From: Vineibacter terrae
GTDB lineage: Bacteria > Pseudomonadota > Alphaproteobacteria > Reyranellales > Reyranellaceae
Assembly: GCF_008039615.1 (NCBI RefSeq)
Contig: NZ_VDUZ01000003.1
Span: 186,001 to 250,000 of the forward strand
Length of the DNA: 64,000 nucleotides
Reading direction: 5' to 3'
The notes under the pieces are model-generated. The model had not been told where the DNA came from. It saw only the letters and a program-made list of their open reading frames with translations, and made no database searches. Every line of letters starts with the position of its first letter. Position 1 is the first letter of the stretch. Shown here one piece after another: positions 1 through 64,000 of this stretch. Both the position numbers and the translations under genes were made by a program.

Positions 1-2
1 AG

Positions 3-581
3 CCGGGTGGAAAGAAGTCCCTCAAGGAGATCCTCGAGTTTGCGAAGAACAACCCGGAGAAGGTCGCTTACGGCTCGGCAGGAGCCGCCGGGCCGATTCA
101 CGTTCAGTTCGAGTATCTGGCGAAGTTGTCCGGTGCAAGCATGCTGGACGTGCAGTATCCGGGAGATGCACCGCAGCTGTTCGCGCTGATGTCCGGCCAG
201 ATCGACGTAGGGCTGCTGTCGCTCTCGTCCGCGACCGGCGCAGCCAGGGATGGAAAGATCATTCCGCTTGCCGTCGGCAGCCCCAGTCGCGTGAGCTCAT
301 TTCCCGACCTGCCGACGGTCGTCGAGGCGACCGGCCTGAAGGACTACTCCGCCTATGTCTGGACCGCTCTCGTTGCGCCGAAAGGAACCCCAAAGGAGGC
401 GCTCGACAAGGTGAACGCTGCCTTGAACGCGGCCCTGAACAAGCCCGAGATCAAGGAGCGGCTCGACCAGATCGGCATGCAACCGCTCGGAGGCGACGTC
501 AAGGCGGCAAACGAATTCATCGACAAGGAGATCGCCCGCTACAAGACGATGGTTGCGGTGACGGGCGTCAAGCGGGAGTAG
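3..581 (+). CDS. Bug-family tripartite tricarboxylate transporter solute-binding protein (5' end outside window)
   Basis: This is the C-terminal 192 residues of a periplasmic binding protein of the Bug/TctC family, which captures organic acids or similar small molecules. The frame is open from base 3 and has no start in the window. Family hallmarks are the stretch VAYGSAGAAGPIHVQFEYLAK, seen here as the VAYGSAG core, then a PLAVGSPSRVSSFPDLPTVV-like block and the ending that reads KTMVAVTGVKRE. A full protein would have about 320 residues, so the signal peptide and first lobe lie upstream. The permease subunits TctA/TctB are not seen. It converges with the SDR gene on the other strand. Confidence 0.9.
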   Translation, partial: PGGKKSLKEILEFAKNNPEKVAYGSAGAAGPIHVQFEYLAKLSGASMLDVQYPGDAPQLFALMSGQIDVGLLSLSSATGAARDGKIIPLAVGSPSRVSSFPDLPTVVEATGLKDYSAYVWTALVAPKGTPKEALDKVNAALNAALNKPEIKERLDQIGMQPLGGDVKAANEFIDKEIARYKTMVAVTGVKRE

Positions 582-616
582 GCGGCTCACCACCAGCGTC
601 GGGAGCTGGCGGCAGT

Positions 617-640
617 GGCGAGCGCGGCAACGCGCTCGCC
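617..640. terminator. Perfect GC hairpin between converging genes
   Basis: A 10-bp perfect stem (GGCGAGCGCG and its complement) closes a GCAA tetraloop, 36 bases after the stop of the binding-protein gene and 75 bases before the stop of the converging SDR gene. There is no T tract, so it could be a Rho-dependent or bidirectional RNA end, or just a stable 3' hairpin. The stem is seen directly; the termination role is inferred. Confidence 0.4.
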
Positions 641-714
641 TGGGCCGGAACGGGAGACACATCAACGGAAGACGAAGCTCCCATTGACGGTCCCTGCGCG
701 GCAGGCCGACCAGC

Positions 715-1620
715 CTAGACGGCGATGCCGAGCCGCTTGCGGACGTCCTCGTCGAGCGTCTTGGCGTAAGGCGCCGAGCCCGTCATGTCGAAGATCTGAT
801 CCTTGGCGGCGGCGAAGTCCTCGATCGTGTTGATCTTGTCGACGTTCAACACCGCGCCTTTTGTCTTCACGAGCTTGATGCGCGAATACCAGCCGGCGCC
901 GGCGGCGACGATCTCACCCGTCACGTCGCATTGCTCCGCGCAGAGCCAGGCGACTGCCGGCGCGATCTGTTCCGGTGCAAGCCGCTTCAGCAGCTCTTCC
1001 GGCATCACGCCCTGCGTCATGCGGGTGGCGGCAACCGGCGAAATGCAGTTGATCTTGATGTCGTGCTTGGCGCCTTCCATCATGAGATTGTGCATGAGGC
1101 CGACCATGGCGGCCTTGGCTGCTCCGTAGTTCGATTGCCCATAGTTGCCGGCAAGACCCGATCCTGACGTGGTCAGGACCACGCGCCCGTATTTCTGATC
1201 GATCATGTGTTGCCAGGCGGCTTTGGTGACATAAACGGACCCGAGCAGGTGAACCTTGATCACCGCGTCGAAGTCGTCCAGCTCCATCTTGGCGAAAGTC
1301 TTGTCCCGCAGGATGCCGGCATTGTTGATGACGACGTCGAGCTTGCCGAATGTATCGATGGCCGTTTTCACCATGCGGGCGGCGCCTTCGCGATCGGCGA
1401 CGCTGTCGTAGTTCGCGACCGCCGTTCCACCCGCCGCCTTGATCTCCTCGACGACCTTGTCCGCTACGGCATTCGAGCCACCCTTGCCGTCCGTCGAGCC
1501 ACCCGGGTCGTTGACGACGATGCGGGCGCCACGCGAGGCAAGCAGGAGCGCATACGATCGCCCGAGGCCGGCGCCAGCGCCGGTCACGAGAGCAACACGA
1601 TTGTCGAAACGAATGGTCAC
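715..1620 (-). CDS. SDR oxidoreductase resembling the (3R)-hydroxyacyl-CoA dehydrogenase domain of MFE-2
   Basis: This is a 301-residue short-chain dehydrogenase that probably oxidises a 3-hydroxyacyl-CoA or a similar secondary alcohol with NAD(P). It has the cofactor motif TGAGAGLG at residues 13-20, NNAG at 99-102, and the catalytic Tyr165 and Lys169 in YGAAK. The long insert rich in Gly and Asp after VNDPGG is typical of the MFE-2 (peroxisomal multifunctional enzyme type 2) group rather than FabG. I chose the GTG start at 1620 because a GGAGGAG ribosome site lies five bases upstream (1626-1632). The frame stays open further upstream, but that part has no homology-like sequence. The gene stands alone, with a palindrome at 1643-1661 in its leader. 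Confidence 0.88.
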   Translation of the reverse strand: MTIRFDNRVALVTGAGAGLGRSYALLLASRGARIVVNDPGGSTDGKGGSNAVADKVVEEIKAAGGTAVANYDSVADREGAARMVKTAIDTFGKLDVVINNAGILRDKTFAKMELDDFDAVIKVHLLGSVYVTKAAWQHMIDQKYGRVVLTTSGSGLAGNYGQSNYGAAKAAMVGLMHNLMMEGAKHDIKINCISPVAATRMTQGVMPEELLKRLAPEQIAPAVAWLCAEQCDVTGEIVAAGAGWYSRIKLVKTKGAVLNVDKINTIEDFAAAKDQIFDMTGSAPYAKTLDEDVRKRLGIAV

Positions 1621-1642
1621 TTTGACTCCTCCAATTGACGCC

Positions 1643-1661
1643 CTGATCGGCAGCCGATCAG
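1643..1661. promoter_or_regulatory. Perfect 9-bp palindrome upstream of the SDR gene
   Basis: CTGATCGGC and its exact complement flank a single central base, 23 bases upstream of the GTG start of the SDR gene. Size and position fit an operator for a dimeric repressor. A leader hairpin is the alternative. No regulator gene sits beside it. Confidence 0.45.
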
Positions 1662-1760
1662 CGCTCAAGGTGATACCGCGGTCTTAGGCCGGCGTGCCGC
1701 CACGGTGCAAGCATGCGATCGCAGGTTCGCACATGCTGGTGCGCAGAGGACCAGGGCACC

Positions 1761-2262
1761 TCATCTGAGGCCGATCAGGTCGATGACCGGGACCGGACGG
1801 CTCATGCCGCGCAAGGTCAGCTCGCCCAGCGGTTCGACCTTGGCGAGGCCGTCGACCGCGGCCGCCAATCGGCCGCTGGCCAGCACCTGCCCGTGGCTCG
1901 CCTGGGCGCACAAGCGCGCCGCCAGGTTGATGACGGCGCCGATCGCCGTGTAGTCGATGCGATCCTCGAAGCCGATGCGCCCGAGCGTTGCGTAGCCTTG
2001 CGCCATGCCGATGCCGCAACCCAGATTGTGCCCGCGCTTCGCCCAGCCGCGTGCCAGGTGCGCGACCGCGTCACGCATCTCGATCGCCAGCTGAACGGCG
2101 CGCTGTGGTGCGTCCGGGCAGGGCAGCGGATCATTGAAGAACACCATCATGCCGTCGCCGGTGAAGCGATCCAGTGTGCCCTCGTGCTTGCGGATCAAGG
2201 GCCCGACCGCGCCATGATACTCCGCGAGCAGCGCCATGATGTCTTCGGGCTCAGCGGAGGAC
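1761..2262 (-). pseudogene. Class III adenylate/guanylate cyclase domain, 5'-truncated remnant
   Basis: The minus strand encodes most of a class III nucleotide cyclase catalytic domain. Recognisable parts are EPEDIMALLAEYH, the metal-binding run DRFTGDGMMVFFND, then GIGMAQGYATLGRIG and YTAIGAVINLAARL, ending in VPVIDLIGLR and a stop. Homology-like sequence begins abruptly at EPEDIM near 2262. The first metal aspartate, the N-terminal sensory part and a proper start are missing. Upstream, the frame runs into a fragment of a different gene on the other strand. An ATG further upstream would only translate that foreign sequence, so I call it a remnant. Confidence 0.8.
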
Positions 2263-2677
2263 CGGGGCGAACTACCAAAGCGCGTACAACATCTCCTATC
2301 TGGCGCTGGCGCATGCCCAGGCCGGCGAGGGCGCGCGCGCCCTTGCAATTGCTGAACAGGCCATCGGCGAGGTCGAGCGGAGCGGCAAGCGCTGGTGGCA
2401 GGCAGAGGCCTACCGGATCAAAGGCCAGCTGCTTCTGGCCGAGGGACGTCGTAAGGAAGCCGAAGACTGCTTCGAGACCGCGCTCGCCTGCGCGCGCCGT
2501 CATGAGGCGAGGTTCTGGGAGCTGCAGGCCGCGCACAGCCTCGCGCAACTGTGGTCGGAGCGCGGCGCTCGAGCACGTGGCCGCGACTTGCTCGGGGCGG
2601 TCTATGCCGGCTTCTCGGACGGCTTCGAGACGCCTGCACTGCAGGACGCCAAGCGAATGCTGGACCTGCTGAGCTAG
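2258..2677 (+). pseudogene. C-terminal TPR tail of an AAA-ATPase/cyclase-type regulator, remnant
   Basis: An open stretch without a start codon translates to NYQSAYNISYLALAHAQAG, then RWWQAEAYRIKGQLLLAEGR, then ACARRHEARFWELQAAHSLA, and ends in DAKRMLDLLS with a stop. This is the characteristic helical C-terminus of the very large proteins that join a cyclase or winged helix to an AAA ATPase and TPR repeats. Only about 135 residues of a protein of roughly 1000 remain. It meets the inverted cyclase remnant head to head near 2260. Confidence 0.75.
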
Positions 2678-2687
2678 CAAGTCGCGA

Positions 2688-2797
2688 CTGTCATCCCGAG
2701 CGCCCCTTCGACAGGCTCAGGAGAGGGATCTCCTGCGAATGGCGCACCGCGCGTCGCCTGCCGGAGATCCCTGTCGAAGGGGCGCTCGGGATGACAG
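2688..2797. repeat. Dispersed GTCATCCCGAGC palindrome, copy 1
   Basis: The two arms (CTGTCATCCCGAGCGCCCC and its complement) face each other over about 60 bases. The centre holds the family phrase GGGATCTCCTGCGAATGGCG. Related copies lie at 6140-6170, 40476-40612, 47131-47216, 59527-59665 and 63104-63194. The copy sits between two gene remnants and can fold into a long hairpin. Confidence 0.8.
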
Positions 2798-2806
2798 GCG
2801 GTGCGA

Positions 2807-3050
2807 TCAGGCGCGCACCGCGGCAGGCTCGGCGCCGACTGGGATGGGCGCCTCGCCCAGCACCGTGGTGCGGCGCAGCTCGCGGCGATGGCCGGCATAG
2901 TCGTTGATGGCGAAGTGCTGCAGGCAGCGATTGTCCCACATCGCGAGCGCACCGGGCGACCATACGAAGCGGCAGGTGAACTCCGGCCGCACGGCATGGC
3001 TGTAGAGGAACGCCAGCAGCTGCCGGCGATGCGCGTCACCTCGATATGCC
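2807..3050 (-). pseudogene. TauD/TfdA dioxygenase C-terminal remnant
   Basis: The minus strand reads RRQLLAFLYSHAVRPEFTCR, then FVWSPGALAMWDNRCLQHFA, then INDYAGHRRELRRTTVLGEA before a stop. This is the C-terminal quarter of an Fe(II)/2-oxoglutarate dioxygenase of the TauD family, including the WDNR motif, the second-sphere HxA and the co-substrate-binding arginine region. The first two iron ligands and about 200 upstream residues are absent. An internal ATG at 2992 does not restore a functional protein. Sequence upstream of about 3050 no longer resembles the family. Confidence 0.8.
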
Positions 3051-3270
3051 GATACGCCACGCCCGCCTCCTGCGTTCAGGTGTCCCGGACACGACGCATT
3101 ATGTGCGAGCTGAATCCGATCAGATACTGCGCAAGGTGCTCGCCGGCGCGATTCCTGTGACCGCCTCTTCGGAAGGAACTGCTGGCTGAGGAGGCACCAC
3201 CGTGCTCAATGCTGCGATCGGCAGCCTGATGAAACATCTCGCCGGGGTCATCGGCGAATCCATGCCCGTC

Positions 3271-4284
3271 TCAGATTCCGTCTGGCTCCAGATATTCCCA
3301 ATAGGAAGGCTGCTGATAGGCCGGCGAGTTCGCGAGCCTGGTCCACATGCGGATGTAGGGATTGTCGTCCGCCATGATGGCGGGGTTGTAGTAGGTAGCG
3401 TCAAGCGCGTCGATGTCGATCACGGGGTCGTCGTGATGCCACGTCCAGATGACGTAGCTCATGAATGCCGCCGCGTGAGCAGCTTCGCCCTTGCGTGCTG
3501 CTTCGATCAGCCGCGTCGCCAGCATCTCCTGCGAGAAGCGCCGGCGCGAGAAGCGGTAGACGCCCTCCATGACGCGGCACATCATCTCGTGGTGGAAGAG
3601 GATCTCAGGATGCGCGTGCAGATCGTAGACGGCGTGGGTCAGCTCATGGACCAGCGTCTCCTTGTCGCTCCGGCGCCCGGGCATGTAGGACCTGAGGCGG
3701 AGCAGATTCTTCTTCGACGTGTACAGTCCGTTCAGCGCGTGGCCACCCGAATCCTTGAGATCGGTGACCAGCTTTACGGTCACGCGCCCGTCGCGGATCG
3801 CCGTTTGCAGATCGCGGTAGTCTTGCGGTTCGACGGTGAATCCGCGGTACCGCAGCGCTTTGAGGACCGGGATGATGGCATCGAGGTCTCGCAGCACGGA
3901 CTGACGCAGCAGGCGATAGCTGAATGATCCGCGGCGAAACTCGCGGTCGGGAATCCAGTCGGCGGGTGGGATGAACAAGCGCCCGCGCTCAGCGCCGCGG
4001 AAGGAAAAATTCTTGCCGTCGTTGGACTCGGTGCAGCCGAGCAACTGGTGCATGTACCAGTTCACTTCCTCGGGAACATCCGTTCGGAAGTTGAAGATAA
4101 TGATGTCCCAGGGGTCGAAGAAGCCGTGCCTGACGGCAACCGATTGCCAGTTGTCCGAGTCGATGATGTCATACGGCTTGGCTGCATCCGGCGGCGGCCA
4201 GACCGTGATCAACGTCTTAGGCGCACGCCATACAGGTTTGAATTTTAAAGGCTTCTTTGGCACTGCAAACGGGACCGAGGGCAT
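3271..4284 (-). CDS. Hypothetical protein with an HExxH zinc-peptidase-like motif
   Basis: This 337-residue protein has no name I recognise. The clearest feature is HELTH at residues 213-217, the HExxH signature of zincin metallopeptidases. It is followed by HHE (231-233) and Glu240, either of which could be the third zinc ligand of a gluzincin. The region before it (about 20-200) is probably a separate fold rich in aromatic and charged residues. No signal peptide or membrane segment is visible. The start at 4284 is preferred because GGGAGAGAG lies just upstream. An in-frame ATG 51 bases earlier lacks a ribosome site. The gene is surrounded by gene remnants and stands alone. Confidence 0.7.
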   Translation of the reverse strand: MPSVPFAVPKKPLKFKPVWRAPKTLITVWPPPDAAKPYDIIDSDNWQSVAVRHGFFDPWDIIIFNFRTDVPEEVNWYMHQLLGCTESNDGKNFSFRGAERGRLFIPPADWIPDREFRRGSFSYRLLRQSVLRDLDAIIPVLKALRYRGFTVEPQDYRDLQTAIRDGRVTVKLVTDLKDSGGHALNGLYTSKKNLLRLRSYMPGRRSDKETLVHELTHAVYDLHAHPEILFHHEMMCRVMEGVYRFSRRRFSQEMLATRLIEAARKGEAAHAAAFMSYVIWTWHHDDPVIDIDALDATYYNPAIMADDNPYIRMWTRLANSPAYQQPSYWEYLEPDGI

Positions 4285-4347
4285 GAACTCTCTCCCATAT
4301 GCGATATTCTGACCATACAGAAAGTGAGCGCCCACGTCAATCTAATG

Positions 4348-4656
4348 TCAGCTTCCGCGATATGTGCCGTACCCGCCCGGTGCCAGCGGCAGCGGCACGT
4401 GGTGATCGCTGGCCGTTTCGGTGATCTCGACGTGGATGGGATCCTGGTCCGGATGCTCGCCATCGGAGCGCCCGTGGCCCGGAGTCCGGCCGCCGCGTCG
4501 AGCTCCAGCGCGCAGGGGGCGGCGCGGAACGTATCGCGCGACAACAATGGCGGATCGATGCGCCCGTCGCTGTTGGTGCGGCCCTGGGTCAGTAGGGTAC
4601 GCCGATCACCGACAACGTGATCGGGCCGATGGCCATGCCGGCTCCGGGTCTCGCGG
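4348..4656 (-). pseudogene. Frameshifted remnant of a second hydroxyisourate hydrolase
   Basis: Read in two frames, the minus strand contains RPGAGMA, LLTQGRTNSDGRIDPPLL, then after a shift DHHVPLPLAPGGYGTYRGS and a stop. YRGS is the C-terminal signature of 5-hydroxyisourate hydrolase (transthyretin-like), and the intact gene at 10408-10770 has the same order of blocks. At least one frameshift and a lost N-terminal histidine block make it non-functional. Confidence 0.8.
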
Positions 4657-4755
4657 TCTCGGCGCAAGTCTCGGCTTCACCGAAAAATTGCGCCTCTCCA
4701 AGCACCACGAAGCCCCTTGTCAGGAGCCGGTGCGCCACCTCGGGCGCCGTCGCGG

Positions 4756-6093
4756 TTACGTGCGCCGCCTGCGATAGATCTCCGTGATCTCCTTCTCGCC
4801 CCAGCTGATCGCCTGATCGAGCGTCATGCGGCCCGTCGCATACTGCGCGAACATGTCGGGGATGATGTAGAGGTCCAGCACCTGCTGCGAGGCGGCGGTG
4901 GTGGGGCCGGGCCAGGAGGGCGGGACCGTGACCTTGGCCACGTCCGGGATGTGCCGGTACTGCGGGTCGCTCTCGTAGACCGGATGCCGCGTGAGGTTGT
5001 TGAGGAACGGCATGTTGAAGCCGTGGCCGGCCTCCACCCATTTGTCCAGGTTCTCGGGCCGGAAGTGGAAGCGCAGGAAATCCTTGGCCAGCTCGGCGTT
5101 CTTCGCGAAGTTCCAGATCCCGACGCACCAGAACCCGGTCGTCGCCTTGCGGCCCTTGGGCCCCCGGGGCGTGTTCAGATGGTCGATCACCTCGGCGATC
5201 GGCTGCTGTGTGCCGGGTACCCGCACCTTGTCCTTCTTCGCCGATTCGAAGGCGCTGATGGGGTTGTGAATGCCGATGCACTTGCCGGCGTTGAGGCAGC
5301 GGTTGTTGCTGGCGTCGTCCCATGCCAGCACCTCAGGGTCCATGGCCTCGGTGTAGAGCCGCTTCACGAACTCCATCGCCTCGCGGGTCTCGGGCGAGTT
5401 GATGGTCACGGTCTCGCCGTCCTTCGCGACGTAGGAGCCGCCGTAGGACCACAGGATCGACAGCAGCGTGACGTTGGCGTCGCCGCTGTGGCCCAGCGCG
5501 ATGCCGAAGGGATGGCCGATCGCCTTGCCCTTCTTGCCGATCCGCAGCCAGTCCTCCCAGGTGTCGGGATTCTCCTCGCCGAGCTTCTTGAGCAGGTCGG
5601 TCCTGACTGCCATGGGGAAGGGCGGCTGCCACCACGGCAGCAGGGTCCAGGTGCCGCGGATCAGGTAGTCGTCGGGGTTGAGCCAGCCGCCGTTCTTCCG
5701 CCCGATCTCGGCCGCGACGTCGTTCAGGCCGACGAGGTGGTCGAAATAGAGCTCGGCGTCGCCCAGTCCGGGACCGAGCGCTGTCAGGTCATGCCCGGAC
5801 CGTGCCTGCACCTCCGCCGCCTTCTTGGCCTGCAGCTGCAGGTGCGCGATGATGTCGAGCCTGACCTTCACCTTGTTCAGCGCCCCCCATTCCTCGAGCT
5901 GCCGCTTCAGCTCCTTGTCCGTCTCGGGCACGAAGCTGGCGACGGTGAGGAAGGTGAGCTCGCGGGCCTGCGCGTAGGCCGGCGGCTGGCGCGAGGCGAG
6001 CACGCCGGCGAGGCCGGCGGCGCTGCCGGCCGCGGTGCGCAGGAACTGCCGCCGGCGCTGCCGGCGAGGCTGTCCGATGCTGGATGTCGCCAT
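4756..6093 (-). CDS. ABC transporter extracellular solute-binding protein (family 1, Tat-exported)
   Basis: This 445-residue periplasmic protein resembles family 1 binding proteins for sugars and polyols. The N-terminus has RRRQFLRTAAGSAAGLAG, a twin-arginine signal followed by a hydrophobic stretch and a cleavage-like AYAQA site near residue 40. The body has the usual features: ALGPGLGDAELYFD, a lobe-hinge region near WTLLPWWQPPFPMAVRTDLL, and TGFWCVGIWNFAKNAELAKD near the C-terminus. The gene lies downstream of two CUT1-type permease genes on the same strand, so it is the last gene of a transport operon. A short hairpin lies in the 160-base gap before it. The ATPase subunit is not in the window. 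Confidence 0.9.
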   Translation of the reverse strand: MATSSIGQPRRQRRRQFLRTAAGSAAGLAGVLASRQPPAYAQARELTFLTVASFVPETDKELKRQLEEWGALNKVKVRLDIIAHLQLQAKKAAEVQARSGHDLTALGPGLGDAELYFDHLVGLNDVAAEIGRKNGGWLNPDDYLIRGTWTLLPWWQPPFPMAVRTDLLKKLGEENPDTWEDWLRIGKKGKAIGHPFGIALGHSGDANVTLLSILWSYGGSYVAKDGETVTINSPETREAMEFVKRLYTEAMDPEVLAWDDASNNRCLNAGKCIGIHNPISAFESAKKDKVRVPGTQQPIAEVIDHLNTPRGPKGRKATTGFWCVGIWNFAKNAELAKDFLRFHFRPENLDKWVEAGHGFNMPFLNNLTRHPVYESDPQYRHIPDVAKVTVPPSWPGPTTAASQQVLDLYIIPDMFAQYATGRMTLDQAISWGEKEITEIYRRRRT

Positions 6094-6139
6094 CTCGTTT
6101 CCTCCCTGGCGCCAGGCTATGGTGGTGCCGCTGCAGCCT

Positions 6140-6170
6140 CTGTCATCCCTCGCTTCGCTCGGGATGACAG
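6140..6170. repeat. Short copy of the GTCATCCC palindrome inside a transport operon
   Basis: CTGTCATCCC and its complement close a short CG-rich loop between the inner-membrane permease gene and the binding-protein gene of the ABC operon. REP-like hairpins in this position often protect upstream or downstream mRNA and alter subunit ratios. That role is inferred here. Confidence 0.7.
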
Positions 6171-6253
6171 ATCGGCCCTACCGAGAGCCCTCTGCTTGTG
6201 TGGCGGGTGCCGGACCCTCCGGCGTGCGGCCCCCGCTCGATTGGCAATCGCCG

Positions 6254-7132
6254 TCACTTGATGGCCCCGGAGGTCAGGCCGGAGACGTAGTAGTCGAGGA
6301 AGAGCACATAGGCGATCACGATCGGGATCGAGCCGATGCAGGCCCCGGCCATGAGCGAGCCCCAGTAGTAGATGTCGCCGCGGATCAGCTCCGAGAAAAC
6401 GCCGACAGTCATTGTCTTGAGCTCGGCCGGCGACACGAACACCAAGGCGTAGAGGAACTCGTTCCATGACAGCGTGAAGGCAAACAGCGCCGCGCAGATC
6501 AGGCCCGGCACCGCGGCCGGCAGCAGGATGCGCAGCATGCTCTGGAAGCGGCTGCAGCCGTCGAGCATGGCGCATTCCTCGATCTCCTTGGGCACCGTGC
6601 GGAAATAGCCCATCAGGAGCCAGGTGCAGAACGGGACGAGGAAGGTCGGGTAGGTCACGACCAGCGACCAGAGGCTGTCGGACAGCCCGAGCCAGTTCAC
6701 GACCGAGCTGAGCGGCAGGAACAGAAGGGACGGCGGCACCAGGTAGGTGATGAACACCGCCACGCCGAAGGAATCGGCGCCAGGGAAGCGCAGCCGCGCC
6801 AGCGGATAGGCGGCCAGCACGCTGAGCACGACCGAGATCGCGGTCGCGGTCACGCTGACGATGAGGCTGTTGGCGAACCAATCCCAGAACGGCGTTTCCG
6901 CCGACAGCAGCGTGTAGTGACTGGCGGTGATGCCTTCCGCGATCCAGAACGGCACGGAATGGACGTCGTAGAGCTCGGCGTTGCTCTTGAGCGAGGTCAC
7001 CAGCATGAAGTAGAGCGGGAACAGCGCGAAGAGGACGTAAGGCAGCACCGGCAGGTAGATGGTAAACAGGGCGCGCAGGGCACGCCTGCGGCGCGTCCGC
7101 CTCACCCTGCCGATCGCGATCGCGTTATTCAT
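6254..7132 (-). CDS. Carbohydrate-type ABC transporter permease (MalG/CUT1 family)
   Basis: This is a 292-residue inner-membrane protein with about six hydrophobic segments, beginning with LFTIYLPVLPYVLFALFPLY. The cytoplasmic EAA loop that docks the ATPase reads EIEECAMLDGCSRFQSMLRI followed by LLPAAVPGL, matching the E-x-A-x-x-D-G-A pattern with Cys for Ala. Its start at 7132 overlaps the 3' end of the upstream permease gene by eight bases, which fits translational coupling. It pairs with that gene to form the membrane channel of an importer. Confidence 0.92.
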   Translation of the reverse strand: MNNAIAIGRVRRTRRRRALRALFTIYLPVLPYVLFALFPLYFMLVTSLKSNAELYDVHSVPFWIAEGITASHYTLLSAETPFWDWFANSLIVSVTATAISVVLSVLAAYPLARLRFPGADSFGVAVFITYLVPPSLLFLPLSSVVNWLGLSDSLWSLVVTYPTFLVPFCTWLLMGYFRTVPKEIEECAMLDGCSRFQSMLRILLPAAVPGLICAALFAFTLSWNEFLYALVFVSPAELKTMTVGVFSELIRGDIYYWGSLMAGACIGSIPIVIAYVLFLDYYVSGLTSGAIK

Positions 7133-8072
7133 AGAGCGCCGCCTTGCGCACCAGGCGCAGCTGCAGGAACACCACGGCGAGCAGGATGGGGAACAGGAAC
7201 AGCGAGACCGCGGCGCCTTGCCCGATCTCGCCGCCCTGCAGGCCCAGTGCGAAGGAATAGGTGGCGAAGAGGTGTGTCATGTTCATCGGCCCGCCCTTGG
7301 TCAGGACGTAGACGATGTTGAAGTCCGACAGGGTGAAGATCGCCGAGAACAGGATCACCACGGCCAGCACCGGCGTCAGCAGGGGCAGGGTGATGTGCCA
7401 GAAGCGTCCGACCGGGCCGGCGCCATCGGCCTCCGCCGCTTCGTAGAGCTCGCGCGGAATCGCCACCAGGCCGGCCAGCAGAGTGATCGCGAAGAACGGC
7501 AGGCCGCGCCAGACATTGACCAGGATCACGACGAACATCGCGAGATACGGATCGGGCAGCCAGGGGATGTCGTGATCGGCCAGGCGCAGGCTCTTCAGCG
7601 TCCAGTTAACGACGCTGTAGAGCGGCTCGAACATCCACCACCAGACCAGGGTGCTGAGCGCGGTGGGCACGATGAACGGCAGCAGCACGGCGCCGCGGAT
7701 CAGGCGCTTGAAGTGCTTGATGCGGAAAAGAAGCAGGGCCAGCGCCATGCCGAGCACGATCTTGGCGGTGAGGGCCGCGGCCGTGAACAGGATGGAGTTC
7801 TGGAGCGTCTGCACGAAGATCGAGCTGGAGAACAATCGCCCGAAATTGCCGAGCCCCACGAAGCTCCCGGTTGTGCCGACACGCGCGTCGCTCAGGCTGA
7901 ACCACACCGAGAGCACGAACGGATAGGCGACCAGGAAGGTGAGCAGGAAGAACGCCGGCGCGATGAACGCGTAGGCGGTGCGCGACTCACGCGTCAGCAC
8001 GCCAGCCCGGCGGCATGGCGCCTCGCCCGTGACAGGCACGGCCAGGTCGAGATCGGCGGTTTTCAGCGTCAT
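7125..8072 (-). CDS. Carbohydrate-type ABC transporter permease (MalF/UgpA family)
   Basis: This is a 315-residue permease, first gene of the operon. After a cytoplasmic tail comes AFIAPAFFLLTFLVAYPFVL, the first membrane segment typical of MalF-like subunits. The EAA loop is ELYEAAEADGAGPVGRFWHI followed by TLPLL. I place the start at 8072, where GCGGAGA precedes ATG; the frame remains open upstream, but that sequence is low-complexity Arg/Gly. The cognate ATPase must lie elsewhere or be shared. The substrate cannot be told from sequence alone. Confidence 0.9.
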   Translation of the reverse strand: MTLKTADLDLAVPVTGEAPCRRAGVLTRESRTAYAFIAPAFFLLTFLVAYPFVLSVWFSLSDARVGTTGSFVGLGNFGRLFSSSIFVQTLQNSILFTAAALTAKIVLGMALALLLFRIKHFKRLIRGAVLLPFIVPTALSTLVWWWMFEPLYSVVNWTLKSLRLADHDIPWLPDPYLAMFVVILVNVWRGLPFFAITLLAGLVAIPRELYEAAEADGAGPVGRFWHITLPLLTPVLAVVILFSAIFTLSDFNIVYVLTKGGPMNMTHLFATYSFALGLQGGEIGQGAAVSLFLFPILLAVVFLQLRLVRKAALYE

Positions 8073-8357
8073 GGGCGTGTCTCCGCCCACCGGTTTCGGA
8101 TGCACGCACCCTACGCGACCGCACCCACCACCCGCTCTGCGAGGGCAATCATAGCACACGAATGATCGACCAGCTTGCCAAGTTTGCCGCTGGCACCGCC
8201 GCGCCGGCAGCGATGCTTGCAGAAACTATTGGCGATGCGGCGCAAATTCTCGTTTCATCAGGCCCGGGTCAGAACCGAGCCTCCGCTCGTGCGAGCGATG
8301 ACCAGAGAGCTCGCTAAAGCGCGCAACACAAATCGCGACTGTAATGCTGGTCTTAAT
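8073..8357. other. Intergenic leader of the ABC operon, no gene seen
   Basis: I see no convincing gene here. It should contain the promoter of the leftward ABC operon. AT-richer sequence around 8145-8165 could hold it, but no clear -35/-10 pair can be picked. Confidence 0.4.
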
Positions 8358-8468
8358 CTAAAAGCGCAGGGTGAGGCTGCCCGTGATGGCGTGGTCCTGC
8401 GCGCTGCCGGCGAACTGGCCGCTATAGGCGACGCCGAACCTGGCGTAGCGGGTGACGTCGATGTCGAT
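8358..8468 (-). pseudogene. C-terminal tip of an autotransporter beta-barrel, remnant
   Basis: The minus strand reads IDIDVTRYARFGVAYSGQF, then AGSAQDHAITGSLTLRF and a stop. Alternating hydrophobic residues and a terminal phenylalanine are the outer-membrane insertion signature of autotransporter barrels, and the phrase GVAYSGQFAGSAQDHA is typical of the last two strands. Only about 36 residues remain. The ribosome site and start of the oppositely oriented cytosine deaminase gene begin 20 bases beyond the recognisable part. Confidence 0.65.
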
Positions 8469-8487
8469 GCGGGGGGAGGAGACGTTC

Positions 8488-9771
8488 ATGCTCGACCTGA
8501 TCATGCGCGACGCCAGGCTGGCGGACGGAAGGCGTGGCGTCGATATCGGCGTGCGGGGCGGCCGCATCGCGGCGGTCGAGCCCAGCCTGAAGGCCGAGGC
8601 CGGGCAGGTCATCGACGCCCAGGGCCGGCTGGTCACGGCGCCCTTCGTCGATTCCCACTTCCACATGGATGCGACGCTGTCGGTCGGGCTGCCGCGGCGC
8701 AACCGCTCCGGCACGCTGCTGGAGGGGATCGCGCTATGGGGCGAGCTGAAGCCGATCCTGACCCAGGAGGCCATCGTCGAGCGGGCGCTGGCCTATTGCG
8801 ACTGGGCGGTGGCGCGCGGCCTGCTGGCGATCCGCAGCCATGTCGATATCTGCGATCCACGCCTGCTGGCCGTCGATGCGCTGCTGGAGGTCAAGAAGAA
8901 GGTGGCGCCCTACCTCGACCTGCAGCTCGTGGCCTTCCCGCAGGATGGCGTCTATCGCTCGGCCGGCGCCATAGCGCTGCTGCAGGAGGCGCTGCGGCGC
9001 GGCGTCGACGTGGTGGGCGGCATTCCCCACTTCGAGCGCACGATGGAGGAGGGGCGCGCCTCGGTGCGCGCCCTGTGCGAGATCGCGGCGGCGCAAGGCC
9101 GGCTGGTCGACATGCATTGCGACGAGACCGACGATCCGATGTCGCGCCATGTCGAGACCCTGGCCGCCGAGACGGTGCGCCTGGGCCTGCAGGGGCGGGT
9201 GGTCGGATCGCATCTCACCTCGATGCACAGCATGGACAACTACTATGTGTCGAAGCTCATTCCCCTGATGGCGGAGGCCGATCTCGGCGTGATCGCCAAT
9301 CCCTTCGCCAACATGGTGCTGCAGGGCCGGCACGACACCTATCCCAAGCGCCGCGGCATGACCCGCGTGCCCGAGCTGATGGCGGCCGGGCTGACGGTGG
9401 CGCTGGGCCACGACAGCGTCATGGACCCCTGGTACGGCCTGGGCAGCGGCGACATGCTGGACGTGGCCCACATGGCCGTCCACGTGGCGCAGATGACCGG
9501 CCTGGAGGCGATGGCCGCCTGCTTCACGGCAGTCACCGACAACGCCGCCCGGCTGCTGCATCTGGACGGCTACGGCCTGACGCCCGGCTGCCACGCCGAC
9601 ATGGTGCTGCTCGACGCCCACGACCCGGTCGAGGCCATCCGCCTGCGCGCCACGCGCCTGAAGGTGATCCGCCGCGGCCAGGTCATCGCGCAAGCCCCGG
9701 CGCAGCAATCCACGCTGACGCTGCCGGGACGCCCCGCCAGCGTCTCGTTCCGCCGCCCGCCGTTGGCGTGA
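8488..9771 (+). CDS. codA: Cytosine deaminase (amidohydrolase superfamily)
   Basis: This 427-residue metal-dependent hydrolase aligns by eye along its whole length with CodA, which converts cytosine to uracil and ammonia. It has the first metal pair in DSHFHMD (His57, His59). The block SGTLLEGIALWGELKPIL matches the CodA phrase SGTLFEGIERW. AFPQDGVYRSAGAIALLQEA follows, and DMHCDETDD supplies His and the catalytic Glu near residues 208-211. GRHDTYPKRRGMTRV and VALGHDSVMDPWY (metal Asp) complete the site. A related specificity such as isoguanine or creatinine cannot be excluded. The start at 8488 follows GGGGGGAGGAG, while in-frame ATGs upstream fall before that ribosome site. Confidence 0.88.
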   Translation: MLDLIMRDARLADGRRGVDIGVRGGRIAAVEPSLKAEAGQVIDAQGRLVTAPFVDSHFHMDATLSVGLPRRNRSGTLLEGIALWGELKPILTQEAIVERALAYCDWAVARGLLAIRSHVDICDPRLLAVDALLEVKKKVAPYLDLQLVAFPQDGVYRSAGAIALLQEALRRGVDVVGGIPHFERTMEEGRASVRALCEIAAAQGRLVDMHCDETDDPMSRHVETLAAETVRLGLQGRVVGSHLTSMHSMDNYYVSKLIPLMAEADLGVIANPFANMVLQGRHDTYPKRRGMTRVPELMAAGLTVALGHDSVMDPWYGLGSGDMLDVAHMAVHVAQMTGLEAMAACFTAVTDNAARLLHLDGYGLTPGCHADMVLLDAHDPVEAIRLRATRLKVIRRGQVIAQAPAQQSTLTLPGRPASVSFRRPPLA

Positions 9772-9775
9772 GCAT

Positions 9776-10040
9776 ACATGAGCTTTCGACCACCTTCCCC
9801 CGCAAGCGCAGGGCTGTCCGGGGAAAAAGCCTTCATGGTGAGCTTGTCGAACCATGAAGGCCACGCACGACGGCTGGTGCGAGACGCTTCATGGTTCGAC
9901 AAGCTCACCATGAAGCGTTGCTGCAGCGAAAAGTGCCAGATTCTACCAGACATTTTCCCCGGACAGCCCTGCAAGCGGGGCAGGGATTCGCATATGGGAG
10001 CGCCGTCTCCTCTCCCCGCTGCCGCGGGGCGAGGGGTGGC
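9776..10040. repeat. Mosaic of nested intergenic repeats downstream of codA
   Basis: This block joins pieces of several repeat families. There is a CACCTTCCCCCGCAAGCG arm, interrupted by a complete inverted-repeat element (9809-9971), then CAGGGATTCGCATATGGG, an end related to the element at 42972-43184. It finishes with a TCTCCTCTCCCCGCTGCCGC stretch like those at 35969-36140 and 61345-61549. No coding signal is seen. Confidence 0.7.
9809..9971. mobile_element. 163-bp MITE-like element with perfect 19-bp terminal repeats
   Basis: The element begins with CAGGGCTGTCCGGGGAAAA and ends with its exact reverse complement. It is flanked by the direct repeat CAAGCG (9803-9808 and 9972-9977), as expected of a target-site duplication. 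The interior is itself palindromic: CTTCATGGTGAGCTTGTCGA near 9831 is answered by its complement near 9888-9916. It encodes no transposase, so it would need one supplied in trans. It interrupts another repeat of the CCTTCCCCCGCAAGCG family. Confidence 0.75.
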
Positions 10041-10407
10041 TGTGTGGTTCCCGGCAGCCGCAGCAAAAGTGATTGATCTTTGGAGAAGAACAATATATCA
10101 AGGCTCTCGGGGAGCAGCTTCGCGAAGAACCTGCATCGCAGCGAAGACCGACCGGCGGCAGCTTGCTTGCTGCCTGTGGCGTTGCTCCCATTCATCCAGC
10201 CGGGGGAAGTGCGCATGCCTGTCGGCTATTCGCGCCGCGTAGGGAATATGTCGTCGCCCGCGGCATCCAGCCAGGATCGCGTCGCTCAAGCGGTGGCGGC
10301 GAAAGCGAGTTTCAGTATTTTTCGACGTTTCCGTCACGGGGTTTTCCGGATGAAAAACGGCAACCCCTTGTAATAGCTGGATAATCCGGTCGATGTCCCG
10401 GCCCCGG
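10041..10407. other. Intergenic region of lower GC, no supported gene
   Basis: The composition here is visibly less GC-rich than in the flanking genes. A 97-codon frame starting with TTG at 10080 has no ribosome site and no familiar domain, so I do not annotate it. The pair GGGGTTTTCC and GGCAACCCC near 10338-10372 could form a weak hairpin beyond the hydroxyisourate hydrolase stop. Confidence 0.4.
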
Positions 10408-10770
10408 TCAACTGCCGCGATAGGTGCTGTAGCCGCCCGGCGCCAGCAGCAGGGGCACGTGGTAGTGGCCGCCCTCGTCGCTGATCTCGAAGCGGATCGG
10501 GATGGTCGTCCATATGCTGCCGGTGGGGCCGCCGGCATCGTGGAAATAGGCGGCGGCGTCGAACTCCAGCTCGTACAGGCCGGCGCGCAGCGTGTCGCCC
10601 TGCAGCAGCGGCTGATCGGTGCGGCCGTCGGCGTTGGTGCGGCCCTGCGCCAGCAGGGCGCGGCGGTCGTTGACCACGCGGTAGAGGCGCCAGGCCATGC
10701 CAGCGCCGGGCCGGCCGCGCACGAGATCGAGCACGTGCGTGGTGAGGCCCGGCGGCCTGACGGCGGCCAT
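10408..10770 (-). CDS. uraH: 5-hydroxyisourate hydrolase
   Basis: This 120-residue transthyretin-like enzyme hydrolyses 5-hydroxyisourate, the product of urate oxidation, towards OHCU (2-oxo-4-hydroxy-4-carboxy-5-ureidoimidazoline) and allantoin. It has the N-terminal catalytic histidine in LTTHVLDLVRG, the arginine/histidine core in LLAQGRTNADGRTDQPLLQG, GGHYHVPLLLAPGGYSTYRG, and the exact family ending YRGS. Length is normal for the bacterial enzyme. It starts 15 bases after the oxidoreductase gene on the same strand, so the two are probably co-transcribed, although their pathways are not obviously linked. A frameshifted second copy lies at 4348-4656. Confidence 0.93.
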   Translation of the reverse strand: MAAVRPPGLTTHVLDLVRGRPGAGMAWRLYRVVNDRRALLAQGRTNADGRTDQPLLQGDTLRAGLYELEFDAAAYFHDAGGPTGSIWTTIPIRFEISDEGGHYHVPLLLAPGGYSTYRGS

Positions 10771-10785
10771 GGTGCCGGCCGCCCG

Positions 10786-13700
10786 CTACTCGGCCGCCAG
10801 CGCCGGCGGCGCCGCGGGCTTGCGGAAGGCGGCCAGCAGGTTGGCCTCGCGCTCCTTGACCTTGGCCAGGTTCTTCTCCTTGACATGGCCGAAGCCGCGG
10901 ATCTGGTCGGGCAGGGCGGCGATCTGCACCGCCATGGCGTGGTTCTGTGGCGACAGCGCGCCGATCACGTCGCTGATCGTGGCCATGTACTCCTCGATCA
11001 GGCGGCGCTCGGTCTTGCGCTCCTCGGTGCGGCCGAAGATGTCCAGCCGGGTGCCGCGCAGGCCCTTGAGCTTGGCCAGCACCTTGAACATCGTGAACAC
11101 CCAGGGCCCGTACTCGCCCTTGATGAGGTGGCCGGTGGCGGGATCGCGGTCGGCCAGCAGCGGCGGCGCGAGGTTGAACTTCAGCTTGAAGTCGCCTTCG
11201 AACTGCTGGCGCAGCTTCTTCAGGAACTCGCCGTCGGTGTAGAGCCGCGCCACCTCGTACTCGTCCTTGTAGGCCATGAGCTTGTAGAGCGACTTCGCCA
11301 CCGCCTCGGCAAAGCCGTTGCGGCCCTTGGTCTTCTCCTGCTCGGCCGCGATCGCCTTGCCGACGAAGGCGCGATAGCGCTCGGCATAGGCCGCGTCCTG
11401 GTACTGCGTCAGCAGCTCGACGCGCCGCTTGACGAGCTCGTCGAGGGTCGGCTGCGGCAGCTTCTCCTCGCGCATCTGCGGGCGCGCCACGGCCTCGACC
11501 GCCTCGGGGTCGTGCGCCGCCAGCCGGCCCCAGTTCAGGGTGCGGATGTTGGCCTCGACGGCGACGCCGTTGAGCTCGATGGCGCGGTGCAGGGCGGCCA
11601 GGCTGAGCGGCACCAGGCCCTTCTGCCAGGCATAGCCCAGCATGAAGAGGTTGGTGGCGATCGAGTCGCCCAGGATCGCCGTGGCGAGCCCCGTGGCGTC
11701 CACGAACTCGGTCGCCGGCGTGCCCGCCGCCTCGCGGATCGAGCGCATCATCACCTGCTGCTCGAAGTCGATGTCGTTGTTGAGCACGAACGAGGCGGTG
11801 GGCTGCACATAGGCGTTGATCACCGCCTTGGTGACGCCCTGCTCGATGCGCGACAGCGCGCCGGGCGAGGCCGCCACCACCATGTCGCAGCCCAGCACCA
11901 GGTTGGCGCCGCCGGCGGCGATGCGCACGGCATGCAGGTCGGCCGGCGCCGGCGCCAGGCGGATATGACTCATCACGGCGCCGTTCTTCTGCGCCAGGCC
12001 GGTGAAGTCGAGCACGGTGCAGCCGCGGCCCTCGAGATGCGCTGCCATGCCGATCAGCGCGCCCACGGTGATCACGCCGGTGCCGCCGATGCCGGTCACC
12101 AGGATGCCGTAGGGCTCGCTGAGCGGCCGCAGCGTGGGCATCGGCAGGTTGGCGAAGGGATCGGCAGCCGCGTCGCCGGCCGCCTTGCGGTTGCGCTTCA
12201 GCCTGCCGCCATGCACGGTCACGAAGCTGGGGCAGAAGCCGTTCACGCAGGAGAAGTCCTTGTTGCAATTGGACTGGTCGATCTGGCGCTTGCGCCCCAG
12301 CTCGGTCTCCAGCGGCTTCACCGACACGCAGTTGGACTTCTCGGAGCAGTCGCCGCAGCCCTCGCACACGGCGTCGTTGATGAAGGCGCGCTTCTGCGGG
12401 TCGGGGAAGGTGCCGCGCTTGCGCCGGCGGCGCTTCTCGGCGGCGCAGGTCTGGTCGTAGACGATCACGGTCAGGCCCGGCACCTCGCGCAGCTCGCGCT
12501 GGATGGCGTCGAGCTCGTCGCGGTGGCGGATGGTGACGCCGGGCGCGAAATTGGTGCCGGCCGGATACTTGTCGGGCTCGTCGGTGACGACCACGATGCG
12601 GTTGGCGCCCTCGGCCGCGACCTGCTGCGTGATCTGCGGCACCGTGAGCGGGCCGTCATGCGGCTGGCCGCCGGTCATGGCCACGGCATCATTGAAGAGG
12701 ATCTTGTAGGTGATGTTGACGCCGGCCGCCGCCGCGGCGCGGATCGCCATCAGGCCGGAGTGGTGGTAGGTGCCGTCGCCCAGGTTCTGGAAGACGTGCT
12801 TCTCGGACGTGAACGGCGCCGTGCCGATCCAGGTGACGCCTTCGCCGCCCATATGGCTGATCAGCGATGTGCGCCGGTCGGGCATCCACACCGCCATGCC
12901 GTGGCAGCCGATGCCGGCCAGCGCGCGGCTGCCCTCGGGCACGCGCGTGGACGTGTTGTGCGGGCAGCCGGAGCAGAAGAAGGGCGTGCGCACGGTCTTC
13001 GACGCCGGCGCCGCCAGCAGCTTCTCCTTGGCCTCGACGCGCGCCAGGCGCTGGCGCATCTCGGGGCTGTCGCCGCCATGCTTCATCAGCCGGTCGGCGA
13101 TCACGCGCGCCACGCCGGTCGGCGACAGCTCGCCTTCGGTGGGCTGGATGCGCCTGCCGTCCTCGTCCTCCTTGCCGATCACGATGGGGCGGCGATCGCC
13201 CGGCAGGTTGTAGAGCAGCTTGACGAGCTGATCCTCGAGGTTGGAGCGCTTCTCCTCGACGACGATGATCTCCTCCAGCCCGTCGGCGAAGGCGCGGGCG
13301 CCGGCCGGCTCCAGCGGCCAGGTCATGCCGACCTTGTAGAGGCGGATGCCCAGTGCCTGCGCCTTGGCCTCGGTGATGCCGAGATCCTCCAGCGCCTGGC
13401 GCGTGTCGAGATAGGCCTTGCCCGTGGTCATGACACCGAGCCGCGCCTTGGGTGCGTCGAGCACGACGCGGTCGATGCCGTTGGCGCGCGCGAAGGCCTT
13501 GACGGCCTCCATCTTGGGGCCGTGCAGGCGCCTCTCCTGGTCCAGCGGCGGGTCGGGGTTGCGGATGTTCAGCCCGCCCTCGGGTATGTCGAAGTCGGTC
13601 GGGATGACGATCTTGATGCGCTCGGGATCGACGTCGACCGAGGCGCCGCTCTCGACCGTCTCGGAGATCGCCTTGAAGCCGATCCAGCAGCCCGAGTAGC

Positions 13701-14298
13701 GCGACATCGCGAAGCCCAGGATGCCGAAATCGATATACTCCTGCACCGTCGCCGGATTGAGCACCGGGATCATGGCCGCGGTGAACACCTGCTCGGACTG
13801 GTGCGGCAGGGTCGAGGACTGGCAGCCATGGTCGTCGCCGGCATAGACCAGCACGCCGCCGTTCTTCGAGCTGCCGGCGGCGTTGCCGTGCTTGAGCACG
13901 TCCATCGAGCGGTCGACGCCGGGGCCCTTGCCGTACCAGATCGCGAACACGCCATCGACGGTGGCGGTGGGGAAGAGGTTGGTCTGCTGCGTGCCCCACA
14001 CCGCGGTGGCGGCGAGGTCCTCGTTCAGCCCGGGCTGGAAGTGGATGTTGTGCCTGGCCAGGTGCTTCTTGGCGCCCCACAGGGCGTTGTCGTACATGCC
14101 CAGCGGCGAGCCGCGGTAGCCGGAGATGAAGCCGCCGGTGTTCAGCCCGGCCTTCTGGTCGCGCTGCTTCTGCATCATCGGCAGCCGCACCAGGGCCTGG
14201 ATGCCGGTCAGGTAGACGCGCCCGCGCTCGCGGATGTAGCGGTCCTCGAGCGTGTAGTTGTCCAGCGTCACGTCCGCGATACGAGCGGGGGCATTCAT
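10786..14298 (-). CDS. Indolepyruvate:ferredoxin oxidoreductase, fused alpha-beta type
   Basis: This is a 1170-residue enzyme that oxidatively decarboxylates aryl-pyruvates such as indolepyruvate to aryl-acetyl-CoA with ferredoxin. The N-terminal pyrimidine-binding part carries GLNTGGFISGYRGSPLGMYD. The TPP-binding part has FFCSGCPHNTSTRVPEGS and NLGDGTYHHSGLMAIRAA. A cysteine cluster for iron-sulfur centres follows in CEGCGDCSEKSNC and CNKDFSCVNGFCPSF. The C-terminal gamma-type domain begins at GILVTGIGGTGVITVGALIG. Alpha and beta subunits of archaeal IorAB are joined in one chain, the usual proteobacterial arrangement. ATG 14298 is preferred because GGGAGTGA lies upstream. uraH follows at 15 bases. 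Confidence 0.95.
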   Translation of the reverse strand: MNAPARIADVTLDNYTLEDRYIRERGRVYLTGIQALVRLPMMQKQRDQKAGLNTGGFISGYRGSPLGMYDNALWGAKKHLARHNIHFQPGLNEDLAATAVWGTQQTNLFPTATVDGVFAIWYGKGPGVDRSMDVLKHGNAAGSSKNGGVLVYAGDDHGCQSSTLPHQSEQVFTAAMIPVLNPATVQEYIDFGILGFAMSRYSGCWIGFKAISETVESGASVDVDPERIKIVIPTDFDIPEGGLNIRNPDPPLDQERRLHGPKMEAVKAFARANGIDRVVLDAPKARLGVMTTGKAYLDTRQALEDLGITEAKAQALGIRLYKVGMTWPLEPAGARAFADGLEEIIVVEEKRSNLEDQLVKLLYNLPGDRRPIVIGKEDEDGRRIQPTEGELSPTGVARVIADRLMKHGGDSPEMRQRLARVEAKEKLLAAPASKTVRTPFFCSGCPHNTSTRVPEGSRALAGIGCHGMAVWMPDRRTSLISHMGGEGVTWIGTAPFTSEKHVFQNLGDGTYHHSGLMAIRAAAAAGVNITYKILFNDAVAMTGGQPHDGPLTVPQITQQVAAEGANRIVVVTDEPDKYPAGTNFAPGVTIRHRDELDAIQRELREVPGLTVIVYDQTCAAEKRRRRKRGTFPDPQKRAFINDAVCEGCGDCSEKSNCVSVKPLETELGRKRQIDQSNCNKDFSCVNGFCPSFVTVHGGRLKRNRKAAGDAAADPFANLPMPTLRPLSEPYGILVTGIGGTGVITVGALIGMAAHLEGRGCTVLDFTGLAQKNGAVMSHIRLAPAPADLHAVRIAAGGANLVLGCDMVVAASPGALSRIEQGVTKAVINAYVQPTASFVLNNDIDFEQQVMMRSIREAAGTPATEFVDATGLATAILGDSIATNLFMLGYAWQKGLVPLSLAALHRAIELNGVAVEANIRTLNWGRLAAHDPEAVEAVARPQMREEKLPQPTLDELVKRRVELLTQYQDAAYAERYRAFVGKAIAAEQEKTKGRNGFAEAVAKSLYKLMAYKDEYEVARLYTDGEFLKKLRQQFEGDFKLKFNLAPPLLADRDPATGHLIKGEYGPWVFTMFKVLAKLKGLRGTRLDIFGRTEERKTERRLIEEYMATISDVIGALSPQNHAMAVQIAALPDQIRGFGHVKEKNLAKVKEREANLLAAFRKPAAPPALAAE

Positions 14299-14462
14299 GT
14301 GCTTCACTCCCAAGCGGCACCGGCCTTGCAGCCGCCGTCCGCGCGGCGGCCGCCGGTTGATTGCGGCTTCGAGGCCGACGTTATCGCACCGCGGCAGAGG
14401 GATGCAAACGACCGTTCACATGGCTGGAATACCCGCCATGGCGTTCCAGGGGCCCCAGCAGC

Positions 14463-14593
14463 CTTCATGGTGAGCACAGGTGAATGCTTCGCATTCACCG
14501 AGTCGAACCATGAAGGCATCGCACGAGCGGTGGCGCGGCGCTTCATGGTTCGACTCGGCGGATGCAAGGCATCCGCCTGTGCTCACCATGAAG
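14463..14593. repeat. CTTCATGGTGAGC inverted repeat upstream of the oxidoreductase
   Basis: Left arm CTTCATGGTGAGCACAGG and right arm CCTGTGCTCACCATGAAG are exact complements. A second, inner pair built on GAACCATGAAG and CTTCATGGTTC lies between them. The same CTTCATGG/CCATGAAG phrase forms the interior of the element at 9809-9971. It lies about 165 bases upstream of the oxidoreductase start, in the region that should hold its promoter. Confidence 0.7.
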
Positions 14594-14616
14594 CTCTCCC
14601 CATTTTCCATCAGGCT

Positions 14617-15042
14617 CTAGCGTCGGGGCGGCGGCGTGTTGGTGACCGGCGGCGGTGCGGCGGGCGGCCCCACCGGCGTGCGGTTGGCGGGCGGGACGGC
14701 CTGGACGTCGTCTTCCACCTTCACCAGCGTGTAGCCCTTGTTGCGCATGCAGAAGTTGGTGAGCCGGTTCTCGTAGAAGAAGCGGTCGCTCTCCAGGCGC
14801 TGGCGCCAGAGCCAGTAGTCGGGCTGGTAGCGGTAGCCCCAGTAGCCGGGGCCCATGATCGGGAAGCCGCTGTAGAAGGCATAGGAGCGGAATGCCTCCT
14901 GCTGCGCCTGCTGCCGGCAGTCGCGCCGATCGGCTTCGGTCACGGCGTCGGTCGTGCCGGGGCGCTCCCAGGTGTACTGCTCGCAGCCGCCCAGCAGCAG
15001 GGTGACGGTGGCGGCGACGGCGGCAATGGACGAACGGCGCAT
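14617..15042 (-). CDS. Putative lipoprotein of unknown function
   Basis: This is a 141-residue protein with a lipoprotein signal: MRRSSIAAVAATVTLLLGGC places the lipobox LGGC at residues 17-20, so it is probably anchored by Cys20. The mature part is rich in Tyr, Trp and Arg (GPGYWGYRYQPDYWLWRQRL), with a cysteine in NFCMRNKGY, and ends in a proline-rich tail. The ATG at 15042 is chosen because it puts the signal peptide at the N-terminus. Glycine-zipper or outer-membrane-biogenesis proteins have similar composition, but I cannot name it. Confidence 0.7.
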   Translation of the reverse strand: MRRSSIAAVAATVTLLLGGCEQYTWERPGTTDAVTEADRRDCRQQAQQEAFRSYAFYSGFPIMGPGYWGYRYQPDYWLWRQRLESDRFFYENRLTNFCMRNKGYTLVKVEDDVQAVPPANRTPVGPPAAPPPVTNTPPPRR

Positions 15043-15187
15043 GACGAAGCCCCATGGTCGGGACGGCTGATGCATCAACACTGCCGGACGCTAGCACATC
15101 CTGCATGCTGGTGACATGTGAAGCCGGTGGCGCCGGGTCAAGGCGCCGGGGTATAGGCGGGGGCTGTCCCTTGGAGCGGAGCGTGAC

Positions 15188-16711
15188 ATGGCGCGTATCG
15201 CCGTCGGTGGTTTCCAGCACGAGACCAACACCTTCTCGCCGCAGCTTGCGACATGGGAGGAGTTCGAGCGCGCCGATGCCTGGCCGCCGTTTCTGCGTGG
15301 CGCGGCGATGGTGCCGGGCGTCGAGGGCTTCAACATCCCGATCGCCGGCGCGATCAAGACGCTGATGGCGCTGGGCCACGAGGTCGTGCCGCTGTGCTGG
15401 TGCGCGGCGCCGCCCAGCTCCTATGTCACGCGCGATGCCTACGAGAAGGTGGCCGGCTGGATGATCGAGGACCTGCAGGCGCTGGGGCCGTTCGATGCGG
15501 TCTATCTCGACCTGCACGGCGCCATGGTGGCCGAGCATCACCAGGACGGCGAGGGCGAGCTGATGCGCCGCGTGCGCGCCGTCGTGGGCGACGCCATCCC
15601 GCTGGCCGCCAGCCTCGACTACCACACCAACATGACGCCGGAGATGGTGCACCACGCCACGGCGATGATCGGCTATCGCACCTACCCGCATGTCGACATG
15701 GCCGACACCGGCAGCCGCGCGGCCGAGCTGCTGGACCGGCTGCTGAAGGACAAGCGGCCGCTCCACAAGGCCTATCGCCAGTTCGACTTCCTGATCCCGC
15801 TGGTCTGGCAATGCACCCTGCAGGAGCCGGCGCGCAGCATCTTCGCGCTGCTCGATGACATCGAGCGCGGCGCCGGCGGCGCCCACAACCAGGGCATCGT
15901 GAGCCTCACCCATACGCCCGGCTTCCCGCCGGCCGACATCGCGCAATGCGGTCCGGCGCTGGTGGTCTACGGCCACGACAAGGCCGCGACGGAGGCGGCG
16001 GCCGACCGGCTGGCCGATGCCGTGCGCAGCCGCGAGGCGGCCTTCGCCGGCAAGCTCTACACGCCCGACGAGGCGGCGGTCGAGGCGATCCGGCTGGCCA
16101 GGACGGCGAGCAGGCCGATCGTGCTGGCCGACGTGCAGGACAACCCCGGCGCCGGCGGCACGTCCGACACCGTGGGCCTGCTGCGGGCCCTGGTGGCGCA
16201 TCGCGCGCAGGGGGCGGTGATCGGCATGATGGTCGACCCGGCGGCGGCGCAGGCGGCGGCCGAGGCCGGCGAGGGCGCCGTGCTGCGCCGCGGCATCGGC
16301 GCCGCCGTCGGCTATGCCGGCGAGACGCCGGTCGAGGCGCGCTGGCGCGTGGTCAAGGTCGGCAGCGGCGTCTTCACCGGCGCCGGCCCGTTCTACGGCG
16401 GCGCGCGCTTCCAGATCGGCCCGATGGCGCTGGTGACGGACGAGGATAGCGGCGTCTCGGCGGTGCTGGCCTGCAAGCGCATCCAGGCGGCCGACCAGGA
16501 GATGTTCCGCCATGTCGGCGTCGAGCCCAGCCGCACGCCGATCCTGGGGCTGAAGTCGACGGTGCATTTCCGCGCCGACTTCCAGCCCATCGCCGAGACC
16601 ATCCTCGTGGTCCAGTCGCCCGGCGCGCATGTCACCGACCCGGTGGAGCTGCCCTACACGCATCTGCGCCAGGGCATCCGCCTGCGGCCGCTGGGGCCGG
16701 TGCGCGCCTGA
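15188..16711 (+). CDS. M81 family metallopeptidase (microcystinase C/MlrC-like)
   Basis: This is a 507-residue protein of the MlrC family. MlrC degrades linearised microcystin, but most bacterial members have unknown peptide or amide substrates. It opens with RIAVGGFQHETNTFSP, the strongly conserved N-terminus carrying metal-binding His and Glu. DLHGAMVAEHHQDGEGEL and SLDYHTNMTPEMV hold further metal ligands. YRTYPHVDMADTGSRAAELL follows, and the C-terminal MlrC domain includes DVQDNPGAGGTSDTVGLL. A GGAGCG ribosome site precedes the ATG. The HD-hydrolase gene follows after three bases, so the two may form an operon. Confidence 0.92.
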   Translation: MARIAVGGFQHETNTFSPQLATWEEFERADAWPPFLRGAAMVPGVEGFNIPIAGAIKTLMALGHEVVPLCWCAAPPSSYVTRDAYEKVAGWMIEDLQALGPFDAVYLDLHGAMVAEHHQDGEGELMRRVRAVVGDAIPLAASLDYHTNMTPEMVHHATAMIGYRTYPHVDMADTGSRAAELLDRLLKDKRPLHKAYRQFDFLIPLVWQCTLQEPARSIFALLDDIERGAGGAHNQGIVSLTHTPGFPPADIAQCGPALVVYGHDKAATEAAADRLADAVRSREAAFAGKLYTPDEAAVEAIRLARTASRPIVLADVQDNPGAGGTSDTVGLLRALVAHRAQGAVIGMMVDPAAAQAAAEAGEGAVLRRGIGAAVGYAGETPVEARWRVVKVGSGVFTGAGPFYGGARFQIGPMALVTDEDSGVSAVLACKRIQAADQEMFRHVGVEPSRTPILGLKSTVHFRADFQPIAETILVVQSPGAHVTDPVELPYTHLRQGIRLRPLGPVRA

Positions 16712-16714
16712 GCG

Positions 16715-17365
16715 GTGAGGGCGCCGGCCATGCCGTCGATCAGGTCCTCGATGGCACCGCGCGCCTGGGTGCGCCTGGCTTCGGGCCGGCGCATCGACCT
16801 GCTCAATCCCTCGCCGCTCGACTTCGAGGACGAGGACATCGCCATCGGCCTGTCGCGCACGCCGCGTTGGGGCGGCCATTCGGTCTGGGAGTGGCCGCTG
16901 TCGGTGGCGCAGCATTCCATCCAGGTGCTGGAGCTGGCCAAGGCCAGGAGCCCGCAGGGGCTGGCCGTGCCGCTGCAGCGTGCGGCGCTGCTGCACGACG
17001 CGTCGGAGGGGCTGATGGCCTTCGACCCGATCTCGCCGGTGAAGCCGTTCCTGGGGCCGGGCTACCAGGCGCTGGATGCGCGCCTGCAGGCGGCGATCCA
17101 TGTCCGCTATGGGCTGCCGGCGAGCCTGCCGGCGGACTGGATCGCCATGATCAAGGACGCCGACAAGGCCTCGGCCGCGGCCGAGGCGCGCCATGTCGCG
17201 GGCTGGACGGTGCAGGAGATCCGCCAGGCGCTGGGCATCACGGCGCGGCCGCCGGCCGAGGATCCGCTGGCGCGCCGCTACGGCTGCACGCCCTGGGAGC
17301 CATGGCCGGCGCGCACCGCCGCCGAGCATTTCCGCGCCGCGCTGGCGGCCCTGGGGCCGCCATGA
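16715..17365 (+). CDS. HD-domain phosphohydrolase (YfbR-like)
   Basis: This is a 216-residue protein with an HD metal-dependent phosphohydrolase core: SVAQHSIQVLELA, then RAALLHDASEGLMAFDPISP, and later IKDADKASAAAEARHV. The set H...HD...D is what 5'-nucleotidases of the YfbR type and related hydrolases use. It starts three bases after the M81 gene stop (GTG 16715); in-frame ATGs at 16730 and 16751 are alternatives, and the first strongly structured residues (WVRLASGRRIDLLNPSP) come just after the last. The substrate is probably a nucleotide, but this is inferred. Confidence 0.8.
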   Translation: MRAPAMPSIRSSMAPRAWVRLASGRRIDLLNPSPLDFEDEDIAIGLSRTPRWGGHSVWEWPLSVAQHSIQVLELAKARSPQGLAVPLQRAALLHDASEGLMAFDPISPVKPFLGPGYQALDARLQAAIHVRYGLPASLPADWIAMIKDADKASAAAEARHVAGWTVQEIRQALGITARPPAEDPLARRYGCTPWEPWPARTAAEHFRAALAALGPP

Positions 17366-17370
17366 GCCGG

Positions 17371-18144
17371 CTAGGGCTTGCTGCCGACCAGGGCGAACAT
17401 CGCGCCCTGCGGGTCCATGCCCTGGATGATCCAGTCGCCGCCCGGGACCTGCATCGGCCCCATCAGGATCTGGCCGCCGGCATCCTTGACGCGCCCGCCG
17501 GCGGCGTCGATGTCGCCGACGTTGAAGTAGTACAGCCAGAACGGGAAGGGCATCTCGGCCGGCTTGTTGAACATGCCGCCGGTCGGCTCGCCGCCTTTGC
17601 CGAACAGCTGGTAGGTGCCCATCGGGCCGATGTCGACGGCGTCGAGCTTCTGCCAGCCGAACAGCGCGCTGTAGAAGGTGAGCGCCTTCTGCCAGTCGAC
17701 GGCGAGCAGCTCATGCCAGCCGGTGCGGCCGGGCGTGCCCGGCGCCGGTGGCGCCGACGCGTCGGACGTCTTCGACTTGAAGAGCGCGATCGTCGCCGCC
17801 TGCGGATCACTGATGATCGCGAAGCGGCCGACCTCGGGGATGTCCGTGGGCGGAACGATCACGCTGCCGCCCAGCTGCCCGGCCCGGCTGGCGCTGGCAT
17901 CGACGTCGTCGACCGCGACGTAGCCGATCCAGTGCGGCGGCGCGCCCATCTTGCGCGCTTCCTCGGGCAGGGTCAGCAGGCCGCCCATCGGCGTCTCGCC
18001 GGCGGTGAACATGGTGTAGGTCATGCCGGGCATCGGCATGTCCTGCGTGCCCCAGCCCACGACCTTGCCGTAGAAGGCCTTGGCGGCTTCCGTGTCGGTC
18101 GTCATCAGCTCGTACCAGACGAAACGGCCTTGCGTGTCGGTCAT
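17371..18144 (-). CDS. VOC-superfamily (glyoxalase-like) protein with two modules
   Basis: This is a 257-residue cytosolic protein made of two vicinal-oxygen-chelate modules: residues 8-125 (FVWYELMTTDTEAAKAFYGK through FAIISDPQAATIALFK) and 140-255 (GWHELLAVDWQKALTFYSAL through GAMFALVGSKP). This tandem form is common in actinobacterial and proteobacterial hydroxylase-like or antibiotic-resistance-like VOC proteins without assigned reactions. It converges with the HD-hydrolase gene, leaving five bases between stops, and is followed upstream by a lipoprotein gene on the same strand. Confidence 0.85.
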   Translation of the reverse strand: MTDTQGRFVWYELMTTDTEAAKAFYGKVVGWGTQDMPMPGMTYTMFTAGETPMGGLLTLPEEARKMGAPPHWIGYVAVDDVDASASRAGQLGGSVIVPPTDIPEVGRFAIISDPQAATIALFKSKTSDASAPPAPGTPGRTGWHELLAVDWQKALTFYSALFGWQKLDAVDIGPMGTYQLFGKGGEPTGGMFNKPAEMPFPFWLYYFNVGDIDAAGGRVKDAGGQILMGPMQVPGGDWIIQGMDPQGAMFALVGSKP

Positions 18145-18166
18145 GGCTTGCCTCCGTTGCTGCGGT

Positions 18167-18697
18167 TCAGACGGCGCGCCGCTCGGCCTGCTCCAGCCAG
18201 TAGCTGGCCTGCGCCGGGTAGTCGGTCGACGCGAGCGACTCGATCATGCGGCCCGGCGCACCTTGGCGCGGGTAGGTGGCGCTGGCCTGACGCACGAGGT
18301 TGGCCGAGGCCAGGTGGAAGTAGAGGTAGTCGCCCTCGCGGCGATGGAAGATCAGCTCCTGCCGGCCGCGCAGCACGGTGAGGCTGAGCGTGTGGCGGCC
18401 GTTGGGCGTGTTCTCGGCCAGCTGCTTGACCGGGATGTCGCGCTGGCCGTTGTCCATGCCCATGATCCGCGGCGCCCGCGGATCGAGCACCGAATCGCGG
18501 CCGGAATCGCGGACCCAGCCCACCAGCCGCGCGGCCTGCGGCGACAGCTTCTCCGGCCCGCCGCGGTTCTGGCAGGCGGCCAGGCCGAGGGGCAGCGCGG
18601 TCAGCAGCAGCCGGCGAGAAATCGACAGCAGGCCGTCGCGGCCGGCTGCCGGGGCGATGCGAAGGGGGGCGCATCGCACGTCGAGAGATTGCTTCAT
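18167..18697 (-). CDS. Putative lipoprotein with a twin-arginine-like signal
   Basis: This is a 176-residue protein. ISRRLLLTALPLGLAAC at about residues 26-42 combines a twin arginine, a hydrophobic core and a lipobox ending in Cys. The mature domain (LSPQAARLVGWVRDSGRDSV and later HTLSLTVLRGRQELIFHRRE) matches no family I recognise. It lies 22 bases upstream of the VOC gene on the same strand. The true start may be a later codon nearer the signal, since 25 residues precede the RR. Confidence 0.65.
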   Translation of the reverse strand: MKQSLDVRCAPLRIAPAAGRDGLLSISRRLLLTALPLGLAACQNRGGPEKLSPQAARLVGWVRDSGRDSVLDPRAPRIMGMDNGQRDIPVKQLAENTPNGRHTLSLTVLRGRQELIFHRREGDYLYFHLASANLVRQASATYPRQGAPGRMIESLASTDYPAQASYWLEQAERRAV

Positions 18698-18738
18698 TCA
18701 TTTCCTGCGCGAATTGAGTCGTGGCGCTTCGCGGCCGA

Positions 18739-19416
18739 TCATACCCGCAAAGCGCGCTCGCCGCGCGCTTGTTTCTGGTCCTTGCGCACAGTCTGGGCGG
18801 CCTGGCGCGGCACCAGGCCGGACAGGAACGTGCTCAGGAACGCCTCGCCGACCGCGCGCGGCGTGAGCTCGCCGTCACGGGAATACCAGTGGGCCGTCCA
18901 GTTGACCGCGCCGAACAACGCGCTCGTCACGAGCTTGGGATTGCACGGCGCGATCGATCCTTCGGCGATGCCCTGGGCGATCAGGTTGCGCACGTCATTG
19001 TCGAGCCGCCGCCGCGCCGCTGCCATCTTCGCCCGGTTCTTCGGCTGCAGCGCCTTGTGCGAGGAAAGCACCAGGCAGCGCCCGAAATCCTCCGCCACCA
19101 GCTCGGTGTAGCGAACCAGGAACAGGCTCAGCTTCTCCAGGGCCGGCTTGTCGCTGCTTCGGATCTGGTCGAGCGTGAGCCTCATGTGCTCCACGGCCTG
19201 CTTCTGGCACTCGAACAGGATCTCGTCCTTGCTCTTGATGTAATAGTAGAGCGTGGGCTTCGTGACGTTGAGGCGCCTGGCCAGATCGTCGAGCGACGCC
19301 CGGTCGAACCCGAGCTCGTTGAAAGCCCGTGCCGCCGTCTGGAGCAAGGCTTGGCGCTTGAGTTGATATTGCTCGTCACGCTTCTGAAGCGCTTCGGTCC
19401 AGGCGGCTTTCTTCAC
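18739..19416 (-). CDS. TetR-family regulator (first of three related ones)
   Basis: This is a 225-residue repressor. Its N-terminal helix-turn-helix has AARAFNELGFDRASLDDLAR and the recognition helix NVTKPTLYYYIKSKDEIL (about residues 50-67), followed by a ligand-binding domain with LNWT-type helix FGAVNWTAHWYSRDGELTPR. It is divergent from two acyl-CoA dehydrogenase genes, and palindrome A (19508-19523) lies in the shared intergenic region. The recognition helix is nearly the same as in the TetR proteins at 61560 and 62416. It most likely senses an acyl-CoA or related ligand and controls the adjacent catabolic operon and itself. Confidence 0.9.
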   Translation of the reverse strand: MKKAAWTEALQKRDEQYQLKRQALLQTAARAFNELGFDRASLDDLARRLNVTKPTLYYYIKSKDEILFECQKQAVEHMRLTLDQIRSSDKPALEKLSLFLVRYTELVAEDFGRCLVLSSHKALQPKNRAKMAAARRRLDNDVRNLIAQGIAEGSIAPCNPKLVTSALFGAVNWTAHWYSRDGELTPRAVGEAFLSTFLSGLVPRQAAQTVRKDQKQARGERALRV

Positions 19417-19497
19417 TGATATCCCTCTTCAGCACGGGCGGCTCCCGCGCGATCTGTGCCGCCAATCCTAGCATCTCCTCGTCCCTCGCTCGACTGC

Positions 19498-19527
19498 TTG
19501 ACATTGTTACCTACTGGTCGGTAGATA
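19498..19527 (+). promoter_or_regulatory. Promoter with TetR-type operator, site A
   Basis: TTGACA (19498-19503) and TAGATA (19522-19527) are 18 bases apart and read towards the acyl-CoA dehydrogenases. The palindrome TACCTACTGGTCGGTA (19508-19523) lies almost entirely in the spacer, so a bound repressor would block RNA polymerase. It matches the five other sites listed in this window at 12 to 14 of 16 positions. Confidence 0.65.
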
Positions 19528-19599
19528 GATCGACCAAGCGGTATAAAAGGCCCTGATGCCACGCGGGAGCGTGGGCACTCTTTGAAGGCACGCAGGACG

Positions 19600-20715
19600 A
19601 TGAACTTCGACTTTTCGCCTGAGCAGAAGGCATTCGCCGAGCAGCTGCGCCGCGCGCTTCAGAAGGCGTCGCCGCTCCGGGAGGCACGGGCTTGCCTGGA
19701 GGGAAGCAGCCGCTATTCCGAACCGATCTGGCGCGAGCTCTCGGAGCTTGGAGCACTCGGAGCAGCTGTGCCCGAGGCATTCGGCGGGTCGGGGCTGTCC
19801 TCCTTCGAGCTTTGTGTCGTTGCCCATGAGATCGGTCGGGCGCTGGCGCCGGTGCCGTTCGTGTCCTCGATCGGCTTGTGCGCGCAAGCACTGATGCGGT
19901 TCGGCAGCGATGCGCAGAAGCAGAGGTGGATTCCCGGTCTGGCCGCCGGCCGGCTGATCGGCACCGCCGCCTGCGCCGAAGGCAAGGGCGAGCTCACGCC
20001 GGAGCGTCTGCAGACCGAGCTCCGGGCCGGCCAGCTTCACGGCCGCAAGCTCAGCGTCCTCGACGGGTTGAGCGCCGATCTGGCCATTGTCGTGGCGAAA
20101 GATCCGGCGAAGGAACCTGTCCTCTGTCTCGTCGATCTGCACGCGCCTGGCGTCGTGCGGCGGCCGGTCGAGAGTGTCGATCCGTCCCGACCGCTCGCGG
20201 AGCTGGTGTTCTCGGGCGTCGCGGCGGAGCCTCTTGGACGCGTCGGCGAGGGGTGGGAGGCGTTCGACGATCTGCTCAAGCGTGCCGCGGTCCTGATCGC
20301 GTTCGAGCAGCTCGGCGGTGCCGAGCGGGCGCTTGAGATGGCACGCGACTACGCCCTGCAGCGTCATTCGTTCGGCCGGGCCATCGGTGGCCACCAGGCC
20401 ATCAAGCACAAGCTGGCGAACGTCTTTACCCGTAACGAAGTGGCGCGCGTCCACGCCTACTGGGCTGCCTGGGCACTGGCGACCGATGCGGGTGAGCTGA
20501 CACTGGCAGCCGCAAGCGCCCGGGTCGCGGCGACCGACGCGTTTGCGTTCGCGGCGCAGGAGAACCTGCAGGTCCATGGCGGCATCGGCTACACGTGGGA
20601 GTCCGATTGCCAACTCCTTTATCGGCGCGCCCGGCTCTATGCGCTCGTGATCGGCTCGCAGTTCGCCTGGAAGGAGAAGATCGTCCGGGCGCTCGAGACC
20701 GCGAATGCTGCCTGA
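19600..20715 (+). CDS. Acyl-CoA dehydrogenase, first subunit of an adjacent pair
   Basis: This is a 371-residue flavoprotein of the acyl-CoA dehydrogenase family, which introduces an alpha-beta double bond into an acyl-CoA. The N-terminal helices start FDFSPEQKAFAEQLRRAL, the middle has VPEAFGGSGLSSFELCVVAH, and the C-terminal domain has LQRHSFGRAIGGHQAIKHKL and QVHGGIGYTWESDCQLLYRR, the usual position of the catalytic glutamate. ATG 19600 follows AGGA, and an earlier in-frame TTG has no ribosome site. The second dehydrogenase begins ten bases later, a layout typical of heteromeric dehydrogenases for bulky or branched acyl groups. Confidence 0.92.
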   Translation: MNFDFSPEQKAFAEQLRRALQKASPLREARACLEGSSRYSEPIWRELSELGALGAAVPEAFGGSGLSSFELCVVAHEIGRALAPVPFVSSIGLCAQALMRFGSDAQKQRWIPGLAAGRLIGTAACAEGKGELTPERLQTELRAGQLHGRKLSVLDGLSADLAIVVAKDPAKEPVLCLVDLHAPGVVRRPVESVDPSRPLAELVFSGVAAEPLGRVGEGWEAFDDLLKRAAVLIAFEQLGGAERALEMARDYALQRHSFGRAIGGHQAIKHKLANVFTRNEVARVHAYWAAWALATDAGELTLAAASARVAATDAFAFAAQENLQVHGGIGYTWESDCQLLYRRARLYALVIGSQFAWKEKIVRALETANAA

Positions 20716-20725
20716 GGAGAGGACC

Positions 20726-21946
20726 ATGGATTTCGAGGACAGCCAGGAAGAAGCAGCGTATCGGGCCGAGGCGCGGGGCTGGCTCGAGGCGAACGCCGCT
20801 CCGTTCGCCCGCAGGAACGCCGAGCTGAAGGCCGACCCATGCGCCCGGCTGCAGGTGGGCAAGGCCTGGCAGGCGCTCAAGGCAAGAGCGGGCTATGCAT
20901 CGATCACGCTGCCACGGGAAGTGGGCGGTGGCGGCGGAACACCCCTGCACGAGGTGATCTATCGCCAGGAAGAAGGGCGCTACGGCCTGCCGACCGATTT
21001 CTTCGGCATCGGCCTGGGCATGTGCATCCCCACCATCGTCCACCGTGGAACCGAAGCACAGCGGCAGCGCTATGTGACCAACGCCATCCGGGGCGAGACG
21101 GTCTGGTGCCAGCTGTTCTCCGAGCCGGCCGCGGGATCCGACCTGGCGGGATTGAGGACGCGCGCGACCCGGGGCGGCGAAGGCTGGGTCATCGAGGGGC
21201 AGAAGGTGTGGACCACCGTTGCCCATCTCGCCGATTTCGGAATCGTGCTGACACGAACCGACCCGACCGTGCCGAAGCACAGGGGCCTGACGATGTTCAT
21301 CGTCGACATGAAGACGCCCGGCGTCGACGTGCGCCCGATCAGGCAATTGTCGGGCGAAACCGAATTCAACGAGGTTTTTTTCCAGGCGGTTCGGGTTCCC
21401 GACGAGAACCGGATCGGCAATGTCGGTGACGGATGGAATGTCGCCCTGACGACCCTGATGTTCGAGCGGGCCTCGGCCGGCAAGGGGCTTGGCTTTGCCG
21501 GGTCGCCCGAGATCCTTCGCCTGGCCCGCCAGGTCGACCTCGGGAGCGGCCCGGCGATTGATGATCAGCGCGTCCGCGAGCGGATCGCCGACATGTGGAT
21601 CAACGAGCAGGCGCTGAGGCTGCTCTCCGCCCGCGCGTTGACGGCGTTGTCCAAGGGCGAGGTGCCCGGACCGGAGCAGTCCATCAACAAGCTGGTCGAG
21701 GCGAGCCACGGCCAGCAGGCCGCCTATATCGCCATGGACCTTCTTGGCGAAGCAGGCGCGCTGACCCACGCGGAGCTCGGCGATGACTGGCGCAAGATCG
21801 AGCGCAGCTGGACGTGGGGCGCCGCGATGCGGATCGCCGGCGGATCGGACGAGATTCTGCGCAACATCATCGCCGAGCGCGTGCTGGGCCTGCCGGGCGA
21901 CATCCGGCCGGACAAGGACATCGCCTTCAATCAGCTCAGCGGGTGA
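20726..21946 (+). CDS. Acyl-CoA dehydrogenase, second subunit of an adjacent pair
   Basis: This is a 406-residue member of the same family but from a different branch. It has TLPREVGGGGGTPLHEVIYR, the flavin-contact run WCQLFSEPAAGSDLAGLRTR, QKVWTTVAHLADFGIVLTRT, and a C-terminus with RIAGGSDEILRNIIAERVLG. The two products probably form a mixed tetramer. The start at 20726 follows GAGGAGAGG. An SDR gene follows after 41 bases, so dehydrogenation and later alcohol oxidation of one acyl-CoA are probably encoded together. Confidence 0.92.
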   Translation: MDFEDSQEEAAYRAEARGWLEANAAPFARRNAELKADPCARLQVGKAWQALKARAGYASITLPREVGGGGGTPLHEVIYRQEEGRYGLPTDFFGIGLGMCIPTIVHRGTEAQRQRYVTNAIRGETVWCQLFSEPAAGSDLAGLRTRATRGGEGWVIEGQKVWTTVAHLADFGIVLTRTDPTVPKHRGLTMFIVDMKTPGVDVRPIRQLSGETEFNEVFFQAVRVPDENRIGNVGDGWNVALTTLMFERASAGKGLGFAGSPEILRLARQVDLGSGPAIDDQRVRERIADMWINEQALRLLSARALTALSKGEVPGPEQSINKLVEASHGQQAAYIAMDLLGEAGALTHAELGDDWRKIERSWTWGAAMRIAGGSDEILRNIIAERVLGLPGDIRPDKDIAFNQLSG

Positions 21947-21987
21947 GCGGATCTTCGACAACAGGATGCATCGAGCAGGAGGATGTA

Positions 21988-22812
21988 GTGGGACAACTTG
22001 ATGGACGCGTGGCGATCGTCACCGGGTCCGGCCGCGGGATCGGACAGCAGCTCGCGCTGCGGCTTGCGCGCGAAGGCGCGAAGATCGTGGTGAACGACCT
22101 GGACGATGCGCCGGCCCGCGAGACGATCGGCCTCATCGAGAAGCTTGGCGGAACGGCCGTGGCCTGCAACGGCGATGTTGCGGACAAGGACTTCGGCAAG
22201 CGCATCGTCAAGACGGCGGTGGACAGCTTCGGCGATTGCCACATCGTCGTGAACAATGCCGGCTACACGTGGGACAGCGTCATCCAGAAGATGGGCGACG
22301 ATCAGTGGTATGCGATCGTCGACGTGCACCTGACGGCGCCGTTCCGCGTCCTGCGCGGGTTCTTCGACCATCTGAAGCCCGCCTTCGAGGCCGAGAAGGC
22401 GCAGGGCCGCCGTATCGTCCGCAAGGTGGTGAACGTCTCGTCGGTCTCGGGCGTGAACGGCAACGCCGGACAGTCCAACTACTCCGCGGCAAAGGCCGGC
22501 ATCGTCGGTCTGACCAAGGCCGTTTCCAAGGAGTGGGGACGCTATGCGACCACCGTCAACTCGGTGGCGTTCGGCTATATCCAGACGCGCCTGACGATGC
22601 CGCTGAAGGACGGCGAGGATGGCTCGATCGACGTGCAGGGTCGGAAGGTCAAGGTCGGCGTGCAGGGTGGCCGCATCGCTGCGATGAACCAGATGATCCC
22701 CCTCGGCCGGGGCGGCACGCCCGAGGAAGCGGCCGGATCCATCTATCTCTTCTGCAGCCCCGACAGCGACTACGTCAGCGGCCAGTGCCTGGTCGTGAAC
22801 GGCGGGCTCTGA
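21988..22812 (+). CDS. SDR dehydrogenase of a beta-oxidation-type operon
   Basis: This is a 274-residue short-chain dehydrogenase. It has TGSGRGIG as cofactor loop near residues 11-18, NNAGYTWDSVIQKMGDDQWY, then NVSSVSGVNGNAGQSNYSAA with catalytic Ser, Tyr and Lys, and ends SGQCLVVNGGL. Length and insert resemble 3-hydroxyacyl-CoA dehydrogenases. GTG at 21988 is the start, because AGGAGG lies seven bases upstream. It is the third gene of the operon controlled from site A. Confidence 0.9.
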   Translation: MGQLDGRVAIVTGSGRGIGQQLALRLAREGAKIVVNDLDDAPARETIGLIEKLGGTAVACNGDVADKDFGKRIVKTAVDSFGDCHIVVNNAGYTWDSVIQKMGDDQWYAIVDVHLTAPFRVLRGFFDHLKPAFEAEKAQGRRIVRKVVNVSSVSGVNGNAGQSNYSAAKAGIVGLTKAVSKEWGRYATTVNSVAFGYIQTRLTMPLKDGEDGSIDVQGRKVKVGVQGGRIAAMNQMIPLGRGGTPEEAAGSIYLFCSPDSDYVSGQCLVVNGGL

Positions 22813-22897
22813 CACCACGAGACGCTCCAGGACGCGACCCCGGGGCAGCGGCACATCAACGACGCCCGCCGTCAGTACCGGCGACAGCCGGACTGAC

Positions 22898-22948
22898 GGC
22901 GCGGCCTGGGTCAATCTGGTGCGCGAGCTCGGCGCCAAGGTCGAATAG
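22898..22948 (+). pseudogene. Tail end of a Bug-type binding protein, remnant
   Basis: Sixteen codons before the TAG at 22946 read GAAWVNLVRELGAKVE. This is the usual last helix of Bug solute-binding proteins (pattern W-x-x-x-V-x-x-x-G-A-x-V-E). No preceding homologous sequence is found, so only the 3' tip survives, 27 bases before an intact Bug gene. Confidence 0.5.
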
Positions 22949-22975
22949 CGGCATAGCAACTCGGGAGAAGACGTG

Positions 22976-23980
22976 ATGCAACGGGATCCATCGCGGCGCG
23001 GCTTTCTGCGCCGGAGCCTGGCCATGAGCGCCGCTGTCGCCGGCGCGCCGGTGCTGATCAGCGGCACGGCGCAGGCGCAGGCCTGGCCCAGCAAGCCGAT
23101 CCGGATCGTGGTGAGCGCCCCTGCGGGCGGCCTCACCGATGCCTTTGCGCGTGCCTACGGCGACTACATTGCCCAGAAGGTCGGCCAGCCGGTGGTGGTC
23201 GAGAACAAGGCGGGCGCCAGCGGCATCATCGCCGCCGAGATGGTGGCCAAGTCGCCGGCCGACGGCTACACGCTGCTGTTCTCGATCACGAGCTTCATGG
23301 TGCTGACCCGCGTGCTCTTCAAGAGCCTGCCCTTCGATCCCGACAAGGACTTCGTCTACATCGCCTTCATGGACGGCGGCCACTTGCCCTTCCTGGTCCA
23401 CAAGTCGGTGCCTGCGACCAACATCAAGGAGTTTGTCGCCTGGGCGCGGGGCAACAAGGTCAGCGTCGGCTCGTATTCGCAGGGGTCGTACTCGCACATG
23501 CTCGTGGCCGAGCTCAACAAGGCCTTCGGGCTCAGCATGGAACCCGTGCACTACCGCGGCGAAACGCCGATGTGGCAGGATTTCTCGGCGGGTGCGCTGC
23601 ACGCCGCGACCGGCAGCTACCAGGCCTGCGCCAGCATCCTTGCCTCCGGCACGGGGCGTGCCATCGCCGTGCCGCAGACCACGCGCATGAAGAAGCTGCC
23701 GGACGTGCCGACCTTCCTCGAGCAGGGCGTCACCGCCAAGCTGTTCCAGATCCGTGGCTGGGCGGGGCTGCTGGCGCCGGCCGGCGTGCCCGGCGAGATT
23801 GTCGAGCGCCTCTCGGCGCTGGCGGTCGAGGCCGGCCAGACGGAGCGGATGCGCCAGATGCTCGACACGTTCGGCATCGACGGCGCGGCCTCCGGCCACA
23901 AGGCGTTCGCGCAGCTCCTCAAGGACGAGAACCCGGTGTGGATCGACGTCCTGAAGCAACTCGCGCTGGCGCCTCAGTGA
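22976..23980 (+). CDS. Bug-family tripartite tricarboxylate transporter solute-binding protein
   Basis: This is a 334-residue periplasmic protein. The N-terminus MQRDPSRRGFLRRSLAMSAA is a Tat signal (SRRGFLRR), followed by processing near GTAQAQA. The mature protein starts WPSKPIRIVVSAPAGGLTDA, the classic Bug opening, with ADGYTLLFSITSFM and LPFLVHKSVPATNIKEFVAW further on. A ribosome site GGGAGAAG precedes ATG 22976, and a GTG one codon earlier is possible. No TctA/TctB permease is nearby; orphan Bug genes are frequent in such genomes. The IclR regulator that follows may control it. Confidence 0.9.
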   Translation: MQRDPSRRGFLRRSLAMSAAVAGAPVLISGTAQAQAWPSKPIRIVVSAPAGGLTDAFARAYGDYIAQKVGQPVVVENKAGASGIIAAEMVAKSPADGYTLLFSITSFMVLTRVLFKSLPFDPDKDFVYIAFMDGGHLPFLVHKSVPATNIKEFVAWARGNKVSVGSYSQGSYSHMLVAELNKAFGLSMEPVHYRGETPMWQDFSAGALHAATGSYQACASILASGTGRAIAVPQTTRMKKLPDVPTFLEQGVTAKLFQIRGWAGLLAPAGVPGEIVERLSALAVEAGQTERMRQMLDTFGIDGAASGHKAFAQLLKDENPVWIDVLKQLALAPQ

Positions 23981-24070
23981 GGCGCCGGGCGACGCGAGGC
24001 ACATGTCAAGCAGGGTGACATTGTCTGATATAGTGCCTGCCCCAGCCCGGCAGCGCATTCGAGGTCGCCG

Positions 24071-24844
24071 TTGAAGGAACCGAAAGGGGACAAGGAAGAA
24101 AGGGGAAGCGGCATCAACGTGCGGGCCGCTTCCCGGACCCTCGATCTGTTCGAGGCATTCGCGACCATACGCCGTCCCATGACCGTGTCGGAGCTGGCGC
24201 GGGTCCTGAAGGTGCCGGTGTCGAGCTGCTTCGCCATCATCCGCACGCTCGAGGGGCGCGGCTACCTCTTCAGCATGGCACCGGGCAACAGCTTCTACCC
24301 CACAAGCCGATTGAGCAACGCGGCGGAGGAGATCATCCGGGCCGACCCGGTCCTCTCGGTGGTCGGCGATGCCGTGCGGCAACTGCGGGACGAGGCCGGC
24401 GAGACCGCCATGTTCGGCAAGCTGTGCCGCAACCGGGTCATCCTGCTGGCCGTGGAGATCTCGGCGCGGCCGTCGCGCTACATGCCACAGGTAGGCGACC
24501 TGCGGCCCGTGCATGCGACGGCCATCGGCAAGGCATTGCTGGGCTCGCTGCCCGACGACGAGCTCGACAAGACGCTCTCGCGGCTGGCGCTGGAAAAGCT
24601 CACCAGGCACACCATTGCCGATGTCGGACAGCTCAAGAGGGATCTGGCCGCCAGCCGCCGGCGGGGCTGGTACGTGAATGCGGAGGAGACGGTCGCCGAC
24701 ATGACGTCGCTATGCGTGCCGCTGCGGCTGCGGGGTGAGCACTATGCGCTGGCGATCGCGGGCCCCAGCGTGCGCATCAAGGCGAACCTGGAGGATAACC
24801 TCGATCGCCTGGCCACGACGGCCAAGGCGATCAGCAGCAACTAA
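24071..24844 (+). CDS. IclR-family regulator
   Basis: This is a 257-residue regulator. The winged helix covers residues 15-75 (AASRTLDLFEAFATIRRPMT, then VSELARVLKVPVSSCFAIIR), followed by the IclR effector domain with ARPSRYMPQVGDLRPVHATA, IGKALLGSLPDDELD and the C-terminal AIAGPSVRI. I see only a TTG start (24071) with the family N-terminus. The stretch just upstream, GTGACATTGTCTGATATAGT, contains a TATAGT box. It lies after a Bug gene and converges with the TRAP operon, either of which may be its target. Confidence 0.88.
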   Translation: MKEPKGDKEERGSGINVRAASRTLDLFEAFATIRRPMTVSELARVLKVPVSSCFAIIRTLEGRGYLFSMAPGNSFYPTSRLSNAAEEIIRADPVLSVVGDAVRQLRDEAGETAMFGKLCRNRVILLAVEISARPSRYMPQVGDLRPVHATAIGKALLGSLPDDELDKTLSRLALEKLTRHTIADVGQLKRDLAASRRRGWYVNAEETVADMTSLCVPLRLRGEHYALAIAGPSVRIKANLEDNLDRLATTAKAISSN

Positions 24845-24910
24845 TTCCGGAGCTAGCCAGCCGGCTTGCCGGAGATGCGCTCATAGGCGGCCCGCATCGC
24901 CGCGGCGAGC

Positions 24911-25933
24911 TCAGTTCTTCGCCAGCTCGTCGCGATACTCCTTCAGGACCGCGCTGCCCGGCCGGCCGCGCTTGTCCAGGTCAGCCGCCCATTGCTCGGC
25001 GACGGTGCGGGTCCGCTGCGCGAAGTCGGCCTTCTCGGCGTCGGACAGCCGCAGCAGCGACACGCCGCCCTGCACCAGCCGCTCGCGGTCGCGCAGATCG
25101 TCGGCCATCACCTTCTCGCAGCCTTCGCGGTTGTACTTGTCGGCGAGCGTCGTCATGGCGCCCTGCACGCCGGCGGGCAGCGACTTCCATTTACGGTCGC
25201 TGATCACGTAGCTCGAGATCCAGCCGCCGAAGTTGACTTCGGTCGTGGCCGACTTCACCAGCGGGTGCAGGTCGTAGGGAAACAGGCTGGTGTAGACGAA
25301 CATCATGCCGTCCACGGTGCCGCGCGAGAGCGCCTCACGCACTTCCGGCGTCGGGATCTGGACGGGAACGGCGCCCACCCGCTGCATCACGGCGGCCTTG
25401 GCCGAGCCGGTGACGCGGATCTTCATGCCCTCCAGCTCCTTGAGCGAGGAGATCTTCCTGGCCGTGAAGATCTGGTAGGGCGGCAGGCTCTGCACCAGCA
25501 GCGGCCGGACTCGGTTGGCGTCGAAGTCGAGCTTGCGCAGCTGGCTGTCGCGGTTGACCAGGCGCGTGTAGGCCTCGGCGCCCCTGCAGCCGATCGCCTC
25601 GGCCAAGGGCAGCTCGGCCACCGGCGACATCGGCATCTTCTCGGGGACGAAGGAGGGGACGACATAGGCGATGTCCGCCACGCCGCTCTGCGTGAGCGCG
25701 AGCATGTCCTTGGCCTTGCCGAGCTGCTCGGCCGGGTAGTACTCGAAGGTCACCTTGCCGTTGGTCTGCTTGGTGACCGCTTCCATCCACGGCTTGGTGA
25801 AGTACTGCGAGACGTAGTGCCCGACCGGCAGCGAGTCGGCGATCTTGATGGTGATCTGGGCCACGGCCGCCGGCGCGATCGCGAGGATGGCCGCGAGCGC
25901 CGCGCCCGCCAGCGATGCCTGTCCGAGTTTCAT
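24911..25933 (-). CDS. dctP: TRAP transporter solute-binding protein, DctP family
   Basis: This is a 340-residue periplasmic binding protein. The Sec signal is MKLGQASLAGAALAAILAIA to PAAVAQ, with cleavage near residue 25. The mature part begins ITIKIADSLPVGHYVSQYFT, and the ligand-binding core includes MKIRVTGSAKAAVMQRVGAV followed by PVQIPTPEVREALSRGTVDG, where the conserved Arg contacts the carboxylate of the substrate. It is the last gene of a dctQ-dctM-dctP operon, 18 bases after dctM. The substrate is probably a carboxylic acid. Confidence 0.93.
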   Translation of the reverse strand: MKLGQASLAGAALAAILAIAPAAVAQITIKIADSLPVGHYVSQYFTKPWMEAVTKQTNGKVTFEYYPAEQLGKAKDMLALTQSGVADIAYVVPSFVPEKMPMSPVAELPLAEAIGCRGAEAYTRLVNRDSQLRKLDFDANRVRPLLVQSLPPYQIFTARKISSLKELEGMKIRVTGSAKAAVMQRVGAVPVQIPTPEVREALSRGTVDGMMFVYTSLFPYDLHPLVKSATTEVNFGGWISSYVISDRKWKSLPAGVQGAMTTLADKYNREGCEKVMADDLRDRERLVQGGVSLLRLSDAEKADFAQRTRTVAEQWAADLDKRGRPGSAVLKEYRDELAKN

Positions 25934-25951
25934 ATCCGCTTCTCCGGTTGG

Positions 25952-27241
25952 TTACTGCATGTTCGACGGCAGCCAGGTGACGAGGCCTGGCGCGACGGTG
26001 AGCAGGATCAGGACGAGAATGTGCGCGACCACGTGCGGCCAGATGCCATGGAACACGGTGCCCAGCGGCATGCCGGTGGTCTTGGACACGACGAAGACAT
26101 TGAGGCCCACTGGCGGCGTCACCATGCCGAGCTCGGCCGTCACCACTACGATGACGCCGAACCAGACCGGGTCGAACCCCAGCGCCTTCACCACGGGCAG
26201 CACGACCGGCACGGTGAGGATCAGGATCGCCGCCTGATCCATGACGCAGCCGAGAACGATGTAGCCGAACAGGATGATGGCGAGGATGGTGTAGGGATCG
26301 AGCGGCAGCGCCGACACCCAGGCCACGATCGCGTGCGTGGTGCGGGTGAGCGTGAAGAAGTAGCCGAAGATGTGCGCACCGACGATGATCATCAGGATCA
26401 TGCAGGTGGTCCGCATCGCCCGCGAGCAGGCCGTGACGAAGCCGGCACGACTGAACTTGGGGCTGCGCACGGCCAGCAGCAGGGCGCCCAGCGCGCCGAT
26501 GGCCGACGCCTCCGTGGGCGTGGAGAGCCCGGTGTAGATGCACGTCGTGATCAGGCCGAACAGCAGGAGCATCGGCCCCATTTCCTTCAGCACGGCGAGC
26601 TTGACGCGCCAGGAGGCAGCCGCCGCAACCGGCGCGGCCTTCTTGTCCACGACCACGATCACATAGACGGTGAGGAGGATGGCCAGGGTGACGATCACGC
26701 CCGGAATGACGCCGGCGATCAGAAGCTTGCCGACGCTGATGTCGGCGATCACCCCGAACAGGACCAGCGCGACGCTGGGCGGGATCAGCATCGCCAGCGT
26801 GCCGGAGATCGCGACCACGCCGCTGGCGAGCTTGGGATCGTAGCCCTGGCGCAGCATGGCGGGCAGGCTGGTCGAGGCCAGCGTGGCCGCCGAGGCGGTG
26901 CTGGAGCCGGAGATCGCGCCGAACCCGGCGCCCGCCAGCGCCGTGGCCATGGCGAGGCCGCCGCGCACGCGCCCGACCCATAATGCCGCCGCCTCGAACA
27001 GTCCGTTGGCGATGCCGCTGAGGATGACGAACTCCGCCATCAGGATGAACATCGGCACCGCCACCAGCTCGTAGGAGCTGACGCTCGAGAGCGTGGTGGT
27101 CTGCAGGATGCCGATCACGCTGTCCCAGCCGCCGATCATGAACAGGCCGACGACCCCAGCGATCGCCAGCGAGAAGGCGACGGGCACACCGAAGAAGAGC
27201 AGGGCGGCGAGCAGCAGGCAGCAGGCGAGGACGGGGCTCAT
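25952..27241 (-). CDS. dctM: TRAP transporter large permease, DctM family
   Basis: This is a 429-residue inner-membrane protein with about twelve hydrophobic segments. It starts MSPVLACCLLLAALLFFGVP and has the family motif GAGFGAISGSSTASAATLAS, then LAMLIPPSVALVLFGVIADI and TPPVGLNVFVVSKTTGMPLG near the C-terminus. It is the sodium-coupled transport subunit. Its ATG at 27241 overlaps the dctQ stop in ATGA, so translation is coupled. Confidence 0.95.
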   Translation of the reverse strand: MSPVLACCLLLAALLFFGVPVAFSLAIAGVVGLFMIGGWDSVIGILQTTTLSSVSSYELVAVPMFILMAEFVILSGIANGLFEAAALWVGRVRGGLAMATALAGAGFGAISGSSTASAATLASTSLPAMLRQGYDPKLASGVVAISGTLAMLIPPSVALVLFGVIADISVGKLLIAGVIPGVIVTLAILLTVYVIVVVDKKAAPVAAAASWRVKLAVLKEMGPMLLLFGLITTCIYTGLSTPTEASAIGALGALLLAVRSPKFSRAGFVTACSRAMRTTCMILMIIVGAHIFGYFFTLTRTTHAIVAWVSALPLDPYTILAIILFGYIVLGCVMDQAAILILTVPVVLPVVKALGFDPVWFGVIVVVTAELGMVTPPVGLNVFVVSKTTGMPLGTVFHGIWPHVVAHILVLILLTVAPGLVTWLPSNMQ

Positions 27242-27747
27242 TCGCCGTGGGCCTCCTCGGCCGCGTCGCGCTGCAGAGTCGTGGCGGACTGGCCGACCTG
27301 GTACAGCGCGCGCAGGACGAACTGCACGAGGCCCAGAGTGACCACAGCGTAGATCGGCCACGTGGTCCAGACATACGGGCCGATGATCTCCTCGCCGCTG
27401 GCGGCGGCGTCCCAGGCCTTCTCGGCAAAGACCATGCCGGTGACCGCGAAGGTGGCGGCGGCAAGAAGGTTGCCGACCCGGAAGAGCCAGGATCGGATCG
27501 TGGCCGGCAGCACGCGCACGAAGAGGTCGACGGCGACATTGCCCTGGCAGCGCTGCACATAGCCCAGGGGCAGGAAGAACAGGGCTGCCATCAGGTACAG
27601 GGCAATGAACTCGTAGGCCCAGGCGAGCGGGGCGTTGAACGCGTAGCGGAAGAGCACGTCGCAGGCGATGATCGCCATGATCGCCAGGGTCGCGGCGATG
27701 CCGGCATACCTCGTGGCGTCCTCGCAGACGCGGATGATCTTGCCCAT
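27238..27747 (-). CDS. dctQ: TRAP transporter small permease, DctQ family
   Basis: This is a 169-residue protein with four hydrophobic segments (YAGIAATLAIMAIIACDVLF and ALYLMAALFFLPLGY among them). It includes NVAVDLFVRVLPATIRSW and YVWTTWPIYAVVTLGLVQFV, as DctQ proteins do. It works with DctM and DctP to import a solute. The start at 27747 is fixed by GGGAGGT upstream. It is the first gene of the operon, with a palindrome at 27804-27825 in its promoter region. Confidence 0.92.
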   Translation of the reverse strand: MGKIIRVCEDATRYAGIAATLAIMAIIACDVLFRYAFNAPLAWAYEFIALYLMAALFFLPLGYVQRCQGNVAVDLFVRVLPATIRSWLFRVGNLLAAATFAVTGMVFAEKAWDAAASGEEIIGPYVWTTWPIYAVVTLGLVQFVLRALYQVGQSATTLQRDAAEEAHGE

Positions 27748-27803
27748 GCCACCTCCCTGGCGGCCACCGGCCCGGCCGGCAGCAATTTTCCGGGTATAGC
27801 CGG

Positions 27804-27825
27804 ACCTTTCAGAATACTGAAAGGT
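27804..27825. promoter_or_regulatory. Perfect 9-bp palindrome upstream of dctQMP
   Basis: ACCTTTCAG and its exact complement flank the four bases AATA, 57 bases upstream of the dctQ start. On the minus strand, a TATACC box follows at -10-like distance, so a protein bound here would cover the -35 region. It is a candidate operator for the IclR regulator at 24071 or another factor. Confidence 0.55.
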
Positions 27826-27884
27826 CTTTCTGGCCACGGATGTACCGCATTGCGAACGCAAGCCGCATTCGCCGTGGCCGGGGA

Positions 27885-28304
27885 TCAGCCGCCGTACATC
27901 GTCTTGGGGTCGACCAGGACGGGCGCGATCTCGGTCAGCGCATCGTCGCGCAGGGCCCGGAAGAAGCAGTTGCGCCGGCCGGTGTGGCAGGCGACGCCGG
28001 CCTGGTCGACCAGGGCCAGCAGCGTGTCGCCGTCGCAGTCGATGCGCAGGTCGACCAGGCGCTGGCCGTGCCCGGAGGTCTCGCCCTTGCGCCACAGCGC
28101 CTGACGCGAGCGCGACCAGTAGCAGACCCGGCCGGTGCGCATGGTCTCGGCGACGGCGTCGCGGTTCATCCACGCCATCATCAGGATCTCGCCGCTGTCA
28201 TGCTGCTGGGCGATGCAGGGCACCAGCCCGTCGGCATCGAAGGCGATGGCCGCCATCGCCTCGGCGATCGCAGCAGAAGTGTACATTGTCCCTGCGACAG
28301 ACAT
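27885..28304 (-). CDS. hisI: Phosphoribosyl-AMP cyclohydrolase
   Basis: This is a 139-residue enzyme that opens the adenine ring of phosphoribosyl-AMP in the third step of histidine synthesis. It has ILMMAWMNRDAVAETMRTGR, then YWSRSRQALWRKGETSGHGQ, DCDGDTLLALVDQAGVACHT and GRRNCFF, which hold the Zn cysteines and Mg aspartates. It is a single-function HisI without a fused HisE domain. The start could be ATG 28304 or ATG 28286 (MYTSAAI), both with weak upstream purine runs. No other his gene is near. Confidence 0.95.
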   Translation of the reverse strand: MSVAGTMYTSAAIAEAMAAIAFDADGLVPCIAQQHDSGEILMMAWMNRDAVAETMRTGRVCYWSRSRQALWRKGETSGHGQRLVDLRIDCDGDTLLALVDQAGVACHTGRRNCFFRALRDDALTEIAPVLVDPKTMYGG

Positions 28305-28373
28305 GGGCAGACTCCGGCTTGCTCCCGGCGTATAGTTTCCGCGAGTCAGGATGACAACGGAAAGAGGCGCGCC

Positions 28374-28715
28374 ATGCGGCGGGACCATCGGCCCAAGGCC
28401 ATCGCCACCACCGAGACCGTGTCGCGCCGGCATGCCCTGGTCTGGGCCGGTGGTGCGCTGCTCGCGGTCGCCGGCACGGCGCTGCTCGCGCGCAAGGCCG
28501 CGGCGATCACGCTGGTCGAGGCCGACGCCAGGACGCAGGCGCTCTACCACTCGGTCTGCGGTCCGGTCGCCTACCACGAGCAGCTGATCGCCGATGCGCG
28601 CGCCGCGCTGGAGGGCACGCGTCCCGGACCGCGCGCCGAGCTGGCGAGGCTGGACTGCCCGGTCTGCGGCTGCCACCTGCGGCTCGACGATCCCAAGGTC
28701 GACGCGCCACGCTGA
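28374..28715 (+). CDS. Small secreted protein with Tat-like signal and Cys cluster
   Basis: This is a 113-residue protein. SRRHALVWAGGALLAVAGTA at residues 17-36 is a twin-arginine signal, and the C-terminal third holds LDCPVCGCHLRLDDPK, a CxxCxC run followed by His and Asp that could bind zinc or another metal. I do not know the family. The gene lies seven bases before zur, so it belongs to the same transcript, and a role in zinc handling at the envelope is plausible but inferred. Confidence 0.6.
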   Translation: MRRDHRPKAIATTETVSRRHALVWAGGALLAVAGTALLARKAAAITLVEADARTQALYHSVCGPVAYHEQLIADARAALEGTRPGPRAELARLDCPVCGCHLRLDDPKVDAPR

Positions 28716-28722
28716 CGCGACG

Positions 28723-29226
28723 ATGGCCCCCCACACGCAGGCCGCGGCGCCGCGGCTGCAGCCCGGTGCGCAGCACGACCATGCGCACTGCGTCGAGGAC
28801 GCGCTGGCGCTGGCCGAGCGCGTCTGCCGCCAGCGCGGCGCGCGCTTCACGGAGCTGCGCCGCCGCGTCTTCGAGCTGGTATGGGCCAGCCACAAGCCGG
28901 TCGGCGCCTACGCCATCCTCGAGTCGCTGCGCACCGAGGGCCTGGGCTCGGCGCCGCCGACGGTCTACCGCGCGCTCGACTTCCTGCTCGAGCAGGGCCT
29001 GGTCCACCGCGTCGAATCGCTGAACGCCTTCATCGGCTGCGCCCATCCTGGTGAGAGTCATCGCGGCTTCTTCCTGATCTGCCATCGCTGCGGCAACGCC
29101 GAGGAGCTGCAGGACCCGGGGCTGGCCGACGCCATCGCGCGCAGCGCCGGCGAGCGCGGCTTCGCCACCCGGCACATGACGCTGGAGGTCAACGGCATCT
29201 GCGCCGTGTGCAGCGGCCGGACGTGA
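28723..29226 (+). CDS. zur: Fur-family regulator, Zur type
   Basis: This is a 167-residue regulator. The winged helix has ARFTELRRRVFELVWASHKP and then APPTVYRALDFLLEQGLVHR, and the dimer domain has FFLICHRCGNAEELQ and VNGICAVCSGRT, two CxxC pairs that hold a structural zinc, as in Zur proteins. The histidine cluster HDHAHC precedes the DNA-binding domain, and FIGCAHPGESHRG supplies sensing-site ligands. It probably represses zinc uptake. It follows the Cys-rich Tat protein by seven bases. Confidence 0.9.
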   Translation: MAPHTQAAAPRLQPGAQHDHAHCVEDALALAERVCRQRGARFTELRRRVFELVWASHKPVGAYAILESLRTEGLGSAPPTVYRALDFLLEQGLVHRVESLNAFIGCAHPGESHRGFFLICHRCGNAEELQDPGLADAIARSAGERGFATRHMTLEVNGICAVCSGRT

Positions 29227-29252
29227 TACAAGCCGCGATGGCGGGGACGACC

Positions 29253-29320
29253 GGTCGGGCCGCGCCGCTCCAGCGGCGCTCATGACGGGAAGAGCGTCGC
29301 TGGAGCGACGCGGCCCGACC
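29253..29320. repeat. GGTCGGGCCGCG inverted repeat, copy 1
   Basis: GGTCGGGCCGCGCCGCTCC, then an inner stem, and the complement CGCGGCCCGACC form a long hairpin just after the zur stop and before the sulfurtransferase stop. A second copy lies at 57203-57282. It may act as a two-way transcription end. Confidence 0.8.
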
Positions 29321-29324
29321 ATTC

Positions 29325-30182
29325 CTATGGTCCGGTGACGATCGGGGTGTCCTCGCGGCTGCCCCATTCGGCCCAGGAGCCGTCGTAGATCGCGGCTTCC
29401 CTGGCGCCGGTAAGGTACAGGCCCAGCGCCACGACGCAGGCGCTGACTCCCGAGCCACAGCTTGCGGTCACCTTGCGCGCCGGGTCGATGCCGGCGGCGG
29501 CGAGGCGCTGCTTCAGCGCCTCCTGCGGCAGCATGGTGCCGCTCCTGGCATCGATCAGGTCGGCATAGGGCAGGTTGAGCGCGCCCGGCATGTGGCCCAG
29601 CCGCAGGCCCGGCCGCGGCTCGGGCGCCTCGCCGCGGAAGCGCGGCGCGGCGCGCGCGTCGACCACCTGCTCGGCCTTGCCGTCCAGCAGCCGCTTTACC
29701 TGCGCTGCGTCGCGGACCAGGGTCGAGTCCAGGCGCGCCGTGAAATGCCGCTCGCGCGGCATCGTGGGCTCGTCGGTCACCGGCCGGCCCTCGCGCTGCC
29801 ATTTCGGCAGGCCGCCGTCGAGCACGGCGACATCCTTGTGGCCGAAGGCGCGGAACATCCACCACACGCGGCAGGCGCCCATCATCGGGTTGCCGTCGTA
29901 GACCACGACGCGCACGCCGTCGCCCAGGCCCAGCCGGCGCACGCGCGAGGAGAACTTCTCCGGCGACGGCATCATGTGCGGCAGCGGATTGTCGCTGTCG
30001 GCGATCTCGTCGATGTCGAAGAACACCGCGCCGGGGATGTGCTGCGCGGCGTACTCGGCCTTGGCATCGCGGTTCTGCGCCGGCAGGTAGAACGAGCCGT
30101 CGACGACGCGCACGTCCGGGGCGTCGAGATGCGAAGCGAGCCACTCGGTGCTGACCAGGGCATCGGGGCGGGCGTAGGGCAT
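29325..30182 (-). CDS. sseA: 3-mercaptopyruvate/thiosulfate sulfurtransferase
   Basis: This is a 285-residue two-domain rhodanese. The inactive first domain includes DIDEIADSDNPLPHMMPSPE and VVVYDGNPMMGACRVWWMFR. The catalytic second domain has SCGSGVSA with the active Cys near residue 242; the loop CGSGVSA, rather than CRxGxx, points to 3-mercaptopyruvate as sulfur donor. It follows alaX on the same strand after 31 bases, in an operon with cysK, so it links to cysteine turnover. Confidence 0.92.
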   Translation of the reverse strand: MPYARPDALVSTEWLASHLDAPDVRVVDGSFYLPAQNRDAKAEYAAQHIPGAVFFDIDEIADSDNPLPHMMPSPEKFSSRVRRLGLGDGVRVVVYDGNPMMGACRVWWMFRAFGHKDVAVLDGGLPKWQREGRPVTDEPTMPRERHFTARLDSTLVRDAAQVKRLLDGKAEQVVDARAAPRFRGEAPEPRPGLRLGHMPGALNLPYADLIDARSGTMLPQEALKQRLAAAGIDPARKVTASCGSGVSACVVALGLYLTGAREAAIYDGSWAEWGSREDTPIVTGP

Positions 30183-30213
30183 GGATTGTTCCTTGGTGCT
30201 TGTTCGAGGGCCG

Positions 30214-30918
30214 TCAGTCGGCGAGCGCGATGATGAAGCGGCGGTTCATCTTGCCCTTGTTCTCCACCTTCACGCACTCGACCGAACCGATCTCCGACGT
30301 GCGCGCCACATGCGTGCCACCGCAGGCCTGCAGGTCGATGCCGTCGATCTCCAGCAGCCGCACCTGGCCGGCGCCGCTGGGCGGCCGCACGCTCATGGTC
30401 TTCACCAGCTCGGGCCGCGCCGCCAGCTCCTCGTCCGAGATCCAGCGCGGCGTCACCGGCCGGTCGAGCCCGATCAGGCGGTTGACCTCCTGGGTGACGT
30501 GCTCCCTGGTCGGCACCTCGGCGCCGAGATTGAAGTCGAGCCGGCTCTTGTCGGCGCTGACCTGGCCACCGGTAACGTTGCCCTTGATGACGGCCGACAT
30601 CACGTGCAGCGCCGTGTGCATGCGCATGTGGCGGTAGCGGCGCTGCCAGTCGACGGTGACGGTCACTGTGTCGCCGACCGCGGGCGGCGCGGCGCCTTGT
30701 GCCGGCACATGCGCGATGTCGCCGTCGGCCTTGACCGCGTCGGCAATTGCCACACTGCGTCCGTCGACCAGGGTCAGGGTACCGCAATCGCCGGGCTGGC
30801 CGCCGCCGGTCGGATAGAACACGGTGCGGTCGAGCCGAATGCCCTTGTCGTCGACGGCCACGACCGTGGCCTCGCAGCTCTTCAGGTAGGCATCCTGTCG
30901 GAACAGTTCTTCAGCCAT
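30214..30918 (-). CDS. alaX: AlaX-type alanyl-tRNA editing protein
   Basis: This is a 234-residue free-standing editing enzyme that hydrolyses Ser- (or Gly-) mischarged tRNA-Ala. It has TVFYPTGGGQPGD at residues 32-44, the zinc/active-site motif HTALH at 101-105, and CGGTHV at 199-204, which complete the HxxxH...CxxxH set. It lacks the aminoacylation domain of AlaRS. Start ATG 30918 is five bases after the cysK stop. Removing Ser-tRNA errors next to a gene that consumes O-acetylserine is an interesting pairing. Confidence 0.92.
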   Translation of the reverse strand: MAEELFRQDAYLKSCEATVVAVDDKGIRLDRTVFYPTGGGQPGDCGTLTLVDGRSVAIADAVKADGDIAHVPAQGAAPPAVGDTVTVTVDWQRRYRHMRMHTALHVMSAVIKGNVTGGQVSADKSRLDFNLGAEVPTREHVTQEVNRLIGLDRPVTPRWISDEELAARPELVKTMSVRPPSGAGQVRLLEIDGIDLQACGGTHVARTSEIGSVECVKVENKGKMNRRFIIALAD

Positions 30919-30923
30919 GCGAC

Positions 30924-31928
<1,005 letters not shown>

Positions 31929-32011
31929 GATTGCCTCATAGCCATGACCGATACTGCCTCCACCCTAGGCGACCGCGGGCGGGGCCTGCAACAGATGCGC
32001 GCCGCTATCCG

Positions 32012-32950
32012 TTAATGCGGGCATAAGCCGCTCTCATGCAGCTCGGCCGTGGTCGGCATCGACGGGGCGGCGCCCAGGCGCTGCACCGACAGCGCCGCGG
32101 CGGCGCAGGCGCGCGCCAGGGCAGGGCGCAGCCCGCTGCCGGCGGCCAGGGACGCGGCCAGAGCACCCACGAAGCAGTCGCCGGCGCCTGTGGTGTCCAC
32201 GACCGCGACCGCATGCCCGGCGACCACATGGACGCCGTCGCGGTCGACGGCCAGCGCGCCGCGGGCGCCCAGCGTCGCGATGACGGCGCGGCCGTCGCGC
32301 GCCAGGAGGCGCGCGGCCGCGGCGATGTCGTCGGCGATGCTGGCGGCGCCGACCGCCGCACCGGAGATCGCCGCCAGCTCGGTCTCGTTGACGACCAGGA
32401 TGTCGGTGACCGCGAGCAGGGACGGCGGCAGGGCCTGCGCCGGCGCGGCGTTGAGGATGGTGACGGCGCCGGCGTCGCGGGCGCGGCGGAACGCCGCCTC
32501 GGTCGCCGCCGTCGGTACCTCGAGCTGGCCGATGCAGATGTCGCCCGGCGCCACCGGCAGGTCGGCGGCCTCTGCGGGCGTCAGCCGCATGTTGGCGCCG
32601 GGCGCCACGATGATGGCGTTGTCGCCGCCGGCCAGGGTCACGACGGCCGCGCCGGTCGGCGCATCGGCCGTGGCGCGCACGCCGTCGCTGCCGATACCCT
32701 CGGCGGCCAGGAAAGCCAGGAAGCGGCGGCCGAAATCATCCTCGCCGACGCGGCCCACCATTTGGGTCGACACGCCCAGCCGGGCGGCGGCGACGGCCTG
32801 GTTGAGGCCCTTGCCGCCGGGCAGGACCTGCAGGTCCTCGCCCATCACCGTCTCGCCCGTCTCCGGCCGGCGCGGCGTGCGCACGATGAGATCCATGTTG
32901 AGGCTGCCGACGACGATGATCTTGGGTGCGGGGACCTTGGGCGCGGACAT
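32012..32950 (-). CDS. rbsK: Ribokinase-type PfkB sugar kinase
   Basis: This is a 312-residue carbohydrate kinase that phosphorylates ribose or a related pentose. It starts IIVVGSLNMDLIVRTPRRPE, has the substrate loop LPGGKGLNQAVAAARLGV, and carries TTGAGDCFVGA with the catalytic Asp near residue 258 and the anion hole before it. ATG 32950 lies five bases after the nudF stop. Pairing with an ADP-ribose pyrophosphatase suggests salvage of ribose 5-phosphate or ribose from ADP-ribose. Confidence 0.9.
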   Translation of the reverse strand: MSAPKVPAPKIIVVGSLNMDLIVRTPRRPETGETVMGEDLQVLPGGKGLNQAVAAARLGVSTQMVGRVGEDDFGRRFLAFLAAEGIGSDGVRATADAPTGAAVVTLAGGDNAIIVAPGANMRLTPAEAADLPVAPGDICIGQLEVPTAATEAAFRRARDAGAVTILNAAPAQALPPSLLAVTDILVVNETELAAISGAAVGAASIADDIAAAARLLARDGRAVIATLGARGALAVDRDGVHVVAGHAVAVVDTTGAGDCFVGALAASLAAGSGLRPALARACAAAALSVQRLGAAPSMPTTAELHESGLCPH

Positions 32951-32955
32951 GGTGG

Positions 32956-33567
32956 TCACGTCCAGCTGCTGCGCACGAAATCCCGGTTCAGCAGCAGCCA
33001 CTGCAGGATCACGATGCCGGTGGCGCTGCCGACCTCGCCGCTGGCCAGCAGCGCCTTCGCCTCGTCCAGGGTGAAGCTGCGCACCAGGATGTCCTCGCCC
33101 TCGTCGGGCAGCCCATGGACGCCGCCGGCGCCGCGCGCGTCGACCCGGCCGCAGAAGCCGGCGGTGGTCTCCGACGCGCCGCCGGGGCTGTTGAGCCAGG
33201 TATGGACGGGCAGCAGCGCGCCCAGCTCGAGGCCGGCCTCCTCCTGCGCTTCGCGGCGCACCACGTCCTCGGCCGTCTCGCCTTCCTCGATGATGCCGGC
33301 CACGGTCTCCCACAGCCAGGGGTGCCGGCCGGCGGCATACGCGCCGGCGCGGAACTGGCGCACCAGCACCACGCGGTCCAGCACCGGGTCGTAGGGCAGC
33401 ACGGCCGCGGCGTGGCCGCGCTCGAACACCTCGCGCTTGATCTCGCCGCTGACGCCGCCCTGGAACAGGGAATGGCGGAAGCGGTACTCGCCGATCCGGA
33501 AATAGCCCTGGAACGCCACCCGGCGCGTCACGGAGACAACCTTTTCGTCAGGCGGGGCATCGGCCAT
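32956..33567 (-). CDS. nudF: NUDIX hydrolase, ADP-ribose pyrophosphatase type
   Basis: This is a 203-residue protein with a full Nudix box: Gly91, Glu97, Arg105-Glu106, Glu109-Glu110 and Gly112, where the glutamates bind Mg and support hydrolysis. The upstream FERGHAAAVLPYDPVLDRVV and VRQFRAGAY are typical of ADP-ribose pyrophosphatases, as is the Pro in NSPGGASE about 17 residues after the box. It probably cleaves ADP-ribose to AMP and ribose 5-phosphate, and it precedes rbsK in one transcript. Confidence 0.9.
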   Translation of the reverse strand: MADAPPDEKVVSVTRRVAFQGYFRIGEYRFRHSLFQGGVSGEIKREVFERGHAAAVLPYDPVLDRVVLVRQFRAGAYAAGRHPWLWETVAGIIEEGETAEDVVRREAQEEAGLELGALLPVHTWLNSPGGASETTAGFCGRVDARGAGGVHGLPDEGEDILVRSFTLDEAKALLASGEVGSATGIVILQWLLLNRDFVRSSWT

Positions 33568-33652
33568 GGCAGCTTCTCTCCGAGGGCAGATGAACGGAAT
33601 GGGGGCCCTGGCTATCGGCCGCGAGGAACGCGGTCAACATGCGCGGTGCCGC

Positions 33653-33690
33653 CGGTGTCCCGATTATTCGGCGCGGAAATCGGGGACACC
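33653..33690. repeat. GGTGTCCC palindrome
   Basis: GGTGTCCCGATT and AATCGGGGACACC form a hairpin with a one-base bulge, in the leader between nudF and the amino-acid transporter gene. No other full copy is seen in this window. Confidence 0.5.
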
Positions 33691-34074
33691 ATCGCAATTC
33701 CGCCTGCGCCAATTGCGCGGAAGGGTTTTCTCAATCCGAACAAGGGGTTCTGGTGCGCAGATAGAGGCTGCGCGAAGCGCGCTCAGATGCGCGGAAGGGT
33801 GTGGTCATGTGGTGGATCCTGTGATGGGGGCAGTAGGGCCGTCAGGGACGGCACGGCATCGCTTTTATATATTATTCTCCATAAGAAAACAAGAAAATTG
33901 CAACCCGACGATCACCAGGATGGCTCTGGGTCGAGGTCCGGTGCGACCGGGCGCTTCGGCGACGACGATGACGCGCCGGCACGGATATTGAGGCTTGACA
34001 GCGTATGCCTCGTCAGTAATTTTTATGAAATGATTTCTATTGTATTGCGATAGTTCTGCGGGGAGATGGCTGTC
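33691..34074 (+). promoter_or_regulatory. AT-rich regulatory region before the hydroxyproline-type cluster
   Basis: The sequence shifts from GC-rich to AT-rich near 33860-33900 (TTTTATATATTATTCTCC) and again at 34015-34050 (TTTTATGAAATGATTTCTAT). The second stretch is most likely the promoter of the binding-protein gene. ATTTCTAT at 34033-34040 recurs as ATAGAAAT at 41534-41541, in front of the IclR gene of the same cluster. No gene is seen here. Confidence 0.5.
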
Positions 34075-34884
34075 ATGGCGAGCAAGGCAAGGCGGTTCGG
34101 GGCGCTTCTTTTCGGGGCGGCATTGGCATGGGGGCCGACGATGGCCCTGCCGACGACGGCGCTGGCGCAGGCGGCGCCGAAGAAGATCACGATCGGCAGC
34201 TCCTTCAGCCAGACGCCCTGGGGCTTCTACGACGCCAACCAGAACCCGACCGGAATCGACGTGTCGCTCTGCGGCGGGCTGGCGAAGGAGATGGGCGCCA
34301 CGGCCGAGTTCGTGAACCTCGACTTCAAGGGCCTCATCCCGGCGTTGCAGGCCGATCGTTTCGATATGATCTGCGCCGCCGTCTACATCACGCCGGAGCG
34401 CGCCCAGGTCGTCACGCTGATCCCCTACATCACCACCAGCCAGGCGATCCTTGCCAAGGCCGGCACGCCGATCAAGGCGCTCGGCGACCTGTGCGGCCGC
34501 AAGGTCAGCGTGCTGCAAGGGTCGGCGCAGCTCAAGGTCGTGGCGGCGCAGAGCGAGCAGTGCGCCAAGGACGGCAAGGCGGAGATCCAGATCCAGGCCT
34601 TCGACACCCAGCCCATCGCGGTCCGGGCGCTCGAGAACGGCAATGTCGAAGCCTTCGTCGCCTCCGACCAGCTCGTCTCGTTCTATCTGTCGAAGAACCC
34701 GGCCCTGACGAAGGCCGCCTGGGGCATCAATCCGGTCACGCTCGGCATTGCGGTCAAGAAGGACAACAAGGTGCTGGCGGACGCCATCCGTGCCGGCCTG
34801 AAGCAGATGAAGGAAAAGGGCCGATACGCCGCGGCGCTGAAGGAGTGGGGCATCGAAAACGCCGGCGTGGCGAGCTTCGACTGA
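34075..34884 (+). CDS. ABC transporter binding protein for a polar amino acid
   Basis: This is a 269-residue periplasmic protein of the type 3 (PBPb) family. The signal peptide covers MASKARRFGALLFGAALAWG to about ALAQA. The mature protein has SFSQTPWGFYDANQNPTGID, the typical pattern of a first lobe with an aromatic box, then VNLDFKGLIPALQADRFDMI, and GRKVSVLQGSAQLKV in the second lobe. I chose ATG 34075 because GGGAG at 34061-34065 is correctly spaced for it, while ATG 34066 would touch the site. Permease and ATPase genes of the same importer follow at 36203 and 36927. Confidence 0.92.
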   Translation: MASKARRFGALLFGAALAWGPTMALPTTALAQAAPKKITIGSSFSQTPWGFYDANQNPTGIDVSLCGGLAKEMGATAEFVNLDFKGLIPALQADRFDMICAAVYITPERAQVVTLIPYITTSQAILAKAGTPIKALGDLCGRKVSVLQGSAQLKVVAAQSEQCAKDGKAEIQIQAFDTQPIAVRALENGNVEAFVASDQLVSFYLSKNPALTKAAWGINPVTLGIAVKKDNKVLADAIRAGLKQMKEKGRYAAALKEWGIENAGVASFD

Positions 34885-34960
34885 GGCGCGCCGCACCGGC
34901 CCGCCCGGGCCATGGCCCGTCCTTCCCGGCATTCAAAGTCCCGAGCAAACGAGTGAGTGT

Positions 34961-35866
34961 ATGCAAACCGATCTTTCCGGAATCCTGAGCGCCGTCTTCA
35001 CGCCCATGAATGGCGACGGCACGGCGATCGACACGGCCGCCTATGCCCGGCTCCTGAAATCGCAGGTTGCGCTGGGCGTGCACGGCGTCGTCGTCGCCGG
35101 CTCGACCGGCGAGCACTCGACCCTGACCACCGCCGAACGCAAGAGCCTGTGCGAGGCGGCCGTCGCGACCGTGAAGGGCAAGACCACGATCATCGTGCAG
35201 GTCGGCGCCACGAGCACGCGCGACTCGCTCGATCTTGCCCGCCATGCGATGGCGACCGGCGCCGATCGGCTGATGGCGGTCGCGCCGTACTATGACCGGC
35301 TGCGCTGGCCGGACCTGCAGCACTATCTCTCGCAGGTCGCGGCCATCGCGGACGGCCCGATCGTCTACTACCACACGCCCCGTGTCACCGGCCTTGACCT
35401 GACCGAGGAGCAGCTCGTCAGCCTGACGCAGTCGGGCTTCATCTCGCACATCAAGGACAGCGCCGCCGACTTCACGCGCAGCGTCCGCCTGATGCTCAAC
35501 CCCGGGGCGCCGAAGGTCATCGCCGGCACCGATCCGGGCATGATGGCCTTGCTTGCCAGCGGTGCGGTCGGCTCGATACTCGGCGCCTCCACGTTCATCC
35601 CCGAGATCTGCGTCGAGCTCTACCAGGCGGTTTGCGAGAAGCGCGACCTCGCCGCGGCGCAGGCGGTCTGGAAGCGGCTCTGGCCGATCCTCAACGCCCT
35701 GCTGCTGAACGGCTACGTCGCCATGACCAAGGCCGGCGCCGAGCTTCGCGGCATGCCCGTTGGCGCCCCCCGGGAGCCGTTGCTGCCTGCCGACGACGAA
35801 GCGCGCGCAACCCTCAAGCGCCTGCTTGCCGAGGCCGGCATCGGACGCCTCCCGGCGGTCGACTGA
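34961..35866 (+). CDS. DHDPS-family lyase/aldolase (first copy)
   Basis: This is a 301-residue (beta/alpha)8 enzyme of the dihydrodipicolinate synthase/N-acetylneuraminate lyase family. It has AVFTPMNGDGTAID, the loop GSTGE at 47-51, Tyr136/Tyr137 in IVYYHTP, and the Schiff-base Lys165 in HIKDSAAD. Its place in a cluster with a hydroxyproline epimerase and oxidase fits a 1-pyrroline-4-hydroxy-2-carboxylate deaminase. But there is a second family member at 38566, so one of the two probably does something else, such as an aldol cleavage. Confidence 0.88.
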   Translation: MQTDLSGILSAVFTPMNGDGTAIDTAAYARLLKSQVALGVHGVVVAGSTGEHSTLTTAERKSLCEAAVATVKGKTTIIVQVGATSTRDSLDLARHAMATGADRLMAVAPYYDRLRWPDLQHYLSQVAAIADGPIVYYHTPRVTGLDLTEEQLVSLTQSGFISHIKDSAADFTRSVRLMLNPGAPKVIAGTDPGMMALLASGAVGSILGASTFIPEICVELYQAVCEKRDLAAAQAVWKRLWPILNALLLNGYVAMTKAGAELRGMPVGAPREPLLPADDEARATLKRLLAEAGIGRLPAVD

Positions 35867-35968
35867 GGCTGAGCGCCAGTCTTGGAGCGCGTTCCGTTCG
35901 AACTGAATCGCGTTGCTGGTCCTTCCGCTGAGGGCAGGGCGATCGCGTAGGGACGCCTCGCTGCCGTC

Positions 35969-36140
35969 TCCTCTCCCCGCGAGCGGGGAGGGGAAGGGGC
36001 CCATGCCGAAGGCATGGGAAGGTGAGGGGTAGGAACGATCAAGCCATACGGCAGGAACAGGGACTGTTCGCGCGTACCCCTCACCCTCCCATCGCTTCGC
36101 GATGGGCCCCTCCCTCTCCCCGCTCCCGCGGGGCGAGGGG
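35969..36140. repeat. CTCTCCCCGC/GGGCCCCTCCC inverted repeat, copy 1
   Basis: Left half CTCTCCCCGCGAGCGGGGAG followed by a GGGGCCCATG block is answered by GGGCCCCTCCCTCTCCCCGC on the right; the centre carries GAGGGGTAGGAACGATCAAG. A close relative lies at 61345-61549. It occupies most of the 336-base gap between the lyase and permease genes. CAGGGCGATCGCGTAGGG just before it resembles the end sequence of the element at 42972-43184. Confidence 0.75.
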
Positions 36141-36202
36141 ATTAGGGGGAAGGGTTAATTTGCGTCGGATCGGAATGTGCCTGGAAACTCAAGGGGCCGC
36201 GG

Positions 36203-36919
36203 ATGGCGATCTGGGATTGGTCCGTCTTTTTTCATGACCTTGTTCATCCCGCGATACTGCGTGGCCTGTGGACGACCGTCTGGCTGACATTCGTCACGCT
36301 CGCGCTGGCCATCGTGGTCGGGACGGCGGTCGCGCTGATCAGCCGGTCGCGCTTCGCGCCGGCGCAGTGGTTCTACCAAGGCTATGTCGCCTTCTTTCGC
36401 GCCACCCCGCTGCTCGTCCAGCTCGTGTTCCTCTACAGCGCCTTGCCGCAGATGGGCATCCGCCTCTCTGTCGTCGAGGCGGCCATCATCGGCCTGACGC
36501 TGTCCGAAAGCCCCTACGTTGCCGAGATCGTGCGTTCGGCGATCTCGGCCGTGCCGGTCGCCCAGTGGGAGGCGGCAAGGGCGATCGGCATCCGTCCCCT
36601 GACGGCCATGCGGGCGATCATCTTCCCGCAAGCCTTGCGCATCGCCGTGCCGCCGATGGGCAACGAGTTCGTGCGCCAGCTCAAGAACACATCGCTCGTC
36701 TCGGTGATCTCGATGACCGAGCTGTTCCGCGCCACCGACAACCTCATCCAGGGCAGCTTCCGCGTGCTGGAGGCCCTGACCGTCGCCACCATCTACTACC
36801 TGCTGCTAACGGCGGCATGGACGCTGCTGCAGCAGCTCGTCGAGCGGCGCAACGGCCATTGGTTCGCCGATACGAGCGCGCCGAAGGCCAAGGTGGCCGC
36901 CGCCAAGGTCGAGGCGTGA
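36203..36919 (+). CDS. Polar amino-acid ABC transporter permease
   Basis: This is a 238-residue inner-membrane protein of the His/Glu/Gln/Arg/opine permease family. It has LRGLWTTVWLTFVTLALAIV as first membrane segment, the sequence FFRATPLLVQLVFLYSALPQ, and the ATPase-docking loop WEAARAIGIRPLTAMRAIIF followed by PQALRIAVPP. Only one permease gene is present, so it may form a homodimer. It is co-transcribed with the ATPase gene (seven bases apart). Confidence 0.93.
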   Translation: MAIWDWSVFFHDLVHPAILRGLWTTVWLTFVTLALAIVVGTAVALISRSRFAPAQWFYQGYVAFFRATPLLVQLVFLYSALPQMGIRLSVVEAAIIGLTLSESPYVAEIVRSAISAVPVAQWEAARAIGIRPLTAMRAIIFPQALRIAVPPMGNEFVRQLKNTSLVSVISMTELFRATDNLIQGSFRVLEALTVATIYYLLLTAAWTLLQQLVERRNGHWFADTSAPKAKVAAAKVEA

Positions 36920-36926
36920 GGCCGCG

Positions 36927-37742
36927 ATGACCACTTCCCCAAAGCCCCAGGACGCCTTCGTGCGGCTCGACAACATCGTGAAGTCCTATGGCGCGTACGT
37001 CGCGCTGAAGGGCGTCTCGCTCGAGATCGCCAAGGGCCAGTCGGTCGCCCTGATCGGGCCGAGCGGCTCGGGCAAGAGCACGGTGCTGCGCTGCATCAAC
37101 ACGCTCGAGGTCATCGATTCGGGCGCCATCTTCGTCGGCGACCTGCGCATGGGCATGCAGGCGACGCCGCGTGGCCTGAGGCAAGCCACCGCGGTCGAGG
37201 CCGCGCGCCAGCGCGAGAGCGTCGGCATGGTGTTCCAGAGCTTCAACCTGTTCCCGCACATGACCGCCCTGGAGAATGTCGCGTCCGGTCCGAGGCTCGT
37301 GAAGAACGTGAGCAAGCCGCAGGCGCAAAGCCAGGCGATGGAGCTGCTGGACAGGGTCAAGCTCGGCGACAAGGCGAACGCCTATCCGCGGCAGCTTTCG
37401 GGCGGCCAGCAGCAGCGCGTGGCGATCGCGCGCGCGCTCGCGATGCAGCCGAGCGTCATGCTGTTCGACGAGCCGACATCGGCCCTCGATCCCGAGACCG
37501 TGCAGGAGGTGCTCAATGTCATCCGCGAGGTCCGGGACTCGCACATGACGATGCTGATCGCGACCCACGAGATGGAGTTCGCCCGCCATGCGTCCGACAT
37601 GACGATCTTCATGGAGGCCGGGCAGATCGTCGAGAGCGGCCCGTCAGCGGAGGTTCTCGGTTCCCCGAAAACGGAGCGCTGCCGCCGTTTCCTGGCCGGC
37701 CTCACGGGCGTCGCGGCCCAGCCGCAGGCGAGGCCGGCATGA
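36927..37742 (+). CDS. Polar amino-acid ABC transporter ATPase
   Basis: This is a 271-residue ATPase of the GlnQ/HisP type. Walker A GPSGSGKST at 44-52, the Q-loop in GMVFQSFNLFPHMTALENV, signature LSGGQQQR, Walker B VMLFDEPTSALDPET and the H-loop in LIATHEMEFARHASD are all intact. An insert after the first strand (FVGDLRMGMQATPRGLRQAT) is somewhat longer than in HisP. Its stop overlaps the next start in ATGA. Confidence 0.95.
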   Translation: MTTSPKPQDAFVRLDNIVKSYGAYVALKGVSLEIAKGQSVALIGPSGSGKSTVLRCINTLEVIDSGAIFVGDLRMGMQATPRGLRQATAVEAARQRESVGMVFQSFNLFPHMTALENVASGPRLVKNVSKPQAQSQAMELLDRVKLGDKANAYPRQLSGGQQQRVAIARALAMQPSVMLFDEPTSALDPETVQEVLNVIREVRDSHMTMLIATHEMEFARHASDMTIFMEAGQIVESGPSAEVLGSPKTERCRRFLAGLTGVAAQPQARPA

Positions 37743-38515
37743 CGCGTTGCCTGGGGTTCATCGGCGTCGGCACCATCGCATCCGCCTTTGTCGCCGGCCT
37801 GCGGCATGCCGGCGTCGCCGACGCCATCGTGCTGTCGCCGCGCTCGGAAGCGACGTCGCGCGATCTGGCCGGGCGCTTTTCCGGCGTCACGCGCGCAGCA
37901 TCCAATGCCGAGGTGGCCGAAGCCAGCGACATCGTCTTCCTGGCGATGCGCCCGGCTCAGGTCGAGGAGGCCCTCGAGGGCGTGACCTTCCGCGCCGGCC
38001 AGACCGTCGCGAGCTTCGTGACCGGCCTGTCCGTCCCGGACCTGGCCGCGATCGCCCCTTTGTCGACCGTGGCTCGCGTGCTGCCGTTGCCGATGATCAG
38101 CAAGGGCAGGGGACCCGTGATCTGCTTCCCGGCCGTCGCGGCGTTGACCGGGCTGCTGTCGGGCATGGGGGACATCCTCGTGCCGGAGGACGAGACGCAG
38201 CTGCGGGCGATGGGCGGCGTCAGCGGGTTCATGTCGAGCTTCTTCGAGCTGCAGCAATCCCTGGCAGACTGGCTGGTGGCACAGGGGCTGAGCGGGCGCA
38301 ACGCGAACCTGTACGTTCGCTCGATGATGGCCGGGCTGGCCGAGACCGGACGCGGCACGGCCTTCGAGGACCTCGCGGGCCTGCCGGCCGAGCACGAGAC
38401 GAAGGGCGGACTCAACGAGCGGGTCCGGCATCATCTCAGGGAACAGGGCTGGTTCGGGCAGCCCGGTCTTGCCTTCGCCGGCGTGCAGGGCCTCGACCGC
38501 AGGAAACTGAAGTAA
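37739..38515 (+). CDS. Pyrroline-5-carboxylate reductase-like oxidoreductase
   Basis: This is a 258-residue protein of the ProC family. The dinucleotide-binding loop FIGVGTIASAF (Gly9, Gly11, Ala14) and the block DIVFLAMRPAQVEEALEGVT are family features. The C-terminal dimerisation half, with MGGVSGFMSSFFELQQSLAD and AEHETKGGLNERVRHHL, keeps the ProC layout, including the proximal GGLNE block. In a cluster for hydroxyproline it could reduce a cyclic imine such as 1-pyrroline-4-hydroxy-2-carboxylate or a related by-product, but that is inferred. It starts within the stop of the ATPase gene. Confidence 0.82.
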   Translation: MTRCLGFIGVGTIASAFVAGLRHAGVADAIVLSPRSEATSRDLAGRFSGVTRAASNAEVAEASDIVFLAMRPAQVEEALEGVTFRAGQTVASFVTGLSVPDLAAIAPLSTVARVLPLPMISKGRGPVICFPAVAALTGLLSGMGDILVPEDETQLRAMGGVSGFMSSFFELQQSLADWLVAQGLSGRNANLYVRSMMAGLAETGRGTAFEDLAGLPAEHETKGGLNERVRHHLREQGWFGQPGLAFAGVQGLDRRKLK

Positions 38516-38565
38516 GGTTCGGTCCGGCGATCGCCGCGGCCGCTTGCAACACCAGGGACTTCCAG

Positions 38566-39507
38566 ATGACCTCCAACATCTTCACCGGCACGATTCCCGC
38601 TCTCATGACTCCCTGCAGGGCGGATCGTTCACCGGATTTCAAGGCCCTCGTCGCCAAGGGCCGTGAGCTGATCCAGGCAGGCATGTCGGCGGTCGTCTAC
38701 TGCGGGTCGATGGGCGATTGGCCGCTGCTGACCGACGAGCAGCGGATGGAAGGCGTCGAGCGGCTGGTCGAGGCGGGCATCCCCGTCATCGCCGGAACCG
38801 GCGCGCAGAATTCGCAGCGTGCCGCGGCGCTGGCCGGCCATGCCAAGAGGGTCGGCGCCAAGGGCCTCATGATCATTCCGCGCGTGCTGTCGCGCGGCTC
38901 GTCCATCGCCGCCCAGCAGGCGCATTTCTCGGCCATCCTCGACGCCGCGGTCGATCTGCCGTCCGTGATCTACAACAGCCCGCACTATGGCTTCGAGACC
39001 CGGGCGGACCTCTTCTTCCAGCTGCGCGCCCGGTACCGCCACCTGATCGGGTTCAAGGAATTCGGCGGCGCGAAATCGCTCAGCTATGCCGCCGAGCACA
39101 TCACCGGCCAATCGCCCGACATCACGCTCATGGTCGGCGTCGACACGCAGGTCTTCCACGGCTTCGTCAACTGCGGGGCCCGCGGTGCGATCACCGGCAT
39201 CGGCAACGTGCTGCCGAAAGAAGTCCTGCACCTTGTCGCCCTTTGTGAAAGCGCTGCGAAGGGCGACGCCGAGGCGCGGCGGCGGGCGCTCGCGCTCGAT
39301 GGCGCGCTCGCGATCCTGTCGGGCTTCGATGAAGGCGTCGATCTCGTACTCTACTACAAGCACCTCATGACGCTCGAGGGCAACCCCGAATACGCCCTGC
39401 ATTTCAATGCGTCCGATGCCCTGAGCGCCAGCCAGAAGCACTATGCCGAGACCCAGCTGAGCATCTTCAAGGCATGGTACGCCGGGTGGCGCCAGGCGGA
39501 GCAGTGA
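38566..39507 (+). CDS. DHDPS-family lyase/deaminase (second copy)
   Basis: This is a 313-residue (beta/alpha)8 protein. The Schiff-base lysine is Lys164 in IGFKEFGGA, and Tyr136 sits in VIYNSPHYGFETR. The usual GsTGE loop is changed to CGSMGDW (46-52), which is typical of 1-pyrroline-4-hydroxy-2-carboxylate deaminase-type members, with the C-terminal extension NASDALSASQKHYAETQL. It is therefore the stronger candidate for the hydroxyproline-pathway deaminase. The epimerase gene follows two bases after its stop. Confidence 0.85.
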   Translation: MTSNIFTGTIPALMTPCRADRSPDFKALVAKGRELIQAGMSAVVYCGSMGDWPLLTDEQRMEGVERLVEAGIPVIAGTGAQNSQRAAALAGHAKRVGAKGLMIIPRVLSRGSSIAAQQAHFSAILDAAVDLPSVIYNSPHYGFETRADLFFQLRARYRHLIGFKEFGGAKSLSYAAEHITGQSPDITLMVGVDTQVFHGFVNCGARGAITGIGNVLPKEVLHLVALCESAAKGDAEARRRALALDGALAILSGFDEGVDLVLYYKHLMTLEGNPEYALHFNASDALSASQKHYAETQLSIFKAWYAGWRQAEQ

Positions 39508-39509
39508 GC

Positions 39510-40445
39510 ATGCGCGTCATCGATTCCCATACCGAAGGCGAGCCGACACGGATCATCGTCGATGGTGGCCCGGACCTGGGCTCGGGACCGCTGGACCAGC
39601 GGCGACAGCGCTTTGCCGAGGCATTCGACCATATCCGCTCCTTCACCGTCAACGAGCCACGCGGCTATGACGCGCTGGTCGGCGCGCTGCTGTGCGAGCC
39701 ATGCGATCCGAGCTGCGCCGCGGGCCTGATCTTCTTCAACAACGTCGGCTTTCTCGGCATGTGCGGCCATGCCACGATCGGCGCTGCCGTGACGCTGGCG
39801 CATCTCGGCCGCATCGCGCCCGGCACGCATCGGTTCGAGACGCCGGTCGGAGCCGTGTCGGTCGACCTCATCGACAAGAACTACGTGTCGATCGAGAACG
39901 TCAGAAGCTATCGGCACCTGAAGGATGTCCCGGTCGACGTCGAGGGCCTCGGCGTCGTCACCGGCGACGTCGGTTGGGGCGGGAACTGGTTCTTCCTGAC
40001 CGATGCCGCGCCATGTCCGCTTGTCAGCGGCAACATTCCTGAGCTGACCCGGGCGGCCCAATCCATCCAAACAGCATTGCGGACATCCGGCGTCACGGGC
40101 GCCGGCGGCGCCGACATCGACCATATCGAGATATTCGGGCCGCCCCAGGGGCCTGAAGCGAACAGCCGCAGTTTCGTGCTCTGTCCCGGCGGCGCCTACG
40201 ACCGATCGCCGTGCGGGACCGGCACCAGCGCGAAGCTCGCCTGCATGGCGGCCGACGGCACGCTGCGTGCGGGCGACCGCTGGGTGCAGGAGAGCATCAT
40301 CGGCAGCCGCTTCGACGCCAGCTACCGGCTGGATCGCGAAGGACACATCATTCCCCGCATCGGCGGACGGGCGTTCATATGCGGCGAGGCCACGCTGCAC
40401 GAGGACCCAGCCGATCCGTTCCGGCACGGGATTGCCACGGCATAG
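39510..40445 (+). CDS. 4-hydroxyproline 2-epimerase (proline racemase family)
   Basis: This is a 311-residue cofactor-independent epimerase that inverts C2 of trans-4-hydroxy-L-proline. The two-base mechanism needs two cysteines, and both are here: Cys85 in GMCGHATIG and Cys235 in SPCGTGTSAK. A protein with Thr instead of the first Cys would be a trans-3-hydroxyproline dehydratase, so this points to the epimerase. It begins RVIDSHTEGEPTRIIVDGGP, as in the family. It lies in the same transcript as the lyase (2-base gap), and ATG 39510 has GGAG in front. Confidence 0.93.
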   Translation: MRVIDSHTEGEPTRIIVDGGPDLGSGPLDQRRQRFAEAFDHIRSFTVNEPRGYDALVGALLCEPCDPSCAAGLIFFNNVGFLGMCGHATIGAAVTLAHLGRIAPGTHRFETPVGAVSVDLIDKNYVSIENVRSYRHLKDVPVDVEGLGVVTGDVGWGGNWFFLTDAAPCPLVSGNIPELTRAAQSIQTALRTSGVTGAGGADIDHIEIFGPPQGPEANSRSFVLCPGGAYDRSPCGTGTSAKLACMAADGTLRAGDRWVQESIIGSRFDASYRLDREGHIIPRIGGRAFICGEATLHEDPADPFRHGIATA

Positions 40446-40475
40446 GCGCACCGGCGGGGCATTCGCGTATGGCTT

Positions 40476-40612
40476 CCTGTCATCCTGAGCGCAGCGAAGG
40501 ATCTATTGAGCCGCCGACACGCACGGACCAAGGAAATGGCGCAGGTGCGCCACCGGATGGTCCGTGCCAGACGACGGTTCAATAGATCCTTCGCTGCGCT
40601 CAGGACGACAGG
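40476..40612. repeat. Dispersed GTCATCCTGAGC palindrome
   Basis: CCTGTCATCCTGAGCGCAGC and AAGGATCTATTGA form the left arm, and TCAATAGATCCTTCGCTGCG plus CTCAGGACGACAGG the right arm, over about 60 central bases. It lies between converging genes (epimerase and IclR), and GGGCATTCGCGTATGG just to its left resembles the end of the element at 42972. Confidence 0.75.
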
Positions 40613-40655
40613 GAGCGTGCCATGATGTCTTTTGCTATCGGCTTGACAGCGGGCG

Positions 40656-41465
40656 TTACAGCCGCTGCGACAGCGACGAGGCTGCCGCCATCACAAGGGG
40701 GGCATATGCGTTCTCGGCTGCCTGGAGCGACATCGTGAGCGTCGAGGTCGAGATGCCGAGCCCGGCCACCGGGGCGCCGTCCGCACCCAGGATCGCCGAT
40801 GCGACCGAGATGTCGCCGACCGACGTTTCCTGGTACGCCACGGCATATCCCTTCTTGCGGATGTCGGCGAGGCGCTTGCGGATAACCTCGAGGCGGGTCT
40901 CCGTGAAATTGGTCAGCCTGGTGAAATTGGAGCTCGCCAGGATCTGCTCGGCATCCTCCGGCGGCATCCTGGCGAGGATGGCCATGCCGGAGGCCGTCGC
41001 GAACATCGGCAGGCGCGCGCCGATCATGATCTCGGCGTTGACCAGGTTGCGGCTATGAAATCGGCTGATATAGACGATGTCCACGCCATCCGGGACCATC
41101 AGGTTGATGGTCGCCTCGGTGGTCTTGCTGAGATGCAGCATCGTCGGCGTGGCGCGCTCGATGAGCTCGTTGCCGACCAGGTAGCGGTGCCCGAGGTTGA
41201 GCAGCTGCGGCGCGACTTCGTAGAGGCGGGTTCCAGCCGCTTTTCTCAGCAGGCCGAGCTTCTCGAGCGTATAGACGAAGCGCTGGGCCGTGCTCATGTC
41301 CGTCCCGACTCTTTCCGCCAGCTGCGAGAGCGACAGGTGGCGGTGGCCGGCGTCGAATGCCGCGATGAATGTCATCGCCTTCTCCACGGACCGTACGAAA
41401 AGCGGCGAGTCTCGCCCTTCGTCCCGAGATCCGCGCTTGGGCCGCCGGGCCGTGGGCTTCGTCAT
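40656..41465 (-). CDS. IclR-family regulator of the hydroxyproline-type cluster
   Basis: This is a 269-residue regulator. The winged helix (residues 25-85) contains VRSVEKAMTFIAAFDAGHRH and LSLSQLAERVGTDMSTAQRF, and the effector domain has HSRNLVNAEIMIGARLPMFA, TASGMAILARMPPEDAEQI and AGLGISTSTLTMS. It is transcribed away from the oxidase gene, with an AT-rich divergent promoter at 41466-41603. It most likely controls the 34075-42857 genes in response to hydroxyproline or an intermediate. Confidence 0.9.
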   Translation of the reverse strand: MTKPTARRPKRGSRDEGRDSPLFVRSVEKAMTFIAAFDAGHRHLSLSQLAERVGTDMSTAQRFVYTLEKLGLLRKAAGTRLYEVAPQLLNLGHRYLVGNELIERATPTMLHLSKTTEATINLMVPDGVDIVYISRFHSRNLVNAEIMIGARLPMFATASGMAILARMPPEDAEQILASSNFTRLTNFTETRLEVIRKRLADIRKKGYAVAYQETSVGDISVASAILGADGAPVAGLGISTSTLTMSLQAAENAYAPLVMAAASSLSQRL

Positions 41466-41603
41466 CTATTCCGTCCTCGTCCTGTGCACGCCACGCGGGG
41501 CGTCCGCTGACGGCGCACAATAACTAATATGATATAGAAATAGTAGAGCCGCAGGCATGTCGCTCGCGCGCCAGCAGCATGCCCGGCTTCCGAGGTCAGC
41601 AGC
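41466..41603. promoter_or_regulatory. Divergent promoter region between IclR and oxidase genes
   Basis: The AT-rich stretch around 41515-41545 (AATAACTAATATGATATAGA) contrasts with GC-rich surroundings. It contains ATAGAAAT (41534-41541), complementary to ATTTCTAT at 34033-34040 before the transporter gene of the same cluster. An operator for the IclR protein is likely. Confidence 0.5.
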
Positions 41604-42857
41604 ATGCGAACAGTGATCATAGGGGCCGGCATCGTCGGCGTCAGCACGGCCCATGCCCTCCTCGACGAGGGCCATGACGTGAGCCTCGTCGATAGCGCGC
41701 GGCGCGCGGGACGGGCGAGCCTGGCCAACGCAGGCTGGATTGCCGATGCCGACATCATGCCGCTGGCCTCGCCGAAGGTCTGGCGCCATGTGCCGCGCTG
41801 GCTGCTCGATCCGCTTGGCCCTCTTGCCGTTCGTCCGGGCTACCTGCCCAGGATCGCCCCATGGCTGGTGCGGTTCATCCTCGCGTCCTTTCCTTCCCGG
41901 ATCGAGGCGAGCATCGAGGGGATCCGCGCGCTCAACGCGCGGGCGCTGCCCGCCTGGCGGCGGCGTCTGGGCAAGCTCGATCTGCACAGCCAGCTGGTCG
42001 AGAAGGGCGCCCTTTCCGTGTGGCGCCGGCGCGGCGCGTTCGAGCAGGCCAGGCGGATCATCGCGCGCCAGCAGGGCTACGGCATCGCGGCGCAGGAGAT
42101 TGCGGCTGGCGACCTTGCCGGCCTCGAGCCGGCGCTGCGCAATGTCCAGGCGGCCGTGGTCTATCCTGACCTGTGCCATGTCAGCGACCCGGCCGGCCTG
42201 TGCGAGGCGCTGCTGCATCGTGCGTTGGCGCGCGGCGCGCGGCATGTCCAACATGATGCGACCGCAATAGAGCGCGAGGCGAACCGGCTGCGGCTGCGCC
42301 TGGGCGATGGCGCTGACGCCATCGACGCCGACCGCATCGTCGTCGCTGCCGGCGCCTGGTCAGGCGCGCTCACGTCGCAGATGGGCGATCGCATACCGCT
42401 CGACACCGAGCGCGGCTACAATGCCACGTTCGCGCCGGGGACCCTCGGGCTGGCGCGGCCCGTCATGTTCGAGGGCGAGGGCTTCGTCACCACGCCGCTC
42501 GGCATCGGCGATCGGGTCGGCGGCATGGTGGAGTTCGCGGGCCTTCGCCAGGCGCCAGATCATCGGCGCACCGATGCCATCGTGCAGCGGCTCAGGGAAT
42601 TCCTGCCGCATCTCGACCCCCGGACGCCGGGGCGGCGCTGGATGGGATTCCGGCCATCCATGCCCGATTCGCTGCCGGTGATCGGGCGGGCGGCACGGGA
42701 CGGGCGCGTGCTCTACAATTTCGGCCATGGGCATCATGGCCTGACCCAGGCTGCCGCCAGCGCGGAGATCGTCGCGGACTTGATCGCTGGCCGCGCGCCG
42801 TCCATCGAGGTACGCCCGTTTGCGCCTGGACGGTTCCGCGCCGGCTTCTCGCGATGA
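41604..42857 (+). CDS. FAD-dependent D-amino-acid (D-hydroxyproline) oxidoreductase, DadA type
   Basis: This is a 417-residue flavoprotein. The FAD-binding loop VIIGAGIVGVSTAHALLDEG lies at residues 4-23; NAGWIADADIMPLASPKVWR and the C-terminal RRWMGFRPSMPDSLPVIGRA plus NFGHGHHGLTQ are typical of DadA-like D-amino-acid dehydrogenases. In this context it should oxidise cis-4-hydroxy-D-proline to the cyclic imine, the step after the epimerase. It reads divergently from the IclR gene. Confidence 0.9.
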   Translation: MRTVIIGAGIVGVSTAHALLDEGHDVSLVDSARRAGRASLANAGWIADADIMPLASPKVWRHVPRWLLDPLGPLAVRPGYLPRIAPWLVRFILASFPSRIEASIEGIRALNARALPAWRRRLGKLDLHSQLVEKGALSVWRRRGAFEQARRIIARQQGYGIAAQEIAAGDLAGLEPALRNVQAAVVYPDLCHVSDPAGLCEALLHRALARGARHVQHDATAIEREANRLRLRLGDGADAIDADRIVVAAGAWSGALTSQMGDRIPLDTERGYNATFAPGTLGLARPVMFEGEGFVTTPLGIGDRVGGMVEFAGLRQAPDHRRTDAIVQRLREFLPHLDPRTPGRRWMGFRPSMPDSLPVIGRAARDGRVLYNFGHGHHGLTQAAASAEIVADLIAGRAPSIEVRPFAPGRFRAGFSR

Positions 42858-42971
42858 GGGTGGGGGCGGCCGGGCGTTGCCGTGGTCGGCTCACGGCAAA
42901 TTGTGCCGCCATCACCCGATCGGGTGACGCCCGGATCCGTCCCGTGTGAGACCATGTTGCCGGGTCAAAGG

Positions 42972-43184
42972 CAGGGCATTCGCATATGGGTTTTTGACTA
43001 CCTTCCCCCGCTTGCGGGGGAAGGTGCCCGAAAGGCGGATGGGGGGTGGTGCAACAGCGCGGATGCTCGATGGGATGCGCCATTTTCGTTGAAGCGCCCC
43101 CCATCCGGCGCTTCGCGCCACCTTCCCCCGCAAGCGGGGGAAGGTAGTCGAAACCGACACCTCAGCTCATATGCGAATGCCCTG
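42972..43184. mobile_element. 213-bp MITE-like element with perfect 17-bp terminal repeats
   Basis: The element begins CAGGGCATTCGCATATG and ends with the exact complement. It is flanked by the 10-bp direct repeat GGGTCAAAGG (42962-42971 and 43185-43194), as expected for a target-site duplication. Inside are ACTACCTTCCCCCGCTTGCG and its mirrored copy CAAGCGGGGGAAGGTAGT, so almost the whole element can fold on itself. No open reading frame of interest is inside. It sits 22 bases before the start of the Trypco1-like gene, so it may carry or disturb its promoter. Confidence 0.85.
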
Positions 43185-43206
43185 GGGTCAAAGGGGAGGT
43201 CCGGTC

Positions 43207-43533
43207 ATGAGCGAGGACAATGTTCGCATCGTGCCTGTGCAAGTGGGCGGCGCGACACTGAGGGTGGAAGCACGCGATCTCGGCGGGCCGGAGAAGGTCG
43301 GCATCCTGGATTCCCTGGCGTTCACCGAGGTGACGGCGGCGCTCGAAGCGGTCGGGGCGGCGCTGGCACGCAGCATCGCGACGATCCGGCCGCAGCGCGC
43401 GACCGTGGAGCTGGGCGTGGAGGTCGGCCTCGAGGCCGGCCAACTGGTCGCGCTGCTGACCAAGGCCTCGGGCAAGGGCAACCTCAAGGTCACCCTGGAA
43501 TGGAAAGCCGACACACCCGCGCGTCCGGCGTGA
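43207..43533 (+). CDS. Trypco1-like (CU044_2847 family) protein
   Basis: This is a 108-residue protein with beta-rich N-terminus (NVRIVPVQVGGATLRVEARD) and then ILDSLAFTEVTAALEAVGAA, IRPQRATVELGVEVGLEAG and LTKASGKGNLKVTLEW. This is the layout of the trypsin-co-occurring domain family Trypco1, which is found beside or fused to trypsin-like proteases and STAND-type NTPases in bacterial conflict systems. The protease-NTPase gene follows 139 bases later on the same strand. ATG 43207 follows GGGGAGG. Confidence 0.75.
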   Translation: MSEDNVRIVPVQVGGATLRVEARDLGGPEKVGILDSLAFTEVTAALEAVGAALARSIATIRPQRATVELGVEVGLEAGQLVALLTKASGKGNLKVTLEWKADTPARPA

Positions 43534-43588
43534 GGGCAGGGCGGTCGCGCATGGACGCACCAGGGCAGTCTCCTCTCTCCGCGAGCGG

Positions 43589-43633
43589 CAGCGCGATCGC
43601 ATATGACAGAACGGGCCATATGCGATCGCACTG
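43589..43633. mobile_element. 45-bp minimal palindrome built from the CATATG element ends
   Basis: CAGCGCGATCGCATATG and, after 11 bases, CATATGCGATCGCACTG match in 16 of 17 paired positions. These ends closely resemble the 17-bp terminal repeats of the element at 42972-43184, so this looks like an internally deleted relative. It lies 39 bases before the protease-NTPase start, inside the operon. Confidence 0.6.
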
Positions 43634-43672
43634 TCGCAAGCGGGGCAAGGGGGGTGAACGGCAGGATATGTG

Positions 43673-46405
43673 ATGGACAATCCGCTGATCGACCTGCTGC
43701 GGCGCTGCACCGTGCAGCTTCCCGGGCGTGGCACCGGCTTCTTCGTGGCGCCCCATCTGATCCTGACATGCGCGCATGTCCTGAAAGGGCTCAAGGTCAA
43801 GGAGACGATCAAGGTCAACCGCAAGTCGACGTCCATATCAGCGACCATCGAGGCGTTGACCTCGGACGATTGGCCGGACCTCGGCCTCCTGCGCGTCGAC
43901 GGCGCTCCGGGCGAGGCCTGGGTCCTGCTTGACGCGGACCTGGCGCAGCACGATCCCGTCCATGCCTTCGGCTTCCCCAAGCATGGCGGCCGGGAGCAGC
44001 GGACCGACGGCATCGCCGGGCGGTTCGAGGATTTCACATGGCAGCGTCTGGCGGCCGAGGCGCCCGCCGAGCGATGGCCGGACCGGCCGCTGATCAAGTT
44101 CAAGGACGCGCTGGTCGTCGGCGGCTACAGCGGCTCGGCGCTGCTGAACCTGCGATCGGGCCGCGCGGTCGGCGTGGTCAGCGAGACCATCAACGGCGCG
44201 GCCGCCGTCGGGGGCTGGGCCGTGCCCGCGGCGATCGTGCTGGAATGCCTCGAGGATGTCGCGGACGCCCAGCGCGGCCATCGTGATGCTGCGCTCGCGC
44301 AGTGGGACAAGGCGCTGCAGGACGCCGACGCCGGGACCGCGCAGCAGTCGGCGCGGCTCAGAGGCCTGGCGCTGCAGCCGCCGCTCGATTCGCCGCGCCG
44401 CAGGAGCCAAGCCCAGGAGCCGCTTCCGGCCGCGCTGCGGTTCCTGTACGAGTCGCAGCTCAGCTCCTTCCATGGCCGCACGGCCGAAATCGCGGCCCTG
44501 CGCAACGTGCTGACCGCGCCGGCACGTTTTGCGTGGCAGTCCATCGCAGGACCGAACGGATCGGGCAAGAGCCGGCTGGTCCAGGAGGTGCTGCTGCAAG
44601 CTGCGCCGGCATGGACCGGCGGCTTCCTGCCATTGGCGGCCAAGCCATGGGAGCACTGGGAGGCGTGGCAGCCCCTTCGACCGACGGTGATCGTCATCGA
44701 TGACGCGGCGGCAAGGGCCGTGGAGGCCCGCGACATCGTCGAGACGCTGGCACGCCGTGCCAGGAGCAATGGCCTGGGCTGGCCGGTAAGGCTGGTCCTG
44801 GTCGATCGCCAGACGGATTTCATGGAGGCCGGGGTCGGCGACCTTCAGAAATCTCGGCTCGCGGAGTCGCGCCATGGCGAGAAGCTGGATCTTCGGCCGC
44901 TGGACGATCAGGCCCTGGCCGAGACGATGCGCGACCTCGGCCCCGTCGACGACGAGCGGATGGCAGGGCTTCTGAAGGCGTTGAAGCGCGTCGATGATCA
45001 GCGCCGCCCGCTGTTTGCTCTTCTGCTGGCGGATGCGGCGGCCAGTGGGCTTGATCCGTCGGGCACGAGCCGGATCGACCTGCTGCGCGAGCACGTCCTG
45101 CAGCGCGAGTGGACGACGCGTTGGGATCCGATCGGCGTCGACGATGACGACACGGCTGTCCTTGCATTTGCGACCGTCTGTCCGCCGCTATACCTGAAGG
45201 ACGTGGCCAAGGCGGCCGAGGCGGGCGCGCCGCTTCCCCGCAAGCTCGATGCACCGCGCCGGGCGCGTGTTGCCGCGATGCTGGGAAGCGGGGCACTGTC
45301 GCAATGGGTGCCGTCGCTGCGGCCCGATCTTCTGGGCACGCTGTTCGTGCTCGATACGCAGCAACGCATGGCTAATGTGAGCGAGGCAGACGCAAGCGGG
45401 TTCGTGTCGGCGGCCTGGAAGACGAAGCCGTTCGCCACGCGACAGCTGGTGCTGCGTGCGCTTGAGGAGATGCCGTCGCATCCGGCCATCGAGCGGTTCC
45501 TGCTTCCGCCTCCCGACAACACCGAAGCGGTCAACGACTGGGCGGATGCCGCATCGACCGCGTGCACAGTCCTGCAGACATTGTTTGTCGAGCTGATGGG
45601 CGCGATGTCCGATGTCTATTGCCGCACGCAGCGAGGGCGGGTCCTATGCGCGATCCTGGATGTTGTCGGTTTCAACACCCACGGCCTCCTGGCGGAGGAC
45701 GACAGGCCACTGGCGGACAGCTTGTTCCACAGCGTGCTCGCACTGCCGCTTCCCCATGAAATCGTCCGCGACGTTTCCGACTTCAAGAGCGCTGACTTCT
45801 CTGCTTGGGACGTTCGCCTCTCGGAGATCGCGGACGGCCTCTACGCGGCACATATGCGAGCCGAGGATGAAGCGGCGGCTGAGCGCCTGGTCGAGGCTCT
45901 GACAGAGAAGGCGGCTCTGCTGCCCGACGACGCGATGAGCAAGCGCGTGCTGATGGCCGTACCCGACACGCATAGCCGCGAGAAGATCGCGCGGGCGTCG
46001 ATGAAGGCGATACAGGACGCGGCGCGGTCGGCGGCAAAACTGGCTGTGGCGTTGCTTGCGGTGTCATTGACACGAGCCGCCAAGTCGCTCCTGGATGACA
46101 CCGAGACCCTTTCGCAAGAGGAAAGGCAGGCAGGCCTGACGCTCGGCAGCCAGGTGCTGCAGTGCATCCAGAAAATAGACCCAGGCGGCGATACCGAGGC
46201 CACCACGCTCTTCGCCAACGCCTGTGTCTGGGTCGCCATCGCGCTCACCCAAATCGGGGAGAGCACCAAGGCACGGGAGATCGCAGCGGCGCTGCTCGGC
46301 ACCGGTGGAGACGGCGCCTCGCAGGCGGACCGGCGCAGCTTCAAGGATCTGCTTTCGCCGGAAGACTGCGAGGGGCTTGCTGTGCTTGCCGAAATCGAAC
46401 CCTGA
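43673..46405 (+). CDS. Trypsin-like protease fused to a STAND-type NTPase with helical C-terminus
   Basis: This is a 910-residue cytosolic protein without signal or membrane segments. Residues 1-195 form a trypsin-like serine protease with a full triad: His35 in LTCAHVLKG, Asp69 in DDWPDLGLLRVD, Ser153 in GGYSGSALLN. Residues about 260-560 form a P-loop NTPase with Walker A GPNGSGKS (293-300), Walker B TVIVIDDA, and downstream LFALLLADAAASG and VPSLRPDLLGTLFVL as in STAND proteins. The last 350 residues are helical, probably a sensor scaffold. This arrangement is that of NTP-controlled effector proteases of bacterial immunity, such as Avs-like or related Trypco systems. GTG 43670 one codon upstream is an equal start. 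Confidence 0.88.
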   Translation: MDNPLIDLLRRCTVQLPGRGTGFFVAPHLILTCAHVLKGLKVKETIKVNRKSTSISATIEALTSDDWPDLGLLRVDGAPGEAWVLLDADLAQHDPVHAFGFPKHGGREQRTDGIAGRFEDFTWQRLAAEAPAERWPDRPLIKFKDALVVGGYSGSALLNLRSGRAVGVVSETINGAAAVGGWAVPAAIVLECLEDVADAQRGHRDAALAQWDKALQDADAGTAQQSARLRGLALQPPLDSPRRRSQAQEPLPAALRFLYESQLSSFHGRTAEIAALRNVLTAPARFAWQSIAGPNGSGKSRLVQEVLLQAAPAWTGGFLPLAAKPWEHWEAWQPLRPTVIVIDDAAARAVEARDIVETLARRARSNGLGWPVRLVLVDRQTDFMEAGVGDLQKSRLAESRHGEKLDLRPLDDQALAETMRDLGPVDDERMAGLLKALKRVDDQRRPLFALLLADAAASGLDPSGTSRIDLLREHVLQREWTTRWDPIGVDDDDTAVLAFATVCPPLYLKDVAKAAEAGAPLPRKLDAPRRARVAAMLGSGALSQWVPSLRPDLLGTLFVLDTQQRMANVSEADASGFVSAAWKTKPFATRQLVLRALEEMPSHPAIERFLLPPPDNTEAVNDWADAASTACTVLQTLFVELMGAMSDVYCRTQRGRVLCAILDVVGFNTHGLLAEDDRPLADSLFHSVLALPLPHEIVRDVSDFKSADFSAWDVRLSEIADGLYAAHMRAEDEAAAERLVEALTEKAALLPDDAMSKRVLMAVPDTHSREKIARASMKAIQDAARSAAKLAVALLAVSLTRAAKSLLDDTETLSQEERQAGLTLGSQVLQCIQKIDPGGDTEATTLFANACVWVAIALTQIGESTKAREIAAALLGTGGDGASQADRRSFKDLLSPEDCEGLAVLAEIEP

Positions 46406-46407
46406 AT

Positions 46408-47085
46408 TTACGAGCTTGCTTTCGGCTCCGGGCTGCCTTGCCCCAGACGCGGCTCTGTCCCAGTCAGCAGCCGGTGAATGTTGGCGCGATGGCGCACGAT
46501 CACGTAGAGGCCGCCGGCAATCACCAGCAGCCGATACGGCAACGGTTGCTGCAGGCCGAAGACGAGGGCGATCGCGGTCAGCGCCGCCAGCATCGAGCCA
46601 AGGGAAACAATCCGGAAGACAGCCAGCACGACGCCAAAGACCGCCGCCGCCCCCAAGCCGACCGGCCAGGACATCGCCAGCAGCACGCCGAGCCCCGTCG
46701 CGGCGGATTTGCCGCCCGTGAAATTCAGCCAGACCGAGCAGCTATGCCCCAGCAATGCGGCCAGTCCTGCCAGGCAAGCAGCCCAGTCCACCCAGGCTTG
46801 CAGGTCAATCGCTGCCGGCGGCGTGACGGACGGCAATGCATAGAGCCAGCGGGCAAGGACGATGGCCGCCACGCCTTTCAGCACGTCCACCAGAAGCACC
46901 ATCAGCGCCGGCCATTTGCCCAGGGTTCGCAGCACGTTCGTTGCCCCGGTGGATCTGGAGCCATGCTCCCGGATATCGATGCCCCTGAACAGGCTGCCCG
47001 CCAGATAGCCCGTGGGCGTGGCGCCCAGGAGATAGGCGATCGCCAATCCAGCCGCGCTCACGATCCAGAAGACCATGGGGTTCAC
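46408..47085 (-). CDS. plsY: Glycerol-3-phosphate acyltransferase PlsY
   Basis: This is a 225-residue inner-membrane protein that transfers an acyl group from acyl phosphate to glycerol 3-phosphate. Motif 1 is in GSRSTGATNVLRTLGKWPA (about 42-60), motif 2 in GHSCSVWLNFTGGKSAATGL, and motif 3 near HRANIHRLLTGTE. Hydrophobic segments fit five membrane passes. It converges with the protease-NTPase gene with only two bases between stops and reads leftward alone. Confidence 0.92.
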   Translation of the reverse strand: MNPMVFWIVSAAGLAIAYLLGATPTGYLAGSLFRGIDIREHGSRSTGATNVLRTLGKWPALMVLLVDVLKGVAAIVLARWLYALPSVTPPAAIDLQAWVDWAACLAGLAALLGHSCSVWLNFTGGKSAATGLGVLLAMSWPVGLGAAAVFGVVLAVFRIVSLGSMLAALTAIALVFGLQQPLPYRLLVIAGGLYVIVRHRANIHRLLTGTEPRLGQGSPEPKASS

Positions 47086-47130
47086 CTTGGCGCCCTAATA
47101 CCGGCTATCGGTAGAAGGTGGGTCGTGATT

Positions 47131-47216
47131 GTCATCCCGAGCGCAGCGAGGGATCTCCCGCGAATGGCGCTCTGTGCGCCTTGCCGCAGGAGATCCCTCG
47201 CTGCGCTCGGGATGAC
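47131..47216. repeat. Dispersed GTCATCCCGAGC palindrome, full copy
   Basis: GTCATCCCGAGCGCAGCGAG and its complement enclose GAATGGCGCTCTGTGCGCC. To the right, CATATACGATCGCCCTG (47227-47243) resembles one end of the CATATG elements, so this hairpin may once have been the interior of such an element. Confidence 0.85.
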
Positions 47217-47271
47217 AGGAGGGCCATATACGATCGCCCTGCAGCAAATTGGCCAAAGCCCGGCGCGTCGT

Positions 47272-49071
47272 TCAGGGAGACAGCGCCGGCGCCATCTCGC
47301 GCGCCGTGCCGTGGGCTTGCGGCAGCAGGCCGAGCTCGCAGGCCTTGATCTGCAGCGCCAGGTATTTCGAGTAGATCCGGCATTGCGCCAGGCTGCCGGC
47401 GATGAACCACAGGCCCGGCTGCGGCGTGCGGGCGAACATGTTGCGCAGCTCCTGTCCGGCGCCGAAGCCCCAGATGGGGCCGACGCGCGCCGCGACGTCG
47501 GCGCCGAACAGCTGGCGCACGAGGTGTTCCTGACTCTTGTAGCCGGTGGCCAGCACGATCAGGTCGGCGGGCAGCGTCTCGCCCGAGCGCAGCACGGCGC
47601 CCGACGCGGCGAAGCGGTCGATATCGGCGTATTGCACCAGCCGGATCCGGCCCTCGACCAGCAGATCGGAGCAGCCGACGTTGAAATAGTAGCCGCCGCC
47701 GCGCGTCAGATACTTGAACTGCCAGCCGGTGCCGTCCTCGCCGAAATCGAGGCGAAAGCCGATGCGCTCCAGGCCGTCGAGCAGCGCCTTGTCCATCTGC
47801 CGGGCGCGCTCGGTGAAGGCGACATGGCTCTTGCGGCTCAGCGCCAGCGGCGTAGCGACCGTGATCAGGTCGCAGTCCTCCAGGGAGGGGCCCTCGTCAT
47901 AGAGGGCGTAGGGAAGCTGCGCGCTGGGCTCGACGTTGACGATCATGGTCGGGCTGCGCTGCACCAGCGTCACCGCCGCGCCGCTGGCGTGAAGGTCCTG
48001 CGCGATGTCATGGCCGCTGTTGCCCGTGCCGATGACGATGGCGCGCCTGCCTTTCCAGGCCTCGCCGTCGTCGTAGCGGCTGGAATGCAGGACCGTGCCG
48101 GCGAAGTCGGGCAGGGTGGGCAGGTCGGGGATGTTGGGAATGCCGCTCACGCCCGTGGCCATCACGACATGGCGCGGATGCATCTGCCGGCGCGTGCCGT
48201 CGGCACACCGCAGCGACACGGTCCAGCGCTGCCGGCTGTCGTCGTACCGGCCGCCCTCGAACGTGGTTGCCGTCCAGTAGTTCAGCTCCAGGCTCTCGAC
48301 ATAGGCCTCGAACCAGCCAGCAAGCTTGTCCTTGGGAATGTAGGTGGGCCAGCTGGGCGGGAACGGCATGTAGGGCAGGTGGTTGACCTGCACCTGGTTG
48401 TGCAGCGTCAGCGCGTGATAGCGCTGGCGCCAGTTGTCGCCGACACGCGGCAGGCGGTCGACGATCAGCGTGTCGATCCCGAGCGGCGCGAGGCGGGCGG
48501 CGATCGACAGGCCGGCCTGCCCGCCGCCGACAACGAGCACGTCAGGATCGCGATCGGCATACGTGGCCGCAGCAAGGCGCTGATCCAGCCAGTTGGGGCC
48601 GCGGAAGTCGCGGGCCTGGGCGGCGCCGCGCGGCCGTGCCTTGCCCAGGCGCGGCTCGTGCCCCTTGAGCGCCTCCAGCGCGGTGAGCAGCGTCCAGGCC
48701 TTCAGGCGGCCACCATCGGCCGCATCGGGCGTGAGCCGCACGATGCCTTCGGCGTGGCCCGTGGCCGTCTCGAACGTGAAGATCGCCTCGATCGCCTCGG
48801 TGCCGGCGCGCATGGCAAGGCGCGGCGGGGTGCGCCCCGGCGCGATCCCGAAGCCGCACGGCCGTGCCCGCCGGGACCACGCCGCCAGTCCTGCCAGGAC
48901 GGCGTCGCGGCCGCTTGCCGTGTCGATCGTCCAGCTCAGGGCCAGCACGTCGCGCCAATGGCTGTCGGCGTGGAACAGGGGCTGCAGCGCCCTGCTGCCG
49001 TCCGCCGCCAGCGCGGCCTCGAACGCCGCCAGCCAGCGCGCCACGGCCATCGCAAGGTCTTCGGTTGCCAT
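47272..49071 (-). CDS. Flavin-containing monooxygenase with an N-terminal NTF2-like domain
   Basis: This is a 599-residue protein. Residues 1-130 look like a SnoaL/NTF2-type domain (LADGSRALQPLFHADSHWRD, SGRDAVLAGLAAWSRRARP). From about 177, DVLVVGGGQAGLSIAARLAP is the FAD-binding loop, HALTLHNQVQVNHLPYMPFP follows, and VIGTGNSGHDIAQDLHASGA near 365 is the NADPH-binding loop. LATGYKSQEHLVRQLFG near the C-terminus fits the FMO/Baeyer-Villiger branch. The start at 49071 follows GAGAGGAG. The two-domain form is shared by a group of proteobacterial monooxygenases of unknown substrate. Confidence 0.88.
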   Translation of the reverse strand: MATEDLAMAVARWLAAFEAALAADGSRALQPLFHADSHWRDVLALSWTIDTASGRDAVLAGLAAWSRRARPCGFGIAPGRTPPRLAMRAGTEAIEAIFTFETATGHAEGIVRLTPDAADGGRLKAWTLLTALEALKGHEPRLGKARPRGAAQARDFRGPNWLDQRLAAATYADRDPDVLVVGGGQAGLSIAARLAPLGIDTLIVDRLPRVGDNWRQRYHALTLHNQVQVNHLPYMPFPPSWPTYIPKDKLAGWFEAYVESLELNYWTATTFEGGRYDDSRQRWTVSLRCADGTRRQMHPRHVVMATGVSGIPNIPDLPTLPDFAGTVLHSSRYDDGEAWKGRRAIVIGTGNSGHDIAQDLHASGAAVTLVQRSPTMIVNVEPSAQLPYALYDEGPSLEDCDLITVATPLALSRKSHVAFTERARQMDKALLDGLERIGFRLDFGEDGTGWQFKYLTRGGGYYFNVGCSDLLVEGRIRLVQYADIDRFAASGAVLRSGETLPADLIVLATGYKSQEHLVRQLFGADVAARVGPIWGFGAGQELRNMFARTPQPGLWFIAGSLAQCRIYSKYLALQIKACELGLLPQAHGTAREMAPALSP

Positions 49072-49094
49072 CGTCTCCTCTCGCGTTGCGGTTC

Positions 49095-49296
49095 CCTTCT
49101 CCCCGCGCAGGCGGGGAGAAGGTGCCCGATAACGACATTTCGACGCGAAGCGTCGAAATGTCAGAGGCGGATGAGGGGCTTCGCAACCTTCGTGAAGCAT
49201 TCGGCTTCACCAGTAAGACCGCGCCTCTCCCATACACCGCGAAGCCCCTCATCCGGCGCTTCGCGCCACCTTCTCCCCGCCTGCGCGGGGAGAAGG
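49095..49296. repeat. CCTTCTCCCCGC inverted repeat element
   Basis: CCTTCTCCCCGCGCAGGCGG and its mirrored copy CTGCGCGGGGAGAAGG bracket about 200 bases. Inside, GAGGCGGATGAGGGGCTTCG is answered by CGAAGCCCCTCATCCGGCGC, with a separate small hairpin GACATTTCGACGC/GCGTCGAAATGTC. It belongs to the same kind of structure as the 42972-43184 element interior, but no terminal CATATG ends are seen. Confidence 0.75.
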
Positions 49297-49448
49297 AAGA
49301 CTGTAGCCGCTCGCCGCCGGCCGCGCCTACGGTGATGATGCCAGGCTGACCGGCCGCGCGCCTTCAGGCCGGCTTCATTTATCGTCCAGGGGGCGTTGAT
49401 TTGGTGGCGGATCGGCTATGCTGGCGGTCTCGACCAGGGTTTGGCAGC

Positions 49449-50972
49449 GTGCTGTTTTCGTTCGAAGATTTCGTGCTGGACACGGCGCGGCGCGAGCTGC
49501 GCGGCAAGGCCGGCGTGATCGCCGTCGAGCCGCAGGTGTTCGACCTGCTGGCCTACCTGATCGCGCATCGCGACCGCGTCGTGAGCCGGGATGACATCCT
49601 GGCGGCGGTATGGAACGGGCGGCTGGTGTCGGAATCGACCCTGACCACCCGCATCAACGCCGCGCGCAGCGCCCTCGGCGACAGCGGCGCGGCGCAGCGC
49701 CTGATCAAGACCCTGCCGCGCCGCGGCCTGCGGTTCGTGGGCGCCGTGCGCGAGCAGCTTCCGGCGCCGGCGCCGGAGCGTCCGGCCATCGCCGTGCTGC
49801 CCTTCGCCAACATGAGCGGCGATCCCGAGCAGGACTATTTCGCCGACGGGATGGTGGAGGAGATCACCACGGCGCTGTCGCGCTGGCGCTGGCTGTCGGT
49901 GATCGCCCGCAACTCGAGCTTCGCGTACAAGGGCCGCGCCGTCGACACGCGGCAGGTGGGGCGCGAGCTGGGCGCGCGCTACGTGCTGGAAGGCAGCGTG
50001 CGCAAGGCGGCCGACCGCATCCGCATCAGCGGCCGGCTCGTGGATGCGGCCACCGGCACGCATCTGTGGGCCGATCGCTTCGAAGGCGTGCCGCAGAACA
50101 TCTTCGACCTCCAGGACCACGTGACGGCCAGCGTCATCGGCGCGATCGCGCCGCGCATGGGCGAGGCGGAGATCGAGCGCGCCCGGCGCAAGCCGACGCA
50201 GAGCCTCGATGCCTACGACTACTTCCTGCGCGGCATGGCGCACCTGCATCGCTGGACCCGGACCGACAGCGAAGCGGCGCTGGCCAACCTGCGCCGCGCC
50301 ATCGCGCTCGACCCGGGCTTCGCGCCGGCCTATGGCCTGGCCGGCCGCGGCTATTCGCAGCGCAAGGCGTGCGGCTGGGTGGGCGACCGGCGGCAGGAGG
50401 CCGCCGAGGCGGAACGGCTGGCGCGGCTGGCCGCCGACCTGGGGCGCGACGATGCGGTCGCGCTCTGCACCGCGGGCATCGTGCTGGCCTATGTCACGGG
50501 GCATCTCGGCGACGGCGACGTGCTGGTCGACCGCGCGCTGGCGCTGGATCCCTATCTTGCCTGGGCCTGGGTGTTCGGGAGCTGGGTGCGGATCTGGCAG
50601 GGCGTGCCCGAAGCGGCGATGGCGCGCGCCGGCCGGGCGCGGCAGCTCAGCCCCAGCGATCCGGAGGTGCTGTTCTTCATCGACACCGCCACGGCATACG
50701 GGCACTTCCTCGCCGGCCGCTACGATGACGCCGTCGCCAGCGCGCAGGCGGCGATGCGGCAGCGGCCGGACATCGCCATAACACTGGGCGTCGCCGCCGC
50801 CAGCGCGGCGTTGGGCGGCCGGTCCGGCGAAGCGCAGCAAGCCCTGGCGCGGTTGCGCCATGTCGACCCCGCCTTGCGCCTGGGCGACCTGGCAGACCAG
50901 TTTCCGTTCGGCCGCCAGGATGATCTGGCGCGCTGGGTCGAAGGGCTGAAAAGGGCAGGGCTGCCGGCGTAG
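49449..50972 (+). CDS. Winged-helix regulator with TolB-N-like and TPR parts (CadC-like, no membrane helix)
   Basis: This is a 507-residue protein. Residues 1-100 are an OmpR/PhoB-type winged helix (FVLDTARRELRGKAGVIAVE, RLIKTLPRRGLRFVGAV). PAIAVLPFANMSGDPEQDYF and YVLEGSVRKAADRIRISGRL then form the TolB-N-like domain common to class III cyclase-associated proteins, and from about 250 come TPR-like helices (SLDAYDYFLRGMAHLHRWTR onwards). No membrane segment separates the winged helix from the rest, so it may act in the cytosol as a signal-dependent regulator. GTG 49449 fits the usual N-terminus; GTG 49401 is an alternative. Confidence 0.82.
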   Translation: MLFSFEDFVLDTARRELRGKAGVIAVEPQVFDLLAYLIAHRDRVVSRDDILAAVWNGRLVSESTLTTRINAARSALGDSGAAQRLIKTLPRRGLRFVGAVREQLPAPAPERPAIAVLPFANMSGDPEQDYFADGMVEEITTALSRWRWLSVIARNSSFAYKGRAVDTRQVGRELGARYVLEGSVRKAADRIRISGRLVDAATGTHLWADRFEGVPQNIFDLQDHVTASVIGAIAPRMGEAEIERARRKPTQSLDAYDYFLRGMAHLHRWTRTDSEAALANLRRAIALDPGFAPAYGLAGRGYSQRKACGWVGDRRQEAAEAERLARLAADLGRDDAVALCTAGIVLAYVTGHLGDGDVLVDRALALDPYLAWAWVFGSWVRIWQGVPEAAMARAGRARQLSPSDPEVLFFIDTATAYGHFLAGRYDDAVASAQAAMRQRPDIAITLGVAAASAALGGRSGEAQQALARLRHVDPALRLGDLADQFPFGRQDDLARWVEGLKRAGLPA

Positions 50973-51019
50973 GGCAGGGCGCGTCGAGCGGTCGCCAGTA
51001 TTGTCCGACGACGCCCGAC

Positions 51020-51385
51020 CTATTCGACGATATCGCGCCTGGTGCCTTCGATGAATCCCAGCACTTCGGCCCGCTCCGGTGTCGGAACACTGAATTTGTC
51101 CAGCGTTGCCTGCAGATGGCCGATGAACGTCTGCCAGTCGCTCGCGTCGATCCCCATGCCGCGGTGGGATGTCTTCATGTCTCGTCCCACGTAGTAGAGC
51201 GGCCCGCCTGCCGAGGCGCACAGGAAATCGACAAGCAACTGCTTCTCGCGGCGGATACCGTCCTCGCCGCGATGCTTCCAGAACCGGCCGAGCTGCGGGT
51301 CCGAGGAAAGACGCATCACCAGATCGTCGGTGACAGCAGCAATCGCGTCATAGCCACCCAGCCGTGCGTAGAGAGAATCGCCCAT
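51020..51385 (-). CDS. Truncated hemoglobin
   Basis: This is a 121-residue globin of the 2-over-2 fold. It starts DSLYARLGGYDAIAAVTDDL, has FWKHRGEDGIRREKQLLVDF, and DMKTSHRGMGI with His74 as proximal haem ligand. The glycine motifs and length fit group I. Such proteins bind O2 or NO and may protect against nitrosative stress. ATG 51385 follows GGAGGGA; the frame remains open upstream without a sensible extension. Confidence 0.9.
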   Translation of the reverse strand: MGDSLYARLGGYDAIAAVTDDLVMRLSSDPQLGRFWKHRGEDGIRREKQLLVDFLCASAGGPLYYVGRDMKTSHRGMGIDASDWQTFIGHLQATLDKFSVPTPERAEVLGFIEGTRRDIVE

Positions 51386-52159
51386 GTCATCCCTCCATGT
51401 CCTGTCGGGGGTGCCGATCTCCCCTGGCGCAAGTCTACGGCCGCCATCGGGACACGCAAGGGCGTCCGATGCCCCGTGCACGCACCGCCGGCAGGACATG
51501 CCTCGGGTCCAGCTCGTCACTGACACGGCGTGGACTGGTTGAGCGTCCCGCACGCAGTGTACTTGACGAGGGCTTCATGCAGGCGCTGCCGTTGCAGCGC
51601 GGGCAGGGTGGCATGGATGTTGTTGACTTCGTCGGGATCGACGTTCAGGTCGTAGTACGCCCGCTCGGAACGAGTCGTAGCCATCTGCGAGACATCATGA
51701 TGACTCTCCCCAAGGACGCGCATTCGGCTCCCCTGGCAAGGCCGGGGCGTCGTCTTTGGACGCAAATAGGCGCTCGTAGCGCGACACCAGCCTGACGGCG
51801 AGCCGCTTTGCCGCGCGCGCAGCGGCGCACGATGACCTTGGCGCGCCGCTCGATCAGGGACGCTCGCGAAGCGGGTAGCTCGCGACGCCTCCCTCGGTTC
51901 TCACGAGATGCGCCGCGCATTGACCCTCCGGCGGCGCGGCGATAGGGTCGTTCCCGGCGAGAGAGGGCGTTCCGTCCCCGGTTGGGCCGGTGCAGGTCCG
52001 GCTCTTGCGTCCAGCGTCGTTCTTGCGAGTCGATTCACGCCAAGTCGCGCCCGCGGCGACCTGGATGGCAGCGTATCGGGGCGCTGGCTTCGCATCCCCG
52101 GCGTCCGTCTCCCGTTCATGCCGCCGCCGGCGCCATCCAAATCAAACAGGGAGGCAGCC
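51386..52159. other. Intergenic stretch with one gene remnant
   Basis: Apart from the sulfatase tail at 51517-51669, I see no supported gene. The minus-strand frame around 51720-51920 is rich in arginine and looks like a composition artefact. The GST promoter should lie in the last 100 bases, but no clear box is visible. Confidence 0.45.
51517..51669 (-). pseudogene. Sulfatase C-terminal remnant
   Basis: The minus strand reads SERAYYDLNVDPDEVNNIHA, then TLPALQRQRLHEALVKYTAC and GTLNQSTPCQ before a stop. This is the C-terminal end of alkaline-phosphatase-superfamily sulfatases (YDL-x-x-D-P-x-E-x-x-N). The catalytic Cys/Ser region and over 400 upstream residues are absent. Confidence 0.65.
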
Positions 52160-52807
52160 ATGCTCAAAGTCTATCTCGACCCCTGCACGGTGAACTGCCG
52201 CAAGGTGCTGGCGGGGCTCGACCTGATGGGAGCACCGTTCGAACGTGTGCACGTCGACTATTTTACGGAAGGTCACAAGAAGCCGGAGTTCCTCGCGATC
52301 AATCCGAACGGCGCGCTGCCGGCCGCGACCGATGGAGACCTGGCATTGCCGGAATCGAACGCCATCCTGCAGTATGCAGCCGATCTGAATGGTGCCAGCC
52401 AGCACTACCCGAAGGACCTCAAGCGCCGCGCCGATGTCAATCGATGGATGCTGTGGGAAGCGGCGACCTGGTTCCCGAGCTGCTACGTCTATCTGGTCGA
52501 GTACGTCGTCAAGCCGCTGCTTGCCGCGCAGCCCGACGAGTCGATCATCGAGAAGGAGGCGCCGAACTGGCACCGGCTGGCCGGCATCCTCGACGCACGG
52601 CTCGCAACGTCAGCATGGCTCTCGGGCGACGGTGTGACGATCGCCGACATCGCCGTCGCGGCGCCCATGCACCTGCACGCCCTGCAGCGCCTGCCGCTTG
52701 GCGAGCACCCGAACCTGAAGCGCTGGATGACCGAAGGCATCGAGCAACTGCCCAGCTGGCAACGCACGCAGGACGCGGTCATGAACGCGCTGGGGCCGAA
52801 GCAGTAG
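52160..52807 (+). CDS. Glutathione S-transferase family protein
   Basis: This is a 215-residue protein. The thioredoxin-like N-domain has KVYLDPCTVNCRKVLAGLDL, with a catalytic Cys or Thr/Ser early in CTVNCRK, then FLAINPNGALPAATDGDLAL and PESNAILQYAA, the cis-Pro and glutathione-binding ES motif. The helical C-domain has WLSGDGVTIADIAVAAPMHL, with the N-capping box TIAD. It has a GGGAGG ribosome site. The gene stands alone, and its substrate is unknown. Confidence 0.92.
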   Translation: MLKVYLDPCTVNCRKVLAGLDLMGAPFERVHVDYFTEGHKKPEFLAINPNGALPAATDGDLALPESNAILQYAADLNGASQHYPKDLKRRADVNRWMLWEAATWFPSCYVYLVEYVVKPLLAAQPDESIIEKEAPNWHRLAGILDARLATSAWLSGDGVTIADIAVAAPMHLHALQRLPLGEHPNLKRWMTEGIEQLPSWQRTQDAVMNALGPKQ

Positions 52808-52867
52808 GAGGGACGGCGCACGCACGCGGCCGGACGGCAGGCCCGACGTGCATGGCCACACATAGCC

Positions 52868-53062
52868 TCATCCCGAGGAGCCGGCGCAGCCGGCGTCTCG
52901 AGGGATGGGCTGCAGCCTCGTTCGATCGTTCCAGCGGTAGTCGACCACGCGTGCGGTTGCGCACCCTTCGAGACGGCCCCCTTCGACAAGCTCAGGAGCG
53001 CGGCCCCCTCAGGGTGAGGTTTGTGCGCAACGCCTCACCGCAGCAGCCATATGCGATCGGCT
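52868..53062. repeat. Intergenic repeats before the CmcJ-like gene
   Basis: CTCATCCCGAGGAGCCGGCG and GCCGGCGTCTCGAGGGATGG form one hairpin; TTCGACAAGCTCAGGAGCGC and a GCGTTGCGCACAAACC-like mirrored piece form a less regular one. CATATGCGATCGGC at 53049 matches one end of the CATATG elements. No gene is seen. Confidence 0.55.
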
Positions 53063-53121
53063 TTGGATGACGGAGGGTGATAACCTTGGCCCGGAGGGAT
53101 CGCATCGAGGTGGGTGGAGCC

Positions 53122-53946
53122 ATGGCACGCGAGAACATCGTCCGGTCGACATTCAACTACACGCGCGACGACGGCATCGCGCCGGAGATCTATTTCTACG
53201 AACCGCCACCCGGCACGCAGGCGCGACTGCCGGGTGACGATCCGCGTGAAATGCCGGTCCATGATGCCTGGCCGCGGGCGGAGTCGTTCTCGCTCGACGT
53301 CGAGGGCTTCGCGTTGCGCTCGTTCCGCTCGCCGTTCGACCGCTGGGACGACGACGATGCGATCCGCGCCGACTTCTACGGCGAGGTCAGCGCATTCGTC
53401 CGCACCCAGGTCGGCGCCAGGCGGGTGATCATCTTCGACCACACGATCCGTACCAAGGCCAATACGCAGCAGCAGACCGCCGAGCACACCACGACCCAGC
53501 GCGCACCGGTGATGCTGGTGCATTGCGACTACACGCCGCGCTCGGGGCCGCTGCGCGTGCGTCAACTCCTGCCCGACGAGGCGGATGCATTGCTCGCGCG
53601 CCGCGTCGCGTTCTACAATTTCTGGACGCCGCTGCGGCGCCGCGTCGAGGAGAAGCCGCTGGCGATGTGCGACGCCACGCAGTCGACCGACGATGACTTC
53701 ATCACCATGGCCCTGCGCTATCGCGACCGGACGGGCGAAATATTCGTGCTGCGCCATGCACCGCAGCACCGCTGGTGGTACTTCCCGCACATGACGCCGG
53801 AGCACGTCCTGCTGCTCAAGACCTACGACTCCGAGACCGACGGCCGCACCCGGTTCCTCGGGCACAGCGCCTTCGACGACCCGGACACGCCATCGGGCGC
53901 GCCGACGCGCGAAAGCATCGAGATCCGCACGATCGCGTTCTTCTGA
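53122..53946 (+). CDS. CmcJ/NvfI-family oxidoreductase
   Basis: This is a 274-residue protein of the family of cephamycin methoxylation protein CmcJ and fungal NvfI-like enzymes, Fe(II)/2-oxoglutarate-type oxygenases. It has VIIFDHTIRTKA, then VMLVHCDYTPRSGPLRV with metal ligands His and Asp, FWTPLRRRVEEKPLAMCDAT, and RWWYFPHMTPEHVLLLKTYD near the end, all typical of this family. The start at 53122 has GGTGGAG upstream. The SDR gene follows after ten bases, and the two probably act on one small molecule. Confidence 0.85.
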   Translation: MARENIVRSTFNYTRDDGIAPEIYFYEPPPGTQARLPGDDPREMPVHDAWPRAESFSLDVEGFALRSFRSPFDRWDDDDAIRADFYGEVSAFVRTQVGARRVIIFDHTIRTKANTQQQTAEHTTTQRAPVMLVHCDYTPRSGPLRVRQLLPDEADALLARRVAFYNFWTPLRRRVEEKPLAMCDATQSTDDDFITMALRYRDRTGEIFVLRHAPQHRWWYFPHMTPEHVLLLKTYDSETDGRTRFLGHSAFDDPDTPSGAPTRESIEIRTIAFF

Positions 53947-53956
53947 CGGGCGAGAG

Positions 53957-54733
53957 ATGGCCGGCGACCCTTTCTCACTCGATGGCAAGGTCGCGCTGAT
54001 CACCGGCGCCAACAGCGGCATCGGGCTGGCGCTGGCGCTGGCGCTGCGCGACGGCGGCGCCCGCGTGGCGATCGGCGGCCGGCGCGCCGATCGCAATGCC
54101 GACGCGCTGGCGCAGCTCGGTCCGCCCGCGGCGGCGTTCGCGCTCGACGTCTGTGACGAAGGCTCGGTCGAGCGCGCGATCGCCGGCGCGATCGAGCGAT
54201 TTGGCCGCCTCGACGTCCTGGTCAACAACGCCGGTGTCAGCCAGCGCGGCTCGGTCATGGAGCTCGACCGCGCGACCTGGCAGCAGGTGATCGACACCAA
54301 CCTGACCGGCGCGTTTCTCTGCACCAAGCACGCGGCGCGGTGCATGAAAGCGCAGGGCGCGGGGAAGATCATCAACGTATCCTCGGTGTACGGCCTGGTG
54401 GCGCCGAGCAAGGGCCTGCAGGTGGCGTACACGGTGGCCAAGCATGCGCTGATCGCGCTGACCCGGGTCAATGCGGTCGAGCTGGCGCCGCTGGGCATCC
54501 AGGTGAACGCGGTGGCCCCCGGATGGTACTTCACCGAGATGACCGATGAGCTTCGCGGCACGGCGTTCGAGACGGCGGTCAGGCGCCGTGTCCCGGCCGG
54601 CCGCTGGGGCGAGACGCATGACCTCGTCGGCGCATGCCGGTTCCTGGCGTCGGCGGCGTCGGACTACGTCAGCGGTGTCGTGATCCCTGTCGACGGTGGC
54701 TACGTCGCGAGCGACGGGCTCGAGCGCACCTGA
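53957..54733 (+). CDS. SDR oxidoreductase
   Basis: This is a 258-residue classical short-chain dehydrogenase. It has TGANSGIG near residues 16-23, NNAGVSQRGSVMELDRATWQ, NVSSVYGLVAPSKGLQVAYT and the catalytic YTVAK, ending SGVVIPVDGGYVASDG. Cofactor preference is not obvious, though GGRRADRN after the second strand suggests NADP. It is ten bases downstream of the CmcJ-like gene. Confidence 0.92.
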   Translation: MAGDPFSLDGKVALITGANSGIGLALALALRDGGARVAIGGRRADRNADALAQLGPPAAAFALDVCDEGSVERAIAGAIERFGRLDVLVNNAGVSQRGSVMELDRATWQQVIDTNLTGAFLCTKHAARCMKAQGAGKIINVSSVYGLVAPSKGLQVAYTVAKHALIALTRVNAVELAPLGIQVNAVAPGWYFTEMTDELRGTAFETAVRRRVPAGRWGETHDLVGACRFLASAASDYVSGVVIPVDGGYVASDGLERT

Positions 54734-54956
54734 TTCCGGCCGGGTGCGTCGGGGAGGTCCCACGTACCTTGCTCTCGCACCATCACCCGCCGGCCGCAGC
54801 CTTATTCCATGCCGAATCACAAGACGCTCATGCGGCGCGCCGCATGCCGATCGGTCTTGCGTCGCGCTCCAAGGAGCCCCATGCTTCGGGCGCGTGATCC
54901 CCCCTTGGTTCATCGCAAGGACTTCAGGAAACACGTGGCTCGCTGGGAGGTTGGAC

Positions 54957-55385
54957 ATGGCTGATACCTACAAGGGCGCCTGCTTCTGCGGTGCGGTGGA
55001 ATTCGAGGTGACGGGCGCGCCGGCGGTGGCGGGCTACTGCCATTGCGCGGACTGCCGCGTGTGGGCGGCAGCCCCGATCAACGCCTTCAGCCTGTGGGCG
55101 CCGGACTCCGTCAAGATCACCAAGGGCGCCGACAACATCGCGACCTACAACAAGACCGAGAACTCCTACCGCAAGTTCTGCAAGACCTGCGGCGGCCACC
55201 TGATGACCGACCATCCCGGCATGAAGCTCGTGGATGTCTATGCCGCCGTGCTGCCGGATTTCCCGCACAAGCCGACGCTGCATGTGTTCTACGCCAGCAA
55301 GATGGTCTCGGTGAAGGACGGGCTGCCGAAGTTCAAGGATCTGCCGGGCGACTTCGGCGGCTCGAACGAGATGCTGCCGGACTGA
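54957..55385 (+). CDS. GFA-family (glutathione-dependent formaldehyde-activating-like) protein
   Basis: This is a 142-residue zinc protein. Cys9 and Cys11 in ACFCGAVEF, Cys28, Cys30 and Cys33 in CHCADCR, and Cys75 and Cys78 in FCKTCGGHL match the metal-binding pattern of the GFA/CENP-V family. GGGAGG precedes ATG 54957. About 220 bases without a gene separate it from the SDR. A terminator follows its stop. Confidence 0.9.
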   Translation: MADTYKGACFCGAVEFEVTGAPAVAGYCHCADCRVWAAAPINAFSLWAPDSVKITKGADNIATYNKTENSYRKFCKTCGGHLMTDHPGMKLVDVYAAVLPDFPHKPTLHVFYASKMVSVKDGLPKFKDLPGDFGGSNEMLPD

Positions 55386-55427
55386 GCGCGGCGCGCGAAC
55401 GCAGCTCGCCCGGGCCGAGCATCCCCC

Positions 55428-55460
55428 AAGCCCGCCAGGTCGATCCTGGCGGGCTTTTTC
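55428..55460 (+). terminator. Rho-independent terminator after the GFA gene
   Basis: AGCCCGCCAGG and its complement CCTGGCGGGCT enclose TCGAT and are followed by a run of five T. This is the clearest intrinsic terminator in the window. Confidence 0.9.
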
Positions 55461-55481
55461 GTGGGCGCGCCGCGCGGCGGG

Positions 55482-55796
55482 CTACGACATCTTCACGTCG
55501 CTGATCTGGATGATGGGCTGGATCGTGGTGTAGTTCGGGATGTCGGCCATGATCTCCGCGGCATGCGGGGCGAACGCGGCCTGGAACGCCTCGACCGAGT
55601 CGAACATCAGGTGGCCGATGGCGGCATAGAGCGGGGGGCTGCCCGGGTCGCCGCCGGCAAGCCCCTGCTCGGCCGCGACCCCCTTGCAGGCGGCGCCGAG
55701 CTTCTGCCGCACCATCGGCATGTGGCTGCTGACGTAGTAGCCCATGTCGAAGCCGGCCCCGTCCTTGCGCGGGTAGAACACGCTGACCTTGATCAT
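55482..55796 (-). CDS. EthD-domain protein
   Basis: This is a 104-residue dimeric ferredoxin-like protein of the EthD family. It has VSVFYPRKDGAGFDMGYYVS, then SHMPMVRQKLGAACKG, GHLMFDSVEAFQAAFAPHA and IPNYTTIQPIIQISDV. Members assist or catalyse small-molecule degradation, for example ether-degradation proteins. ATG 55796 follows GGGAGGG. It converges with the GFA gene and lies divergently from the binding-protein genes. Confidence 0.88.
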   Translation of the reverse strand: MIKVSVFYPRKDGAGFDMGYYVSSHMPMVRQKLGAACKGVAAEQGLAGGDPGSPPLYAAIGHLMFDSVEAFQAAFAPHAAEIMADIPNYTTIQPIIQISDVKMS

Positions 55797-55881
55797 GTCG
55801 CCCTCCCATAGGTATCGGCTGGATTGAGGCACGCGCCGGCGCCAGGTTCAAGGTGCGGAAAACGAGCGCCGTGCGGCGCGC

Positions 55882-55925
55882 TTGACAAGATTCGCCGGAC
55901 TCTCAACGCTACCGTCTGGTCGATA
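55882..55925 (+). promoter_or_regulatory. Promoter with TetR-type operator, site B
   Basis: TTGACA (55882-55887) is followed 22 bases later by TACCGTCTGGTCGATA (55910-55925), 73 bases before the first LivJ-type gene. The same layout precedes the second tandem gene (site C), and the same 16 bases recur exactly on the minus strand at 63229-63244 (site F). Confidence 0.65.
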
Positions 55926-55997
55926 GTATTCAGGCGGCACGCTGCCGTCGCGGACACATCTCGACCAGCTCTGCACAATTACACCGGGTAGGGAATC

Positions 55998-57185
55998 ATG
56001 AAGGTCTGGCTGCCGGCATTGTCCGGCCTGATCGTCGGCGCGGTGCTGTCCACCGCTTCCGCACAGGACAAGAAATATGGGCCGGGTGTCTCCGACACCG
56101 AGATCAAGATCGGCCACACGGCGCCATACAGCGGTCCGGTGTCGGCCTATGGCGCGGTGGGCCGGGCCATGGCAGGCGTCTTCAAGAAGGTGAACAGCGA
56201 GGGCGGGATCAACGGGCGCAAGGTCAGCTTCCTCACGCTCGACGACGCCTACAGCCCGCCCAAGACAGTGGAGCAGACGCGCAAGCTGGTCGAGCAGGAC
56301 CAGGTGCTGCTGATCTTCGGCGCGACCGGCACGCCGAGCAACACCGCCGTCCACAAATACCTCAACAGCAAGAAGGTGCCGCAGCTCTTCGTCCAGAGCG
56401 GGGCATCGAAGTTCAACGACACGGCCAGCTATCCGTGGACGACGCCGCTCTATCCCTCCTATCACCTGGAGCAGAAGATCTATGCCGACTTCATCCTGAA
56501 GCAGCGTCCCGACGCCAGGATCGCGGCCATCTATCCCAATGACGATTTCGGCAAGGATAATCTGGCCGGCCTGAAGCAGGCGCTGGCCGCCAGGGGCAAG
56601 TCGCTGGTGATGGAGCAGAGCTACGAGACGACGGATGCGACCATCGATTCGCAGATCATCACGCTCAAGGGCTCGGGGGCCGACGTCTTCGTCAATCTCT
56701 CCACGCCCAAGTTCGCCGCCCAGGCGATCCGCAAGGCCGCCGATATCGGCTGGGCGCCGCTGCACATCCTGACCAACGTCTCGAGCTCGATCAGCACCGT
56801 GCTGGCGCCAGCGGGCCTGAACAACGCCACCGGCATCATCACCGCGGCCTTCATCAAGGAGCCGGGCGACCCGATCTGGGCCGATGACGCGGACGTGAAG
56901 GCCTATGTCGCGTTCCTGAAGGCCTGGGATCCGCAGGATTCGCCGGACGACGTGTTTGGCGTCATCGGCTACGTCGCGGCCAACACGCTGCGCCATGTGC
57001 TGGACCGTGCCGGCAGCAACCTCACGCGCGAGAACGTGATGGCGCAGGCCAAGAGCCTCGATGCCTTCCGTCCACCGATGCTGCTGCCGGGCATCACGCT
57101 CTCGACCACGCCGCAGGATGTCGCCGCCTACCGCCAGCTGCGCCTGCAGCGCTTCAACGGCCAGAAGTGGGTGCTGCTGGATTGA
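55998..57185 (+). CDS. LivJ-type ABC transporter binding protein (tandem copy 1)
   Basis: This is a 395-residue periplasmic protein of the branched-chain amino-acid binding family (Peripla_BP_6), often used for aromatic or fatty acids in such bacteria. The Sec signal ends near STASAQ. It has SDTEIKIGHTAPYSGPVSAY, SEGGINGRKVSFLTLDDAYS, and SYETTDATIDSQIITLKGSG. Its neighbour at 57391 is a close paralogue with many identical blocks. No livHMGF permease or ATPase genes are nearby. Confidence 0.92.
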   Translation: MKVWLPALSGLIVGAVLSTASAQDKKYGPGVSDTEIKIGHTAPYSGPVSAYGAVGRAMAGVFKKVNSEGGINGRKVSFLTLDDAYSPPKTVEQTRKLVEQDQVLLIFGATGTPSNTAVHKYLNSKKVPQLFVQSGASKFNDTASYPWTTPLYPSYHLEQKIYADFILKQRPDARIAAIYPNDDFGKDNLAGLKQALAARGKSLVMEQSYETTDATIDSQIITLKGSGADVFVNLSTPKFAAQAIRKAADIGWAPLHILTNVSSSISTVLAPAGLNNATGIITAAFIKEPGDPIWADDADVKAYVAFLKAWDPQDSPDDVFGVIGYVAANTLRHVLDRAGSNLTRENVMAQAKSLDAFRPPMLLPGITLSTTPQDVAAYRQLRLQRFNGQKWVLLD

Positions 57186-57202
57186 GGGGCTCCTGAGCCT
57201 TT

Positions 57203-57282
57203 GGTCGGGCCGCGCCGCTCCAGCGGCGCTCTTTCAACAACGGGCAGACGAAGAGGCGCCGCTGGAGCGGCGCGGCCCGACC
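57203..57282. repeat. GGTCGGGCCGCG inverted repeat, copy 2
   Basis: GGTCGGGCCGCGCCGCTCC and its complement enclose CTTTCAACAACGGGCAGACG. It is the second copy of the repeat at 29253-29320, here directly after the first tandem gene's stop, and can act as its mRNA end. Confidence 0.8.
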
Positions 57283-57307
57283 CATGAGCCATCCGGCAGC
57301 GCCGGGC

Positions 57308-57352
57308 TTGACAAGCTCCGATCGGCTTCATAATCCTACCGTCTGGTAGATA
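57308..57352 (+). promoter_or_regulatory. Promoter with TetR-type operator, site C
   Basis: TTGACA (57308-57313) and TAATCC (57331-57336) are spaced by 17 bases, and TACCGTCTGGTAGATA (57337-57352) follows at the expected transcription start. It differs from site B at one position and lies in a like place before the second tandem gene, so it was probably duplicated with the gene. Confidence 0.65.
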
Positions 57353-57390
57353 ATATTTGCGATGCGATACCAGGACGGGGCAGGGAACAG

Positions 57391-58581
57391 ATGAAGACGT
57401 GGTTGCCGGCGCTGGCCGGCGTGGTGCTCGGGGCGATGCTGTCCACGGCTGCGGCCCAGGAGAAGAAATACAGCCCGGGTGCGTCCGACACCGAGATCAA
57501 GATCGGGCACACCATCCCCTACAGCGGCCCGGTGTCGGCCTACGGCTCGGCCGGCCGCGCGCTGGCGGGCTACTTCAAGATGCTGAACGGCCAGGGCGGC
57601 ATCAACGGGCGGCAGATCAACTTCATCAGCCTGGACGACGCCTACAGCCCGCCCAAGACGGTGGAGCAGACGCGCAAGATGGTCGAGCAGGACCAGGTGC
57701 TGCTGATCTTCGGCAATGTCGGCACGCCCACCAACACGGCCATCCACAAGTACCTCAACAGCAAGAAGGTGCCGCAGCTGATGATCTCGACGGGCGCGTC
57801 GAAGTTCAACGACACGGCCAACTTCCCGTGGACGACGCCGCTCTATCCTTCCTATCACCTCGAGCAGAAGATCTACGCCCAGTACATCCTGAAGCACCGG
57901 CCCGACGCCAAGATCGGGGTGATCTATCCCAACGACGATTTCGGCAAGGACCACCTGGCGGGCCTCAAGGAGGCGCTGGGCGCCAAGGCCAAGGCGATGC
58001 TGGTGGCCGAGCAGAGCTACGAGACCACCGACCCGACCATCGATTCGCAGATCATCGCGCTCAAGGCGTCGGGCGCCACGGTGTTCGTCAACATCAGCAC
58101 GCCCAAGTTCGCGGCCCAGGCCATCCGCAAGGCCAAGGACATCGGCTGGGCGCCGCTGCATCTGGTGGTCAATGCGTCGAGCTCGATCAGCTCGGTGCTG
58201 GTGCCGGCCGGCCTCGAGAACTCGGTCGGGCTGATCACGGCCGCCTTCATCAAGACGACCAGCGATCCGGCCTGGGCCGAGGACGCCGACGTGCAGGACT
58301 ACGTCGCGTTCATGAAGAAGTGGGTGCCGCAGGACAACCCCGACGATGCCTTCTGCGCCATGGGCTTCCTGGCGGCATCGGTGCTGCGCGACGTGCTGAC
58401 GCGCGCCGGCAATGACCTCACCCGCGAGAACGTGATGAAGATGGCCAAGAGCATCGACGGGCTGCGGCCGCCGCTGATCCTGCCCGGCCTCGCGCTGAAG
58501 ACGACGCCACAGGATGTCGCCGCCTACCACGATCTGCGCCTGCAGCGCTTCGACGGCAAACGCTGGGTGCTGATGGATTAG
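57391..58581 (+). CDS. LivJ-type ABC transporter binding protein (tandem copy 2)
   Basis: This is a 396-residue paralogue of the preceding gene, with the same signal peptide layout (LSTAAAQ), SDTEIKIGHTIPYSGPVSAY, DDAYSPPKTVEQTRKMVEQD, and SYETTDPTIDSQIIALKASG. Differences cluster in the ligand-cleft side chains (for example VQSGASKFNDTASY versus ISTGASKFNDTANF), so the two may bind different members of one substrate class. An IclR gene follows after 35 bases. Confidence 0.92.
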   Translation: MKTWLPALAGVVLGAMLSTAAAQEKKYSPGASDTEIKIGHTIPYSGPVSAYGSAGRALAGYFKMLNGQGGINGRQINFISLDDAYSPPKTVEQTRKMVEQDQVLLIFGNVGTPTNTAIHKYLNSKKVPQLMISTGASKFNDTANFPWTTPLYPSYHLEQKIYAQYILKHRPDAKIGVIYPNDDFGKDHLAGLKEALGAKAKAMLVAEQSYETTDPTIDSQIIALKASGATVFVNISTPKFAAQAIRKAKDIGWAPLHLVVNASSSISSVLVPAGLENSVGLITAAFIKTTSDPAWAEDADVQDYVAFMKKWVPQDNPDDAFCAMGFLAASVLRDVLTRAGNDLTRENVMKMAKSIDGLRPPLILPGLALKTTPQDVAAYHDLRLQRFDGKRWVLMD

Positions 58582-58616
58582 ACGTCCGGACGGGACCGTG
58601 CACGGGAGGGTGATCG

Positions 58617-59414
58617 ATGGGTCAGTCGCTATGGCCGGTGGAGGAGAGCCGCTCGTTCGTCACCTCGCTGGCCCGCGGGCTGGCGATCCTCGAAGCCTTC
58701 CGTGAGGGCGAGGGCAAGTTCGGCAACCAGGCGATCGCGCGGCGCACCGGGCTGCCCAAGCCCACGGTGTCGCGGCTGACGCATACGCTGGTCGAGCTGG
58801 GCTATCTCGCCTATTGCCGGCGCGAACGGAAATACGCGCTCTCGTCCTCGACCTTGGCGCTGGGCTTCGCGGTCCAGCCCTGCAACCGCATCCGACATCG
58901 CCTGCGCCCGCACCTGGAAGGGCTGGTCCAGCGCTTCGGCGGCGTGGCGGTGCTGGCCGAGTCCTCGCGGCAGTCGATGATCTGCGTCGATGCCTGCACC
59001 GACATGCCGGCGCCGGCCGTATGGATGGAGCCGGGCTCGCGCCTGGCGCTGTTCGACCAGCCGCTTGGCCGGCTGTTCGCGGCAGCGCTGCCGTCGCGAC
59101 GGCGGCAGGCCGTGCTGTCGCAGATCCAGCGCGATGAGCCGCAGGTCGCGGACGCGGTCGAGCGCCTGCGGCTGGCGAGCGCCCGGCAGGGGTTCCACGC
59201 CGCGCGCGAGGGCATGCCGGAAGGCTGGACCGCGGTCATGGCGGCGGTGGCCGGCGCCGACGAGTCGGCATCCGGCGTGCTGGCCTGCTTCATGCCATCG
59301 GCCGCGGTGGCGCAGGAGCGGGCCCTGCTGGCGGTGGGCTTCGCCTGCGCGCGCACGGCGCAGGAGATCGCAACCGAGATGGTGAAGGCGACGGTCGGCC
59401 GCGTGTCGGGCTGA
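58617..59414 (+). CDS. IclR-family regulator
   Basis: This is a 265-residue regulator. The winged helix has FVTSLARGLAILEAFREGEG and NQAIARRTGLPKPTVSRLTH; the effector domain has RPHLEGLVQRFGGVAVLAES and DMPAPAVWMEPGSRLALFDQ, then PLGRLFAAALPSRRRQAVL. It lies 35 bases after the second binding-protein gene and probably belongs to the same transcript. It may respond to the imported aromatic or fatty acid. Confidence 0.88.
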   Translation: MGQSLWPVEESRSFVTSLARGLAILEAFREGEGKFGNQAIARRTGLPKPTVSRLTHTLVELGYLAYCRRERKYALSSSTLALGFAVQPCNRIRHRLRPHLEGLVQRFGGVAVLAESSRQSMICVDACTDMPAPAVWMEPGSRLALFDQPLGRLFAAALPSRRRQAVLSQIQRDEPQVADAVERLRLASARQGFHAAREGMPEGWTAVMAAVAGADESASGVLACFMPSAAVAQERALLAVGFACARTAQEIATEMVKATVGRVSG

Positions 59415-59526
59415 GCGTCGTTCGACGAGAAGATCAACCACAGAGGCGCAGAGACACAGAGGCGGCACAGAGGGAAAAAGGGTTGCGCGCCTTCGGCACG
59501 CCGAGGGACTCCCTGAAGCCGAAGCT

Positions 59527-59665
59527 GTCATCCCGAGCGCAGCGAGGATCTCCTGCGAATAGCGCACCGTGCGCCATTCTCAGGAGATCTTCGCTGTGCT
59601 CGGAGCTTGTGATCTTATCCTTCCCCCGGAGGGGGAAGATTAAAATCACAAACTCTCGGGATGAC
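59527..59665. repeat. Dispersed GTCATCCCGAGC palindrome, interrupted copy
   Basis: The family arms GTCATCCCGAGCGCAGCGAG and CTCGGGATGAC are present, but the right arm is split by a 51-base insertion (59604-59654). Removing it restores the normal arm. The central phrase is CTCCTGCGAATAGCGCACC. Confidence 0.8.
59604..59654. mobile_element. 51-bp palindromic insertion within a dispersed repeat
   Basis: It begins AGCTTGTGATCTTA and ends TAAAATCACAAACT, complementary in 12 of 14 positions, with CCTTCCCCCGGAGGGGGAAG in the centre. CTCGG stands on both sides (59599-59603, 59655-59659), as expected of a 5-bp target duplication. It interrupts an older repeat. Confidence 0.65.
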
Positions 59666-59692
59666 GGTGCGTCCGCGGTCAGCGGTTCGTGG

Positions 59693-61261
59693 TCAGTTCA
59701 CGCGCCTTGTGTAGCCTTCCCAGAAGGGGGCGCGCAGGACGTTCTTCTGGATCTTGCCGGCGGCCGTGAGCGGCAGCGGCTCGGTGCGGATGTCGATGGA
59801 GCGGGGACATTTGTAGCCGGCGATCTGCTCGCGGCAATGGGCGATGATCGCCTCGGCCGTGGCGCTGGCGCCCGGCTTGAGCTGGACGATGGCGTGGACC
59901 GCCTCGCCCCATTTCGGGTGCGGAATGCCGACCACGGCGCACAGCGCCACCGCGGGGAAGCGGCTGATCGCCGCTTCGACCTCGACCGAGTACACGTTCT
60001 CGCCGCCCGACACGATCATGTCCTTGATGCGGTCGACGACGTAGATGTAGCCGTCCTCGTCCATGTAGCCGCCGTCGCCGGTGTGCATCCAGCCGTCGCG
60101 CAGGGCCCTGGCGGTCTCCTCCGGCTTGTTGAGGTAGCCCAGCATGACGTTGGGGCCGCGGGCGGCGATCTCGCCGGCCTGGCCGCGCGGCAGGTCCTCG
60201 CCGTCCGGACCCACGATCCGGATCTCGGACACCGGCACCACGCGCCCGGCCGAGCGCAGCCGGTGCGACGTCGGCGCGTCGGGGTCATGGTCCTCGCGTC
60301 CCAGCAGGGTGACCGCGGCCGATGTCTCGGTCATGCCGTAGGCCTGCACGAAGCCGCAGGTCCCGGGCAGCACGGCGATGGCGCGCCGCAGCAGCGTCTC
60401 GGGCATCGGCGAGGCGCCGTAGGTCACCGTCTCGACGCTGCTCATGTCGGTCTGCGCGAAGGCCGGATGGTCCAGCAGCATCTGCAGCATGGTGGGCGCC
60501 AGCACCAGCGAGGCGGGGCGGTGCTGCCCGATCAGCCGCAGCGTCTCGCCGGGCTCGAAGCGCGGCGGCAAGAGGTTGCAGTTGCCGCGCCCGGTCGCCG
60601 ACAGGAGGGTGACGATGCCGGACAGATGGAACAGCGGCATGGTGTGGAGCAGGGACGAGCCTTCCGCCACCATGCGCGTGCCGTAGCCCACGATCACGGC
60701 CGTCAGGAGGTTGGTGTGGCTCAGCATCACGCCCTTGGCCTGGCCGGTCGTGCCGCCGGTGTAGAAGATGCCGGCGAGGTCGTCGTTGCGGCGCCTTGCG
60801 TCCTGGGCCGGCGCGGCCTGCGCGACCAGCGCCTCGTAGTCGAGCATGCCGTCGGGCGCCGGGCCGTCGCCGATCCAGATCAGGCTCGCCAGGCTCGGCG
60901 CGTCGGCGCGCAGCGCCGGCGCCATGGTCGCGAACGCATCGTCGATCAGCAGGATCCGCGCCCGCGAATCGTTGAGGCAGTACGCGATCTCGGGGCGGGC
61001 ATGGCGGGTGTTCATGGGGTCGAGCACGCCGCCGCCCCACAGCACGCCCCAGAGATATTCGAGATAGCGGTCGGAGGCATGGGCCAGGATCGCGACTGGC
61101 GCGCCGGGCTCCATCCCCAGGGCCTGCAGGGCGCCGGCCAGCCGCGCCGAGCGGTCAGCGGTCTCCGCCCAGGTCCGCTGCCGCGTGCCGTGGATGGCGG
61201 CGCGGTCCGGCCCGTGCAGCTGCACGGCACGCTTCAGCAGGCTGGTGAGCTCGAACGTCAT
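59693..61261 (-). CDS. AMP-forming acyl-CoA ligase
   Basis: This is a 522-residue enzyme that activates a carboxylic acid to its CoA thioester with ATP. The phosphate-binding P-loop is IFYTGGTTGQAKGVMLSHTN near 180, the adenylation motif FVQAYGMTETSAAVTLLG near 330, and GWMHTGDGGYMDEDGYIYVV near 405; PLPLTAAGKIQKNVLRAPFW near the end carries the catalytic Lys. Start ATG 61261 follows GGAGGA. Its promoter at 61313-61340 carries operator D between the boxes. The substrate is probably a medium-chain or aryl acid. Confidence 0.9.
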   Translation of the reverse strand: MTFELTSLLKRAVQLHGPDRAAIHGTRQRTWAETADRSARLAGALQALGMEPGAPVAILAHASDRYLEYLWGVLWGGGVLDPMNTRHARPEIAYCLNDSRARILLIDDAFATMAPALRADAPSLASLIWIGDGPAPDGMLDYEALVAQAAPAQDARRRNDDLAGIFYTGGTTGQAKGVMLSHTNLLTAVIVGYGTRMVAEGSSLLHTMPLFHLSGIVTLLSATGRGNCNLLPPRFEPGETLRLIGQHRPASLVLAPTMLQMLLDHPAFAQTDMSSVETVTYGASPMPETLLRRAIAVLPGTCGFVQAYGMTETSAAVTLLGREDHDPDAPTSHRLRSAGRVVPVSEIRIVGPDGEDLPRGQAGEIAARGPNVMLGYLNKPEETARALRDGWMHTGDGGYMDEDGYIYVVDRIKDMIVSGGENVYSVEVEAAISRFPAVALCAVVGIPHPKWGEAVHAIVQLKPGASATAEAIIAHCREQIAGYKCPRSIDIRTEPLPLTAAGKIQKNVLRAPFWEGYTRRVN

Positions 61262-61312
61262 GGTATCCTCCGCCGCCGCCATGTTGCTTTGTGGGCGCAG
61301 CTTGCGGCGGCT

Positions 61313-61340
61313 AAATTATATCTACCGGTCGGTAAGTCAA
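61313..61340 (-). promoter_or_regulatory. Promoter of the acyl-CoA ligase with TetR-type operator, site D
   Basis: On the minus strand, TTGACT and TAATTT are separated by exactly 16 bases that form the operator: TATCTACCGGTCGGTA on the plus strand (61319-61334). A repressor bound here would cover the whole spacer. Confidence 0.7.
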
Positions 61341-61344
61341 CTAT

Positions 61345-61549
61345 CACCTCGCCCCGCGAAAGCGGGGAGAGGGAGGGGCCCATCGTGCGCAGCACGATGG
61401 AAGGGTGAGGGGTAGGAATGTTCAAAGCATGCGCATGGGATAGACTTGATTGTCTCGCCCCGACATATCCGAGTTCGAACGTTCGTACCCCTCACCCTCC
61501 CGCGCTGCGCGCGGGCCCCTCCCTCTCCCCGCTCTCGCGGGGAGAGGTG
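61345..61549. repeat. CCTCGCCCCGC/CTCTCCCCGC inverted repeat, copy 2
   Basis: CACCTCGCCCCGCGAAAGCG and its mirrored GCTCTCGCGGGGAGAGGTG bracket this block, which also carries GAGGGGTAGGAATGTTCAAA, a near match to the centre of the copy at 35969-36140. It separates the ligase promoter from the TetR stop. Confidence 0.75.
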
Positions 61550-61559
61550 TGAGAGCGGA

Positions 61560-62237
61560 TCAGGCGCGGCGGCGTCCGGCGGCGGGCTTGGCCGCAGGGG
61601 GCTTCGCCGCCACGGGCTTGGCGGCGGTGATGCCCGACAGCAGGATGTCGACATGCATCGGGATCAGCTTCTCCGGCCGCAGACGGCCGTCCGGCTTGGC
61701 CCATTTCGACATCCAGTTCAGCGAGCCGAACAGGGCATGGCAGGCCACGACGCGGTCGGGCACGACCATGCTGCCTTCGCGCCTGCCCTGGTCGAGCAGC
61801 CCGTAGAGCAGCCGGTTGGCCTCGTCGATGCGCGCCTCGACCTCGACGCGGTCGTCGGCGTTGATCTCGCGGTTGGCGATCAGCGACAGGCAGGTGCCGT
61901 AGTCGGAGATCATGAGCTCGGCGTAGCGGATCATGATCGCGCGCAGCTTGTCGAGCGCGCTGCCGGTGCCGGCCACCGTGGCCTTCATGAAGGCCAGGAT
62001 CTCCTCCTGCACCCGCACCTTGATGTCGAGCAGCAGCTTGTCCTTGCTTTCGACGTAGTAATAGATGGTGGGCTTGGTGATGTTCAGGATGTCGGCGAGC
62101 TCGTTGAGGGAGGCGCCCTCGTAGCCGCGCTGGCGGAACAGCGCTGCGGCCGCTTCCATCACGGCGTCGCGCTTGAGCTGGAACTTCGACTGGTGCTTGC
62201 GGGGCTTTTCACCCCACGGCGAGGCCGGTTCGGAAAT
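61560..62237 (-). CDS. TetR-family regulator (second of three), probable ATT start
   Basis: This is a 225-residue regulator if translation starts at ATT 62237. The DNA-binding part is AAAALFRQRGYEGASLNELA and NITKPTIYYYVESKDKLL, and the ligand domain has CHALFGSLNWMSKWAKPDGR. The tail is rich in Ala, Lys and Pro. An AGGAGG site at 62243-62248 is five bases upstream of ATT; no ATG, GTG, TTG or CTG is in frame until 62165/62162, which would drop the helix before the HTH and has no ribosome site. It is divergent from the third TetR gene. Confidence 0.82.
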   Translation of the reverse strand: MSEPASPWGEKPRKHQSKFQLKRDAVMEAAAALFRQRGYEGASLNELADILNITKPTIYYYVESKDKLLLDIKVRVQEEILAFMKATVAGTGSALDKLRAIMIRYAELMISDYGTCLSLIANREINADDRVEVEARIDEANRLLYGLLDQGRREGSMVVPDRVVACHALFGSLNWMSKWAKPDGRLRPEKLIPMHVDILLSGITAAKPVAAKPPAAKPAAGRRRA

Positions 62238-62328
62238 GCGCGCCTCCTTGCGAATCGCGTTTGGCGATGGTCATGATCTGCCCTTACAGCGAAGCGTCGA
62301 ATCCTTCAATGTGCGCAGGGCGGAATTG

Positions 62329-62344
62329 GACCGTCCGGTCGTTA
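62329..62344. promoter_or_regulatory. TetR-type operator between divergent regulators, site E
   Basis: GACCGTCCGGTCGTTA matches the site B sequence at 13 of 16 positions, and its core GACCGTCCGGTC is a perfect palindrome around two bases. It lies 72 bases before the third TetR start and 92 before the second. Confidence 0.6.
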
Positions 62345-62415
62345 GAATCCAGCCTCCTTTTCGGCACGCGATCCTATATAGTCCGGGCGGGGGGCTTGCG
62401 AGCGCACGAGGACAG

Positions 62416-63069
62416 ATGGAATCGGAAGAATCGAGGGGACAGTCGGCAACGCCCCTGTGGCGGCCCGGCCGGCGCCGCCGCGCGCCGGCCTACGACATCA
62501 AGCGCGAGGCGGTGATCGCCACCGCCGCGCGGCTGTTCCAGGAGAAGGGATATCGCAACACGACGCTGAACGATATCGCCGCCGCGCTGAATGTCACCAA
62601 GCCCACCATCTACTATTACGTGCAGAACAAGGACGAGATCCTGGCCGAGTGCCGCGCCCGGGTCTGGGGCGGCATCACCAAGGTGATCCAGGCGGCATCC
62701 GACAGCCGCAAGAACGGGCGCGAGAAGGTCGAGCTGTTCGTCAGGAGCTACGCCGAGGCGATCTCCACGGACTACGGCAAGTGCCTGGTGATGACCGTCC
62801 GCGACGTCGGCGGCGCCGAGGCCGAGCTGCGCAAGTACCGCCAGGGCCTGCGCGAAGCCACGCATGTGCTGCGGGATATCGTGGCCGAGGGCATCCGTGA
62901 CGGCTCGATCGCGCCCTGCGATCCCAGGATGGCGGCGTTCGCCATGTACGGCGCCCTGAACTGGATCACCTACTGGTACGATCCGGACGGGCCCAGCAAC
63001 CCGAGCGAGATCGGCGAGGAATTCGTGCGGCTGTTCCGCACCGGGCTGAAGCCGCGGTTGGAACGGTAG
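62416..63069 (+). CDS. TetR-family regulator (third of three)
   Basis: This is a 217-residue regulator. It has REAVIATAARLFQEKGYRNT and the recognition helix NVTKPTIYYYVQNKDEILAE, followed by a ligand domain with CLVMTVRDVGGAEAELRKYR and FAMYGALNWITYWYDPDGPS. The start at 62416 is preceded by GAGGACAG. Its HTH is closest in wording to the two other TetR proteins here. It reads towards the second acyl-CoA ligase. Confidence 0.9.
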   Translation: MESEESRGQSATPLWRPGRRRRAPAYDIKREAVIATAARLFQEKGYRNTTLNDIAAALNVTKPTIYYYVQNKDEILAECRARVWGGITKVIQAASDSRKNGREKVELFVRSYAEAISTDYGKCLVMTVRDVGGAEAELRKYRQGLREATHVLRDIVAEGIRDGSIAPCDPRMAAFAMYGALNWITYWYDPDGPSNPSEIGEEFVRLFRTGLKPRLER

Positions 63070-63103
63070 ACATTCTTGTTTCCTCCCCACGCGATATGGA
63101 CCT

Positions 63104-63194
63104 CCTGTCATCCCGAGCGCAGCGAGGGATCTCCCGCGCATGGCACGGTGCGCCTTTGCCGCAGGAGATCCCTCGCTGCGCTCGGGATGACAGG
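63104..63194. repeat. Dispersed GTCATCCCGAGC palindrome, full copy
   Basis: CCTGTCATCCCGAGCGCAGC and its complement enclose GCGCATGGCACGGTGCGCC. It lies just after the TetR stop and before the ligase promoter, so it may end the regulator transcript. Confidence 0.85.
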
Positions 63195-63221
63195 AGGGGC
63201 GGGAGGGCCGAACAAAATCCA

Positions 63222-63250
63222 TTGATTTTATCGACCAGACGGTAGAATTT
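63222..63250 (+). promoter_or_regulatory. Promoter with TetR-type operator, site F
   Basis: TTGATT (63222-63227) and GAATTT (63245-63250) are 17 bases apart, and the spacer contains TATCGACCAGACGGTA (63229-63244), the exact reverse complement of site B. It precedes the partial acyl-CoA ligase gene by about 36 bases. Confidence 0.7.
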
Positions 63251-63285
63251 AGCGGCAAGCACGGAAACGCACCCGGGAGAGCACG

Positions 63286-64000
63286 ATGTCCGAAACAGGC
63301 ACCGGCGTCGACCTGTCCGCCCTGCAGCAGGCGGTCGGCAACGTGATCCCCATGGGCAGCCTGCCGGCGCATCATGCGGCGCATGACCCCGAGCGCGCGG
63401 CGGTGACCCAGGACGAGGTGAGCGTGAGCTGGCGCGAGCTGGAGGCGCGGGCCAACCGGCGGGCGCGGCTGTTCGCGGCAAGCGGCGTGAGCGAGGGCGA
63501 CTTCGTCACCATCGCGCTGCCCAACGGCGTCGAGTTCTACGAGACATCGTTTGCGATCTGGAAGCTGGGCGCGACGCCCAACGTCGTGTCCTCGCGCCTG
63601 CCGGACGCCGAGCTGCGCGCCATCGTCGAGCTGGTGCAGCCGCGCCTGGTGGTCGGCCCCGACCCGGGACGCCTGCCGGGATGGCAGGTGCTGCCGGCGG
63701 GACACACGCCCGATCCAAGCCTGTCGGATGCGGCGCTGCCGCCCAAGGTGGCGCCCTACTGGAAGGCGATGAGCAGCGGCGGCTCGACCGGACGGCCCAA
63801 GATCATCGTCGACCACAATCCCGGCGTCTGGGATCCGGCGGTCGGCCTGCTGGGACAGCAGCCCGGCGACGTTCTGCTCAACCCCGGGCCGCTCTACCAC
63901 AACGCGCCCTTCAGCCTGATGCATGCCGGGCTGTTCGGCGGCGGCCATGTGGTGAACATGGACCGCTTCGATCCGCTGCGGGCGCTGGAGCTGATCGCGC
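63286..64000 (+). CDS. AMP-forming acyl-CoA ligase, 3' end outside window
   Basis: The first 238 residues of an AMP-forming ligase are present. It starts MSETGTGVDLSALQQAVGNV, has ALPNGVEFYETSFAIWKLGA typical of the N-domain, the P-loop region WKAMSSGGSTGRPKIIVDHN, and LLNPGPLYHNAPFSLMHAGL. The SSGGSTGRPKII wording is common in the bile-acid and aryl-acid CoA ligase branch. GGGAGA precedes ATG 63286. It continues past the window. Operator F controls it. Confidence 0.88.
   Translation, partial: MSETGTGVDLSALQQAVGNVIPMGSLPAHHAAHDPERAAVTQDEVSVSWRELEARANRRARLFAASGVSEGDFVTIALPNGVEFYETSFAIWKLGATPNVVSSRLPDAELRAIVELVQPRLVVGPDPGRLPGWQVLPAGHTPDPSLSDAALPPKVAPYWKAMSSGGSTGRPKIIVDHNPGVWDPAVGLLGQQPGDVLLNPGPLYHNAPFSLMHAGLFGGGHVVNMDRFDPLRALELIA

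Follow-up and report, generated by a model that had tools for sequence, protein, structure and literature searches.

The IS4 family of insertion sequences (ISs) is defined by a DDE transposase with the signature Y-(2)-R-(3)-E-(6)-K, and Table 1 of the same survey lists, for subgroup IS4Sa, the terminal bases CA------T and direct repeats of 8-10 bp (PMC2266710). One member of the family, ISRm22, is reported to insert at the axis of palindromy of S. meliloti REPs (PMC1525189) and is placed in IS4Sa (PMC2266710). Targeting of REPs by an IS4Sa member is therefore already published; the present work adds 52 insertions from several genera. The stretch of DNA analysed here in its entirety (the window; 64,000 nucleotides, positions 186001-250000 of contig C3 in an 8.76-Mb draft genome of 135 contigs) carries a 163-bp element that is, with high probability, a MITE of an ISRm16/IS4Sa-like IS4 insertion sequence, mobilised in trans into the centre of a palindrome (Table 1).

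A sequence-only reading of this DNA had described a 163-bp element with perfect 19-bp ends and CAAGCG on both sides, and our analysis confirms this description. The ends, CAGGGCTGTCCGGGGAAAA, are perfect inverted repeats over 19 bp, or 20 bp if the flanking G/C is counted; the arms of 25 nt at the element ends are 92% complementary, and CAAGCG directly abuts the element left and right. The element lies in a convergent gap, between a 439-aa plus-strand frame that ends at 9771 and a 120-aa minus-strand frame with its stop at 10408. Five ORFs of at least 100 aa touch it, all of which extend into the flanks, and their in-element parts are far too short for a transposase; the element is thus short, bounded by terminal inverted repeats and devoid of a transposase gene, as a MITE is. 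Taken as a single strand it forms one long hairpin (DNA -64.8 kcal/mol, z -13.4; RNA z -14.8). A role as terminator or promoter was considered and dropped, a simple terminator scan having given none, and Rfam returned sub-threshold matches only, driven by the long hairpin (e.g. AaHKsRNA41, 42.7 bits against a cut-off of 97).

Table 1. Features of the 163-bp element and its surroundings, in window coordinates.
Feature	Position	Strand	Remarks
163-bp MITE (very probable), ISRm16/IS4-type ends	9809..9971	.	perfect 19-bp terminal inverted repeats; genome copies; ends common to complete IS4-family ISs
Left terminal inverted repeat	9809..9827	+	
Right terminal inverted repeat	9953..9971	-	
Left CAAGCG, 6-bp direct repeat	9803..9808	+	9-10 bp is the family norm
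Right CAAGCG	9972..9977	+	
Paired palindrome in the MITE: CTTCATGGTGAGCTTGTCGAACCATGAAG and its inverse around a short CGCAC/GTGCG hairpin	9830..9916	.	also dispersed alone
Left arm and apex of the host palindrome, CCTTCCCCCGCAAGCGGGG	9793..9808	+	intact copies at 43006-43024 and 43121-43139
GGG after right CAAGCG, remnant of the right arm of the host palindrome	9978..9980	+	
First-type element copy, truncated, ~60 bp (CAGGG-ATTCGCATATGG end and internal hairpin)	9981..10039	+	older layer
First-type element, 213 bp, 10-bp duplication GGGTCAAAGG at its flanks	42972..43184	.	comparison

Full-length copies of the element are found on five contigs of its own genome (C3, C38, C62, C42 and C14) and are 95-100% identical to the window copy, i.e. 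there are several near-identical copies at unrelated sites, as is looked for in a MITE; a further copy, on C12, lacks its left end, and C29, C44, C49 and C58 carry old or solo ends. The sequence-only reading had staked its case on other copies of the 19-bp end, and these clearly exist. The own genome has 14 ends at up to 2 mismatches, against 0 for a reversed control pattern, and 16 of 75 family genomes carry the end when 1 mismatch is allowed over 18 bp. The whole 175-bp stretch is matched (E <= 1e-30) in only three of 41 genomes (own and relatives), all of them of the own genus; one of these, Reyranella sp. CPCC 100927 (G002), has the same element within a different palindrome, with CGCCTGCGCG on both sides. 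When one genome per species was scanned for the end (Y at base 7), 91 stretches were recovered. By their titles 89 of these are alphaproteobacterial: Methylobacterium, Bradyrhizobium, Mesorhizobium, Reyranella, Rhodospirillales and other MAGs, Hyphomonas, Rhizobium and Taklimakanibacter, the last of which we take to be alphaproteobacterial for this tally. The remaining two come from MAGs of Planctomycetota (L062) and Halanaerobiaceae (L138); both are lone CAGGGCC-variant ends, with no second end and no transposase noticed in the sequence fetched, and are probably chance matches. At many loci a second inverted end is present, giving elements of 101-522 bp, and the 19-bp end is a clear annotation marker.

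The junctions of these elements were compared across the fetched loci. From 55 end pairs listed first, which included two partners for one locus (L108) and some alternative or damaged pairs, 53 distinct insertions were obtained by keeping only the nearest partner, discarding duplicates as well as rows with fewer than 12 flanking bases, and adding one locus (L213) at a looser mismatch limit; L144, with 5 mismatches in its right end, gives no pair, and loci with a single recognised end stand outside the duplication, palindrome and cluster counts. The target site duplication looked for in a MITE is seen at the window copy (6 bp), at the own copy on C38 (9 bp) and in 28 of the 53 insertions, many of them from the same few genomes, as 9-10 bp at 0-1 mismatch (exact 9 bp, 13; exact 10 bp, 4; 9-10 bp with one mismatch, 11). 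A single insertion has 7 bp, the window copy is the only one with 6 bp, and 23 have no clear duplication. When the flanks of different insertions were crossed (2,756 pairs), comparable matches arose in about 1%: 30 at 9 bp (9 exact and 21 with one mismatch) and 31 at 10 bp (9 exact and 22 with one mismatch). The 6-bp repeat of the window copy is possibly an eroded form of the 9-10-bp family norm. Two other own copies, on C62 and C42, have no direct duplication; the flanks of the latter (L004; G000:C42:5671-5841) are instead perfectly inverted. Perfect inverted rather than direct repeats likewise flank L088 and L123, and in all three cases template switching (palindrome correction) or recombination may have produced them. 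Immediately outside the element, the 5' base is G in 51 of the 53 insertions and the 3' base is C in all 53, which would fit either a functional end of 20 bp or a preference of the cut for C...G.

Most sampled insertions, those in other alphaproteobacteria included, lie at the centre of a palindrome. For the 52 insertions with 24 flanking bases on each side, the arms around the insertion are at least 8/10 complementary in 43 and at least 9/10 in 33, as against 13.5% and 3.0%, respectively, of 10,180 control sites (random positions in the same loci, not intergenic-matched); nine targets fall below 8/10, and here too a small number of genomes contribute many of the insertions.

The palindrome that received the window copy has a history of its own. 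It had been claimed that removal of the element and one CAAGCG restores the host repeat, and this holds for the left arm and apex and fails on the right: excision in silico gives ...CCACCTTCCCCCGCAAGCGGGGCAGGGATTCGCATATGG, in which CCTTCCCCCGCAAGCGGGG matches both uninterrupted copies exactly, and the restored sequence then leaves the palindrome (GGGGGAAGG in the intact copies) and enters the end of another element. After GGG the right flank continues as CAGGGATTCGCATATGGGAGCGCC... and aligns with elements of a first type on other contigs (L192, L201, L206 and L185). The claim of nesting in an older repeat thus stands in a refined form, the host being a palindrome to which a truncated first-type element was already attached. 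The likely order of layering is palindrome, first-type element inside it and then the 163-bp element, the last two steps being as the junctions would have it.

The first-type repeat, with ends CAGGGCATTCGCATATG, is very abundant, and its end CAGGGCATTCGCATATGG occurs 146 times in the genome at up to 2 mismatches (control 0). For the 30 loci returned out of these 146 ends, a 10-bp duplication is exact in 11 of the 30 end pairs and has one mismatch in 3 more, and the other 16 include mispaired ends; this duplication length fits an IS4-like insertion. Both element types start CAGGGC, their ends differ after base 6, and their duplications are of similar size (9-10 bp for the 163-bp type, 10 bp for the first type); a shared transposase family, as had been suggested, is plausible. 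No transposase bearing first-type ends was found. A further palindrome of the window, GGTCGGGCCGCGCCGCTCCAGCGGCGC, forms inverted pairs at 29253-29320 and 57203-57282 and flanks a Y1_Tnp (RAYT-like) gene on C74 (L244), which may be its mover.

Complete insertion sequences with the same ends connect the element to the IS4 family. On a Hyphomonas MAG contig the end adjoins a 341-aa IS4 transposase frame, broken off at the contig edge, that matches PF01609 (DDE_Tnp_1; E 2.6e-33) and NCBIfam transpos_IS4_1 (193 bits, the cut-off being 115). Contig edges are close to the end in Bradyrhizobium elkanii WSM2783, where one locus (L056) has it next to the C-terminal part of a similar protein. A tblastn search of plasmids with the Hyphomonas protein returned 291 records, all below 60% identity, with ISRm16 of S. 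meliloti among the best. Complete ISs of ISRm16 type, 1293-1299 bp long, are present on four rhizobial plasmids; they share the element's ends with 0-2 mismatches, and their duplications are 9 bp in two, 7 bp in one and absent in one. A MAG grouped with the window's family (G085) has a complete IS as well, 1286 bp long: its ends show 2 and 3 mismatches, a 10-bp duplication (CATTCAGATG) flanks it, and its transposase is identical to that of ISRm16 at 230 of 387 positions (59%); the IS lies on a 9.7-kb contig and is possibly a binning contaminant, G085 apparently being the MAG Rhizobium sp. Q54 (L139). Because its ends are shared with these plasmid ISs and the G085 IS, i.e. with autonomous elements, we read the 163-bp element as a MITE of an ISRm16-type IS; the MITE reading made from the window alone is upheld by the other genome copies, by the ends common to full ISs and by the 9-10-bp duplications in relatives.

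The subgroup follows with less certainty. The end CAGGGCTGT has C1, A2 and T9 and so fits the IS4Sa terminal bases, and the insertion set has direct repeats within the subgroup's range (mode 9, some 10; window copy 6), so that ends and duplication length together would place the element's partner ISs in IS4Sa as delimited in the survey of De Palmenaer et al. The MITE itself has no protein; in an alignment (A1) of five partner transposases, Y285, R288, E292 and K299 are invariant, as are D122 and D187, presumably the catalytic D residues. By this reading, a full IS copy elsewhere would encode a DDE transposase that recognises the 19-bp ends, excises the element and inserts it into the middle of a GC-rich palindrome between genes, where insertion would typically duplicate 9-10 bp; 6 bp are visible at the window copy.

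No such transposase was found in the genus as sampled. Protein query, NCBIfam NF033592 and alignment query gave a matching transposase in none of the four own-genus genomes, draft assemblies being able to lose multicopy ISs, so that this absence is not proven; across the family a match (E <= 1e-20) occurs in 2 of 75 genomes, and end and transposase occur together only in G085, a hit whose recovery indicates that the query works. Since no ISRm16-type transposase was found in any of the four genomes of the genus, the own-genus copies look orphaned and their partner has to be sought elsewhere; we infer that a transposase of this type moved these very copies and that the host currently lacks it. 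The copies are then probably relics that stay inactive as long as the cell acquires no partner transposase. PF01609 fragments at four places in the own genome were rejected as the partner, no such end being present within 5 mismatches at any of the four loci; at one of them (L210) a first-type end is seen at 3 mismatches. A search for an occupied/empty orthologous pair found none, the nearest orthologous gene (G002, 75% identical DNA) passing downstream into unrelated sequence.

Most of the interior of the element, ~85 bp, consists of two CTTCATGGT...ACCATGAAG palindromes in inverted orientation; this pair is a dispersed inverted repeat in its own right, which the sequence-only reading did not mention. 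Scoring 40 of 135 candidates for the pair placed it at at least 40 distinct places in the own genome. Flanks were inspected for 30 fetched loci of those, i.e. 29 distinct places: at eight an element end is recognisable with up to 4 mismatches, at five of these both ends are, and at 21 there is neither end and the right subterminal sequence is no better than chance. A variant of the pair with an extra hairpin per loop lies at 14463-14593 of the window (53-nt arms, 89% complementary), and at four loci (L020, L023, L024 and L029) the same pair sits within another repeat, with a flank like CACAGCGCAGCC... to one side and TCACCGCGGCTCGCGAAG to the other.

Across genera, 51 elements of up to 600 bp fall, under the threshold chosen, into 14 interior clusters, seven with more than one member, and each of these seven stays within one genus or MAG by its titles, except that family genomes join a Reyranella cluster; a single set of IS4 ends thus encloses many different interiors. 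In five of the seven, the first member, on which alone the inner stem was measured and with no shuffle control, has a perfect stem of 18-45 bp; the clusters of Mesorhizobium (6) and Taklimakanibacter (11) lack one. In Methylobacterium platani (L133) and M. ajmalii (L136) one end lies 50-60 bp inside another, after the half-palindromes CCCCTCTCCCGAGTGGG and CCCCTCTCCCCGCGGGCGG, and this looks like a MITE inside a MITE.

How the interior arose can be argued in two ways. In our reading the inner pair would come from the host, as two palindromes that IS ends have enclosed, and would not be an IS remnant. The classical birth of a MITE by internal deletion of an ISRm16-type IS, with the solo pairs as MITEs that lost their ends, seems to us unlikely here, though far from negligible. 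It draws on three own-genome pairs (L006, L007 and L030) that retain one end at 1-4 mismatches, and on some G002 solo pairs (L047, L049 and L050) in which, as read by eye, the right subterminal MITE sequence is kept without intact ends, so that part of these solo pairs would be eroded MITEs. It also draws on two MITEs of ~510 bp, L091 and more weakly L118, with a 22-24-bp stretch matching IS subterminal positions 80-103; a few other weak IS matches (E 0.002-0.003) fall in the same cluster. The own-genome interiors, however, have no match at E 0.01 to seven IS sequences (two partial), and the 21 places described above show neither ends nor subterminal sequence above chance. Capture of a palindrome between IS ends fits the own-genome interiors, and internal deletion fits L091 and L118.

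Another alternative denies the outer ends any role in transposition: the element would be a REPIN-like or structural repeat (terminator, mRNA stabiliser or protein-binding site), spread by a RAYT or by recombination, in which the 19-bp arms extend the hairpin. The single long hairpin, the position between convergent reading frames, the 21 inspected places with the inner pair alone and the presence of Y1_Tnp genes in three of the four genus genomes (two in the own genome) are in line with it. We nevertheless consider it improbable in view of the target duplications, the ends common to complete IS4 elements and the empty terminator scan. The core CTTCATGGTTCGAC is moreover found within 2 mismatches at none of six Y1_Tnp loci (~3.2 kb each), and a shorter core, CTTCATGGTGAGC, matches once at 2 mismatches in each of L245 and L246, which we put down to chance; the C74 gene is flanked by GGTCGGGCCGCGCCGCTCCAGCGGCGC instead, another window repeat. 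A RAYT as mover of the inner pair was rejected likewise, none of the Y1_Tnp genes at the six genus loci having a cognate pair alongside. That several palindromes came together by chance, without any mobile unit, would suit a window with many inverted repeats (70 pairs under the criteria used) but has a vanishingly small probability: the window holds only two such ends at up to 3 mismatches where shuffling gives an expectation of 0.01, the reversed control pattern found nothing in the genome, and junctions in relatives are clean and carry duplications, so that copy number and junctions together refute it. The preferred reading remains that of a MITE moved in trans by an ISRm16-type IS.

Together, these results point to IS4 as, most likely, the transposase family that would spread one class of intergenic repeat in Reyranella-type bacteria and other alphaproteobacteria, and suggest a simple route for moving and stacking palindromic repeats. 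They would also fit a wider pattern of palindrome-seeking, palindrome-carrying MITEs. We put forward tentatively, as a possibility that we would not yet back, that a palindrome-seeking IS lineage repeatedly spawned MITEs wrapping local REP-like palindromes across genera, the carried palindromes becoming new targets and giving rise to self-nesting stacks. If so, there would be MITE in palindrome, palindrome in MITE and MITE in MITE, and the window locus and the two Methylobacterium loci would be snapshots of the nesting cycle.

Among the papers listed from the literature covered, i.e. without most subscription journals and ISfinder, no MITE of the ISRm16-end type was recognised. The element is well supported as a new family of MITEs, itself a kind already known. 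Its closest relations are ISRm16 and relatives in Sinorhizobium, Rhizobium and Mesorhizobium, whose ends agree within 0-2 bases over 19 bp; these are autonomous, with a transposase of ~387 aa, whereas the window element has no transposase gene and an unrelated interior. ISRm22 resembles it in target habit: as reported in PMC1525189, GC-rich extragenic palindromes are hit at their axis with short direct repeats of 6 bp, but ISRm22 is a full IS. MiniMdi3 of Methylobacterium extorquens, as described in PMC2680597, is likewise a MITE of an alphaproteobacterium and related to a resident IS; it differs in being ~400 bp and related to ISMdi3, the likeness being one of description. REPINs, the paired REPs with RAYT presented in PMC3116915, recall the interior, which is an inverted pair of REP-like hairpins; the differences are that no cognate RAYT was found beside the interior pair and that the outer ends of the window element are of IS4 type.
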